Virus record (IMG/VR): IMGVR_UViG_3300011115_000698
Location: 1-36,695 of that record
Length of the DNA: 36,695 nt
Reading direction: 5' to 3' (one strand)
From: a virus
Below, one piece after another: positions 1-36,695 of the stretch (positions are counted from its first letter, which is position 1; each line of letters starts with the position of its first letter). The translations under genes and the position numbers were made by a program. The notes under the pieces are model-generated. The model searched no databases. It was not told where the DNA came from and worked only from the letters and a program-made list of their open reading frames with translations.

Positions 1-90
1 CTTGTTCTACCAATTCATTAATTCTTTTTTCTTGAAGACTATTTTTAGATATTGCTAAGATTCTTTTATTAGTGTAATTTGGTCTGTCAA
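1..90. repeat. Direct terminal repeat, left copy (90 bp)
   Basis: The first 90 bases are identical to the last 90 (36606-36695). A gene reads without interruption across the joined ends, so the repeat marks the overlap of a circular or circularly permuted molecule whose unit length would be 36,605 bp. An assembler overlap explains this as well as a true terminal redundancy does; the sequence alone cannot separate the two. Confidence 0.95.
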
Positions 91-133
91 CATTTGTTAA
101 TTGGTCTACTAACCATTCTATTGTTGTTTGCAT
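1..133 (-). CDS. Small accessory protein, N-terminal part (gene spans the genome junction)
   Basis: An ATG at 133 opens a frame that runs off the left end and continues from 36605 down to a TAA at 36448-36450, giving a 96-residue protein when the ends are joined. It begins MQTTIEWLVDQLTNVD and ends with a tail containing DYFAETYGGKGSG. It resembles the protein at 1858-2121 (shared WL-(I/V)-D...VD start) and the middle of the protein at 327-824 (DYFSETYESKGSD). Function unknown; I recognise the general type as small accessory proteins common in Bacteroidota phages. It starts 13 bases after the stop of the membrane protein at 146-325, so it belongs to the same co-directional array. Confidence 0.85.
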   Translation of the reverse strand, partial: MQTTIEWLVDQLTNVDRPNYTNKRILAISKNSLQEKRINELVEQ

Positions 134-145
134 AATTAATCTTTT

Positions 146-325
146 TTAGGTTTCTGATAATTTTATTATTAATGGAGATACGACTAAGTTAAAACTCATA
201 AAAAATATAAATGCTCCTCTTTTAGATTCTCCCCATACATAAGGATTAAACTCCCAATTTACAAATGCAAAACATACGTAAATAAATATGCTTAGGAAAA
301 TAAATAATGCTATTGTTTTTTTCAT
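146..325 (-). CDS. Small membrane protein, 59 aa
   Basis: Starts MKKTIALFIFLSIFIYVCFA: a lysine-rich tip followed by a hydrophobic helix at about residues 5-22. A polar stretch with NWEFNPYVWGESKRG follows, then a second hydrophobic segment at about 39-55. Two membrane passes are predicted, or a signal anchor plus one pass. The ATG at 325 follows the stop of the 165-aa gene by one base and has an AAAAACTAAATAAG leader like other genes here. It lies in the accessory array between two small soluble proteins. Function unknown. Confidence 0.75.
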   Translation of the reverse strand: MKKTIALFIFLSIFIYVCFAFVNWEFNPYVWGESKRGAFIFFMSFNLVVSPLIIKLSET

Positions 326-326
326 C

Positions 327-824
327 TTATTTAGTTTTTAATTGTTCTCTATACCATTTACAAGCTGCTATCCAACTTAATTTTTTCTGATTAGATGTAT
401 CAGCAGTAAAAAATGAATGATGCTCATACCCATGTTCGTGTGCTGCTTTCTTTATCTCCTCATCTGATACTTCGCCAAAACTCGTTTTATTTTCTACTTT
501 TGGCGAGTTATGTTGTGTTTGGGAAGATGTGGGGAAATACTGACTTGTTGGTGGTATATCATCATCTAACTCATGACCATCACTTCCCTTGCTTTCATAA
601 GTTTCAGAAAAGTAATCATCAAAATCTGAGTATGCTCTCATAACATTCCATGCTCTATTTTGACCTGCATCTAATGCAGAGTCCCATGTCTTACCATGTT
701 GTTTTTCTTCTAACTTCTTAGCTATTTTAACTAACTCTCTTAATTTAAAAATATCATTATCATCTAACCCTATGTTAAACAATATTTTTGAATGTAAAAA
801 ATCTATTGCTGATTGTTCTTTCAT
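327..824 (-). CDS. Hypothetical accessory protein, 165 aa
   Basis: The protein appears to have three parts. Residues 1-75 are a helical, charged region (MKEQSAIDFLHSKIL, then EEKQHGKTWDSALDAGQ). The middle contains DYFSETYESKGSD followed by an acidic, Ser/Thr/Pro-rich linker. The C-terminus has SDEEIKKAAHEHGYEHHSF and ends in a W-rich ACKWYREQLK motif that I recognise from small proteins of Bacteroidota phages. The DYFSETY segment matches the tail of the gene crossing the genome junction at DNA level too (581-620 against 36477-36516). No function can be assigned. It begins three bases after the 62-aa gene stops. Confidence 0.75.
   Translation of the reverse strand: MKEQSAIDFLHSKILFNIGLDDNDIFKLRELVKIAKKLEEKQHGKTWDSALDAGQNRAWNVMRAYSDFDDYFSETYESKGSDGHELDDDIPPTSQYFPTSSQTQHNSPKVENKTSFGEVSDEEIKKAAHEHGYEHHSFFTADTSNQKKLSWIAACKWYREQLKTK
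581..620 (-). repeat. Diverged direct repeat with 36477-36516
   Basis: The 40 bases at 581-620 match those at 36477-36516 with about six differences. Both encode the DYF-(A/S)-ETY-x-x-KGS segment on the minus strand. On the circular map the copies are under 1 kb apart, which suggests a local duplication or recombination between neighbouring accessory genes. Confidence 0.8.
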
Positions 825-826
825 AA

Positions 827-1015
827 TTAATCGTTTTTATTTTTCATTAAAATATTTTGTAAATCGTCTTTAAATTCTTTGTATAGCGAAATCTCTTCGG
901 CAATAAATTTAGCTTGCACACTGAAATTTAATTTGTTACAAATTTCGGCTTCGTGCCTTTTTTTGGAAATAAGCCCGTTTAAATATTCAATGTATTTTTC
1001 AATAGATTCTTTCAT
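827..1015 (-). CDS. Hypothetical helical protein, 62 aa
   Basis: Starts MKESIEKYIEYLNGL and is almost entirely predicted helix with high Lys/Glu content (HEAEICNKLNFSVQAKFIAEE). No membrane segment or catalytic motif is visible. The MKES(I)...YL opening resembles other members of this array (MKSSIQWL, MQTTIEWL), so it may be a distant member of the same paralogous set. It is packed 12 bases after the upstream gene and two bases before the next. Function unknown. Confidence 0.7.
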   Translation of the reverse strand: MKESIEKYIEYLNGLISKKRHEAEICNKLNFSVQAKFIAEEISLYKEFKDDLQNILMKNKND

Positions 1016-1027
1016 AATTATTACTTT

Positions 1028-1300
1028 TTAAAATTTATTTATTTCATCTTTTACGCGTAAATAATAAAGCACAAAATCGCTATATTTTGAAACTATTTCG
1101 CCATTAATATCAATTAATTTTTGCCCGTAATTCGTGTGCATTACATTGTATTCAATTTGTTTTGAATTATTTATTAAAATTTCTACGGCATTAATTGCGC
1201 ATTCTTTTACATACTCGTTATAAAAATCATTTTCCGAATAAGCGTCTAAAATTCCATAAAATGAATTTAATATTTCTTTTGCTTTGTTTTCAGGTGTCAT
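1028..1300 (-). CDS. Hypothetical phage accessory protein, 90 aa
   Basis: Opens MTPENKAKEILNSFYGIL and contains the segment VKECAINAVEILINN, ending YYLRVKDEINKF. I recognise this pattern (MTP..KA.EL, a Cys-Ala-hydrophobic-A/V-(D/E) helix, and a tyrosine-rich VK.EI end) as a very common small protein of Bacteroidota phages with no known function. Its ATG overlaps the last four bases of the upstream 108-aa gene, indicating translational coupling. Confidence 0.75.
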   Translation of the reverse strand: MTPENKAKEILNSFYGILDAYSENDFYNEYVKECAINAVEILINNSKQIEYNVMHTNYGQKLIDINGEIVSKYSDFVLYYLRVKDEINKF

Positions 1301-1623
1301 TTTTTTTGTTTTAATAATTGATCAATAAAGTTTTCAACTTCGTTACGCTGCATTTCGTTCATGTACATTAATTTGTCGTTTATGCTTTCAATTAAAAACG
1401 AGTCCGCTAATTCTTTTTTTAAAATTAATTTGTTTTCGGAGGTTAGTTTGTCATTAACTGAATTTATAATTACGTCGCATTTTTGAACGTACGAATTAAA
1501 CAAATATTTTACTCCTTCATTGCAGTCCCTTTTAACGTCGTTAAAATATTCTTTTGCATTGTTTATATGGTGTAAAGCCTTAGCCAGCGAGAACGTAGTA
1601 TCTGAAAAATTAACTTTGCTCAT
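1297..1623 (-). CDS. Hypothetical helical protein, 108 aa
   Basis: I place the start at the ATG at 1623 (MSKVNFSDTTFSLAKALHH) rather than at in-frame ATGs upstream, because 1623 overlaps the preceding gene by 14 bases whereas an earlier start would overlap it by about 60. The product is helical and charged, with LHHINNAKEYFND and a C-terminus MQRNEVENFIDQLLKQKK. No membrane segment or enzyme motif is visible. It is part of the accessory array. Confidence 0.7.
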   Translation of the reverse strand: MSKVNFSDTTFSLAKALHHINNAKEYFNDVKRDCNEGVKYLFNSYVQKCDVIINSVNDKLTSENKLILKKELADSFLIESINDKLMYMNEMQRNEVENFIDQLLKQKK

Positions 1624-1852
1624 TTTTTTCGTTTTTAAAGTTTTCATAAAAATAATTAATTGATCTTTCAACTACTTTTTGGCTAAAAGCATTTTTATCA
1701 AATTCCGATTGTCCGTTTATATGCGCATGGATAATAAATTCCTTTTCCTCACGTAATAACGTTTGCTCTTGATTCAACATAAACTCGTCAAATTCGAGCC
1801 TATTTAAGTTTTTCCAATTTTCAAAAATTAATTGTACCGTTGTTTGTTGCAT
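1610..1852 (-). CDS. Small accessory protein, possible paralogue, 80 aa
   Basis: Begins MQQTTVQLIFENWKNLNRLE and ends with SINYFYENFKNEKNEQS. The aromatic Y-F-x-E-x-F-K ending parallels the ENYYNETFKK ending of the neighbour at 1858-2121 and the DYFAETYGGK segment of the junction gene, so I infer a family relationship, weak at the residue level. The start lies five bases after the neighbour's stop with an AAAAAATAAAAACT leader. Function unknown. Confidence 0.7.
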   Translation of the reverse strand: MQQTTVQLIFENWKNLNRLEFDEFMLNQEQTLLREEKEFIIHAHINGQSEFDKNAFSQKVVERSINYFYENFKNEKNEQS

Positions 1853-1857
1853 AGTTT

Positions 1858-2121
1858 TTATTTTTTAAAAGTTTCATTATAATAATTTTCCGCAGTTTTT
1901 TTATTGTGCGTAAATAATTCTCCCTCTTTATTTTCAATTTTCAACAACATATTAATAATTTTATTGACATACATAACATTATTTTTAGAGATAATATTAA
2001 TTGCGTTTAAAATTTTTTTTTCGTGCATTTTATTGGCTTGAATTTTAATTTGTTCCCATATTTGAGGCGTATTGTCTACGTCTTCAATTCTATCTATTAG
2101 CCATTGTATTGATGATTTCAT
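1858..2121 (-). CDS. Small accessory protein (WLID...YYNETFKK type), 87 aa
   Basis: I choose the ATG at 2121 (MKSSIQWLIDRIEDVDN), four bases after the helicase stop, over an upstream in-frame start that would overlap dnaB by about 50 bases. The N-terminal IQWLIDRIEDVD and C-terminal AENYYNETFKK are hallmarks of a small protein type frequent in Bacteroidota phages. The junction-spanning gene (MQTTIEWLVDQLTNVD) is a clear relative. The body is Lys/Asn/Ile-rich and helical. Function unknown. Confidence 0.8.
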   Translation of the reverse strand: MKSSIQWLIDRIEDVDNTPQIWEQIKIQANKMHEKKILNAINIISKNNVMYVNKIINMLLKIENKEGELFTHNKKTAENYYNETFKK

Positions 2122-2125
2122 AATT

Positions 2126-3487
2126 TTAAAAGTATGTTTTAATTGATTCAAATAATTGTATTTCGGAACGGAAGTCAAGCTCCAGCGTTAATAAAACCCC
2201 GTTTCTTTGTTTTACTATTCTAATTTTACGTTTATTTTCCAGCGAGGCGTCTTGCGCTTGCTCGGCTTCATTCGCGCCCCAAAGCATAATTATAACGTCG
2301 GCGTCTTGCTCAATGGCCCCCGATTCCCGAAGTGCGGAAGGCGGCGGGGATATTTCCCAACTGACATTTTTTGCACCTTCGCGCGATAGTTGTGAAAGCG
2401 CTATAATTGGAACGTCTAACTCTTGCGCAAGGTTTTTTAATTCGCGCGAAATTGTGCTAATTTCTTGCTCGCGATTCCCTTTTGAAGCTTCCCCGCTCAT
2501 TAATTGCAAATAATCAATAACTATTAAACCGAGGTTGTTTTGTTTTTTCAACCTTCGCGCCTTTGCTTTTAACGATTTCATTGTTACAAAACTATTCTCG
2601 TCAAAATAAATATTTGCCTTAGAAAGTACGTCCGCGCCCTTAGAAATTAACTTTTGCATTTCATCATCATTCAGGCGTCCCGTTTGAATTTTATGTAAAA
2701 TAATTTCACTTTCGGCGGCTAACATTCTAAGCACTAAAAACGTCGCTTTCATTTCCAGCGACCACGCTGCAACGACGGTCGGTTTTTTATCGTTAATAGC
2801 AGCGTTTCTAATAAGGTTTAAAGCCATTGCCGTTTTACCTCCTGACGGACGCGCCGCAATAACTATTAAATCCCCATTTTGCCACCCACGCGTCGCTCGG
2901 TCTAATTCAGGAAACCCCGTCGGAATACCCGTCAACGTAGAATCGTTTAAACGCCACTCGGAAACCTTTTTTATTGCGTCCACTATAACGGAATTTATAC
3001 CTATCATACCTCCTTGCACGGTACTATCACCAATTTTTTTAATGCTATTTTCGGCGTATTCCAGCAAGTCAAAAACGTCCGAGCCCTCTTCGTAAGCCGC
3101 GTTTATTATTTCGCTACTTGCTTTAATTAAATTTCGCATTATAGCCTTTTCACAAACGATTTTAGCGTGTGCTTCAATGTTAGCCGATGAAACTACCGCG
3201 TTTGTTAATTTAACTACTTCATAGGCCCCGCCAACGCTTTCAAGATCGTTACTTCTTTTTAATTCCTCTACAACGGTAATAATGTCAATTGGCGTAAAAC
3301 TTTTTTTAAGGTTTTCAATAGCGCGGTAAATTTTTTGGTGTCTTTCAACGTAAAAGCTAAGCGGGTTTAAATAGCTTGAAACCAATTCAAAAGCGGTTGA
3401 TTCCAACAAAATAGCACCCAGAACGGCAACCTCTACGTCGTTAGCTTGCGGGGGTAATTTTAAAAATTGGGTTAATTCATTTTTCAT
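2126..3487 (-). CDS. dnaB: Replicative DNA helicase (DnaB family)
   Basis: A full-length DnaB-type helicase of 453 aa, which unwinds DNA ahead of the phage replication fork. The N-terminal domain (about 1-130) has PPQANDVEVAVLGAILLES, the usual primase-interacting start. The RecA-like ATPase domain holds the Walker A motif AARPSGGKTA (211-220) and the Walker B LGLIVIDYLQLM, followed by SQLSREG and the QDADVIIMLW motif of the family. It follows the DUF1376-type replication protein by about 50 bases, the usual initiator/loader-then-helicase order. A good TAnnTTTG promoter element lies at 3529-3536, just upstream. No truncation. Confidence 0.96.
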   Translation of the reverse strand: MKNELTQFLKLPPQANDVEVAVLGAILLESTAFELVSSYLNPLSFYVERHQKIYRAIENLKKSFTPIDIITVVEELKRSNDLESVGGAYEVVKLTNAVVSSANIEAHAKIVCEKAIMRNLIKASSEIINAAYEEGSDVFDLLEYAENSIKKIGDSTVQGGMIGINSVIVDAIKKVSEWRLNDSTLTGIPTGFPELDRATRGWQNGDLIVIAARPSGGKTAMALNLIRNAAINDKKPTVVAAWSLEMKATFLVLRMLAAESEIILHKIQTGRLNDDEMQKLISKGADVLSKANIYFDENSFVTMKSLKAKARRLKKQNNLGLIVIDYLQLMSGEASKGNREQEISTISRELKNLAQELDVPIIALSQLSREGAKNVSWEISPPPSALRESGAIEQDADVIIMLWGANEAEQAQDASLENKRKIRIVKQRNGVLLTLELDFRSEIQLFESIKTYF

Positions 3488-3528
3488 TTATTCGGGTTTT
3501 TAGTTTTTAATTAGTTTTTTTGAATAAG

Positions 3529-3559
3529 CAAATGTAAAGGTTAATCGGTCATTGATAAA
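3529..3559 (-). promoter_or_regulatory. Candidate Bacteroidota-type promoter before dnaB
   Basis: The minus strand reads TACATTTG at 3536-3529, a perfect TAnnTTTG -7 element. Nineteen bases upstream (3559-3556) lies TTTA, one mismatch from the -33 TTTG. It sits in the gap before dnaB and overlaps the end of the upstream gene, so it would allow the helicase and accessory array to be transcribed separately. Sequence match only. Confidence 0.45.
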
Positions 3560-4251
3560 ATATTTTTTGCCTTTGAATCGTTGTGTTTAATTGTTTGCTT
3601 TACGTCTTCAATTTTTTCGTATTTCAACGAATTTAAAAAATGGCAAAAAATATCGGCTTCGCTATTGTAAAACTTTTGCCCCGTAAATTCTTTTAATTTG
3701 AATATTTGCCAAAGTTTACAAATAAACTCTTTATTAACTTTTTTTTGCTTTGTAAGGTGTAAATACTGAATACAAGCGTCGATATTAATTTCAGTTAATT
3801 CGAGGCCCATATTTTCGGAATTTGCAAAAAAACCGTTTTTTGTATTTATTGTATTATTTATAGTATTATTTATAGTTTTAGTTTCAGTTTCCATATGTAG
3901 AACACTTGTATCTACATATGTACCTACACTTGTAACTACACTTGTATCTACACTAGTAGAATTATAACGCTTTTTTACGTTTTGTCTTCGGGATTCCGAG
4001 AACGTTTTACGTCGGTTAATTTCATTTTCTAAACGTTCGTTATAGTAAAGCCCTTTGTCGTCTTTTTTGAACTTTAAAATAACGTCCTCGTCCATTGTGC
4101 CCATTATAAATAAAACTTGTTTTTCGTTTAATCTTCCGTGTTGGTGTTGCGACATTAAAAGTCGGACATAAATTCCCAATTGCGCATTGGTTAAAAATTT
4201 CGTACCTGAATCAAAATCATTCGTGTAAAATAGAAATGCGGGGTCTTTCAT
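3541..4251 (-). CDS. DUF1376-type replication protein (primosome/initiator-like)
   Basis: The N-terminus (MKDPAFLFYTNDFDSGTKFL, then LGIYVRLLMSQHQHGRL) is the winged-helix opening typical of DUF1376/YdaU-type phage proteins, which sit next to dnaB or dnaC and are thought to act in replication initiation. The domain ends near residue 90 at SRRQNVKKRYN. A low-complexity linker follows (repeats of TSV-x-T, then TINN), encoded by 12-bp tandem repeats. A smaller helical C-terminal domain occupies about 150-236. The gene is directly followed by dnaB. Role in helicase loading is inferred from context. Confidence 0.8.
   Translation of the reverse strand: MKDPAFLFYTNDFDSGTKFLTNAQLGIYVRLLMSQHQHGRLNEKQVLFIMGTMDEDVILKFKKDDKGLYYNERLENEINRRKTFSESRRQNVKKRYNSTSVDTSVVTSVGTYVDTSVLHMETETKTINNTINNTINTKNGFFANSENMGLELTEINIDACIQYLHLTKQKKVNKEFICKLWQIFKLKEFTGQKFYNSEADIFCHFLNSLKYEKIEDVKQTIKHNDSKAKNILSMTD
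3843..3954 (-). repeat. 12-bp tandem repeats inside the replication protein linker
   Basis: Four 12-base units occupy 3907-3954 (plus-strand form TGTATCTACACT with small changes), encoding a TSVDTSVVTSVGT-type linker. A second set of about three units (TATTTATAGTAT type) at about 3843-3878 encodes TINN repeats. Unit length is a multiple of three, so copy-number change would lengthen or shorten the linker without a frameshift. Confidence 0.8.
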
Positions 4252-4503
4252 TTACTTTTTATTTTTAGGTTTATATACGGGTTTGTTTAAAGAGTATTTT
4301 GTATAATACCTTTCTTTTTCAGTTTTTTTAATTACTTCGCAGTTTTCAGCGGGTACGGCATGCAAATAATCAACAAAATAATAAAGTTTTTTATTTTTAA
4401 AATTTGTTGTCGCTTCAAACTCTTCGCCTATGTGGGTATAATACCAAATATTTTTATTAGGCGCGGATACGATTTTAATTAAAAATTTATAATCATAATT
4501 CAT
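4252..4503 (-). CDS. Hypothetical protein, 83 aa
   Basis: MNYDYKFLIKIVSAPNKNIW, then a beta-rich segment with YYTHIGEEFEATTNF and a Lys/Pro-rich tail (KPVYKPKNKK). No recognised domain. It overlaps the upstream gene by 11 bases and its stop abuts the start of the replication protein, so it is translationally coupled into the replication operon. The basic tail could contact nucleic acid, but nothing specific supports that. Confidence 0.7.
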   Translation of the reverse strand: MNYDYKFLIKIVSAPNKNIWYYTHIGEEFEATTNFKNKKLYYFVDYLHAVPAENCEVIKKTEKERYYTKYSLNKPVYKPKNKK

Positions 4504-4804
4504 TTATTCCCCCCCTTACTTCCTTTTCCAATTCCTGACGAATTTTATAATTTTTGCCGCGCAAATGCGGGTTTTTATCTTGTATTTTTCGGCGTGTGCG
4601 GGTTATGTTATCGGGGAACGGTAGAATCCCGTCGACCAGCATTTGTAAAAAATTTACCGCCGTAATTCGGTGTAATTCTTTGCCGCGTCTTTCGTAATAA
4701 TAAGCTGCAACCAGCAACGCGTCGTCTTCGCGGTATTTTTCGTCTTTTTCGAGTAAAGTTTTAACGCCTTTTGTTAGGCTTTCAATTTTTAAAAGGATTG
4801 ACAT
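4493..4804 (-). CDS. Conserved phage replication-region protein, 103 aa
   Basis: Contains DDALLVAAYYYERRGKELH, then AVNFLQMLVDGILPFPDNI and RRKIQDKNPHLRGKNYKIRQ. I recognise this composite (DD.LLVA.YY, then P.PD.I.R.RRK.Q...P.LRG..Y..RQ) as a frequent hypothetical protein beside replication genes of Bacteroidota phages. The arginine-rich C-terminal half suggests nucleic-acid binding, by inference only. It overlaps its neighbours on both sides by 11-16 bases. No function is assigned. Confidence 0.75.
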   Translation of the reverse strand: MSILLKIESLTKGVKTLLEKDEKYREDDALLVAAYYYERRGKELHRITAVNFLQMLVDGILPFPDNITRTRRKIQDKNPHLRGKNYKIRQELEKEVRGGINEL

Positions 4805-4941
4805 AAATTCAGTTTGATTAGGTTTTTAATGTTGTTAATTAGTTTAAAATTTATTTTGTTTTCATAGGGTACGGGGTTTAATAAAAACGGGGGTCGTAAA
4901 TATAAGTAAATTTTATTATCATCCTTCGGAATTATTATCAT
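4789..4941 (-). CDS. Hypothetical small protein, 50 aa
   Basis: A short frame between the NinG-like gene and the next gene. I prefer the ATG at 4941 (MIIIPKDDNKIYLYLRPPF), which overlaps the NinG stop by 23 bases; an ATG at 4974 is also in frame but overlaps more. It ends inside the start of the 103-aa gene. No domain recognised. The otherwise unexplained 115-base space between two coupled genes supports it being coding. Confidence 0.5.
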   Translation of the reverse strand: MIIIPKDDNKIYLYLRPPFLLNPVPYENKINFKLINNIKNLIKLNLCQSF

Positions 4942-5323
4942 TTGCTCCCTTATTTTTATTTCCTTTTTTTTCATTTTTGTATTTTTGAATAATTGCCTCT
5001 AATTCCAGCCGATCCCATTTGTGCGCTAACCTTCGCTCGGTGTGGCTTTCTAACAATTCAACTAACTCCGCGCCATACTTACGGACTAAGCCTTTACGGT
5101 AGTTTATTAAATTGCCGTGCAAATAAGTGTTACACTTTATACATTGGCCGTTGACATTCATTTCCGTAAACCTTAGTGAGGAATAATGCCCCTGAGATAA
5201 ATAATGGCCGGCGTGTTCAACCGCAGCGCCGCAAGATATACAACCTAAATCGGCGTCCCTTTTGCGCACCCACGCGTTAAAAATAAATTGAGCCTTTGCT
5301 AAAATTTTTGAATTTTCTGTCAT
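4919..5323 (-). CDS. ninG: NinG/Rap-like recombination protein
   Basis: The 134-aa protein has the NinG signature: AQFIFNAWVRKRDADLGCIS, then CG....AGHYLSQGHYSSLR, RFTEMNVNGQCIKCNTYLHG, and GNLINYRKGLVRKYGAE. The cysteine pairs CISC and CIKC form a probable zinc site around an HNH-like fold. NinG (lambda Rap) is a structure-specific nuclease that acts on branched recombination intermediates. It lies ten bases downstream of the exonuclease and a few genes after the RecT-like gene, making a complete recombination module. The C-terminus is a Lys/Asn-rich tail. Confidence 0.88.
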   Translation of the reverse strand: MTENSKILAKAQFIFNAWVRKRDADLGCISCGAAVEHAGHYLSQGHYSSLRFTEMNVNGQCIKCNTYLHGNLINYRKGLVRKYGAELVELLESHTERRLAHKWDRLELEAIIQKYKNEKKGNKNKGANDNNSEG

Positions 5324-5332
5324 TGAATAAAA

Positions 5333-6055
5333 TTAAATACTTTTTTCTAATTCGTTCAAATATTGTCGCGCCTTTCGAACTTTGTCGTAAATTCTATAAA
5401 TAGCCTCGTCGTCTCTTTCTATATAAAACTCAAATACACGGTCGGACATTGGAATATCGTCGTAATTCATAGCTCGGTCAATTTTTTCGCAAGCTTCAAC
5501 ATAATTATCGTCTTCGGTTGTGGCGACATTCATTTTATACATTAACTTCCTTTTTTCGTCCGCGACAAGCGTTTCAGGCGTGTTTACAAGGCAATAACAA
5601 AGGCGTGCACTAGTTGCACCCGTTAGAGCTAAATACCCTTGTAATTGCCACCAATACGCCGAATTAATATCACTCGCGCGGGCTTTGAAAAAAGTAAAAA
5701 TATCCCAGCTACTTTTAATGTCGATAATTTCGGAAGCCGTGTCTATTGATTCGCCAACAAATAAATCAGGCGTACCGCTTAAAAATTCATTCCGTACGCG
5801 TTCCTCGTTTTTTTTATAAAAAGTTTTTTTAACCCTTGAAAGCAATGTAATCGAATCCTCTTCAACCATTAAACCCTTTTCCAAATATTTGCTCGTTATG
5901 TCTTGCTCACGGTTGTATTTTTCCGCAACGTAAACGTCGATTAAATACGTTTTTGTAGTTTCGGATAGGTTGCCGGCTTCCTTGTCGGCTTTTAATTTTG
6001 GCTCGGTCATTAATTTTGAAATTGACGAGCAACGAAATAAAGTGTTATTAAACAT
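5333..6055 (-). CDS. PD-(D/E)XK exonuclease (YqaJ/phage recombination type)
   Basis: The 240-aa protein opens FNNTLFRCSSISKLMTEPK, the usual start of phage recombination exonucleases. It then shows the nuclease core: GTPDLF (motif II Asp), EIIDIKSSW (D-x-K of motif III) and YWWQLQGYLALTGA (the QxxxY motif). It probably resects double-stranded ends to give 3' tails for the RecT-like annealing protein encoded two genes upstream. A conserved hairpin element lies in its leader (6085-6101). The leader AAAAACTAAAAAACATG matches other genes of this region. Confidence 0.88.
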   Translation of the reverse strand: MFNNTLFRCSSISKLMTEPKLKADKEAGNLSETTKTYLIDVYVAEKYNREQDITSKYLEKGLMVEEDSITLLSRVKKTFYKKNEERVRNEFLSGTPDLFVGESIDTASEIIDIKSSWDIFTFFKARASDINSAYWWQLQGYLALTGATSARLCYCLVNTPETLVADEKRKLMYKMNVATTEDDNYVEACEKIDRAMNYDDIPMSDRVFEFYIERDDEAIYRIYDKVRKARQYLNELEKSI

Positions 6056-6069
6056 GTTTTTTAGTTTTT

Positions 6070-6106
6070 AAGTTTTAAAAATTTGTGCGTTGCAGCCGCA
6101 CCCCTG
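6070..6106 (-). promoter_or_regulatory. Conserved leader element with hairpin, copy 2 (before exonuclease)
   Basis: On the minus strand the stem GTGCG/CGCAC (6101-6097 with 6089-6085) encloses the 7-base loop GCTGCAA, followed by AAATTTTTAAAACTTA and the exonuclease start. The same layout occurs at 9007-9043. The second stem pair differs between copies as T-A here and C-G there, a compensatory change. The element could be a leader structure controlling translation or a weak attenuator. No known RNA family is recognised. Confidence 0.6.
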
Positions 6107-6112
6107 AATTTA

Positions 6113-6328
6113 TTAATTAAATGCAAATGTTACTTTTGACATTTCATTTATTAAATCTTTTTTGCTATTGGTTATTATCCCAAATTCTTTGTTATTTTTT
6201 ACCGCCCACATTTTTAAAAATGGAAAATTTTGTAATAATTCTAATTGCAAACCTGAATTTTGAATAAAATAATTTGCATTTTCAAATGTCATGTTTTTTG
6301 TAGCTTTTCTAATTTGTGTACTTGTCAT
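6113..6328 (-). CDS. Hypothetical protein, 71 aa
   Basis: MTSTQIRKATKNMTFENANY, then NSGLQLELLQNFPFLKMWAV and a final helix KKDLINEMSKVTFAFN. No domain recognised; no membrane segment. It is preceded by an AAAACTAAACAAC leader directly abutting the ATG and by the promoter-like site at 6368-6398, so it is the first gene after that site and is followed by the exonuclease. Confidence 0.7.
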   Translation of the reverse strand: MTSTQIRKATKNMTFENANYFIQNSGLQLELLQNFPFLKMWAVKNNKEFGIITNSKKDLINEMSKVTFAFN

Positions 6329-6367
6329 GTTGTTTAGTTTTTATTGTTAGTAATTGTTATCGGTACA

Positions 6368-6399
6368 CAATATTAAAACCTTTATTTGAATTAACAAAA
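6368..6399 (-). promoter_or_regulatory. Bacteroidota-type promoter with shared 18-bp element
   Basis: The minus strand has TTTG at 6398-6395, a 19-base spacer and TAATATTG at 6375-6368 (one mismatch from TAnnTTTG). The 18 bases TTTTGTTAATTCAAATAA (6399-6382) are identical to those at 9795-9778, covering the -33 box and most of the spacer. Its position in the 113-bp gap before the 71-aa gene fits a middle-operon promoter for the exonuclease, ninG and replication genes. Confidence 0.7.
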
Positions 6400-6441
6400 C
6401 TATTTTCAAATTATTTTCAAAAAACTTTAAAAAATTATTTT

Positions 6442-7461
6442 TTACCCTATAAACACAATAATTTTTTCCAGCAAAACAACTACGTTTAAATACAAATTTT
6501 TGTATTTCTTAGAACTAAATTCGAATTTGGTTTTTAATTTTTCCAATTCCTTTTTTAAATCTTCAATTTTGTCTTTGTCGCCTTTGCTTAATTCCGCTTC
6601 AATGGCCGCCTGACGTGCTATTTCATTATTTATTTCCGCGTCTTTTTTGGCTTGTAATTCCGCAGCTATTAATTGAGCTTGCTTCCTTTCGTCTTCGGCT
6701 TTCTTTTCGGCTTCCTTGCGGGCTTTGGCGGCTTCAATGTTTAATCTTTTTTGCTCGTCAATAAGTTTATCCCTTTCGGCTTGCATTTTTGCCTCTAAGC
6801 GTTTTAATTCGGCTTTACGTTCGTTTTCTTTTTCTATTGCTTCAATCCTTAATCTTTCGTTTTCAATTTGTAAACGTTCGCGCTCTTCCGCTTCCGCTTT
6901 TTCTTTTGCTATTCGATCGGCTTCCGCTTTCATTGCGGCCTCTTCCGCGTCTTGCTTTTGAAGTATTGCCCCTTTATAAATTTTTTGGAAATCCTCCTCG
7001 GAAATTATCCCGAGGTTTAAATTGCTGATTATGTATTCCCGCACGTCTTTAATTATTATTTCGCGTTCAATACGTAATTTTTCGCGTTTTTCTAATTCGT
7101 AAAGCTCTTTAAATTTTTCCTGATTTTCTAAATGGCTTTCAATTGGCAAAATAGCGGCTTCAATAACATTGTAAACCCCTTGCACGGCACGACCATAATT
7201 CAGGCTATCCTCTTTTAATTCCTTTCTAACCTTGTCGGCGTTTATTCTTATTTCCCTAAGTGCTAAACGCGCCTCGCGTGCCATTTTCATCTCCCGAGTT
7301 TGGTTAATGTCGGTTATTACAAGGCTTTCGGCTTTTTCTTTCCATTCTTTTGCCTGATTCAAAAAAGGGGTAAAACGTTCTATTAACATTAATTGTACGT
7401 TTTGTTGTACACTTGTCTCGCTAACAACAACAATTAAATCGTTTTCAATAATATTTTTCAT
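6442..7461 (-). CDS. Coiled-coil protein of the recombination module, 339 aa
   Basis: Residues 1-160 are mixed helix (MLIERFTPFLNQAKEWKEKA, RLALREIRINADKVRKELKE). Residues 170-320 form a long, highly charged heptad-rich coil dominated by Glu, Lys, Arg and Ala (for example KAEAEERERLQIENERLRIE). The C-terminus is hydrophobic (YLNVVVLLEKIIVFIG). It starts three bases after the RecT-like gene ends, and similar coiled-coil proteins accompany RecT genes in other phages, so a helper role in recombination is plausible but unproven. The long coil makes distant similarities (for example to TolA-like proteins) uninformative. Confidence 0.8.
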   Translation of the reverse strand: MKNIIENDLIVVVSETSVQQNVQLMLIERFTPFLNQAKEWKEKAESLVITDINQTREMKMAREARLALREIRINADKVRKELKEDSLNYGRAVQGVYNVIEAAILPIESHLENQEKFKELYELEKREKLRIEREIIIKDVREYIISNLNLGIISEEDFQKIYKGAILQKQDAEEAAMKAEADRIAKEKAEAEERERLQIENERLRIEAIEKENERKAELKRLEAKMQAERDKLIDEQKRLNIEAAKARKEAEKKAEDERKQAQLIAAELQAKKDAEINNEIARQAAIEAELSKGDKDKIEDLKKELEKLKTKFEFSSKKYKNLYLNVVVLLEKIIVFIG

Positions 7462-7464
7462 GTT

Positions 7465-8172
7465 TTAATTTTCTAAGTTTGTAATTTGGTTAAATTTCGC
7501 CTCGTAAATTTCAATTAAATTTTCATTTTTAATATGCGGTTTAATTGCTTCGAGGTCTTCCAGCGTTGCGCAATCTTCAATCATAAACGTAAGGCGCTCG
7601 GCTTCCTTGTCAACCTTTGCGGGCTTTGCTATCTCTTGCACCTCTTCAACGGAATACATACCCATTAGAATCTCGGGAGCGTATAACCTACCAAAGAAAG
7701 ACGCGGCCCTATACCGCAGCATTAAATCGGGCATTGTTACCCACTTGCTCCCCGCCTTTGTTAGCCAACCCTCTTTACGGGCCATGCCAATAGACACTCG
7801 AGGGCTTTCTAGCCTTTCGTCGGTACCTTTTTCAACCGCCCAAGCCGTACAACCGTAGTCGTCACCCGTGCCGCTTATTTCAAAGCGTAGCGGGCTAAAC
7901 TTGTTAGAGGAATTAATGGCCGCAATAATAAACGACGAACTCCAAGAGGGTTTACCGTGTATTATGTATAAATTTTGCATAACCATAAGCGGCGACGCGC
8001 CTATACGGTTTGAAATTTCCAGCGCAATCATCGTGTTTTGTATATTCCCTTGAAAATCTTTTGGGACTAAATTACTTGAAGATAGCATTTTGGCTACGCG
8101 TTGCGCGTGCTCAAAGTTTGTAGGCGCTCCGAAACTACCAGAATCGGGCACGATTTGTAATTGATTTGACAT
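7465..8172 (-). CDS. recT: RecT-like single-strand annealing protein
   Basis: The 235-aa protein carries RecT-family features: AQRVAKMLSSSNLVPKDFQG near the start, then MIALEISNRIGASPLMVMQN, LYIIHGKPSWSSSFIIAAIN, and the RYRAASFFGRLYAPEILMGM segment that ends the conserved core. The tail after about residue 180 is acidic and variable (EAERLTFMIEDCATLEDLEA). It would anneal single strands made by the exonuclease downstream. The leader AAACTAAACAACACGT precedes the ATG. It is shorter than E. coli RecT (269 aa) but has the full core. Confidence 0.88.
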   Translation of the reverse strand: MSNQLQIVPDSGSFGAPTNFEHAQRVAKMLSSSNLVPKDFQGNIQNTMIALEISNRIGASPLMVMQNLYIIHGKPSWSSSFIIAAINSSNKFSPLRFEISGTGDDYGCTAWAVEKGTDERLESPRVSIGMARKEGWLTKAGSKWVTMPDLMLRYRAASFFGRLYAPEILMGMYSVEEVQEIAKPAKVDKEAERLTFMIEDCATLEDLEAIKPHIKNENLIEIYEAKFNQITNLEN

Positions 8173-8181
8173 ACGTGTTGT

Positions 8182-8508
8182 TTAGTTTAATGTAAAAGTA
8201 AATAATTCTGTTTTCCTTCCGTTTATTTCGTAAAGTTTTTTGTCCAACAATTTAATAAGTGTGTCGGTGTGCTTTTCAACTTCGTTTTGTTTTCTGTAAT
8301 TTAGGCTAAAAAAATAAACCGCTTCGCAAAGGTTTTTAATCTCGTATTTTTCAACCGCGTTTAAAATATTATTTTTTAAAGTTTCATAATCGTACTCGTA
8401 AAATTCAGGATCAAATTTTTGGTCGTTTTCTGATTCAACCGAAACGAAAAAAACAACCGCAGCGTACAGAAAAATAATAACTACGGTTATAATTGGAATA
8501 TATACCAT
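8182..8508 (-). CDS. Hypothetical membrane-anchored protein, 108 aa
   Basis: Residues 4-24 (IPIITVVIIFLYAAVVFFVS) form one strong hydrophobic helix with almost no positive charge before it. A soluble acidic domain of about 80 residues follows (YEYDYETLKNNILNAVEKYE, then a Lys/Thr-rich end). The likely form is a single-pass inner-membrane protein. It lies between the 98-aa gene and the RecT-like gene with short gaps. Function unknown; membrane proteins in early phage operons can affect the host envelope or exclude other phages, but nothing specific is visible. Confidence 0.7.
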   Translation of the reverse strand: MVYIPIITVVIIFLYAAVVFFVSVESENDQKFDPEFYEYDYETLKNNILNAVEKYEIKNLCEAVYFFSLNYRKQNEVEKHTDTLIKLLDKKLYEINGRKTELFTFTLN

Positions 8509-8510
8509 TT

Positions 8511-8807
8511 TTAAGCGTTTAAATGTGAAGTAATGTCGTTAATACCTTGTCGGTGTGCTTCATATAAAAGGTCGGCTAAAATGTTTTTATAAGCGTTTAC
8601 GAGCCTTAATTTAACGCGTGTTAATTCCTTTTCGCGGTCTAACAAATACTGACGCGAATAAATAAATTTTATTGCTTGCCACCCGTCCGCTCTATCGAAA
8701 TCAATTAAAATTATGCGATAGTTTTCAATACGGTTATTACAGTCGTGAATTAGGTCAATAATTTTCTCGGCGCGTTCTATTAAACGTCTTGTTTTTGATA
8801 CGTACAT
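8511..8807 (-). CDS. Hypothetical helical protein, 98 aa
   Basis: MYVSKTRRLIERAEKIIDLI followed by charged helices (NCNNRIEN..., REKELTRVKLRLVNAYKNIL) and an end with HRQGINDITSHLNA. Probably a small alpha-helical soluble protein. No motif recognised. The start has an AATTAAAAATTAACCCCGT leader, and the stop lies two bases before the next gene, so the two are coupled. Confidence 0.7.
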   Translation of the reverse strand: MYVSKTRRLIERAEKIIDLIHDCNNRIENYRIILIDFDRADGWQAIKFIYSRQYLLDREKELTRVKLRLVNAYKNILADLLYEAHRQGINDITSHLNA

Positions 8808-8824
8808 ACGGGGTTAATTTTTAA

Positions 8825-8995
8825 TTAGTTAATGAATTGAATTAGTTTTTGTTTTAAAATTTCTTTACCTCCCATTTTTTCAATTTTACTTTGCGGAATA
8901 AAAAGCGTTACGGGAAATTTTTTGTCGGCTACCGGTTTACGCCCGCAGCCAGCACGAGCGCCTCCTCGATTTTCTGTTTTTTTTGTTTTTTTCAT
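8825..8995 (-). CDS. Small basic Gly-rich protein, 56 aa
   Basis: ATG at 8995 gives MKKTKKTENRGGARAGCGRK, then KKFPVTLFIPQSKIEKMGG and a helical end. The Lys-rich start followed by GGARAGCGRKP resembles a nucleic-acid-contacting motif seen at the start of small phage and plasmid proteins; the FPVTLFIPQSKIE segment looks like a ribbon-helix-helix strand plus helix (inference). A conserved hairpin leader element lies upstream at 9022-9038. Possibly a small DNA-binding regulator. Confidence 0.65.
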   Translation of the reverse strand: MKKTKKTENRGGARAGCGRKPVADKKFPVTLFIPQSKIEKMGGKEILKQKLIQFIN

Positions 8996-9006
8996 TTGTT
9001 TAATTT

Positions 9007-9043
9007 AAGGTTTAAAAATATGCGCGTTAAAGCCGCGCCCCTT
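9007..9043 (-). promoter_or_regulatory. Conserved leader element with hairpin, copy 1
   Basis: On the minus strand the stem GCGCG/CGCGC (9038-9034 with 9026-9022) encloses loop GCTTTAA. It is followed by ATATTTTTAAACCTTA and then the start of the 56-aa gene. Copy 2 lies at 6070-6106 before the exonuclease. The shared plus-strand frame is TAAGnTTTAAAAAT, TGnGCGTT, AGCCGCnCCCCT. One stem pair has changed on both sides (C-G here, T-A there). Confidence 0.6.
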
Positions 9044-9049
9044 GTTTTG

Positions 9050-9083
9050 TAAATGTAAATATATTTATCAAATATTTATCAAA
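9050..9083 (-). promoter_or_regulatory. Possible promoter with direct TTTGATAAATA repeats
   Basis: The minus strand carries two copies of TTTGATAAATA (around 9083-9073 and 9072-9062) followed by TATATTTA and TACATTTA, both close to the TAnnTTTG -7 element. Spacings of 16 or 22 bases depend on which boxes are paired, so the assignment is uncertain. It would drive the 56-aa gene and the genes after it. Confidence 0.35.
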
Positions 9084-9100
9084 TTTATTTCATTTTATTT

Positions 9101-9214
9101 TTAGCCAAATAAATTTTGGTAAATATAGTCCCCAAAGGTTGCCAGCAAAAGGGAAATTAAAACTATAATTATGGCCGTTTTTTTGCTAAATTCAAAATCG
9201 TCTTTGTGTTGCAT
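9101..9214 (-). CDS. Tiny membrane protein, 37 aa
   Basis: ATG at 9214 gives MQHKDDFEFSKKTAIIIVLI, continuing with a hydrophobic helix to about residue 27 and ending YIYQNLFG. One membrane pass with an acidic N-terminus and two lysines before the helix. It fits the gap between two genes and has the A-rich leader (AAAAAATTTAAAAAAATG-like) seen elsewhere, which supports translation. Function unknown. Confidence 0.55.
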   Translation of the reverse strand: MQHKDDFEFSKKTAIIIVLISLLLATFGDYIYQNLFG

Positions 9215-9242
9215 TTTTTTAAATTTTTAAGGTTTTTTAATT

Positions 9243-9500
9243 TTAAAAAATAATTAAGTGAGTGAATCCTTCCGCATATAAAGTAATATGAAATTTGTCC
9301 GAAATAATAGAAACCCAATCCTCGCAAATTTTTATTTGAAATACGTCAACGCCTTTGAACGTATTAACGTCCCCGTATTTAACCCACACGCCGTCAGAGG
9401 ACGACCGTAAGTTGTGAATAGTTGCGATGTTTTCAGGAATTGACAATAAAATTGTTGCGGTTGTAAATTCTTTTGAATTGATGTAAGTTGTGCTCGACAT
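9243..9500 (-). CDS. Hypothetical protein, 85 aa
   Basis: MSSTTYINSKEFTTATILLS, then SSDGVWVKYGDVNTFKGVDV and a beta-rich end. No membrane helix or motif recognised. Preceded by AAAAAATAAACAAC immediately before the ATG, the leader type shared by several early genes. Second gene of the early operon that starts at about 9.76 kb. Confidence 0.7.
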   Translation of the reverse strand: MSSTTYINSKEFTTATILLSIPENIATIHNLRSSSDGVWVKYGDVNTFKGVDVFQIKICEDWVSIISDKFHITLYAEGFTHLIIF

Positions 9501-9512
9501 GTTGTTTATTTT

Positions 9513-9725
9513 TTAAAGTTGATTAATTAATTTTTTTGCTTGTTGTATTGCTTTTTTTTCGCTTAAAATACTTTCAATTTGTTTATAGCTTTCATTTATA
9601 AAACTTGTATTAGAGCCATTGATTAAAGTTAAATAGTAGTTATAGCCGTCGGATAATTTAGTGCGGTTAATTATTACTCCTTTTGTTTTTAATTCGTTCC
9701 AATATTCTTTTTTGTAGTTTGTCAT
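9513..9725 (-). CDS. First early gene, hypothetical protein, 70 aa
   Basis: MTNYKKEYWNELKTKGVIIN, then KLSDGYNYYLTLINGSNTSF and a Lys/Ile-rich helix at the end. No domain recognised. It is the first gene downstream of the promoter at 9764-9794, so it should be among the first phage proteins made. Leader AAAAAACTAAAAACAACC precedes the ATG. Early first-position phage genes often act against host functions, but nothing in this sequence points to a target. Confidence 0.7.
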   Translation of the reverse strand: MTNYKKEYWNELKTKGVIINRTKLSDGYNYYLTLINGSNTSFINESYKQIESILSEKKAIQQAKKLINQL

Positions 9726-9763
9726 TTTGGTTGTTTTTAGTTTTTTTGTTATTGTTTAGGATG

Positions 9764-9795
9764 TAAAAGTAGGAGGGTTATTTGAATTAACAAAA
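9764..9795 (-). promoter_or_regulatory. Bacteroidota-type early promoter
   Basis: On the minus strand TTTG at 9794-9791 is separated by 19 bases from TACTTTTA at 9771-9764 (one mismatch from TAnnTTTG). The first 18 bases of the site, TTTTGTTAATTCAAATAA, occur identically at the 6.38-kb promoter. It is followed by the A-rich leader of the first early gene. The shared sequence could be an extended promoter or an operator. Confidence 0.75.
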
Positions 9796-9899
9796 TAAAA
9801 AACAAACTTTTTTTAAAAAAACCATGAAACCCGCGCCCACACTACAAAGAAATTTTTTAAATATTTTTACAAATTCGGTTTTTCCTAATTTCAGGGCAC

Positions 9900-9927
9900 A
9901 AAAAAAGCCAACGTAGAAACGTCAGCC
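9900..9927 (-). terminator. Rho-independent terminator after lysozyme
   Basis: The minus strand folds GGCTGACGT/ACGTTGGCT (nine pairs, three of them G-U) around the loop TTCT and ends in a run of seven T. It lies 44 bases beyond the lysozyme stop and closes the late operon. Confidence 0.75.
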
Positions 9928-9970
9928 GTAAAAACTAATCAACCCGTATAGAGAAGGCCTCAAAGATAAG

Positions 9971-10468
9971 CTATACCCCCCATTTTACCCAATTTGTTTT
10001 AATTATTCCCGTTGAATATAAATGATATTGAGCGCGGCGTCTACGACCTAAGCCCCACAATTTGTTACCCATTCGATCCCATAAACCCGTCCCGTAAAAT
10101 TCGTTTTTTATTTTAGGGTTAAAAGGGTTTTCGTTTATTAGATCGTCTAATTTTGTTTTTAAAAAATTACCTATACCCCTATTATAAACGTAATCAACCA
10201 GCGCCGCCGATTGAGTAGGGTTTAATTTTACTTTTATGTATTGGTTTAATTGTTTTACTACGTTTTCGCATTCAATTTTAACGTATTCCAACGCTTGCTC
10301 GTGTGTAATTTTATCGCCCTTTTTTACCTTTCTTTTTTCGGCAAAGTTATAAGTAGAGCCGTAACCCAGCGTCCACACTCCCCCCGAATCCTGATAAGCC
10401 GTAGGGAAATAACCCTCAAAGGATTTTAATATTTCACATAATTTAGAATAGTCAGGATTAACGTTCAT
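9971..10468 (-). CDS. Endolysin, T4-type lysozyme (glycoside hydrolase family 24)
   Basis: The protein of 165 aa cleaves the beta-1,4 bond between N-acetylmuramic acid and N-acetylglucosamine at lysis. Taking the ATG at 10468, the catalytic triad is E18, D27 and T33 (SFEGYFPTAYQDSGGVWTLG, GYGST), the same 9 and 6 residue spacing as E11-D20-T26 in T4 lysozyme. NPTQSAALVDYVYNRGIGNF and the GLGRRRRAQ end are also typical. No signal peptide is present, so release should depend on a holin. The ATG overlaps the spanin stop (ATGA). An upstream in-frame start would extend it into the spanin gene and is not needed. Confidence 0.93.
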   Translation of the reverse strand: MNVNPDYSKLCEILKSFEGYFPTAYQDSGGVWTLGYGSTYNFAEKRKVKKGDKITHEQALEYVKIECENVVKQLNQYIKVKLNPTQSAALVDYVYNRGIGNFLKTKLDDLINENPFNPKIKNEFYGTGLWDRMGNKLWGLGRRRRAQYHLYSTGIIKTNWVKWGV

Positions 10469-10938
10469 ACACGTAATTTTAAAACGTTTAAAATAATACT
10501 TAAAAGCAATAAACAAAGCAATATTAACGACAATACAAAAAAGTTATTTGAACGCGTTTTGTATTTTTCGGCTTCATCTAAATATTGTTGTTTGAAGTAT
10601 TCAGCGTCCGACAATTGTAATTTTAAGGACTTTAAACGGGACGAATCTTCGATATATTTTGTTATCGTTGCCGTTCTATATGATAAAATTTTTTTTGCCT
10701 TAAAAGGACTTAAAATGTATTTAATTGATTCGGTGTTAATCGTATCAATAACGGGCACGCAATCAATAAAAATAGTTGTATCGTGCCAATTGTAAACCGT
10801 ATCAATTCCCCCGTCAGTACACGGGAACGCGGAACGGAAAACCGCCAACGTTTTGTCGGGGTGTTTTTCAATTAATTTTTGCGCTTTTTTTGTAGGGTTG
10901 CAACCCAGCAAAACGAATATTAATAAAAAGTATTTCAT
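10465..10938 (-). CDS. Probable unimolecular spanin (u-spanin)
   Basis: The N-terminus MKYFLLIFVLLGCNPTKK is a lipoprotein signal with lipobox LLGC, so Cys13 would carry the lipid and sit in the outer membrane. A periplasmic region of about 115 residues follows, including a coiled portion (SSRLKSLKLQLSDAEYFKQQ). The C-terminus has one strong transmembrane helix at about 130-152, ending KLRV. A lipid anchor at one end and an inner-membrane anchor at the other is the u-spanin plan known from phage T1 gp11. Its place beside the lysozyme supports a role in outer-membrane disruption. No overlapping Rz1-type gene was found. Confidence 0.85.
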   Translation of the reverse strand: MKYFLLIFVLLGCNPTKKAQKLIEKHPDKTLAVFRSAFPCTDGGIDTVYNWHDTTIFIDCVPVIDTINTESIKYILSPFKAKKILSYRTATITKYIEDSSRLKSLKLQLSDAEYFKQQYLDEAEKYKTRSNNFFVLSLILLCLLLLSIILNVLKLRV

Positions 10939-10953
10939 AGGGACAAATTTAAT

Positions 10954-10975
10954 AAAAAAAGCGGTATAAAACCGC
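10954..10975 (-). terminator. Rho-independent terminator between holin-like and spanin genes
   Basis: On the minus strand GCGGT, loop TTTAT, ACCGC, then seven T (10975-10954). The short perfect stem and T run are a clear intrinsic terminator. It falls 51 bases after the second holin-like gene and 16 bases before the spanin ATG, so it would reduce or separate spanin/lysozyme transcription from the structural operon. Confidence 0.8.
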
Positions 10976-11026
10976 CTTAATCAAACTAAGGGCTATTAAC
11001 TCCCTAATTAATAGTTTTAAAGGGTT

Positions 11027-11185
11027 TTAAGCCTTTTTAAAATCTACCGCAGCGCCTCCAAGTAATAACATACCGACAATGTTCAATACTTGACCGATAA
11101 TGTTTAAAGTACCCGTTTGGCTATTCGCCAAAAAAGTACCAACCGCCGCCAAAATTCCGCCGAGTGTGGTTTTCCAATTTTTCAT
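11027..11185 (-). CDS. Holin-like small membrane protein, 52 aa
   Basis: I take the ATG at 11185 (MKNWKTTLGGILAAVGTFLA); an upstream in-frame start would run into the neighbouring gene. Two hydrophobic, glycine/alanine-rich helices (about 8-20 and 27-46) flank a short polar turn (NSQTGTLN), and the end is basic. KNWKTTLGGILAA is a familiar opening of small holin-type proteins. Position just before the spanin and lysozyme supports a holin role. A terminator lies directly downstream. Confidence 0.7.
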   Translation of the reverse strand: MKNWKTTLGGILAAVGTFLANSQTGTLNIIGQVLNIVGMLLLGGAAVDFKKA

Positions 11186-11189
11186 AATT

Positions 11190-11351
11190 TTAATTTTTTC
11201 TTTTAGATTTTTTGTAAATAGAATACAACCCGCTCGCAATTGCTATTAATGAAGCTAAAAACGTTAATACGGGTTGAATTTCGGATATAGTTACAACGGC
11301 AAAAAAACCGCTAATTATTGTTAATGAAGGGTTATTTTCGGCGTTTTGCAT
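11190..11351 (-). CDS. Small membrane protein, possible second holin or antiholin, 53 aa
   Basis: ATG at 11351 gives MQNAENNPSLTIISGFFAVV followed by a second hydrophobic stretch (LTFLASLIAIASGLY) and a strongly basic tail (KKSKRKN). Two helices or one long pass, with a charged C-terminus typical of class II/III holins. It ends four bases before the next holin-like gene, so the pair may act together, for example as holin and antagonist. The assignment rests on topology and location only. Confidence 0.65.
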   Translation of the reverse strand: MQNAENNPSLTIISGFFAVVTISEIQPVLTFLASLIAIASGLYSIYKKSKRKN

Positions 11352-11386
11352 AGTATTCAAAAATAACAATTAAAGCAATTCAATAT

Positions 11387-11683
11387 TTAACCGTTATTTT
11401 TATTGTACCCCGTGTCTTTTACAAATAGGCTCGAATAAGTGCAAACGAAATCGTCAATAACACTATCGTCAGCGCCCCAATTTTGCAAAACTGAATCAGG
11501 AATAAACATCGAAAAATGTTCGCCTAAATCCTTTGTCCCGCCGTCTTCGGTTACGTAAATAAGCGAGCAATTTATTTCGGCGTTTGTGATATTTCTATTT
11601 AATACAACCGACCAGAAAATAGCATTGCATTTGTTTTGTAAAAGGTTACCCGTAGGAAACTCGATTAATCGTAAATAATTCAT
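11387..11683 (-). CDS. Hypothetical protein, 98 aa
   Basis: MNYLRLIEFPTGNLLQNKCN followed by beta-rich sequence and an acidic C-terminal half (NWGADDSVIDDFVCTYSSLF). No signal peptide or membrane segment. It lies between the large fibre-like gene and the membrane proteins of the lysis cassette. It could be a fibre chaperone or small virion protein; the sequence does not decide. Confidence 0.65.
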   Translation of the reverse strand: MNYLRLIEFPTGNLLQNKCNAIFWSVVLNRNITNAEINCSLIYVTEDGGTKDLGEHFSMFIPDSVLQNWGADDSVIDDFVCTYSSLFVKDTGYNKNNG

Positions 11684-11702
11684 AAATAAATTTTAATAAA
11701 TT

Positions 11703-14084
11703 TTAATAAAGTATAAAATATGGTATTCTTTGTACCGTTGTTGTTGAACTTATTGCCACAGATGAAGGCGCTGAAGTTGTAGTATTTGCAATTACACTCG
11801 ATACTTTTATATTATTAGTATTTAATGCAGTTGGGGGCTCTATAAACCCCGTTTGCATAATTGTACCGCTTGCTATTGTTGGCAAACCCGATGCCGCACT
11901 TGCTTGATAACCTATGTAATAAGTACCTTTTGCTAAATAAAAAGGAGTAAATGCTTGAGTTTTCCAACTATTTGCTACGGCATTGTCCCAAAATGTTGCA
12001 CTATTAGTTGTAAAACCTAATCTTTCTAAATTTAAACCGTTTATTTTATAAATTCCTACACCGTTATAATTAGAGGCCGTTACCGCTGACGATATTATAC
12101 GGTTAAAAAATGCAATACCTCTTATCGAATCAGAAACATTCCAATTAAACGGGTAAAAACTCATTCCCGTTGCCGTTAATGCTAATGTTGATGTGACATT
12201 TGAAAAAGTGCACCCGTAAGTTTCCGCCTTAATACCATACCCTATTGATTGCAAAATATCTAAATCTGTTTGTTTATTGTTTATTCTGCTACTAAGAGAA
12301 ACGGTGTCTGATGCACCTAATTTATTATTAAATGTAGTCCAATTTGCACTGCTTAATTTTCCCGTATTTGATGCTGACGCAGTAGGTAAATTGAATGTTT
12401 GTGTATTACTTGCTGATGTAATTGTAAAATCAGAACCCGTTGCACTTGTTTGTAAAGTTTGATTTGCTCCCGATTGTAGATTTCCAGAAGTTCCCAAACC
12501 CGTTATTCCCGTTCCCGCCATTATTCCCGATTGTTGTGTTATCGTTACAACCATTGATGCCGTTGTTGGCGATGGCGGAATAGTACCTAAAGGGTAATAT
12601 TGCAATGACACATCTGTTGAAGTTGATGCCCAATAAAATTGCAATGTATCTCCCGAATTCATTTCTAAAAGAAAATTCCAACCAGCAACCGTATGCCCAT
12701 ATTCTGTTGATGTTTTTCTTTTTGGAATAGCAACTAATCCCGTAGTGCCTATAATATCAATATTATTTTTTTTAACCCATATTCTCGCATCTTGAACATC
12801 TACATTTATATTCTGAAATTGCCCTGACCATTGCAAATTATAAATACCAGCATTGTTAAAAACAAATCGTGTACTATCGGCTAAAAATACACCATTGCTT
12901 AAATCTGTTATCCTTGCTTTAATTGGATAAGCCGTGTTTGCTAATGGCAATGTTTGTATAATTGTGTCTTGAAATGCTCCATAATAACCAACTGGAGCGG
13001 GATTAGTACCAACACTATCTCTAAATTGAAAAATAAAATTCCCGTTTTTTCTAGCATAAACACTATCGCTACTTCGTTTTAATGAATCAATTCCCCCACC
13101 CCCTGAAGGGTATGGTCCTTTAGTCAAAGTATCATTTATCCAAATTGCTATGCTATCCGTAGTTGAATTAGATGTCTTTAACCCTTTCATAACTACGTTT
13201 CCAGAATTACTTTGAAATGCTATGTGTTTTGCACTTCTTAATCCATTTAAAGCTATTGTTGGATTGTAATAAATTCCCCTTGCAATTGCACTTGAGGTTA
13301 CATTTGTTGAATCAAAGTTGTATGTTGGGCTAATCAATAAATTTGAAAATGAAAATGATTGTTGATTTTTATATGTACCCCCTAAATTAATCATTGAGGA
13401 AGTTGTAGAAACCGATAGCGGGTCATTATTATATTTAAAATCAAATGATATACCATCGTTATTGCTTCCAAAAAAATTCAAAGCGCCCGCATTGATACGA
13501 CCAATATTTGGAGGCGATAAAAACGAACTGTTTCCAATAGTTGCCTGAACGCCACTACTTCCGACAACAATTAAAGGTGTAGTACCTCCCGTTATTGTTG
13601 TAGTATCATTTTGAACTTTTATTCTATCATTGCTAGCGGAATCCATAATTTTAAAAATTTCTCCCCTTTGTGTTGCTTTAACCCTAGCCGTTCCGCTTAC
13701 GTCTAAATTATAACTCGGGTTGTTTGTTTTTACTCCGACATTTGTACCATTATCAAAAATTATAGAATTGGTAAGCGTTGAATCATTGGACCATTTAGCA
13801 ACATTGTTTTGCGTACCATTTCCACCAACGCCCCCGCTACCACTTCCGCCGCTTGCAAGCGTTTTCCATTTACCTTTATAGCGAAAATAAACCGTAGAAT
13901 CGGCTCTATTTAAAACTATTGCCGAAGTATCAACCGAAGTGCGAAAATTAGCCGTATCGCTTGACGGAAGCCCGAGCCCTTGCTGAAACCTTTGTTTTCC
14001 AAAAACTTGATTCCAATTAACCTGAGCCGAAGCACAAAAGGGTAATAAAACAAATAAAAAAAATAAAATTAAAACGTTTTTCAT
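11703..14084 (-). CDS. Large fibre-like protein with N-terminal signal peptide, 793 aa
   Basis: Residues 1-21 look like a Sec signal: K2, hydrophobic core from 4 to 15, and an ASA-Q cleavage site. After it comes WNQVFGKQRFQQGLGLPSSD and a Ser/Thr/Asn/Gly-rich, beta-type body typical of tail fibres. Recurring phrases such as NNVAKWSNDSTLTNS, KTNNPSYNLDVSGTARVKAT and TFNLPTASASNTGKLSSANW are characteristic of Bacteroidota fibre or adhesin proteins. The C-terminal 200 residues look like a beta-sandwich receptor-binding part. No S74 intramolecular chaperone end is seen. It follows the gpX-like protein, where a distal tail fibre gene is expected, but a secretion signal on a virion protein is unusual. 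Confidence 0.75.
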   Translation of the reverse strand: MKNVLILFFLFVLLPFCASAQVNWNQVFGKQRFQQGLGLPSSDTANFRTSVDTSAIVLNRADSTVYFRYKGKWKTLASGGSGSGGVGGNGTQNNVAKWSNDSTLTNSIIFDNGTNVGVKTNNPSYNLDVSGTARVKATQRGEIFKIMDSASNDRIKVQNDTTTITGGTTPLIVVGSSGVQATIGNSSFLSPPNIGRINAGALNFFGSNNDGISFDFKYNNDPLSVSTTSSMINLGGTYKNQQSFSFSNLLISPTYNFDSTNVTSSAIARGIYYNPTIALNGLRSAKHIAFQSNSGNVVMKGLKTSNSTTDSIAIWINDTLTKGPYPSGGGGIDSLKRSSDSVYARKNGNFIFQFRDSVGTNPAPVGYYGAFQDTIIQTLPLANTAYPIKARITDLSNGVFLADSTRFVFNNAGIYNLQWSGQFQNINVDVQDARIWVKKNNIDIIGTTGLVAIPKRKTSTEYGHTVAGWNFLLEMNSGDTLQFYWASTSTDVSLQYYPLGTIPPSPTTASMVVTITQQSGIMAGTGITGLGTSGNLQSGANQTLQTSATGSDFTITSASNTQTFNLPTASASNTGKLSSANWTTFNNKLGASDTVSLSSRINNKQTDLDILQSIGYGIKAETYGCTFSNVTSTLALTATGMSFYPFNWNVSDSIRGIAFFNRIISSAVTASNYNGVGIYKINGLNLERLGFTTNSATFWDNAVANSWKTQAFTPFYLAKGTYYIGYQASAASGLPTIASGTIMQTGFIEPPTALNTNNIKVSSVIANTTTSAPSSVAISSTTTVQRIPYFILY

Positions 14085-14095
14085 AGAGTTTTTTA

Positions 14096-14650
14096 TTATG
14101 CGGTTATCATTTCAGTATATAGAATAAAAAGCGTTTCGCCCGTTTGTAAAGGATTTGCCAAAGTTAATACGCCCGTCGTACCATTCCAAACATATTCAGT
14201 AGGTTTAAGCGGCTCAATATTCCTTTCAATTTGCAAAATGTCTTTACCTTGTAAAGGAATAAAAGTTACCGCCGCTTCATTGTCAGCGGTTGCCGTGTAA
14301 ATTGTAGCCGAAGTTTTTTGATACATATTTGAAGTAATTGTAGGTGTTGTAGTACCCCCGCCAACATTATTTATAGGCGTACCGATTCCCCCGTAGATAA
14401 TTGAGTAAGTGTTACCGTTTCCGCTATTGGCGGTCGCAAATTTTATATTATTGGTTAATATTGTCCTTTCGTTTTGCGCGTCAACTACTAGCGTGTTATC
14501 CCATACAAAAGCCATGGACGAACTCGGCAACCCGTTAGGATCGGTTATCCCGTTGTCTTGCAATAATTTGAAATAATAGTCCATTGAGCCGTAAGTATTC
14601 AAACAAACGTCGGGCAAACTTTGCCCACTTACCGCGTAATAAGTTGTCAT
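14096..14650 (-). CDS. Tail protein with N-terminal gpX/LysM-like domain, 184 aa
   Basis: Residues 1-55 (YYAVSGQSLPDVCLNTYGSM, then DYYFKLLQDNGITDPNGLPS) resemble the LysM-like P2 gpX/tail hub domain that starts with a Y-x-V-x-x-G-(D/Q)-S motif and has an N-G-I/L turn. The rest is Gly/Thr-rich and beta-type, ending in a domain with YVWNGTTGVLTLANPL. The start overlaps the gp25-like stop by four bases. Placement after the wedge and before the fibre suggests a baseplate component, possibly linking to the fibre. Confidence 0.7.
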   Translation of the reverse strand: MTTYYAVSGQSLPDVCLNTYGSMDYYFKLLQDNGITDPNGLPSSSMAFVWDNTLVVDAQNERTILTNNIKFATANSGNGNTYSIIYGGIGTPINNVGGGTTTPTITSNMYQKTSATIYTATADNEAAVTFIPLQGKDILQIERNIEPLKPTEYVWNGTTGVLTLANPLQTGETLFILYTEMITA

Positions 14651-14955
14651 AATAATTCGGCATTTGGATTAATAAATAATTCGCCCGAAGCGGACAAAGT
14701 AACTAACGGCGCTTTTATTTTGTACCCGTCTCCGCCCACTTCGAGGTAAATTTTGCGGTTAATTTCCTGAGCGTTTGCGGGGCTTTTTTGGTAGCCTAAA
14801 ATTCCAACGCCATCGAGCGGGTATTCTTTCCACCATCCCGCAAAAGCATTCATAGTATCGACAATATGTTGCGTGTCGCTTTCAGCAATTAATAGGTCGC
14901 CATTTGTAAAATAAATGTCGTTATTTTCAAGCGCAATATCGTATCTAATAGCCAT
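14647..14955 (-). CDS. Baseplate wedge protein, gp25/gpW-like, 102 aa
   Basis: The length and pattern fit T4 gp25/P2 gpW: IRYDIALENNDIYFTNGDLL near the start, DTQHIVDTMNAFAGWWKEYP, then AQEINRKIYLEVGGDGYKIK and a final beta strand. These proteins join the baseplate wedges and contact the sheath initiation ring. It overlaps the spike protein stop by one base (TAATG) and the gpX-like start by four. The partner J and I proteins lie about 10 kb upstream, not next to it. Confidence 0.82.
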   Translation of the reverse strand: MAIRYDIALENNDIYFTNGDLLIAESDTQHIVDTMNAFAGWWKEYPLDGVGILGYQKSPANAQEINRKIYLEVGGDGYKIKAPLVTLSASGELFINPNAELL

Positions 14956-15539
14956 TAATGTTTAAATTTTGTGTCTTCAATATCATTTTGTTGCGTTGGC
15001 GTAAGCGTTCCCGAAATTGGAGCCGTTGGCGGTGTTGTAGGCGCCCCAGCCCCTCCGCTTGTATGCAAATGCGAATTAAAAGTGCTAATCATTGAATTTA
15101 CTTTGTTTTCTAAATTGTTTAGTTTATTCGTTAATTCAATTACTTTGACCAAGCCCCCTAACGAACCGCCGTTAAACACAATTTTATCGCAATCAAAAGC
15201 ATATTCGTCAAAATGATTAACCCCACTATTTGCAGCTATAATCATTTTATCAACGTCCGAATATTGAACAATAAACGGCGTTGTATATTTTGAAAATAAA
15301 ACTTTCACAACGCTATTCTCAACGGGTATATAATCAACCCCGTCGCCGATTGCCGCCTGAAATTTAACCCCCGATATTGTAGTTGTAGCGTTGCCACTTA
15401 CCGCCTCAACGTCGCAACTTCCAGCGGCCTCGTCAATATTTTTGCACGTTCCCGTAACTAAATATAATTGGTCGAGGTTATACGTACCCGTCATTTTTTG
15501 TACTGACGCTAAAATACCTCTATCACTGTTTTCGTTCAT
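14955..15539 (-). CDS. Baseplate spike / puncturing protein (gpV-like), 194 aa
   Basis: An OB-fold-like N-terminal half (LYLVTGTCKNIDEAAGSCDV, AAIGDGVDYIPVENSVVKVL) is followed by a beta stretch with DEYAFDCDKIVFNGG, a short coil (LTNKLNNLENKVNSM), and the tip motif NSHLHT with H157 and H159 and a Pro/Thr-rich segment. The HxH pair binds an iron ion at the tip of known central spikes. The coil before the tip suggests a trimer. It follows the hub gene, the usual order for contractile tails. Confidence 0.85.
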   Translation of the reverse strand: MNENSDRGILASVQKMTGTYNLDQLYLVTGTCKNIDEAAGSCDVEAVSGNATTTISGVKFQAAIGDGVDYIPVENSVVKVLFSKYTTPFIVQYSDVDKMIIAANSGVNHFDEYAFDCDKIVFNGGSLGGLVKVIELTNKLNNLENKVNSMISTFNSHLHTSGGAGAPTTPPTAPISGTLTPTQQNDIEDTKFKH

Positions 15540-15566
15540 AATTTTTTTTAAGCATTTTAAGCCCTT

Positions 15567-16739
15567 TTAAGGCAATTTGTAATCTAAGGTTATATTTTGC
15601 CGGTGTCCGTCTTTTCCGCCTGAATATTCAACCCCTTTTACTTTATAACGCCCGTTTCGTTCGGGTAATATGTTGTCTTTTATATTAACCACGTCCCCGA
15701 GTTTTACGTATGGCATTCCAAAGGTTGTAAATTTTCCTCTAAACCCTTCATAATAATACTTTTTTAATTGATTAACCCCTTGCTCAAATAAATCCTTTGT
15801 GCTTTTTACGTCCCAAAAATATAACGTTTTTCGTTCGCCTTCAACGTTAGCGGGGTACTCCTCGCCTTTCTTTTTTTCCTGAAATTTAAACTCGTATTTG
15901 TCCCTATCCCAATATACTAAAATTTCGGTACGGGTTTCACTTGTTTTTGTTTTTCCCGACTTTGTTGTTGTGGTTAATTCCTCTTTATTTACTGAATAAC
16001 AAATCGCCGACAAAATTATATCGTCCTTCCTTGCATAATTTAACTCGTCACTAATAATATTTTGCTGAAAAATAAAAACATGTTCAACGGCTTCGCTTTC
16101 AATGTAAACTTTTGAGCCGCACCTTAGCTCGTTGCCGTGAAAATACGCCTCTAAATGATAATCTTTGCGCACGCGTTCCATAACCTGAGCAATTTGTTCG
16201 TTTTGCGTTCTAAAATCACCTATACGCGTGCTAGTTAAAGCGTTTACCGTGTACGGCGTGCCGATTAATAATTCTTTTAAAATTTGCTCCCAAGTGTAAT
16301 CCTTTTGCAAAAACAATTTATTAGGCGCGGGAATTTGTTTTAATTTCCACATATTGTCCTCGCACTTTAATTCAATAGGTTTTTTACTTCCGACTTCGGT
16401 AATATAACCCTCAAAAATTGGGTTTTTTGGCAATTCTAATTTTTCGTTTCCGAGCTTATCCTGATACCTATAACCGAAGTTAATTGAAACTTTATCGCCC
16501 TTTAAAAATAGCGGGTTTGCATCAAAGCCCCCGACGTTTTTATTTGTACCGCCCAAAGAAATTAAAACATTATTCCCATCCCTTACGTAAATGTTTTTTG
16601 GGGTAGTAATTTTTGCCGAATTAGTGAAATCAACCCACGTATCAGAGCACTCAAATTCAGTAACAAAATCGAAGTTTAAAACCTTATTTCGTCCTTCCGA
16701 ATTTTGTGTAATTACTATCCTCGTTTCGCACCTATACAT
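15567..16739 (-). CDS. Baseplate hub protein (gpD/gp27-like), 390 aa
   Basis: The N-terminal region (FDFVTEFECSDTWVDFTNSA, KGDKVSINFGY) and the long middle part (TWEQILKELLIGTPYTVNAL, EAYFHGNELRCGSKVYIESE) follow the pattern of P2 gpD-type hub proteins. The C-terminus has GKFTTFGMPYVKLGDVVNIK and NGRYKVKGVEYSGG, the typical end that forms the hub ring. It attaches the tail tube to the spike. It lies between the DUF6046-like protein and the spike gene. The assignment rests on pattern and order rather than on a strict motif. Confidence 0.82.
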   Translation of the reverse strand: MYRCETRIVITQNSEGRNKVLNFDFVTEFECSDTWVDFTNSAKITTPKNIYVRDGNNVLISLGGTNKNVGGFDANPLFLKGDKVSINFGYRYQDKLGNEKLELPKNPIFEGYITEVGSKKPIELKCEDNMWKLKQIPAPNKLFLQKDYTWEQILKELLIGTPYTVNALTSTRIGDFRTQNEQIAQVMERVRKDYHLEAYFHGNELRCGSKVYIESEAVEHVFIFQQNIISDELNYARKDDIILSAICYSVNKEELTTTTKSGKTKTSETRTEILVYWDRDKYEFKFQEKKKGEEYPANVEGERKTLYFWDVKSTKDLFEQGVNQLKKYYYEGFRGKFTTFGMPYVKLGDVVNIKDNILPERNGRYKVKGVEYSGGKDGHRQNITLDYKLP

Positions 16740-16743
16740 ATTT

Positions 16744-17370
16744 TTAACTTGTTATTTTTAATTCAACGGGTATGTCCGAAATACAACTAATTGAAAACGT
16801 TTGATAAGAATAACCTCCAGCCATTTGCGGAAACGAATAATCTTCAACGACAAGCGATTGAATACCTAAATTTTGTAAAAATGTAGAAACCGCACCTTTT
16901 GATATAGGCGCTAAGCACCAGTCGTTAAGTTGTGAAATTTCAAGCGCGGGATAGTGCCCATTATACCCACATATAACGCCTTGAATAGAAACCTTCGCGT
17001 CGTCTTGCCCTATGTATTCTTTGACCGTACCGTTGCGTCCTTGTATTTCAGTTTTAACAATTCGCGAAGCAAAATCAACCGTAATAAGTACCGCGTCAAA
17101 TTGAATATCGGCAAACGTTACCTCTTTTAAAGTTAGGTTGTCAATATACGAGCCGCCTTTTAAAGTTAAATCCGCAAAAACGGGTGTACCCAGCGCCGAC
17201 GTACGAATAGCCGCGTCGCCTTGCCTAAACGCTTGCGCGTTTTTGGTTGTGTCGTAATCTTGTTTACGAGTATCGGGGACTTGCACGTTTCTAAGGTTAA
17301 AAGCCCGAATAAGCGCTCCCGTTGTGGCCGCTATTGGAAAAGCGGAATTTATTTTTACAAAATTGCTCAT
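16744..17370 (-). CDS. Tail/baseplate protein, DUF6046-like, 208 aa
   Basis: The protein has LRNVQVPDTRKQDYDTTKNA, then FADLTLKGGSYIDNLTLKEV and KEYIGQDDAKVSIQGVICGY. I recognise this as the type annotated DUF6046 in Bacteroidota phages, which occurs between the tape measure and hub genes. The position matches proteins that cap the tube end or start the baseplate (P2 gpU/T4 gp53-48 area). Its ATG overlaps the tape measure stop by one base. Role inferred from location. Confidence 0.7.
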   Translation of the reverse strand: MSNFVKINSAFPIAATTGALIRAFNLRNVQVPDTRKQDYDTTKNAQAFRQGDAAIRTSALGTPVFADLTLKGGSYIDNLTLKEVTFADIQFDAVLITVDFASRIVKTEIQGRNGTVKEYIGQDDAKVSIQGVICGYNGHYPALEISQLNDWCLAPISKGAVSTFLQNLGIQSLVVEDYSFPQMAGGYSYQTFSISCISDIPVELKITS

Positions 17371-18944
17371 TATATTCCCGCGGTTATTTGTGAATCATTA
17401 ACGGCGCTTAAAAGGGTTTGCGCTACTAATTCGCGCACTTTGCCCGTACCCTCGCCGATATTGTTTGTTTGAACTTTAAAAGTTTCTATTAATTTGCCTA
17501 TTGATATGTTTATTGTTACAGATTTGCTACCGGTTGCGCCTTTGGGTGACGTGTCTTTTTTTGCCTTAGTATCTTTTACTTCCTTTGCAGCAACTACAAC
17601 GCCCGCGTCCTTTTTTTCAGGTGTTTTTATTAAAGCCGATTGCTCTTTTGCGCTTTTTTCTTTTTTATCCGCGTCCATAACGCCATTATAGCCCTCTTTG
17701 TATGCCGTAGCCATTCTTTTACCAGCGTCGCCCATAGCGGACGAAGCCTTTTCCCATCCTGACATAACTTTTGTAGCGTCCAAATTCATAACGCCGTTTA
17801 TCATATCCCAAACGCCCGTAAATACATCTCCAACTATTCGACCAAATTCCTGAATAGTACCCCATACGCCAATAACAACCGCACGAAAACCGGTAAACGT
17901 ATTCCACGCATAAATTATCCCAGCAATTATTGCCGCTATACCCGCCACAACGAGTCCAGCAGGGCTTGCACTCATTGCAGCATTTAAAGCCCATTGCGCA
18001 AGCGTTAAACCTTCCTCGGAAGCTGCCGCAGCTATTGTATATGCTGTCCATATTCCCGTAACTATCCCACTTGCTGCAATATAACCGTTATAAAGTAATA
18101 AAACCGATGCTCCCGTTGCCAACATTGTTGCAAATAAACCAATAGTATCGCTATTTTTAACCGCCCAAGCAACCGCATTTTGTAACATTCCAACAAACCC
18201 ACCCAGCGCACCAACTACCGCCGAAATTGCGGGCTTCAACGATTCGCCAATTTTTAAATATAAAGCGCTAACACTATCTTCTAAGTTTGAAATTTGACCG
18301 CCCGTTGTTTGGCTAATTGCAGCCATGGCCCCGCTAACGCCATTCATTTCGCCGAGGCCGAGTAAATATTCCTGAATAGCTGCGGAATTATTTTTAACGG
18401 TTGTTTGTTGATTTTTAAACATAAAAGTAACATTGTCGCCACTTTTGGAAGCCTTGACGCCGAATTCCTTTAAACGTTCAAATTCGCCCGTCTGAGCGTC
18501 AATAACCGCCTCCGTTAATTGGTCAAAGCCTTTGCCCGTGCTACTTGCCAAATCGCCCATTTTGGTCATTTGGTCCATTGTAGGCTTGAAACCCATATTT
18601 GCGAGCTTTACATACGAGCCCGTCAATTCGTTTACCGCAAAAGGCGTTTTACTTGCAAAATCAGTAATATCCGCCATTGATTTTTTAGCTTCCGATCCTG
18701 AGCCCAAAGTATTAGTTAAAACGGCTTCGTATTTTTCAAATTCCGCAAGCGTGCTCACAACTTTGCCTCCAAATTCCATTACTTTGCCAATAGCAAAAGC
18801 GGCCCCGACGGCCGCGCCTACTTTTTTAATAGTGCCTTCAAGACCGCCCATTTTAACGTCTAATTTTATCGCGTTGCCTTCGGCGTCTTTAAGTTTTGCA
18901 CTTAAAAGGTCTTGTAAACTTATTGTATAAACTACATCAGCCAT
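17370..18944 (-). CDS. Tail tape measure protein, 524 aa
   Basis: The N-terminus has TIKKVGAAVGAAFAIGKVM and the conserved AEFEKYEAVLTNTLGSGSEA, FASKTPFAVNELTGSYVKLA, then GFDQLTEAVIDAQTGEFERL segment typical of tape measure proteins. Residues about 235-350 are hydrophobic, Ala/Gly-rich helices. The C-terminal 100 residues are charged and Lys-rich, ending with a beta part (SVTINISIGKLIETF). By the usual 0.15 nm per residue rule, the tail would be about 79 nm, a short contractile tail. The start overlaps the frameshifted chaperone frame. Confidence 0.92.
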   Translation of the reverse strand: MADVVYTISLQDLLSAKLKDAEGNAIKLDVKMGGLEGTIKKVGAAVGAAFAIGKVMEFGGKVVSTLAEFEKYEAVLTNTLGSGSEAKKSMADITDFASKTPFAVNELTGSYVKLANMGFKPTMDQMTKMGDLASSTGKGFDQLTEAVIDAQTGEFERLKEFGVKASKSGDNVTFMFKNQQTTVKNNSAAIQEYLLGLGEMNGVSGAMAAISQTTGGQISNLEDSVSALYLKIGESLKPAISAVVGALGGFVGMLQNAVAWAVKNSDTIGLFATMLATGASVLLLYNGYIAASGIVTGIWTAYTIAAAASEEGLTLAQWALNAAMSASPAGLVVAGIAAIIAGIIYAWNTFTGFRAVVIGVWGTIQEFGRIVGDVFTGVWDMINGVMNLDATKVMSGWEKASSAMGDAGKRMATAYKEGYNGVMDADKKEKSAKEQSALIKTPEKKDAGVVVAAKEVKDTKAKKDTSPKGATGSKSVTINISIGKLIETFKVQTNNIGEGTGKVRELVAQTLLSAVNDSQITAGI

Positions 18945-19110
18945 TTTCGGAGTATTGGTTTGTCTGTTTTAAAGCAAAATGCAAGCGGTTAATGTACCTA
19001 ACAAACGTATCGTCGTCGAGCGTGTCGGGGTCTACTTTAAAATAAAATTGAACTAACGCCTCCCATTGTGTTATCCCGTCATGGTGTGATTCAATGGTGT
19101 TTTCCTCTAT
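18937..19110 (-). CDS. Tail assembly chaperone, -1 frameshift extension (T part)
   Basis: From the base shared with the upstream frame, a -1 frame runs 57 codons from 19110 to a TGA at 18939-18937, overlapping the tape measure start by eight bases. It encodes IEENTIESHHDGITQWEALV and then DPDTLDDDTFVRYINRLHFA. ITQWEALV..YF and LDD.TF...I..L.FAL match the T domain that follows the G domain in lambda-like tail chaperones. No independent start codon fits; the product would be a 166-aa G-T fusion. T parts bind the tape measure protein. Confidence 0.85.
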   Translation of the reverse strand: MEENTIESHHDGITQWEALVQFYFKVDPDTLDDDTFVRYINRLHFALKQTNQYSENG

Positions 19111-19436
19111 TTTTTTTTAAACTGATTAACCGCCATACTAATCATATTATAAGCCTCCATTGTAGCGCCTAAATAATATTTATCGTTTTCGGGTTTTTCG
19201 TCCCATATACGCGCGTCCGATTCGTCCTTTAATAAGAAAGCCTCGACAACTTCGGCCGCAGCGGTTGCCGGTTGCGTTAGCCCTTTGTCCATAACGCGCA
19301 ATTTTACGTGTCGTGGCGGCTCTTTTATAAAGCCTATAATTTGGTCTTCACTTTCGCCAAAGACCAACGGGTGAACTTTACAATTTTCTCGAATTGAAAG
19401 CTCACCCGCTTTGTCGTTAATTTGTTCGTTTGTCAT
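19107..19436 (-). CDS. Tail assembly chaperone (G part), 109 aa
   Basis: The 0-frame protein MTNEQINDKAGELSIRENCK has VHPLVFGESEDQIIGFIKEP and LKDESDARIWDEKPENDKYY, then ends QFKKK at a stop inside a run of nine A. Tail chaperones occupy this spot between the tube and tape measure genes and are typically acidic and helical. A slippery A-AAA-AAA sequence sits at the stop, so a fraction of ribosomes should make the extended protein. It starts 25 bases after the tube gene. Confidence 0.85.
   Translation of the reverse strand: MTNEQINDKAGELSIRENCKVHPLVFGESEDQIIGFIKEPPRHVKLRVMDKGLTQPATAAAEVVEAFLLKDESDARIWDEKPENDKYYLGATMEAYNMISMAVNQFKKK
19110..19116 (-). promoter_or_regulatory. Programmed -1 frameshift slippery site
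   Basis: On the minus strand the 0 frame reads TTT AAA AAA AAA TAG, and the heptamer A AAA AAA at 19116-19110 is a standard -1 slip site. After slipping, the codons ATA GAG GAA continue into a 57-codon frame with a T-domain pattern. The slip position is the last base of the A run, directly before the 0-frame stop. Confidence 0.85.
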
Positions 19437-19461
19437 AAAAAAAATTTACAACAAATATATG

Positions 19462-19878
19462 CTATCTTTCAATTAAACCAATAATTAAGGGCACGGTCAC
19501 CATTAATTTTGTATCGCCTGAACTAGCCGAAAAATTATCCTCCATAAATTCAACCGCTTTTAAAATATCTTTCTCCGCAGCAATTCCACGTCCTGAATAA
19601 ACGACTTGAATTTCAAAAGGCGGTATAGTTAAAGGGTCTTTATTAGGCGACGCGGCTATTATTCTTTTCCACTCGTCTTGATAAATTTCAATACTACCCT
19701 CGTACTCGTAATTACCGTAACCTCTTGAAACGGGTTGCGATCCAACGCCGTAGTTATTCTCTTTTTTTTGCTTTCTCTTGTATTCGATTTTGGTTATTCC
19801 AACTACGGGAACGCCGAACAAAACGAGCGTAATGTTAGCCCAAGAGTAATTAATACCGTTTATTAAAGGTGTTGCCAT
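19462..19878 (-). CDS. Tail tube protein, 138 aa
   Basis: Beta-rich 138-aa protein with INYSWANITLVLFGVPVVGI, then YKRKQKKENNYGVGSQPVSR, GYGNYEYEGSIEIYQDEWKR and a C-terminal VTVPLIIGLIER strand. The GxGxxPxxRGxG-type loop and the YEGSI(E) strand are typical of contractile-tail tube proteins in Bacteroidota phages. Its position directly after the sheath gene and before the chaperone pair is the canonical order. Several hundred copies would stack inside the sheath. Confidence 0.85.
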   Translation of the reverse strand: MATPLINGINYSWANITLVLFGVPVVGITKIEYKRKQKKENNYGVGSQPVSRGYGNYEYEGSIEIYQDEWKRIIAASPNKDPLTIPPFEIQVVYSGRGIAAEKDILKAVEFMEDNFSASSGDTKLMVTVPLIIGLIER

Positions 19879-19884
19879 TTTATT

Positions 19885-21420
19885 TTAAATTGAAAGTGTG
19901 AAACCAATATTTACCGTAATTTGACGCGCTACGCCGATAGGTACAATTTTAACCGAAATTGTTAAATTGTTAGTTGACAAAACGTTTTGTGTTGTGTCAA
20001 TATCTACCTCAAAGGCGCTTATTTCCGTATCCCTTACCATTTGCTCGAGATTAACGGAAGCCTGACCAATAAAGAAAGCTACCGTAGTATCGGTTAATGT
20101 ACCGTTTGCGTTCAATACTAACGGGCTATTTAAGTTTGGCAACATTGACGAATAAACGCCTCTAATAGCTTTGTCAATTGTTCTATTATTCTCAATATAA
20201 GCGTAATCGGAAGTAACCGCAATTGAACAATGCGAATCATTAAAATAGCTCCCAGAAATACCCACGTATTTAACAAGGAATATAAAACGGCGGTTATCCA
20301 AAATGTTTAATAAACTTTGCGATTGAGCACTTAATAAATTGCCATTTGCAAAACCTACTGTGTCGCATTCCGCACCGCTACTAATATTGTATTTAGAAAT
20401 CCACGCAATGTCCTCACTTACTTTTGCCAAAGCAACCGCTCCCAAAGTAGCGCCCAAAGTAGTTATTGATTTCGTTGAAGTTTTATAAAGGTAATTACCT
20501 TGTCCCGCTGCATCCTGACTAATTACTACCGAAACGTTACCGCAACTTAATGTCGCTAAATCGGGCAAAGTACTTAAATCAGTAACGCCAACAATATCAG
20601 CCGCGTAAACTATGCTTAAAGGTTTATGAAGCCCCGCGAGTGTGTTCGCTTGCGTTTGTAAAGCCTGAGCCTCCGCTAAGAAAGACGCAGCCACGCCAAT
20701 AGTTTTAAATACCCCTATTTGACGTATTTTACCCTCTGCAAAGTTTTGCACGTCTTGCACTTCGCTAAACGTGTAAGAAGACGGAACGGCAAAGAAACCG
20801 ACATATAATTGCCCCTTTGGTTGTAATCTAAAAAATTCGCTTATATGATAGTAGTAAGTAGCAAAAGCGGAAGCAACGCCCCCAGCAAAAGCCGTGATAG
20901 TGCCCGTAATTGTGCCCGTTATAGTTACTACCAAAGGCGTACCCGTATTTAAGAAAACCCCTAATCTTTTAGGCGCCGTTATAGCAATTGCCCCCACCGT
21001 TGGGACGCAACTATAACCCGTGTTTATGGTGTTATTATTTATAGCGGTTGCAATGCTCGCAGCTAACAAAGTAACGGTTGTGTCCGATGATGTACGCGTG
21101 TACGTGCAAAGTGTTGTTGTTTGTGCTACGCCCGCAGTTGATAAATCAGCTACGGTAATCGTAATAACGTCGCCCGTTGCCCCCACCGCCGTAACGGTAT
21201 AAGTCCCACTCGCAGCCGTTGCGTCCGAATAGTCGTTTTTGATACCCGCATTTATAGCGTCTTGCGTGCTTCCTATTGATTTTATTCTACTTGTCGAAGT
21301 AAAGCCCGACGGAAGCGTTGCCGCCGTATAGTAAACAAGTCCACTAATGTAGTCCTCGCCCTCTAACGGTCTACCTAACCCCCCCTGACCTTTGACAAAT
21401 ATAACGTCGTTTAGTGCCAT
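19885..21420 (-). CDS. Tail sheath protein (DUF2586-like), 511 aa
   Basis: The N-terminus MALNDVIFVKGQGGLGRPLE and later LYVGFFAVPSSYTFSEVQDV, NFAEGKIRQIGVFKTIG and AVTSDYAYIENNRTIDKAIR follow the sheath type labelled DUF2586 in Bacteroidota phages. The C-terminus (FEVDIDTTQNVLSTNNLTIS, VKIVPIGVARQITVNIGF) has the strand pattern of a sheath C-terminal arm. An inserted Thr/Val-rich beta domain at about residues 65-175 (TYTVTAVGATGDVITITVAD) probably decorates the outside. Contractile function is supported by the following tube gene. Confidence 0.85.
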   Translation of the reverse strand: MALNDVIFVKGQGGLGRPLEGEDYISGLVYYTAATLPSGFTSTSRIKSIGSTQDAINAGIKNDYSDATAASGTYTVTAVGATGDVITITVADLSTAGVAQTTTLCTYTRTSSDTTVTLLAASIATAINNNTINTGYSCVPTVGAIAITAPKRLGVFLNTGTPLVVTITGTITGTITAFAGGVASAFATYYYHISEFFRLQPKGQLYVGFFAVPSSYTFSEVQDVQNFAEGKIRQIGVFKTIGVAASFLAEAQALQTQANTLAGLHKPLSIVYAADIVGVTDLSTLPDLATLSCGNVSVVISQDAAGQGNYLYKTSTKSITTLGATLGAVALAKVSEDIAWISKYNISSGAECDTVGFANGNLLSAQSQSLLNILDNRRFIFLVKYVGISGSYFNDSHCSIAVTSDYAYIENNRTIDKAIRGVYSSMLPNLNSPLVLNANGTLTDTTVAFFIGQASVNLEQMVRDTEISAFEVDIDTTQNVLSTNNLTISVKIVPIGVARQITVNIGFTLSI

Positions 21421-21421
21421 T

Positions 21422-21589
21422 TTATTTATTTTTTAATTTTTTTGAGGTAGCTTCCTTAATTATTGTTTCGTTTGTTTCGTTTAAATTAACCAACTCCGCG
21501 TCAGGTACAAAATGGATAAACCATTCGCCACCTTTTACCCATATTTTTTCTACGTGCGGGAGTGCTTTTTTTATAGCGTTTATATCCAT
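21422..21589 (-). CDS. Hypothetical small protein, 55 aa
   Basis: ATG at 21589 gives MDINAIKKALPHVEKIWVKG followed by GEWFIHFVPDAELVNLN and a Lys-rich end. It fills the gap between the decoration-like protein and sheath genes with a stop two bases before the sheath ATG. I recognise small proteins of this form (a Lys-x-W-x-x-GG-x-W-x-x-H core) only by analogy; function unknown. Possibly a head-tail joining or small head protein. Confidence 0.6.
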   Translation of the reverse strand: MDINAIKKALPHVEKIWVKGGEWFIHFVPDAELVNLNETNETIIKEATSKKLKNK

Positions 21590-21593
21590 AATA

Positions 21594-21959
21594 TTAAGCG
21601 GTTAAAGCGCGTCCCATTTCTTGTAAAACGGTACCATTAAACATAAAATCAACAAAGCCATATTTTGAAGCTACAACCGTCAAAGTCCCAGCCGAAGCAA
21701 AGCCCGTCCCGAAAGTTACTACTCTATTTGTAGTGTCAGCCGAAAACATACAACGAACGATGTCGCCTACGTATAAATTTGTTACGGTTGCATTGATAGT
21801 TAAAGCACCCGTTAATTGAGCGGGGTTAATCAATGTAACTTGTTGTGTTGGTACAATTGCAAGCGGCGTCGCGTAAGCGGGTTGTTGTGCGTCTTGCGTT
21901 ACCGTGCGGAACGTGTTGTCTTGTCCCGCGCCAGCGATAAATCTTAATGAATTTGGCAT
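21594..21959 (-). CDS. Probable head decoration or small structural protein, 121 aa
   Basis: MPNSLRFIAGAGQDNTFRTV, then ATPLAIVPTQQVTLINPAQL and a regular beta repeat ending EMGRALTA. No charge clusters or helices; beta-sandwich-like content. It follows the major capsid gene, separated by a hairpin (21976-21997), the classic position for a capsid decoration protein. Functional assignment rests on position and composition only. Confidence 0.6.
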   Translation of the reverse strand: MPNSLRFIAGAGQDNTFRTVTQDAQQPAYATPLAIVPTQQVTLINPAQLTGALTINATVTNLYVGDIVRCMFSADTTNRVVTFGTGFASAGTLTVVASKYGFVDFMFNGTVLQEMGRALTA

Positions 21960-21975
21960 AGTATAAAGTTTTAAA

Positions 21976-21997
21976 AGGAAGCCCCGAGGGACTTCCT
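21976..21997 (-). terminator. Hairpin after the major capsid gene (attenuator or mRNA stabiliser)
   Basis: The minus strand folds AGGAAGTCC/GGGCTTCCT around the loop CTCG, nine pairs with one G-U, then TTTT. It starts 12 bases after the capsid protein stop. The T run is short (four), so partial termination or protection of capsid mRNA 3' ends from nucleases is more likely than a full stop, since sheath and tail genes follow. Confidence 0.6.
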
Positions 21998-22008
21998 GAA
22001 TTGTTAAA

Positions 22009-23040
22009 TTAAGCGGTTAATGTTGTGTAAATTACTAATTGGTCAGCAAACCCAATTTGTGTGTCCATTTTGAACAAACCTTTTACGAAAAATAACTCCG
22101 AATTGTTTTGTAACCTTTGTAATTGCAATTGGTTGTCTTCCGTGCTATTAATACCCAACCATAAGTTAGAATCAATATCAGGCTTAGAAATACAAACTAC
22201 AATTGTATTATCAGGCATACCCGCAAGCGGTTTAATTTCGTAACCTTTATAACGGTTTATCCCTTTTTCAGTATAATCATTATTTTTGTAAACCGCCGTA
22301 GTTGTTAGCCACTCTTCGTAAACTTGTTGCGTTGCATAACTTACGTGAAATTTCAACCCAGCCTCGCCGTACTTGAATAACAACGCCTGAGGTACTAATT
22401 TGTAGCAACGTAAGAAAGCCTCACCTATATTTTCCGATGTTGAAGTAACCGAAGCACCCGCAACCAAAGTCAACGGCGACGATACAACCTTAGTCGGAAA
22501 ACTTCCCGTATTCGCGTCTAATGCTTTTTTAATTAAACCGTCAAAATATAAGTAAGCGCCCGCGTTAGCATCGCCTTTTGAAGTTGGCGTCGCGTAGCTT
22601 GATGAAGTTGGATCGTATTGCAAACGACTTCTCCAAATTGCATTTTCGAAAAACTCATTTAAACGCTTCATGGTTTGCATCATCATAAAGTTTTCAGCCG
22701 TAACCGGTAGCTCACGACCTAATAACTTCGGTTGCAATTGCTCCGCGTAGTAATGTTGCTCGTAATCGCGCGGGTTAAATTCATAATACAACATTAAATC
22801 AAGCGGTGTAATAGCGCGTCTATCAACGTCAACCGTTCCCGCCGATGTTGGTGTTGCGGTACGTTTTTGGATGAAGTTTGACACTTCAATACGTGGAATA
22901 CTTTTTGTTTTTCTGATACCGTCTTCAACGTAAATACAACCCTTTTCAATTGTATCAGCCGACACAACGGCACGGGTAATCATATAACTCGCAGCGGGGC
23001 CCGACCACGAGGTGTCTGTAATGTTTAATGCTTCTGACAT
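22009..23040 (-). CDS. Major capsid protein, 343 aa
   Basis: The 343-aa protein MSEALNITDTSWSGPAASYM has no long coil; its middle contains DVDRRAITPLDLMLYYEFNP, RELPVTAENFMMMQTMKRLN and EFFENAIWRSRLQYDP, typical of the long spine helix of HK97-fold capsid proteins. The order protease-scaffold, then this gene, then a decoration-like gene is the standard head arrangement. The assignment depends on location and composition; it is not an easily recognised family. No delta domain is needed because the scaffold part is on the protease. Confidence 0.82.
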   Translation of the reverse strand: MSEALNITDTSWSGPAASYMITRAVVSADTIEKGCIYVEDGIRKTKSIPRIEVSNFIQKRTATPTSAGTVDVDRRAITPLDLMLYYEFNPRDYEQHYYAEQLQPKLLGRELPVTAENFMMMQTMKRLNEFFENAIWRSRLQYDPTSSSYATPTSKGDANAGAYLYFDGLIKKALDANTGSFPTKVVSSPLTLVAGASVTSTSENIGEAFLRCYKLVPQALLFKYGEAGLKFHVSYATQQVYEEWLTTTAVYKNNDYTEKGINRYKGYEIKPLAGMPDNTIVVCISKPDIDSNLWLGINSTEDNQLQLQRLQNNSELFFVKGLFKMDTQIGFADQLVIYTTLTA

Positions 23041-23069
23041 TTTTATTTATTTTTTTTGGTTAGTATAAT

Positions 23070-24176
23070 TTAGTTAATATTCAATTTAGCGCGTACCTCT
23101 TGCATTGAACGAGCGGCAACCATTGTTAACTCAGCTTCGTTAAATGTGTTGTTTACTTGCATAATTGGCGCTTTGCCGTTTGTTGGCAACTCGTCTAACA
23201 AGTTTTTAACCCCGTCAAAATCTTCGATAGCCTTTGCAACCCATTTTGTAGCTGCATCGTTTTTAACTTTTCCAGCCTTTACGTATAGGTCAATAAGGTT
23301 TTTTGCTTTTTCTTCCTTTGCGTCTAATTCGGCCTTAGCTTTTTTGTCTTCGGCTTGTTTCATTTCCTCTTTCATTTCGTTACATTTCATTTCCAACTCG
23401 TCGCATTTTTCCTGAGCCTTTTTAAATTCGGCTTGCATTTTTTCCAACTTAGCCGTCATATCGCTATTTTTATTTACGATAGAGGTAATTTCCGAAATTA
23501 TAGCGTCTTCGTTCGCTTCGGGGTTTAAACCCAATTTGTTAGCTACTTTGTTCATTTTTAAATTATTGTTTGGTTTATAATTAGTGTTAAAACTATTTAC
23601 GACTTGTTTTCCAGCGTCCCACATTGCGCGAGCGTTTCCGTGTTTAACATTGTTGTCGTTTGTATATTCAATTTCGTCGCAAAAGCCCGTTGATAATGAT
23701 TCCGCAGCGCCTATCCACGTAGTACGGTCCATCATTTTTAAAACTGAATCAACCGAAGCCCCCGCACGTTCCGCAACCATTATCGCAATTGAATCGCGCA
23801 TCTTTGCTAATTCTTTACTTTCGCCTCCATACGGGTTATGATACATTAAAAGCGAATAATCAGCCATTACACGTTTACGTCCCGCCTGAAAAATTACCGC
23901 CGCAATACTTGCACAAATTCCAACGTTATAAGTATCAACCTTTGTTTTACTTTTTAAAATAGCGTTGTAAATTTTATACCCGTCCATTACAATACCCCCC
24001 TCCGAACTTATCCAAACTTGAATCCTTTTTTTACCCAGCGTGTCAAGGCGTAATAATTCCTCTTGAAATAAAGAGCCGTCTATACCTTGTCCGCTTTGCA
24101 TGTCGTACCCTATATGTTTATTTATTAACATTATAGGCTCGTCACTTTCTACATCAATGGTATAAATCCAATTCAT
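23070..24176 (-). CDS. ClpP-like head maturation protease fused to scaffold-like coil, 368 aa
   Basis: Residues 1-175 form a ClpP/S49-type serine protease: VWISSEGGIVMDGYKIYNAI, nucleophile S90 in GICASIAAVIFQAG, H113 in MYHNPYG, and D167 in STGFCDEIEYT as the likely third residue. Residues 238-298 form a dense coiled coil (KLEKMQAEFKKAQEKCDELE). The C-terminus is a short hydrophobic-basic end. Protease plus coil in one gene is the arrangement of phages in which the C-terminal part serves as the internal scaffold and is digested after assembly. A possible internal start is at 23555 (Met208). Located just before the major capsid gene. Confidence 0.88.
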   Translation of the reverse strand: MNWIYTIDVESDEPIMLINKHIGYDMQSGQGIDGSLFQEELLRLDTLGKKRIQVWISSEGGIVMDGYKIYNAILKSKTKVDTYNVGICASIAAVIFQAGRKRVMADYSLLMYHNPYGGESKELAKMRDSIAIMVAERAGASVDSVLKMMDRTTWIGAAESLSTGFCDEIEYTNDNNVKHGNARAMWDAGKQVVNSFNTNYKPNNNLKMNKVANKLGLNPEANEDAIISEITSIVNKNSDMTAKLEKMQAEFKKAQEKCDELEMKCNEMKEEMKQAEDKKAKAELDAKEEKAKNLIDLYVKAGKVKNDAATKWVAKAIEDFDGVKNLLDELPTNGKAPIMQVNNTFNEAELTMVAARSMQEVRAKLNIN

Positions 24177-24229
24177 TAAGTAAAATTATCGGTTTATTTT
24201 ATTGGTTTTTTGTTGTGGGGTACAATGTT

Positions 24230-24424
24230 TTATTTTAATTTCTTAGCGTTTAAATATTTCATTTTGTCGCCTTCGCTTATTCTTTGAAAATAATCTTTGA
24301 AAATTATGTTTATAGCTTCGCTTATACCCAATTCATTAACGGACGTAAACCCTTTAAATAAGGCTTCGTTTTTAGGTTTTAAATACCCGCATACTTTATT
24401 AAAATGCGTTCTTCGTTTACTCAT
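24230..24424 (-). CDS. Small basic protein, 64 aa
   Basis: MSKRRTHFNKVCGYLKPKNE, then FTSVNELGISEAINIIFKDY and YFQRISEGDKMKYLNAKKLK. I take the ATG at 24424, overlapping the fibre stop by one base (TAATG). It is strongly basic. The SVNELGISEAINIIFKDYF segment resembles the helix-turn of a ribbon-helix-helix protein, but this is a weak impression. It lies between the fibre gene and the protease; function unknown. Confidence 0.6.
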   Translation of the reverse strand: MSKRRTHFNKVCGYLKPKNEALFKGFTSVNELGISEAINIIFKDYFQRISEGDKMKYLNAKKLK

Positions 24425-25239
24425 TATGCGCAAGGGTAAGTTATTTCTCCCATTATGTAGTAAATTGTTGTTGTTAATGTAAATAATAGCCTAACTTTCG
24501 TCGCTCCCGTAGAAGAGTCTATTACCGCGCTTCCAGCGCTTATATTAGACGATGTTGTACCCGCAACCGCCGTAGAATAAACGCCATGAACTGCGGTCGT
24601 TAAATCCGCTGAAAAGGGAAGTGTAATATTAACGGATATTTGTCCAGACGATGGCGTTATGCCCAGCGATTCCACGTAATACGACATGTGCATTATGTTT
24701 CCGTTCTTTCGATATTGAACTGTGGTACGTGTTATAGTACCAGAGCCGACCGTAATTGCCGATTGCGTAGGCGTGTATTTTTCAACCCATTTCCAATACG
24801 TTGGGACAAAGTCCAAAAAATTAGCCGTACCGCTTCCGCTTGTACCGCTTGAAATTATTATTTGACGTATTTCGTGCACGTTTAAATTTGCACTATTAGT
24901 AAATTGCACGGGGTCTGCATTGGTAGCCGAAAAAAACGAAGTGACGATATTCCCAACGGGAACGTTACTACCAGATACAGAAAATGAAGCCGAAGGAACT
25001 AAATATATTTCCCCGTTATAGAATACTGCTCCCGTTGTAATTGTCCACGTGGTGTCTAATGTTACTGATTCGCACCCATATAGAATATATACTTTTGTTG
25101 TGAGGTAACCTTCCCCCAGAATAAGTTTAACCACAGAATCCAAACATTCCGAATATGCAGATTGCAAGTGTTCTAAACTTCCGCTTTTAAAAGGCATTCC
25201 GACCGCAGCCGTGATGTCCGTTGTTTTTATTTTTTTCAT
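24424..25239 (-). CDS. Tail fibre-like protein (gpH position), 271 aa
   Basis: The start MKKIKTTDITAAVGMPFKSG followed by YLTTKVYILYGCESVTLD and TTGAVFYNGEIYLVPSAS is beta-rich with the alternation seen in tail fibre bodies. The C-terminal half (RTTVQYRKNGNIMHMSYYVE, SVNITLPFSAD) looks like a beta-sandwich receptor-binding head. It follows the I-like protein by two bases, the place of gpH in P2. Could instead be a baseplate-peripheral protein; the J-I neighbourhood favours a fibre. Confidence 0.7.
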   Translation of the reverse strand: MKKIKTTDITAAVGMPFKSGSLEHLQSAYSECLDSVVKLILGEGYLTTKVYILYGCESVTLDTTWTITTGAVFYNGEIYLVPSASFSVSGSNVPVGNIVTSFFSATNADPVQFTNSANLNVHEIRQIIISSGTSGSGTANFLDFVPTYWKWVEKYTPTQSAITVGSGTITRTTVQYRKNGNIMHMSYYVESLGITPSSGQISVNITLPFSADLTTAVHGVYSTAVAGTTSSNISAGSAVIDSSTGATKVRLLFTLTTTIYYIMGEITYPCA

Positions 25240-25241
25240 TA

Positions 25242-25910
25242 TTAATATGTTATTATGTTGTATGTTAAACCCGCCGTATTATACAAGTCTGTAAATTGAC
25301 GAACAATTACGTCCCGCGCAGCCGTGTCCGCCGATAGTGCCGTCCAAACTGCAACGGGAATATATATTGTAAAATTAAAGAAATTTAAAAATGTGTACGA
25401 ATTGATTATAAACTCAGTCCCCGTAACGCCGTATATCGTGCTACTGATGGGCTCGTCGCCGCCGACAACAAATGGCGGATTGGCTATAACGTTTGTATTT
25501 ATGTAAATGTCGCTTATCAAAGGCGGTTGCCTAAAAGTTGTTCCAAAGCGCTTGTTTAGCGCCCACTCTAACGTCAACTTTTGGTGATTGTAGGTAATAC
25601 GTTCATCTACGCCTATGAAATTCTGTTGATATACGCGCCAAAACAAAGCGTTAGGCGGAGCCGTAGTGTTAGAATTTTGCAACGATTCGTAAATTGTTTG
25701 CCCATATTTAACCCTATCAAACTTGTTGTAGGTACCCGCAGCGTAATTTGGGTAAACGGCGCCTATTTTGTAGTCAAAAAAGATTCTGTTATTATTGTAC
25801 TCAGCGGGCTTAACTAAATTTAACAACCACGCAACGAACTTAGTGAAGCGCTTGTCGGGCGGCAGCAATTCAATTACCTTTTGTTTCCAATTTAAGTCGT
25901 ATATACTCAT
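25242..25910 (-). CDS. Tail protein in the gpI position, with carbohydrate-binding-like motif, 222 aa
   Basis: The ATG at 25910 (MSIYDLNWKQKVIELLPPDK) overlaps the J stop by one base (TAATG); an earlier in-frame start lies inside J and is rejected. The LLPPDKR opening and the position right after J fit a P2 gpI-like wedge-to-fibre protein. Residues 57-95 contain a Y..GD.V.Y...Y......N..P....W pattern (KFDRVKYGQTIYESLQNSNT, then FWRVY) similar to CBM5/12 sugar-binding repeats; two like motifs occur in the 299-aa head protein. The rest is beta-rich. Confidence 0.65.
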   Translation of the reverse strand: MSIYDLNWKQKVIELLPPDKRFTKFVAWLLNLVKPAEYNNNRIFFDYKIGAVYPNYAAGTYNKFDRVKYGQTIYESLQNSNTTAPPNALFWRVYQQNFIGVDERITYNHQKLTLEWALNKRFGTTFRQPPLISDIYINTNVIANPPFVVGGDEPISSTIYGVTGTEFIINSYTFLNFFNFTIYIPVAVWTALSADTAARDVIVRQFTDLYNTAGLTYNIITY

Positions 25911-26752
25911 TATTCTGCTATGAAAGTTAATGAATCGTTTAGTGTTGAACCTGATGTCGTTTCGCCGACCACATAACCCGCTAAAGTGTTCCATAAACGT
26001 AATACAACTGCATTGGTAACGACTAGCGAAGTACCAGAACCGAACGAAGTGCTATCAGAACGCGCGGAAACATTTTGGAATACGCAATCATTAACCCCTA
26101 TTACCGATTTTATTGCAATTTCAAGGTCAGACAAGCGAAGTGTTCCGTCGAATGGAATAGAGCCTAAATAAGCCTCTATTGCGGTTACAACGCTTGCTTG
26201 AATAATTGAATTATATTGCCCTTGATAGAATATTTGCGCTTGAACGTACAATTTGTCCGAAGCCGCAGAGGAAACCACGAAATTAACCCCCGCCACGCCC
26301 AACGTCGTTACATAGGATTGCAGCGCGGAAACCTCACCAACGGATAATGCTAGAGGCGGCTCAGATTTTGCGACCTTAATAAGCACTTGATTTGCGATTG
26401 TCGTACGAACACTACAACGTGTAACAATGCGAAGCGAAGCGTCAATTATGGGGTATATTGGAACAAAGTTTATAAGTTGAATTACTTGCGGGTTTGTAGC
26501 TGAATATTGAAACTTAAAAACCTTGTCTTGAAGCCATTGAGGCGTCTGCGGGGCAGCCAAAGCCACCGTTAATTCAATTTCTGATTGATAAATGTCCATT
26601 AATTGCTCGAGTAAATTAATCGCAACCGCTACAATATACGTCCAAAGGCGCCATATTGCACGTTTACTCGTACTCGAAGCCCCCGCCAACTCAGGCGTAT
26701 TTTGTACGTCCGTTATAATACTATTTTGAATTTCACTGACCGACCTTGCCAT
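25910..26752 (-). CDS. Baseplate J-like protein (gp47/JayE type), 280 aa
   Basis: The N-terminus MARSVSEIQNSIITDVQNTP and the region SKRAIWRLWTYIVAVAINLL match the start of J-type baseplate proteins, followed by QTPQWLQDKVFKFQYSATNP. The middle contains LPLALSV-type repeat strands and YVQAQIFYQGQYNSIIQASV. The end (DGTLRLSDLEIAIKSVIGVN, DCVFQNVSARSDS) is a typical J C-terminal part. It forms the outer frame of the baseplate wedge. It is followed without a gap by the I-like gene, as in P2, while the V- and W-like genes lie about 10 kb downstream. Confidence 0.82.
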   Translation of the reverse strand: MARSVSEIQNSIITDVQNTPELAGASSTSKRAIWRLWTYIVAVAINLLEQLMDIYQSEIELTVALAAPQTPQWLQDKVFKFQYSATNPQVIQLINFVPIYPIIDASLRIVTRCSVRTTIANQVLIKVAKSEPPLALSVGEVSALQSYVTTLGVAGVNFVVSSAASDKLYVQAQIFYQGQYNSIIQASVVTAIEAYLGSIPFDGTLRLSDLEIAIKSVIGVNDCVFQNVSARSDSTSFGSGTSLVVTNAVVLRLWNTLAGYVVGETTSGSTLNDSLTFIAE

Positions 26753-26763
26753 ATATATAAATT

Positions 26764-27243
26764 TTAATAAACTCTTATTTCAAATGAAGCCCCAGAAAAA
26801 CCTACATCTACGGTATCCGTTCCGTTAAAGGAAGCAAAATAAAATTCAGTATTTGATACTCGTATTAATTGTATTTGTGCAATGTAAACTTCATTTGTAT
26901 TTGATTGGTTTACTTTGCTAATACTACAATACGTATTTGTTTCTAAAAATTGTACGGGGGAAGCGCTAAAAGTTAACCTATATTGCCCAACCGCGTCCCT
27001 TGTTATAGTATAAGCCCCTAAATCATTTTTAACTTCGTTTATTGTTTGGTACGTTGCATCAAGTTGAAAAATAGAACCAACAAACGACAAAAAACCACCC
27101 GAAAAATCATCTTTATTCAATTTAGAATCAATTACATCGACTATCATTTCGCCTACCCTTTGCGCACTATTTGCACGGGGTGTCGTTTCGTCTTTTATTA
27201 TGTTTGCTTCGGCGGTTAATTCCGCATCAGTTTTTTGTGCCAT
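26764..27243 (-). CDS. Probable tail appendage protein, 159 aa
   Basis: The start MAQKTDAELTAEANIIKDET, then ANSAQRVGEMIVDVIDSKLN is a familiar N-terminal module of Bacteroidota tail fibre/appendage proteins and presumably attaches to the tail. The C-terminal half is beta-rich (YTITRDAVGQYRLTFSASPV). It lies between the tail completion protein and J. The gene is short for a full fibre, so it may be a small decoration or attachment protein. Confidence 0.65.
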   Translation of the reverse strand: MAQKTDAELTAEANIIKDETTPRANSAQRVGEMIVDVIDSKLNKDDFSGGFLSFVGSIFQLDATYQTINEVKNDLGAYTITRDAVGQYRLTFSASPVQFLETNTYCSISKVNQSNTNEVYIAQIQLIRVSNTEFYFASFNGTDTVDVGFSGASFEIRVY

Positions 27244-27249
27244 TTTTAT

Positions 27250-27804
27250 TTAATTAAAAGTTGTATCAAAAGTATAATCAAAAACATTTTCAATAAACGG
27301 AACGGGCTCAATGATTATAATTTGCTCAATCAGTCCCGTAGTCGTTTCGTGTTGTGCCTCCCAACCACCCCACTCGTCCACAAAAGCACATTTAAAATCA
27401 ATAGTATAATGATAAACGTTTGTGTGTGCGTAGTTTTGATTCTCCGCCGTTTTCATCAACGAACTCGTAGCGATTGGTTGATAGTTGTTCAACTTATTTA
27501 TAACCTTATTTCGCAGCGTAAAAACGTTTGTATTTTCCTCGAAATTACCCCCGCCCGCGTCGTATTCCTCGTGTCCAATATGAACTCTAACCACTAAATC
27601 GCCCGTACTATAACCGCGCCCGATAGGGGTGTAATCATTCGGCGACAATACTTCAACAAAACAATTAGGGAACGGGAACGCGTACGTTAAACCGTCTTCA
27701 AGTTGCTCGAGTTGGTTATTCCAAATGTGCACAAATTGAAATTCAGGAATCGTCGTCCGAATACGTGTAATTAAATCGCTAAATAAATTATTTATACCCC
27801 CCAT
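27250..27804 (-). CDS. Tail completion/terminator-like protein, 184 aa
   Basis: MGGINNLFSDLITRIRTTIP, then WNNQLEQLEDGLTYAFPFPN, RVHIGHEEYDAGGGNFEENT and YTIDFKCAFVDEWGG. I recognise the FPNCFVE and the V.I.H..YD.....F.....V.....KV strand pattern from tail terminator or completion proteins that follow Mu G-type genes. The start overlaps the stop of the G-like gene by 13 bases. It would close the tail tube before attachment to the head. Confidence 0.7.
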   Translation of the reverse strand: MGGINNLFSDLITRIRTTIPEFQFVHIWNNQLEQLEDGLTYAFPFPNCFVEVLSPNDYTPIGRGYSTGDLVVRVHIGHEEYDAGGGNFEENTNVFTLRNKVINKLNNYQPIATSSLMKTAENQNYAHTNVYHYTIDFKCAFVDEWGGWEAQHETTTGLIEQIIIIEPVPFIENVFDYTFDTTFN

Positions 27805-28205
27805 ATATCGTCAATTACTTGCTTAATTAATTTTTCGTTTCTTTTTTTCAATTCAGGGCTTTTACCCATAAATTTACGCGCGACCATGTTACCCGTACCG
27901 TTGTTTACATATTCCGCGTATGGTACCTCGACACTAAATTTTATTAAATTAAAGGTTTCAATTTTAATGCTATTACTTACCGACCTTTTTAATTTACCCG
28001 TATCCATTAATATTTTACGCGTGGAATTTCTCCCCGTTTGTTTTCCCTTACGTGGGGCCCATGGTTTAAAACCGTTTTCAGTAAAGCCCTCTTTATTGAA
28101 CGCGCTTATAAAAAATTTGAGCGTATCGTCCGCCAAAACTTTTGGCAACACGTCCCGCATTTGGTCAAATTTTTTCATAACCTTGTCAATTCCCATTTTG
28201 CTCAT
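27792..28205 (-). CDS. Virion morphogenesis protein (Mu gpG/P2 gpS-like), 137 aa
   Basis: The protein has a helical start (MGIDKVMKKFDQMRDVLPKV), then ISAFNKEGFTENGFKPWAPR, the K-Q-T-G-R-N-S-T-R-K-I-L-M-D-T-G-K-L-K-R-S motif and YAEYVNNGTGNMVARKFMGK. The PW.R......G..L..TG.L..S pattern and the Y..(Y/H)..G....R.F.G end are typical of this family. It acts in tail/neck completion. It overlaps genes on both sides. Confidence 0.9.
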   Translation of the reverse strand: MSKMGIDKVMKKFDQMRDVLPKVLADDTLKFFISAFNKEGFTENGFKPWAPRKGKQTGRNSTRKILMDTGKLKRSVSNSIKIETFNLIKFSVEVPYAEYVNNGTGNMVARKFMGKSPELKKRNEKLIKQVIDDIWGV

Positions 28206-28461
28206 AGTACTCCAAAATTATGCTTTTACTTTGAAATTTAGTACCCGCCTCAATGTTCACGCCGTCAAATTGCAGTAATTCTCCCGTCTCTAACGGCTTA
28301 TTCATTAAAGTTTGTACCCCGCTACGAAACCAATCGTAATAAAGCGGGCTTAGGTGTAAAGCCTTTAACGGTAAACGTTGCTCGCGTGCGCACCCTATTA
28401 AATTTGCGCACATGTCAATAACACGATTTCCCGTTGTTTGGTGTTGTGTAAAATCTACCAT
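28186..28461 (-). CDS. Hypothetical head-region protein, 91 aa
   Basis: MVDFTQHQTTGNRVIDMCAN, then CAREQRLPLKALHLSPLYYD and LQFDGVNIEAGTKFQSKSII. Mixed alpha/beta; the central ALHLSPLYYDWFRSG phrase is characteristic but I cannot link it to a function. It overlaps the G-like gene by 20 bases and the Dps-like stop by one base, so it belongs in the head/neck operon. Possibly a small connector protein. Confidence 0.65.
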   Translation of the reverse strand: MVDFTQHQTTGNRVIDMCANLIGCAREQRLPLKALHLSPLYYDWFRSGVQTLMNKPLETGELLQFDGVNIEAGTKFQSKSIILEYYEQNGN

Positions 28462-28823
28462 TATTTAAGGGTTAAAAGGTATAAAGTATGATTAATTAAA
28501 CCCAGCATGTCGGCTATAATATTGGCTAAATCAATATCAATCGCGGGCACTATTATCCCCATTGCTTCCATACTTACAAACGTGCGCAATTCGTTTAAGT
28601 ATGCAACCGAATCGGGGCCACTTTCGGCGCTAACATTTATTTGCCCGACAATACGTTGGTAACGCCCTTGATACGTTTCTACAAATGTATCGACAAGGTC
28701 AAGCCAGCCGTCGTAAAATTCCCCGAGCGCTTTGTGCTCAGCAAATGAAGTCGTGTTAAAATGCGCGTAATGTATTACGTCCCGCGCTTCAAAAAATTTA
28801 CTTAATACTTCGTTATTTTTCAT
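28461..28823 (-). CDS. Dps/ferritin-like protein (DUF5856 type), 120 aa
   Basis: I take the ATG at 28823 (MKNNEVLSKFFEARDVIHYA), after the upstream stop; the earlier in-frame start overlaps that gene. Residues 18-50 read HYAHFNTTSFAEHKALGEFY then DGWLDLVDTFVETY, strikingly like the Dps helix pair. H18, H30, D45 and E49 have the 12, 15 and 4 residue spacing of the ferroxidase ligands of Dps. The protein is shorter than Dps (about 160 aa) and lacks a basic tail. I recall such proteins as DUF5856 in phages. Unusual place: inside the head/neck cluster. A role in iron binding or protection of packaged DNA is inference. Confidence 0.75.
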   Translation of the reverse strand: MKNNEVLSKFFEARDVIHYAHFNTTSFAEHKALGEFYDGWLDLVDTFVETYQGRYQRIVGQINVSAESGPDSVAYLNELRTFVSMEAMGIIVPAIDIDLANIIADMLGLINHTLYLLTLK

Positions 28824-28833
28824 TTTATATATT

Positions 28834-29055
28834 TTAATAAAAAAATTCGCCTTTAATGTCTTGCTCAACGCTTATTAATTCAATGTTTTTGCCAAAAAAT
28901 TCTTTTAGCTCGGGTAAAAAGCCTTTCGAAACTGAATAATCCAAATTTGTGTCTAGAATATTATTAATAACCCCCTCTAAAAACTTATTTGGGCAACTTG
29001 CAACGCCGTCAATTACTGTAACATTGTTATCATAAACCTTTAATTTAATTTTCAT
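28834..29055 (-). CDS. Hypothetical head-region protein, 73 aa
   Basis: MKIKLKVYDNNVTVIDGVAS followed by NKFLEGVINNILDTNLDYSV and an acidic end. Short alpha/beta protein without a recognised motif. It lies between the F-like head gene and the Dps-like gene with gaps of 10-14 bases and shares their leader style. Function unknown. Confidence 0.65.
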   Translation of the reverse strand: MKIKLKVYDNNVTVIDGVASCPNKFLEGVINNILDTNLDYSVSKGFLPELKEFFGKNIELISVEQDIKGEFFY

Positions 29056-29069
29056 TTTATGCGGGTTTA

Positions 29070-30683
29070 TTAGCGGTTAAAAATACGATAAAAGTGTTCA
29101 AAATAATCAGGATCGTTATCAATAAACCTTTCTAAGTTTTCAAACGATTCAGTAAACCACATTGAGGTCAATTCCGTGCCGGTTTGTTTGCCGTATCTAT
29201 TCGCGTACCATTTGCCAATATACGGGTCGCGGAATTTATCCTCCTTTGTTACTTCCTTAATATCGTAAAGCTTATTAAATTTTTTCATTGAAACCAACTC
29301 CTCGCCCTTTGTACGTTTTCCATAATAGTCGGTCACCTCGTCAAAATAACTTTTATTGTGCTCCTCTAACGCGTGCCCTAATTCATGGTTTATAACTTCA
29401 AAACTTTGGTTTTTTCTTAAATTAATAGAATTATCAACCGACCAATAAAACGCCCTTCCTTTTGGCTTTAAAGTATTAACGTTAATTGATGTCCCTTGCG
29501 GCATTAACTTGTCGCCTATTATGCTTTTAAAAGCGTCCTCGCCTTTTTTTAAGTTTTCAATACTTTTGTATTGGGCCTTTGAAGCGTTTAAAGTAAAATC
29601 AGCCGGCGCGTTTCTACTTTTTAATATTTCGGCTACTTTGTCCTCGTATATAACGCGTTTTTCAGCTAATACGTTTGCAGCTTTTCTATATTCGGCGATA
29701 GCTTCATTTGCTAGTTTTCTCGTTTCAATTTCCTCGGGGCTTCCGTACTTCATGCTATTTGTCTTATCGATTAAATCGTTTGACAATTTACGTTTGTCTT
29801 CAAAATGTTTTTGCGCGTCGTCCAACACTTTGCCCTCGCCCGTTTTGTGTAATTCCTTAGCTTGTTTTTTTACGTCTTTAATTTTGTCTTCAATATTAAA
29901 CTTACCAGCGGGGGGCTCGGGTATAGGGAGGTCAAAATTTTTCTCGGCAAATTTTTTATCCTTTGGCGCTACTTCAAAATAAGGGTGTTTAGGGTTAAAC
30001 ACGTAACCGTCTTTATAGGGATTCATTTGAAACTCGGCACTAACGCCGTTTTCCCCGAAAGCTTCCTCACTTATTTGGTCGCGTTTTCCCTTAGTTGTAA
30101 TTTCCTCGTCTGAATATTTACTAATCCTTTCTAATATGCAACGGCAATTAAAATGATTCAAGGGGCTAAAATTGTCCCAAAACGGGTCGTCAACGGGTAA
30201 GGTTATCCCGTCAAATTTGCGACAAATGTCGGAGGTGTTTGGATCCATTACCGCACCATAACGAATAAAAGGAAATAAATCTTTGTCCTTTTGTATTTTT
30301 CCCCATTGGTTTGCGATAGTACCTTGTCCGTAGGCCGTGTTATATTCCGAACGTAGCCAATTTTTATTATATTGTTCGTAAACCCCGAGCGCTTTCTTTT
30401 TAAATTCAGCAAAGGAAGCCGAATCGGCAATAAATCCGCTCATTTCCCTAACTTGTTGATAGGTTTTAGCACCTGAAAACATATAAACGTTTTCGCGCAA
30501 TTCCTGAATTAACTCGGGATTAGTTTCGCCAAAGCCCAGCGAATTAACGCCCTCGTTTAGCCCATTAACCAAATGTTCGCTAATTGCTAAATATAGGTCT
30601 TCGGGCAGTTTTTCCGAAGCGTCATATTTGCCCGTATAAACCCCTTTTAAAAATGCTATTATTTGGTCTTCGGTATAATTCAA
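29070..30683 (-). CDS. Mu F-like head morphogenesis protein fused to an HExxH metalloprotease-like domain, 537 aa
   Basis: Residues 70-190 carry the F-like minor head protein signature: KTYQQVREMSG, NWLRSEYNTAYGQGTIANQW, then RYGAVMDPNTSDICRKFDGI and NFSPLNHFNCRCILERIS. A Lys/Glu-rich linker (about 260-350) joins it to a C-terminal domain with the zinc motif HELGH at 433-437 (FEVINHELGHALEEHN) and a later E504 in GTELTSMWFTE that could be the third ligand. The start codon is TTG overlapping the portal stop (TTGA); the first in-frame ATG is 67 codons inside the head domain. Ejection or processing roles for the extra domain are open. Confidence 0.88.
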   Translation of the reverse strand: MNYTEDQIIAFLKGVYTGKYDASEKLPEDLYLAISEHLVNGLNEGVNSLGFGETNPELIQELRENVYMFSGAKTYQQVREMSGFIADSASFAEFKKKALGVYEQYNKNWLRSEYNTAYGQGTIANQWGKIQKDKDLFPFIRYGAVMDPNTSDICRKFDGITLPVDDPFWDNFSPLNHFNCRCILERISKYSDEEITTKGKRDQISEEAFGENGVSAEFQMNPYKDGYVFNPKHPYFEVAPKDKKFAEKNFDLPIPEPPAGKFNIEDKIKDVKKQAKELHKTGEGKVLDDAQKHFEDKRKLSNDLIDKTNSMKYGSPEEIETRKLANEAIAEYRKAANVLAEKRVIYEDKVAEILKSRNAPADFTLNASKAQYKSIENLKKGEDAFKSIIGDKLMPQGTSINVNTLKPKGRAFYWSVDNSINLRKNQSFEVINHELGHALEEHNKSYFDEVTDYYGKRTKGEELVSMKKFNKLYDIKEVTKEDKFRDPYIGKWYANRYGKQTGTELTSMWFTESFENLERFIDNDPDYFEHFYRIFNR

Positions 30684-32017
30684 CGTCTATTATATAAGTT
30701 TTTCAATTTAGCCGATACCGCGCTTATTGGTTTTTCAACCGCTTCAATTGTGCCCGTAGGTATTCCCGTCCGCTCTTCAAAGTACGCCGCGTCCATTTGT
30801 AAACCCGCGTTTTTCATTGTTTGCGCTATGTTTGCCGTTATTTGGTTTGACGCGTCTTCGCGTTCGCGTGCTTCCTCCCTTTCATTATCGTTTTTTACCA
30901 TAAAACAAAGGTTGTCAGGGATAGCGATACCCATTTCGCGCAAGCGTGGCAATAATTCCGTATTAATATTGTTTTCAAGCGTGCGCGTGTCTATCGCTTG
31001 TACTTCCGCAAGGGCCAAAGATACGGGGCTTTGTTCGCCTTGTCCCGCGCCTAATTTTCCCGCAGTAGAATCCAACGCGTCAGCGTGGCCCAATAAAATT
31101 TTACTAATTTTTTTCTCGCACCTTGCCTCTAAACTTTCATAAACTTTAAAACCCGCGCCGCTTTGACTACTTTCAACAAATTCAATGTCGTCCATTTCGT
31201 CCATTAAAATATAACCAGCCGAGCCCATTTGCGCGAGTGCGCGTTCAAATAAAGCCCTTTCGTCTTCGTTGGTTTTTTGCGTTTTACCCTTGCGGATAGG
31301 CATTCCGTACATTTCGGCGGCGTCCATATTAAAACCCAGCGTATTGCGGCAAATAATTTCGTACATGGCAACCTTGTATAAAAGCCCATAACCGCACAAA
31401 CTAACGCCGACCTCCGTTGGTGTTGGTTGATATACGTTCCAAAGGCGATAAGGCTCTTCGTTAAAGTTAGCTCCAGAAAGCGAGTAAACATAACTTGTAA
31501 CGTTCAACCTATCGGGGCTTATATTGTACCGTCTAATTGTTGTTAGTTTTGGAAATTCGTCGTCTACTAAATCACCCAAAGAAATTAAACTATAACCAAA
31601 AAATTGCGCGTCTAACACGTAGTTACAATACAAGTTAAACCATGATTTTTTTATATACTTTGTCCATTGTTCGTCCTCTTCGTGGGTTTCTTTGTCGCAA
31701 AGTTTATATTCCTTTAATAGGGTTAAATTTTTACGCCTTGACATACACGCGCTTACGTGCCCATTCAACACGGTGTCTAAAAACATACGTTGCATTTTAA
31801 CGCGGTGTGGATACCACGCTTGCTCGGCTTCGTTTATTGCTTCGCGCCAACTTAAAACGTCTTGTCTAATACGTTGAAGTTGTACGGGGGTTATGTAACT
31901 CCGTAAGTTTTTCTCGGGGTTTTTTTCCGCACGCCAATCGCCTTGTCTTTGTTGGTTTAAAGGGTTGTCAGGTGTTGGAAATAAATAGTTTTTAACCTTT
32001 GAAATTATTGTCGCCAT
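30680..32017 (-). CDS. Portal protein (Mu gp29/DUF935-like), 445 aa
   Basis: The portal forms the dodecameric ring through which DNA enters and leaves. The sequence has TPVQLQRIRQDVLSWREAIN, the VLNGHVSACMSRRKNLTLL segment, VYQPTPTEV, then MYGMPIRKGKTQKTNEDERA and LDSTAGKLGAGQGEQSPVSL, AEVQAIDTRTLENNINTELL, which matches the Mu gp29 family pattern. The C-terminal 80 residues are basic and helical. It follows the gp36-like gene with a one-base overlap and precedes the F-like protein. The length is normal for the family (about 450-520 aa). Confidence 0.9.
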   Translation of the reverse strand: MATIISKVKNYLFPTPDNPLNQQRQGDWRAEKNPEKNLRSYITPVQLQRIRQDVLSWREAINEAEQAWYPHRVKMQRMFLDTVLNGHVSACMSRRKNLTLLKEYKLCDKETHEEDEQWTKYIKKSWFNLYCNYVLDAQFFGYSLISLGDLVDDEFPKLTTIRRYNISPDRLNVTSYVYSLSGANFNEEPYRLWNVYQPTPTEVGVSLCGYGLLYKVAMYEIICRNTLGFNMDAAEMYGMPIRKGKTQKTNEDERALFERALAQMGSAGYILMDEMDDIEFVESSQSGAGFKVYESLEARCEKKISKILLGHADALDSTAGKLGAGQGEQSPVSLALAEVQAIDTRTLENNINTELLPRLREMGIAIPDNLCFMVKNDNEREEAREREDASNQITANIAQTMKNAGLQMDAAYFEERTGIPTGTIEAVEKPISAVSAKLKNLYNRR

Positions 32018-32916
32018 TAGTAGTTATTTATATTTTTAACATTGCCGCCGAAACGAATCCTATTGCCTTGTTTTGGTTGTATTAAAGGAAGCGAAGGCGT
32101 TATTTTACCCTCCGCGCACATTCTAAACCATTCAACCGCAGCCTCGTAACGTTTAACCCTTAGCTCGGGTATATTACGCGGCGCGATACGGCTATGTAAA
32201 TGGAATAACGCCACGTCAATAATCATCATTACCATTTGCGCGTCACGGTTGTCATCGGCTACAAAGAAATTTGAAGGGCTTATTAAGTTGCCAGCGGGTA
32301 CGGAATACGCAACGCCGCCTCCCCAATATTGCAAACCGTTTACCGTGTCGTCAGGAGCTACGTTGTTTTGAGGTAAATTTTGGTAAAACCCGTATTGTAA
32401 AGCGACCTCGTGTGTAATTGTTGCAGTTGCAACGCGGCACGTATAAACTTTGCCTTTCCAATAAACTTTATCGCCTAATCTATAAACATTTGAATATTCA
32501 AAAGCGGGAACGACGCCGCCTGAATAAGTTTGAACGGTATAAATTGAATTTGGCGCCCCTAATAGCGTCCAATATGTTGTGTCCGTAGGGGGGTTATTTG
32601 TATTATAAGCTAATTTACATTGGTAAATTTGGTTATTATATGAAACCAAATCTCCTAAACTATGTGAGGTACCGCCTTGAAACGGGCTACCATTTACAAA
32701 AAACCTTTGATTAGTATAGTAAATTTTAGTAAAAGAATATAGCAGCGTGTCCGTGAACTCTTGCTCTAACAAATATTTTTGCCTTAAATACGATTTCGCT
32801 TCGGCTTCCGCTGATAAGATAGCACGTTCTAAAATTGTAGCGTCATTGCTGATAATTTGTTGAAGGTTTACGTCCTGAATAGTGCGCAGTAAATCCGATT
32901 GTATAATGTAGCTCAT
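32017..32916 (-). CDS. Head-tail connector (gp36/DUF1320-like) with two carbohydrate-binding-like inserts, 299 aa
   Basis: The N-terminal 60 residues (SYIIQSDLLRTIQDVNLQQI, ILSAEAEAKSYLRQKYLLEQ) and the C-terminal part (AQMVMMIIDVALFHLHSRIA, ELRVKRYEAAVEWFRMCAEG) form the all-helical Mu gp36/connector fold. Between them is an insert with two beta motifs of the CBM5/12 type: LGDLVSYNNQIYQCKLAYNT then PPTDTTYWTLL at about 87-120, and YRLGDKVYWKGKVYTCRVAT from about 145. Connector proteins are normally about 130-190 aa. The start overlaps the TerL stop by one base. Confidence 0.75.
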   Translation of the reverse strand: MSYIIQSDLLRTIQDVNLQQIISNDATILERAILSAEAEAKSYLRQKYLLEQEFTDTLLYSFTKIYYTNQRFFVNGSPFQGGTSHSLGDLVSYNNQIYQCKLAYNTNNPPTDTTYWTLLGAPNSIYTVQTYSGGVVPAFEYSNVYRLGDKVYWKGKVYTCRVATATITHEVALQYGFYQNLPQNNVAPDDTVNGLQYWGGGVAYSVPAGNLISPSNFFVADDNRDAQMVMMIIDVALFHLHSRIAPRNIPELRVKRYEAAVEWFRMCAEGKITPSLPLIQPKQGNRIRFGGNVKNINNY

Positions 32917-34279
32917 TAATAAGTATTTTTTGACGGTTTATTCTTACCAAAGTTAATCATAATTCCATTACCTCCGCGTTGAAACGCCTCGAAGTCGCTT
33001 GCAAAAGCCGAAACCATAAGATAATCAAATAAATCGGTAAAGTGACCAACCTTTTGAAACCTTACTTTTGTTTTGTTGTCGGTTTGCATTTCTTTTAATT
33101 TTGTACCGTCCGCAGCCTCTTTTAATTGAACGAAGTCGTTAATCATTCTTTTGCAGTTTTCGCCTATTGTAATGCGCACCCCGTTTAATTCCTTTTCAAA
33201 TACGGTGTTAATCCAATTGCCCCGCATTACGACCGACGGGTTTGACCGCATTACGCGCGATGTGGGTTTGTAGGCTTTTAATTCGTCCAATATAAGGCGG
33301 TAAAAATTGTACCCCTTTTCAAGTTTGGTGTCTTCCTTGTTGGCGGTTGCGTCCCCGTAAATAAATAAGCCTGAATTATGCGCGGGGTATTTTCTTTTAA
33401 ATTCATTGCACACGGCTTTGATAGTATTATTCGGGTTTTCGCCCGCTATTTCGTCTATCATAAAAATTTGTTTGCCTTGTATTTGAAAAATGCCTACCGG
33501 CAAATAAGGGTTGACGTTATCGTCCCAACTTATATGAATCGGCAAAGCGGGATTGTAACGCGTGTTGCCTATATGCTTATCCAGCTCAAAGCACTTGTAA
33601 AATTCGCCGCCTTGTTTAAGTTGCATGTCCCAATTTCCTTTTACAAATACCTCGTATTGAAAACGCGGCATATTGAGTAAATTTTGTTTATACTCTTCCG
33701 TGAGGTATTGGTTGTCGGTAATTTTTGAAGGTATGTAAAGCCAATTAGGGGCTAATTCGCCGTTATTCCATTTGTCGTAAACCCTTTTTTTTACCCAATT
33801 ATTTGTCGGGTTGCACGTTGCTAATATTATCGGCTTAGGACGGGGCTCGCATTCCCAGCGACCAGCACGGCCAAAGGCAACGTCGAGCGTTTCCTCGCTG
33901 CATTCGTTAATCTCTTCAAATAAAAACCCATTTACCTCCAGCCCTTTTAACCATTGCAAGTCCTTGTCTTTGTCGTAGTTTTCGCCCTTAAACATTATAA
34001 CCGATCCGTTCGGGTGTGTATATTCGTAAGGCGATGTCTTCAATACCCCCGAAGCGTTAAACTTTCGAAACGACGGTATAGTAGTTATACGTATTTTTTC
34101 TAAATCTTCACGTATTACGCACCAACGCGATTTTGGGAATATTTGGCACATTATTAATAATGCGGAAAGACCCCAAAAAGTTTTGCCCCCCCCATTGCAC
34201 CTCCAAAAAGTATAAAAGAATACTTTTCTGAACTCACCGCCTCCATTGCTTCCGCTTGTTTATCTGTAAAAATTATCAT
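32916..34279 (-). pseudogene. terL: Terminase large subunit, frameshifted at a G run in the Walker A motif
   Basis: From ATG 34279 (MIIFTDKQAEAMEAVSSEKY) the 0 frame runs into SFILFGGAMGGAKLFGVF and stops early. One extra G in the minus-strand G run (plus-strand C run 34186-34193) restores GGAMGGGKTFWGLSALLI and joins the following frame, giving 454 aa. Walker B is FLFEEINE. The nuclease domain has HISWDDN, YGDATAN and FTDLFDYL with the expected acidic residues. It packages DNA into the head. The most likely explanation is a one-base error or deletion in the homopolymer; in a live phage it should be intact, or rescued by -1 slippage on G GGG GGG. The start overlaps the HNH stop (ATGA). Confidence 0.88.
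34186..34193 (-). other. Homopolymer run (8 G on minus strand) at the terL frameshift
   Basis: Eight C on the plus strand. Nine would keep the terminase frame open through the P-loop (GGG-GGK). Homopolymers are common places for sequencing errors and for real slippage, so this site should be checked in raw reads. Confidence 0.85.
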
Positions 34280-34767
34280 AATGTAAATATTTTTCTTCTA
34301 AAAATTGACCTATCGCATTTATATTCTTTTGCTATTTTTCTTTTTGATTCCCCATTTTGTAACCTTTTTTTCATTTCTAAACATAAAATTTCACTATATT
34401 TTGTATTATTATGTTCGTCACCTGATAAAATAGTTATCATATTATTTTTATAAGCGTGAATTATATTCTCTTTATTTGTGCACCATTCTAAATTTACAAC
34501 CCTATTATCGTTTTTTATTCCGTTTATATGGTTTACTTGCGGTTTGTTTTCTAAATTTAAAATAAAGGCTTTTGCAATTTCTCTATGCAATTTAATTGTT
34601 TTTGTTTTTCCGTTTTTTGTTAAAGCCGTTCTCAAATACCCCTTTGCATCAAATGCGGGTTTTAAATTTTTAATATTATTAGAATTTTTATAATTTAAAC
34701 TTCTAATTAAACCCGTATCCGATACCTCGTAAAGACCTTCATAATTTACAATTGGTTTCCAATTCAT
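34276..34767 (-). CDS. HNH homing-type endonuclease with NUMOD4 domain
   Basis: Residues 1-45 are a NUMOD4 module (WKPIVNYEGLYEVSDTGLIR, SLNYKN). The HNH core reads LHREIAKAFILNLENKPQVN, HINGIKNDNRVVNLEWCTNK with the H-N-H pattern. The C-terminus (SGDEHNNTKYSEILCLEMKK, IAKEYKCDRSIFRRKI) is a helix-turn-helix type DNA-contact part. It sits between the DUF5681 and terminase large genes, splitting the packaging pair, and overlaps terL by four bases (ATGA). Free-standing HNH genes in this position are mobile intruders or helpers of packaging cleavage. Confidence 0.85.
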   Translation of the reverse strand: MNWKPIVNYEGLYEVSDTGLIRSLNYKNSNNIKNLKPAFDAKGYLRTALTKNGKTKTIKLHREIAKAFILNLENKPQVNHINGIKNDNRVVNLEWCTNKENIIHAYKNNMITILSGDEHNNTKYSEILCLEMKKRLQNGESKRKIAKEYKCDRSIFRRKIFTL

Positions 34768-34822
34768 AGCATTATATTTTTTTACAAATATAATGTTTTA
34801 CCTACAAATTGCCCATACTTAT

Positions 34823-35143
34823 TTAAATTTTAATTTCGCGGTCGCCCCACATTATAACTGATTCTATTTTTTCGCCCTGAGTCGTTAAATCAATATTTTG
34901 CGAAGCCTTACTATACGTATATCCAAAAATAAACTCAGCCGCTTTTACGTCCCCTTGCATAGCCTTACTACGCATTTTTAATAAAATAGATTTAGCCGCG
35001 TTTTTGCCCCCTACGTCTTCGCCTAATACCTCCGCTAATACATCGCGTATATTTGGTATTTTAGGGCGTCCGTTAGGGTTGCCCGTTTGCCCTTTTTTAA
35101 ATGGTGTTGCCCCTTTTGGTGTTTGTCCTTTTTTAAATGGCAT
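34823..35143 (-). CDS. DUF5681-like protein, probable small terminase subunit, 106 aa
   Basis: The start MPFKKGQTPKGATPFKKGQT, then GNPNGRPKIPNIRDVLAEVL is the DUF5681 signature (a doubled FKKGQ and the GNPNGRPK motif). The FKKGQTP motif appears twice at the start, an in-frame duplication. Such proteins occur upstream of terminase large genes in many phages and are thought to recognise packaging DNA. The C-terminal part is short and charged (EKIESVIMWGDREIKI). The HNH gene separates it from terL. Confidence 0.8.
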   Translation of the reverse strand: MPFKKGQTPKGATPFKKGQTGNPNGRPKIPNIRDVLAEVLGEDVGGKNAAKSILLKMRSKAMQGDVKAAEFIFGYTYSKASQNIDLTTQGEKIESVIMWGDREIKI

Positions 35144-35182
35144 ATATCTGTTTTATTTCTGTTTTTTTAATTTTTTACCCCT

Positions 35183-35419
35183 TTATAAATTTTCTAATAT
35201 TAATCTAATTATAAACACGGGCAAAGCCCCATATATTGTAAATAGTAAGTCGTTTATTTCGGGGTTGCCTTTTTTGCTTAGGTAGTCAAAAACTTCCTTT
35301 GCCGTTCCGATTATTATAACGGGCACCATTGCAACCCACAACGTAAAAAATAACATTGAAACTAAGTAAATACAAAGCCCAGCTATAAAGTGGTATTGTT
35401 TGTCAATTGGTATTTTCAT
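35183..35419 (-). CDS. Small membrane protein, 78 aa
   Basis: MKIPIDKQYHFIAGLCIYLV followed by a hydrophobic stretch and GTAKEVFDYLSKKGNPEIND, then a second and third hydrophobic helix. The pattern K.P.DKQYHF.AG....., G..KE..D....KG.PE..D.., G resembles a phage membrane protein type related to YfiM/DUF2279-like proteins. Two or three membrane passes. It overlaps the neighbouring membrane protein by four bases, so the pair is coupled. Function unknown. Confidence 0.75.
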   Translation of the reverse strand: MKIPIDKQYHFIAGLCIYLVSMLFFTLWVAMVPVIIIGTAKEVFDYLSKKGNPEINDLLFTIYGALPVFIIRLILENL

Positions 35420-35631
35420 TTTTGCAAATTGTTAAAAATTCTCCTTATTACGTACCCCCTAAAAAAGGAAGCAATAAAAAAAATAATAGTTATAAATATA
35501 TTTTGGTTTAAAGTTACTGTAATATTCAAAAAAGGATATACCCAAAGTTGAATTAAAAAACTAATTATTAACCCAAAAACAACGTTAGTAATACTTTCAA
35601 AAACACTGTATTTTTTTGATTGATTCGGCAT
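35416..35631 (-). CDS. Small membrane protein (DUF7220-like), 71 aa
   Basis: MPNQSKKYSVFESITNVVFG followed by two membrane helices (FGLIISFLIQLWVYPFL and IFITIIFFIASFFRGYVI) and a basic RRIFN end. The S-x-x-E-(S/A)-x-x-N-x-x-x-G start and the R-x-Y-x-x-R-R-x-F-N end are characteristic of a two-helix phage protein type recalled as DUF7220. Function unknown. Overlaps the next gene by four bases. Confidence 0.75.
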   Translation of the reverse strand: MPNQSKKYSVFESITNVVFGLIISFLIQLWVYPFLNITVTLNQNIFITIIFFIASFFRGYVIRRIFNNLQK

Positions 35632-35636
35632 TTATT

Positions 35637-35894
35637 TTATATTAATTCGTAAGTCATTAAAAATATATCAGGTTTGCACGGGTAAAATTCCCCTTTAACG
35701 CCTTTAATTATATAATCCCCTATTTGCGCGTTCATTATACCCTCAAGCGTTCTAATTTGTAAAATGTGCTCTTCGTTTTGTTTAAGGCCAAAAATTCCAT
35801 AATCATCATCGGCCCCCATAAATTCAAATATTTGGCTAAAATTATTATCCCAAATTATAGCTTCAATTTCAATTGGTTTTTTTCTGTATTTCAT
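35637..35894 (-). CDS. Conserved phage protein (GDYIIKGVKGEFYPCKPDIF type), 85 aa
   Basis: MKYRKKPIEIEAIIWDNNFS, then TLEGIMNAQIGDYIIKGVKG and GEFYPCKPDIFLMTYE. This is a very widespread small phage protein seen in many Gram-positive and Bacteroidota phages; its role has not been established to my knowledge. The motif GDYII-GVKGE-YPCKPDIF is intact. It lies in the accessory stretch before the terminase genes. Confidence 0.85.
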   Translation of the reverse strand: MKYRKKPIEIEAIIWDNNFSQIFEFMGADDDYGIFGLKQNEEHILQIRTLEGIMNAQIGDYIIKGVKGEFYPCKPDIFLMTYELI

Positions 35895-35925
35895 TTTATA
35901 TACACTTTTATAACCCTTTTCGGGT

Positions 35926-36222
35926 TTATTTCACAAATATTTGTTTATATTTTTTCAACGCGTTTTGTTTATTCAATGCAGTAATGTAAAAACAATTTTC
36001 TTTAATTTTTAATTTCTTTTTCCTTTCGTAGCTATTTGAAAACATTGTTATATAGTCGTCGAAGTATTCGGCCTCTATTATTTCGTTTGTAAGCTTGTTT
36101 ATTTGCCAACATTTATGTCCCCTTTGCGGGTTTATACTTCCTATTTTTTTTAATTCTTTTTTTATAGGCTTTACGGCTTTAATTTCCTCCGAAACTTTAC
36201 TATATTGTTCTAATTCCTTCAT
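35926..36222 (-). CDS. Hypothetical Lys-rich protein, 98 aa
   Basis: MKELEQYSKVSEEIKAVKPI, then KKIGSINPQRGHKCWQINKL, EAEYFDDYITMFSNSYERKK and an end with ALNKQNALKKYKQIFVK. Very basic with a central aromatic stretch. No domain recognised. Starts three bases after the upstream gene. Could bind nucleic acid; nothing specific. Confidence 0.65.
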   Translation of the reverse strand: MKELEQYSKVSEEIKAVKPIKKELKKIGSINPQRGHKCWQINKLTNEIIEAEYFDDYITMFSNSYERKKKLKIKENCFYITALNKQNALKKYKQIFVK

Positions 36223-36225
36223 AAA

Positions 36226-36438
36226 TTAATTTTTATTAATTTTCAGTGTATAAGTCGTTTCGTTACCCTCATAAATTTTTCTTTTTTGCCATTGAAAACG
36301 GGGCTCAGGTTTATTTAATTCATTTAAAATTAATTCAATTGCATTTATTAGGTTTTCACTTTTTATATTTGTTATTTCAGCGCCTAAAATATTTTTTTTG
36401 TGTATTCTTAAAATGTCAATTGCTTCGTAAATTGTCAT
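36226..36438 (-). CDS. Hypothetical protein, 70 aa
   Basis: MTIYEAIDILRIHKKNILGA followed by NLINAIELILNELNKPEPRF and a basic end (RFQWQKRKIYEGNETTYTLK). Short helical protein without known motif. It follows the junction-spanning gene by nine bases in the same direction, linking the accessory array to the genes before the terminase. Confidence 0.65.
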   Translation of the reverse strand: MTIYEAIDILRIHKKNILGAEITNIKSENLINAIELILNELNKPEPRFQWQKRKIYEGNETTYTLKINKN

Positions 36439-36447
36439 AATATTTTT

Positions 36448-36695
36448 TTATATGGTTGTCGGTTTTTCCGACATACCACTTCCCTTACCTCCATAAGTTT
36501 CAGCAAAGTAATCTTCTGCTTTTTCTTTATGAGTTTTATGTAAAAGTTTGTTTTTGCAACCATTACAATAAGCATCTATTATCTGTTGCTCAAATATTTT
36601 GTTGGCTTGTTCTACCAATTCATTAATTCTTTTTTCTTGAAGACTATTTTTAGATATTGCTAAGATTCTTTTATTAGTGTAATTTGGTCTGTCAA
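36448..36695 (-). CDS. Small accessory protein, C-terminal part (junction gene)
   Basis: This is the continuation of the frame beginning at 133; because of the 90-base terminal repeat, residues before the right end are the same as those encoded by 1-90. The C-terminal part has ANKIFEQQIIDAYCNGCKNK, KTHKEKAEDYFAETY and ends SEKPTTI. The two cysteines (C-N-G-C) could bind a metal. The AETYGGKGSG segment is repeated in the protein at 327-824. Confidence 0.85.
   Translation of the reverse strand, partial: DRPNYTNKRILAISKNSLQEKRINELVEQANKIFEQQIIDAYCNGCKNKLLHKTHKEKAEDYFAETYGGKGSGMSEKPTTI
36477..36516 (-). repeat. Diverged direct repeat with 581-620
   Basis: Partner of the 40-base repeat at 581-620, in the same orientation, encoding the DYFAETYGGKGSG segment of the junction gene. 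Confidence 0.8.
36606..36695. repeat. Direct terminal repeat, right copy (90 bp)
   Basis: Exact copy of bases 1-90. Read together with the left copy it restores the frame of the gene that crosses the ends, as expected for a circular molecule opened at an arbitrary place. Confidence 0.95.

Follow-up and report, generated by a model that had tools for sequence, protein, structure and literature searches.

A candidate cis-acting H-type RNA pseudoknot as a portable module of phage mRNAs

The window, by which we mean the whole 36,695-nucleotide stretch of viral DNA that was analyzed, carries two copies of a small element that, judging from its sequence in many phages, probably acts in cis as an H-type RNA pseudoknot and as a portable module of phage mRNAs, a reading in which we place moderate confidence. 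To our knowledge, few structured RNAs are common to unrelated phage families, and this one brings together strong covariation, invariant bases, and a defined position relative to stop codons.

The first-pass annotation of the window had described two leaders that share about 37 bases, and the matching stretches lie where it placed them: a repeat finder matches positions 6067-6117 to 9004-9054 with 78% identity. The window holds exactly two occurrences of the core, GGGGYGYGGCTNNAACGCRC, at 6085-6104 and 9022-9041 of the minus strand, even when up to three mismatches are permitted. The expectation from shuffled sequences is a mean of 0.05 occurrences, and none of 100 shuffles reaches two. The stems that had been reported (GCGCG/CGCGC in one copy and GTGCG/CGCAC in the other) and their loops (GCTTTAA and GCTGCAA) are likewise correct, and the hairpin formed by this stem, S2, is the predicted minimum-energy fold in each copy (-9.5 and -8 kcal/mol). 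The pattern had been written for the plus strand, but the element belongs to the minus strand, which is the coding strand for the 56-aa and exonuclease genes that flank the copies. Two copies do exist, as had been claimed, but they are members of a large family rather than the result of a local duplication; a covariance model trained on 54 sequences, all from other phages, matches the window at these two sites only (E-values of 6e-5 and 0.004). The word leader fits insofar as the element precedes both genes, but copy 2, which has the ATG of the exonuclease gene 29 nt downstream, also begins exactly 6 nt past a stop codon, that of the 71-aa gene (Table 1).

Table 1. Features of the two pseudoknot copies and their neighboring genes in the window.
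Feature	Positions	Strand	Sequence, partner or context	Basis
Copy 1 pseudoknot core	9022-9043	minus	AAGGGGCGCGGCTTTAACGCGC (5'-3', minus strand); ATG of 56-aa gene 26 nt on	
Copy 1 S1, 5' strand	9041-9043	minus	AAG; partner CUU 9030-9032	sequence and S1 covariation
Copy 1 S1, 3' strand	9030-9032	minus	CUU, within hairpin loop	sequence and S1 covariation
Copy 1 S2, 5' strand	9034-9038	minus	GCGCG; partner CGCGC 9022-9026	covariation and fold prediction
Copy 1 S2, 3' strand	9022-9026	minus	CGCGC	fold prediction
56-aa gene	8825-8995	minus	small basic GGxRxGxGRK protein; downstream of copy 1	ORF list
Copy 2 pseudoknot core	6085-6106	minus	CAGGGGTGCGGCTGCAACGCAC (5'-3')	
Copy 2 S1, 5' strand	6104-6106	minus	CAG; partner CUG 6093-6095	sequence and S1 covariation
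Copy 2 S2, 5' strand	6097-6101	minus	GUGCG; partner CGCAC 6085-6089	covariation and fold prediction
71-aa gene	6113-6328	minus	immediately upstream of copy 2	ORF list
Exonuclease gene	5333-6055	minus	downstream of copy 2	269 related IMG/VR stretches

A TAnnTTTG motif, which is a motif of Bacteroidota promoters, is found upstream of copy 1 within positions 9043-9110 (minus strand), and no gene of at least 45 codons ends close upstream of this copy. Together, these two features suggest that copy 1 may lie near a transcription start. Elsewhere in the window, positions 1-90 are identical to positions 36606-36695, and these identical ends indicate that the record probably represents an entire phage genome that closes into a circle. 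From the translations alone, the terminase large subunit looks split into an N-terminal piece (34154-34279) and a main ORF (32916-34151, minus strand), and the ORF that precedes it (34276-34767, minus strand) resembles an HNH-type homing endonuclease.

The element, 22-31 bases in length, consists of a stem S1 (NAG/CUN) of 3-6 bp, a GG loop, stem S2 (GYGCG/CGCRC), a single base, and a last loop that ends in AA. The 7-base hairpin loop holds the CUN, which is complementary to the NAG directly 5' of GGG, and pairing between the two produces an H-type pseudoknot. Thus, the plain hairpin of the first-pass annotation is half of a pseudoknot, while the accompanying proposal that an RNA structure is kept through paired changes has held up well. 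The outer S1 pair, which had been left free in the first search, is formed in 113 of 116 instances (shuffle mean of 88.6, with 0 of 20,000 shuffles as high) and occurs as C-G, A-U, G-C, U-G, and G-U. A fourth S1 pair, for which both columns were unconstrained in the search pattern, is formed in 77 of the 83 long-loop instances, compared to a shuffle mean of 32.9 and maximum of 49, and is represented by CG (28), GC (21), UA (16), AU (6), and GU (6). Across 54 distinct sequences, 98.8% of cells are paired and the covariation is 0.271, which compares with 0.091 for shuffles and 0.005-0.062 for slid registers. Two-sided changes are seen in three pairs of S1 and one pair of S2, as expected of an H-type pseudoknot; pair 2 of S2 is either U-A or C-G. 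The CGG/CCG form of S1 in Fishburne, DLane, Arbiter, and PSonyx, which is the corynebacterial and mycobacterial form of the element, represents a double change of the middle pair from A-U to G-C. Maintenance of an RNA structure through compensating changes is therefore strongly supported. Because S1 covariation accounts for the hairpin loop, both a pairing of that loop with the 3' tail and mimicry of an anticodon stem-loop were dropped.

Two subtypes of the element can be distinguished, one with three S1 pairs and a last loop of 3 nt and one with at least four S1 pairs and a longer loop, and invariant bases are found in the loops and in S2. A scan for S2 variants with a changed middle pair found pairing in 2 of 64, compared to 1.3 expected, with none above chance; hence S2 appears to be fixed in sequence as well as in shape. 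Other L1 dinucleotides or stem sequences were not above background in 2.0 Mb of sequence, much of which had been retrieved with the same pattern.

Early scans of IMG/VR for the exact pattern found a few copies, which stood beside unrelated genes. The core pattern AGGGGNGCGNCTNNAACGCNC is present in at least 119 IMG/VR stretches, and the pattern in which a longer last loop is permitted is present in at least 120. After a pairing filter, which removed three matches whose stems failed to pair (L120, L128, and L191), the set drawn from IMG/VR contigs and named phages comprises at least 235 instances, or at least 155 after collapsing similar flanks, flank similarity being the only basis on which redundancy was removed. 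A BLAST search of 50,697 phage records with the consensus found the element in a microvirus, which is a single-stranded-DNA phage of 5.8 kb, in three crAss-like phages, in Microbacterium phage Pumpernickel, in Corynebacterium phages BFK20, phi673, phi674, and PSonyx, and in well over 100 mycobacteriophage records, with nearly all matches outside annotated genes. The carriers thus include unrelated phages of Bacteroidota and actinobacteria. Each genome carries one to four copies, and a control pattern read backward found none. None of 395 Bacteroidota genomes contains the pattern, and BLAST found no copy of the element in 72,556 plasmids; the element is restricted to phages. Several matches were set aside: nine matches to a strict tail pattern in genome contigs had non-pairing stems or unrelated contexts and were judged to be chance, as was a match in Brevundimonas phage Strzyga that is without GGGG, and an early match before a tRNA (L085) has a different stem.

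The genes downstream of the element encode RecT, exonuclease, DNA polymerase, helicase, SSB, transcription regulators, and many proteins of unknown function, and the upstream genes are likewise diverse. When loci are compared in pairs, 343 pairs have the downstream gene alone in common and 110 have the upstream gene alone in common. Fishburne and DLane have the same upstream gene end and different downstream genes; the reverse is seen, for example, in L083 and L084, which have the element and the downstream gene in common and different upstream genes. Among 80 loci that carry relatives of the exonuclease gene, none has the element in the leader, so it is not a feature of exonuclease leaders as such. 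Taken with the differing downstream genes of Fishburne and DLane, this shows that the element is a portable module that is not tied to gene identity. The first-pass annotation had proposed that homologous leaders lacking the pairing would speak against an RNA structure; in the leaders of these exonuclease relatives the element is missing altogether, a result that bears on portability and is not proof of an unstructured RNA. The nearest of these relatives (68% identity) has a different hairpin, GGGGGC/GCCCCC, at the same place before the start codon (L003:7950-8001). No relatives of the 56-aa protein were found by tblastn.

The element has a preferred position behind stop codons. Among 108 short-loop instances, 48 start exactly 6 nt past the upstream stop and 77 start 5-8 nt past it. 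When the distance to the first S1 base is measured for 150 instances of the non-redundant set, 84 instances lie 5-10 nt behind the stop and 4 lie at 0-4 nt; the stop is inside the element in 5 (7 such stops are present in the full set), and 38, including copy 1 of the window, are more than 18 nt away. In four loci (L138, L165, L180, and L213), the upstream frame appears to end at a UAA inside the last loop of the pseudoknot rather than 6 nt ahead of it. The distance to the next start codon is spread broadly, from 2 to 127 nt. For IMG/VR contigs, the neighboring genes are stop-free runs rather than predicted genes. Each of the 19 genuine copies in annotated phages is flanked by features of one orientation, two coding sequences in 15 cases and a coding sequence and a tRNA gene in 4. 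The latter belong to the three crAss-like phages and Pumpernickel (L099, L224, L225, and L226), in which the pseudoknot is placed 3-5 nt before the tRNA gene. In BFK20, the stretch from the upstream stop to the pseudoknot holds a long, terminator-like hairpin that is nearly perfect (L347:1136-1200).

The lower limit of 5-6 nt after the stop codon agrees with how far a terminating ribosome extends downstream, which suggests that the RNA is placed to stay folded during translation of the upstream gene; an ability to fold under these conditions would be required of it. Recognition would be by both sequence and shape, through machinery that is common to the hosts. S2 is conserved among phages whose hosts belong to different bacterial phyla, and also in a microvirus of only 5.8 kb, which points to a conserved host partner rather than a phage protein; given the microvirus copy, a phage-encoded partner is unlikely. 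As the leading mechanism, we suggest that the nascent RNA may contact the elongating RNA polymerase and alter pausing or termination across the gap between genes. This proposal, made by analogy with the HK022 put and lambda nut RNAs, is a tentative one. Like those RNAs, the element is phage-specific, present in few copies, and without a tie to gene identity, and the placement of the copies is compatible with antitermination of the put/nut type. Such contact would fit the placement, the phage restriction, the portability, and the copies that precede untranslated tRNAs. As counterpoints, the copies track the downstream gene more than the upstream one, which would suit a leader of the next gene equally well, the 38 of 150 instances noted above lie more than 18 nt from a stop, and in 5 the stop is inside the element.

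Close behind polymerase contact, and also tentative, is an effect on the ribosome at the gap, where the element might insulate the genes or set reinitiation, or might recruit the 30S subunit to the next start codon or exclude it from there. With a spacing of 5-8 nt, the fold would stand where mRNA enters a ribosome whose A site holds the stop codon; in some phages whose genes bear a Shine-Dalgarno sequence, the element abuts this sequence directly (L125, L136, L202, L206, and L216), and the L083/L084 pair keeps the element with its downstream gene despite different upstream genes. However, the copies before tRNA genes have no start codon to act upon, the distance to the next ATG is broad, and the sequence is conserved more tightly than a roadblock requires. 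Ranked after both of these, and somewhat doubtful, is a role in mRNA stability, in which the pseudoknot would block 3'-to-5' exonucleases and protect the upstream coding region as far as its stop, or would mark a processing point. The close placement behind stops agrees with this, as does a terminator-like hairpin that follows the element in one locus (L205). So do the copies before tRNAs, since cleavage by RNase P would leave such a copy at the 3' end of the mRNA. A barrier to exonucleases, however, needs no invariant S2 sequence, a genome carries a mere one to four copies, and many copies stand 30-60 nt from the stop and closer to the next gene.

Three further explanations carry much less weight with us. 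An operator for a phage-encoded RNA-binding protein, with either gp32 and its gene 32 pseudoknot or a small basic protein as the model, has a precedent in T-even phages (PMC3014915) and would suit the SSB-like and RecT-like genes among the neighbors. We nevertheless consider it unlikely, since the neighboring genes are mutually unrelated and the element is present in the 5.8-kb microvirus. The binder suggested in the first-pass annotation, the small basic protein whose gene follows copy 1, fares no better: its GGxRxGAGRK motif is no commoner in element-bearing loci (7 of 223) than in control loci (5 of 80), and it is in no frame of the element-carrying microvirus. A small-molecule riboswitch with a compact pseudoknot aptamer is very improbable. 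The invariant loop and S2 bases and the small size would be in keeping with one, the preQ1-I riboswitch being likewise small, but the neighboring genes have no pathway in common, copies lie behind stop codons and before tRNAs, and the element is covered by no Rfam riboswitch family. Least probable of all is programmed stop-codon readthrough or frameshifting into the next gene under stimulation by the pseudoknot. The spacing of about 6 nt does resemble that of known readthrough and frameshift signals, but the frame of the downstream gene with respect to the stop takes all three values (22, 32, and 34 instances), frame-0 extensions are short, tandem stops are common, and four copies precede tRNAs. 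With neither a consistent frame nor a path free of intervening stops, a recoding signal was rejected.

Contact with RNA polymerase thus remains our leading, if tentative, proposal. More generally, it is plausible, though short of probable in our estimation, that one sequence-conserved pseudoknot acts on a universal host machine without a phage protein and has spread across unrelated virus groups, namely tailed dsDNA phages of Bacteroidota and Actinobacteria, crAss-like phages, and ssDNA microviruses. Should the element steer RNA polymerase or ribosomes with no protein involved, it would rank as a portable control element of very small size, and if it is read by a host machine, it would represent a new class among viral cis-acting RNAs. 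Hundreds of intergenic regions in phages could also be annotated with it. Since copies are carried by phages that can be cultured on Mycobacterium smegmatis and Corynebacterium glutamicum, its function is directly testable.

Comparison with known systems yields no direct counterpart. No Rfam 15 family is found in the window at the gathering threshold, E-value scans of Rfam with both copies and nine other loci give no relevant match, and we did not find a published description of the element in the open-access literature, although it may be described elsewhere. The Bacteroidetes FopS sRNA family (RF04319, PMC11697453) matches the region of copy 1 only, leaving copy 2 unmatched, and does so on the strand opposite to the covarying pseudoknot. 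This match scores 29 bits (plus strand, 8985-9051), below the gathering score of 56; members of BTncRNA_FopS have a single-stranded seed and a terminator hairpin and score at least 56 bits. It lies antisense to a region where translation starts and probably reflects an A/U-rich region of the kind with which FopS RNAs pair. The viral frameshift and readthrough pseudoknots of BWYV and MuLV are compact H-type folds with a spacer of 5-8 nt from the A site and an A-rich loop. The present element is like them in all three features, but it has no common downstream frame, and four of its copies precede tRNAs. With HK022 put and lambda nut it shares phage specificity, a low copy number, a location in early operons, independence of neighboring genes, and the need to stay free of ribosomes; nutR, too, lies closely behind a stop codon, that of cro. 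However, nut combines a linear boxA with a hairpin and is read by protein N, and put comprises two larger hairpins, so neither is a 22-31-nt pseudoknot of this sequence. The gene 32 pseudoknot of T4, T2, and RB69 serves a single gene from a position 67 nt upstream, where gp32, the product of that gene, binds it, and it is limited to certain T-even phages; a 2010 review regarded it as possibly the sole viral pseudoknot that autoregulates translation (PMC3014915). Like it, the present element is an H-type pseudoknot of small size that is found in phage mRNA and close to a replication gene. Unlike it, the element stands beside many unrelated genes rather than upstream of a gp32/SSB gene, often lies right behind a stop codon, and has a conserved sequence of its own. 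The T-even gene 32 pseudoknot is thus the nearest phage precedent, from which the present element differs in position and in its link to a gene.

What the first reader, a model, noticed from the sequence alone, without database searches (positions are those of the whole stretch)
18937..19436. Classical -1 programmed frameshift for the tail chaperone pair
The G-like chaperone ends at TTT AAA AAA AAA TAG, and the A AAA AAA heptamer leads in the -1 frame to 57 more codons with the T-domain pattern (ITQWEALV, LDDDTFVRYI). The extension has no start codon of its own and ends eight bases inside the tape measure start. This matches the lambda G/G-T arrangement, here in a Bacteroidota contractile-tail phage.
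Basis: partly seen in the sequence, partly recalled or inferred. Interest (0 to 1): 0.7.

Follow-up and report, generated by a model that had tools for sequence, protein, structure and literature searches.

The report
Nine-A slip site in tail chaperone
A bacterial virus makes a short and a long form of a tail-building helper protein by slipping one letter at a run of nine A's; its relatives keep exactly nine A's in any reading phase, which suggests that the enzyme copying DNA to RNA slips, not only the ribosome.

Summary
On the minus strand, gene G (109 aa) ends TTT AAA AAA AAA TAG. The -1 frame is opened by a TAA just before the run, has no ATG, runs 57 codons past the G stop and ends 8 bases inside the tape-measure gene. 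G and T lie in different frames in 192 of 192 unique relatives that have both; T is in the -1 frame in 191, never fused, and under purifying selection. A G/GT frame transition is near certain.

'Classical ribosomal' is less secure. Across 128 dereplicated loci sites are bimodal: A_AAA_AAG/AAC, or a long A run, usually exactly nine. In the window's 67-member clade, 60 keep exactly nine A's although the run sits in all three codon phases and the peptide changes. A second clade is 10 of 10 A9. One candidate host tolerates A6-A8 in genes but avoids A9 and longer. This fits RNA-polymerase slippage (as in Thermus dnaX) better than a heptamer. Against it: many A9 relatives, not the window, carry a hairpin 3' of the run, which can act only after transcription. 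Verdict: known G/GT device; probable new variant of its slip mechanism (about 0.57). Only RNA-level tests can decide.

The parts
19107..19436 (-). G-like tail assembly chaperone ORF (109 aa plus TAG)
   Evidence: AlphaFold2 model pLDDT 88.7; no PHROG/Pfam family above cut-off; profile match to A6-type G proteins, probability 98.6%
19110..19118 (-). A9 slip run (holds the in-frame A_AAA_AAA heptamer)
   Evidence: exactly nine in 60 of 67 clade members
19117..19119 (-). TAA in the -1 frame that opens the T frame at the run
   Evidence: -1 frame open from -7 relative to the G stop
19107..19109 (-). TAG stop of G, directly after the run
18937..19110 (-). T domain: 57 codons in the -1 frame (18940-19110) plus TGA (18937-18939); no ATG
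   Evidence: AlphaFold2 pLDDT 87.4; profile match to T of A6-type loci, probability 99.1%, E 8.5e-19
17370..18944 (-). tail tape measure protein; its ATG overlaps the end of T by 8 bases
   Evidence: PHROG 5062 4.1e-49, TMP_3 1.7e-10
19462..19878 (-). tail tube protein, upstream neighbour used to collect relatives
   Evidence: PHROG 4579 6.4e-25
19885..21420 (-). tail sheath (contractile tail)
   Evidence: DUF2586 2.2e-42, PHROG 907 1.1e-37

Best explanation
The gene pair encodes a tail assembly chaperone G (109 aa) and, from a minority of gene expression events, a G-T fusion of 166 aa made by a one-base shift inside the run of nine A's. Shown by sequence: the layout, its conservation, selection on T in the -1 frame, and conservation of run length rather than codon phase. 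Inferred: in this clade the shift arises mainly because RNA polymerase realigns on the A9 run and adds one A to a fraction of transcripts (A10), which ribosomes then read straight through into T; ribosomal slippage on the same run may add to it. By analogy with lambda (recalled, and PMC5009743 passages), G coats the tape measure and the T end recruits tube subunits, with the G:GT ratio set by the slip rate.
For: Frame transition: G and T are both present in 192 of 194 unique loci, 0 of 192 in one ORF, T in the -1 frame in 191 of 192; substitutions at codon positions 1/2/3 of the T frame are 0.23/0.16/0.48; no usable start in the window. Polymerase slippage: run lengths over 128 dereplicated loci are 9 in 71, 6 in 36, 8 in 8, 7 in 2, 10 in 1, under 6 in 10; in the window's clade (67 rows, SH-aLRT 100) exactly nine in 60, eight in 5, ten in 1, six in 1, across codon phases 0, 1 and 2 with changing peptides; a second, separate clade (SH-aLRT 98) has nine in 10 of 10. 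A candidate-host MAG sample (392 CDS) shows A8 51 vs 42.6 expected, A9 4 vs 13.7, A10+ 0 vs 6.3, T9 1 vs 10.1, and in-phase A7/A8 and A_AAA_AAG are not avoided. In A9-type phage loci only 2 coding A9+ runs lie outside the junction, against about 30 expected. The window has no 3' structure: synonymous-codon z -0.07. A6-type loci show excess pairing at +7..+18, the usual ribosomal-stimulator spacing, and A9-type loci do not (0.19 vs 0.03, p 5.8e-6, not corrected for phylogeny). Published: bacterial polymerase slips efficiently in vivo at nine A or T; Thermus dnaX uses it (PMC5009743 passages).
Against: No RNA or protein data. Every A9 also contains an in-frame A_AAA_AAN, so a ribosomal shift is possible. 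61% of 80 A8-A10 loci have a selected RNA structure in T 3' of the run, at about +25 to +70, which cannot act on a polymerase still at the run; my prediction that A9 loci lack 3' structure failed for the group. Eight of 128 have eight A's, some as A8G/A8C that keep a good heptamer, and L165 inside the clade has A6G. A9 avoidance may reflect DNA instability, and A9 in codon phase 2 was not depleted in the host (2 vs 2.3). In only about 5 phylogenetically independent pairs did the proximal-structure contrast tend the right way, not significant. E. coli polymerase slips less on A runs than T runs (PMC6260861 abstract). The host test used one MAG, and the phage-host link is inferred.
Confidence: 0.57

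Rival explanations
1. Ribosomal -1 frameshifting at the in-frame A_AAA_AAA within the run; the extra A's and the TAG directly after the run only raise its efficiency (repeated lysine codons, slow termination).
For: An in-frame heptamer is present in all A9 sites. The homologous gene pair in sister lineages uses A_AAA_AAG or A_AAA_AAC with proximal 3' structure, so ribosomal shifting is probably the family's ancestral mode (root not inferred). Most A9 relatives have selected 3' RNA structure. A8G and A6G variants occur. Certain tailed phages shift without stimulators (PMC5009743 passage).
Against: Only seven bases are needed, yet nine are kept in all three phases. A7 sites are almost absent (2 of 128) although AAA is 72% of lysine codons in the A9-type loci and 61% in the A6-type loci. 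In-phase A7/A8 are not avoided in the candidate host. The window lacks 3' structure.
Confidence: 0.36
2. Both act together at the same run: polymerase slippage supplies part of the fusion and ribosomal slippage the rest, tuned in some lineages by the distal hairpin.
For: Nine-A length plus in-frame heptamer plus distal hairpin in many relatives. A review states that both may occur at one site (PMC5009743 passage), and 9 IS clusters were thought to use both (PMC4066793 passage).
Against: No test here separates the shares; the hairpin is absent in the window and its nearest relatives.
Confidence: 0.3
3. No frame transition: the extension is a chance open frame, a decaying remnant or an assembly error.
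For: One contig (L209) does have one A fewer and a different frame relation, so errors or indels occur.
Against: Conserved in 191 of 192 unique loci, coding constraint in the -1 frame, confident fold, homology of T over very divergent loci.
Confidence: 0.02

Closest known systems
Lambda gpG/gpGT tail assembly chaperone pair (recalled; PMC5009743 passages)
   Same: Two overlapping frames between the tail tube and tape-measure genes, T only reachable by a -1 shift near the end of G.
   Different: Nine-A homopolymer with the stop directly after it, not lambda's site (G_GGA_AAG, recalled); contractile tail; no detectable sequence family in PHROGs or Pfam; slip mechanism may be transcriptional.
dnaX of E. 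coli (A_AAA_AAG, recalled; ribosomal) versus Thermus thermophilus dnaX (nine-base run, polymerase slippage; PMC5009743 passages)
   Same: The same pair of solutions for homologous genes: A6G/A6C sites in sister phages, A9 in the window's clade.
   Different: In Thermus dnaX slippage gives a shorter product; here a longer one.
Shigella spa13 (polymerase slippage; extension overlaps the start of the needle-length gene spa32; PMC5009743 passage)
   Same: An extension made by slippage whose coding end overlaps the start of the length-ruler gene.
   Different: Type III secretion, not a phage tail; no homology tested or claimed.
Winoviridae (Peternella_1, pippi8-1, lotta8, FPSV phages)
   Same: Same gene order and homologous tube; A_AAA_AAG at the end of G and T in the -1 frame.
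   Different: Tube identity to the window only about 31-36%; short site instead of A9.

Membership tests
Lambda-type G/GT tail assembly chaperone pair | Lies between the major tail tube gene and the tape measure gene | tested here: met
Lambda-type G/GT tail assembly chaperone pair | T is in the -1 frame, has no start of its own, and is conserved as such | tested here: met
   (191 of 192; none fused)
Lambda-type G/GT tail assembly chaperone pair | Homology or fold shared with a known chaperone | tested here: inconclusive
   Weak structural matches: 3fgx Z 7.9, YqbN 3klu Z 4.5, HK97 chaperone 2ob9 Z 3.4; no sequence family
Lambda-type G/GT tail assembly chaperone pair | Both products made in a fixed ratio and needed for tails | not testable with these tools
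   needs protein and mutant data
Ribosomal -1 frameshift site | In-frame X_XXY_YYZ heptamer | tested here: met
   A_AAA_AAA at the end of codons 107-109
Ribosomal -1 frameshift site | 3' stimulatory structure about 5-9 nt after the site (common, not essential) | tested here: not met
   window dinucleotide z +0.91/-0.27/-0.88 for 5-45, 5-65 and 5-95 nt; synonymous z -0.07
Ribosomal -1 frameshift site | Shift happens in translation | not testable with these tools
   needs RNA and reporter data
Programmed transcriptional realignment site | Uninterrupted run of about nine or more A/T, conserved as a run | tested here: met
   exactly nine in 60 of 67 clade rows, in three codon phases
Programmed transcriptional realignment site | Host coding sequences avoid runs of this length (criterion of PMC1088944) | tested here: met
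   one candidate host, A9 4 vs 13.7 and A10+ 0 vs 6.3; weaker for codon phase 2
Programmed transcriptional realignment site | Transcripts with extra A's are present | not testable with these tools
   needs RNA sequencing

The most novel reading that the evidence does not exclude
Contractile-tail phages of Bacteroidota have, at least twice independently, swapped the ribosomal frameshift of the tail chaperone (A_AAA_AAG/AAC plus proximal RNA structure) for a nine-A run at which the host RNA polymerase slips, so that the G:GT ratio and hence tail assembly is set by transcription rather than by the ribosome.
Probability: 0.45. Interest if true: 0.75.

Novelty: new variant of a known kind. Interest (0 to 1): 0.55.

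Why it matters
The G/GT shift is one of the commonest recoding events in phages and is treated as ribosomal, as are the programs that predict it. If this clade uses polymerase slippage, the same output has been reached by two mechanisms in homologous genes, with sister lineages ready for comparison. It would also mean that G/GT annotation and mass spectrometry cannot by themselves show the mechanism. The phase-free conservation of run length is a simple comparative test that can be applied to other recoded genes.

Tried and rejected
Prediction that A9 sites lack 3' RNA structure: wrong for the group; true for the window and its nearest relatives only.

Idea that the distal hairpin of A9 relatives is an intrinsic terminator or attenuator inside T: the pattern scan found no terminator in L218, the one such locus scanned, and the mean T count in the 10 bases at the 3' end of the helix is 4.3 (no control made); dropped.

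Test of proximal structure on phylogenetically independent pairs: too few pairs (5), not significant.

Pfam, PHROG and PDB sequence searches with G and T: nothing named. The 18 A6-type or run-less G proteins scanned all fall in PHROG 19076, unknown function. Foldseek of T against BFVD gave only weak hits, among them an unnamed 42-aa protein of Flavobacterium phage lotta8-1. Rfam: no match in the window.

Selection made by me: the classes short/long/other were defined after seeing the table. Segments under 500 nt were dropped before counting (number not printed). The ORF pipeline lost 6 of 194 unique loci (L036, L094, L100, L166, L256 with no pair; L209 with +1 only). 188 loci were cut to 128 by similarity, and 11 'other' rows were left out of the structure tests. 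The G and T profiles were built from some of the same loci.

Full report
What is there. On the minus strand of the window the order is sheath (21420..19885), tube (19878..19462), G (19436..19107), T (-1 frame, 19110..18937) and tape measure (18944..17370). G ends TTT AAA AAA AAA TAG. In the -1 frame a TAA immediately precedes the run, so the only place to change frame is the run itself. T then runs 57 codons and stops 8 bases inside the tape-measure gene. It has no ATG, and its first GTG/TTG is 41 codons past the G stop. The sheath is a DUF2586 protein, so the tail is contractile. By tube protein, the nearest relative in a cellular assembly is on a contig in a Parafilimonas MAG (70% identity), which makes a Bacteroidota host likely but not proven.

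Is it real. Tube-protein queries gave 326 sequences with a tube (window included), of which 194 had unique downstream segments of at least 500 bases. With profiles of G and T, 192 of 194 have both; in 0 of 192 are they in one frame, and in 191 T is in the -1 frame. The exception, L209, has one A fewer than its near kin and may be an indel or an assembly error. Substitution rates at codon positions 1, 2, 3 of the T frame are 0.23, 0.16, 0.48 over 123 pairs, much like G in its own frame (0.26, 0.18, 0.53 over 166 pairs). G and T of A9-type loci match G and T of the distant A6-type loci by profile comparison (98.6% and 99.1%). AlphaFold2 models are confident (88.7 and 87.4). The G model resembles 3fgx (Z 7.9), YqbN (Z 4.5) and the HK97 tail assembly chaperone (Z 3.4); the last two are weak.

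Which site. Of 188 unique loci parsed, the A run at the end of G is nine long in 118, six in 48, eight in 8, seven in 3, ten in 1 and under six in 10. After cutting near-copies (128 loci): nine in 71, six in 36, eight in 8, seven in 2, ten in 1, under six in 10. The short sites are A_AAA_AAG or A_AAA_AAC and include named phages: Peternella_1, pippi8-1, lotta8-2 and FPSV-S1. The window's clade (67 rows, SH-aLRT 100) holds exactly nine A's in 60, eight in 5, ten in 1 and six in 1. The run starts at codon position 1 in 53 rows, position 2 in 3 and position 3 in 11 (the A6 row among these). The last residues differ accordingly (FKKK, QKKS, LKKN and others), so the peptide is not what is conserved. 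A second clade (10 rows, SH-aLRT 98) is A9 in 10 of 10. The tree rests on 146 columns of one protein and many forks are open.

Why polymerase slippage is favoured. A ribosomal heptamer A_AAA_AAN fixes seven bases in one phase; here nine are fixed in any phase. Seven-A sites are nearly absent although AAA is the common lysine codon (72% in A9-type and 61% in A6-type loci). Nine is where bacterial RNA polymerase is reported to slip efficiently in vivo, and Thermus dnaX uses it (PMC5009743, passages). I applied the avoidance criterion of Baranov et al. 2005 (PMC1088944, Results section read) to 40 contig heads of the candidate host (590 kb, 392 CDS): A8 51 observed, 42.6 expected; A9 4 vs 13.7; A10 or more 0 vs 6.3; T9 1 vs 10.1; T10 or more 1 vs 6.4. 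In-phase A7, A8 and A_AAA_AAG are not avoided there, which suggests that a ribosomal shift at those words is not costly while something at nine is. In A9-type phage loci (421 kb of CDS) 10 of 12 coding runs of nine or more are the junction itself; about 30 were expected. In the whole window, A9 occurs twice against 31 in shuffles.

Evidence pulling the other way. I predicted that A9 sites would lack 3' RNA structure. As a group they do not: synonymous-codon z under -2 in 61% of 80 A8-A10 loci and 51% of 37 A6/A7 loci. The structures differ in place: A6 sites pair in excess at +7 to +18 (0.19 against 0.03, p 5.8e-6), the usual spacing of ribosomal stimulators, and A9 sites at +25 to +42 (0.13 against 0.03, p 0.0018). 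These p values ignore phylogeny; about five independent pairs lean the same way without significance. L165, the one A6G site inside the A9 clade, has strong proximal pairing (0.40). A 3' hairpin cannot act on a polymerase still at the run, so the distal hairpin must do something after transcription; what, is open. The window and its nearest relatives have no such hairpin (window synonymous z -0.07). Eight-A variants with an intact heptamer also exist. E. coli data show motif AAAAAAA under-represented in all frames, for which its authors name transcriptional slippage or indel mutation as possible reasons (PMC4066793 passage).

How it most likely works. Shown: a two-frame G/T gene conserved over a large phage group. 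Inferred: G is made from normal transcripts; GT (166 aa) from transcripts with one extra A or from ribosomes that slip. Both routes give the same protein, so protein data cannot tell them apart. By analogy with lambda (PMC5009743 passages), G binds the tape measure and T brings in tube subunits.

Context. Flavobacterium ribosomes keep the anti-Shine-Dalgarno hidden (PMC8710568 passages), so an upstream Shine-Dalgarno stimulator like that of E. coli dnaX (recalled) may be less available to these phages; this is only a thought, and the same paper shows that prfB frameshifting persists in this class. Library searches for slippage with tail chaperone, tape measure, phage structural proteins or Bacteroidetes (listings, with passages from several papers) showed no report of polymerase slippage in a tail chaperone gene. 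The library holds open-access papers only, so this is weak evidence of novelty.

Verdict. The finding is real and mostly a known device. Its slip mechanism is probably a new variant, at 0.57, with the ribosomal reading at about 0.36 and a mixture possible.

Noticed in passing
L106, L252, L270, L274, L275, L278, L093, L189, L091, L095: G and T are in the -1 relation but there is no A run of six or more next to the G stop; G often ends GAR CTT TAG or AAG CTC TAA. The shift site there is unexplained.
   Followed up: partly
L209 around 4785: Eight A's where near relatives have nine; G runs on and T is in the +1 relation: natural indel or assembly error.
   Followed up: partly
A9-type loci, about +20 to +75 after the run (e.g. 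L050, L063, L073, L198): Long hairpin in the T coding region; a helix of 9 bp or more somewhere in the 110 nt after the run in 53 of 80 loci. Role unknown; absent in the window.
   Followed up: partly
L207, L216, L267, L285 and kin: A_AAA_AAC sites, several with a strong stem starting about 7 nt downstream: textbook ribosomal frameshift signals in phages of this group.
   Followed up: partly
L088:5045-5173 and L097:5045-5173: Flavobacterium phages pippi8-1 and lotta8-2 annotate T as a separate 42-aa ORF; in Peternella_1 and FPSV-S1 T is not annotated.
   Followed up: no
L095 (Bacteroides phage BS-TP1): The tube is annotated as a portal protein and the sheath as a DarB-like protein, probably misannotations.
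   Followed up: no
L036: An inserted gene lies between tube and G; an A9 run lies in the G/T region further on.
   Followed up: partly
window 2013-2021 (-): The only other A9 in the window, in a small ORF; the other frames stop soon after, so no second product is apparent.
   Followed up: yes
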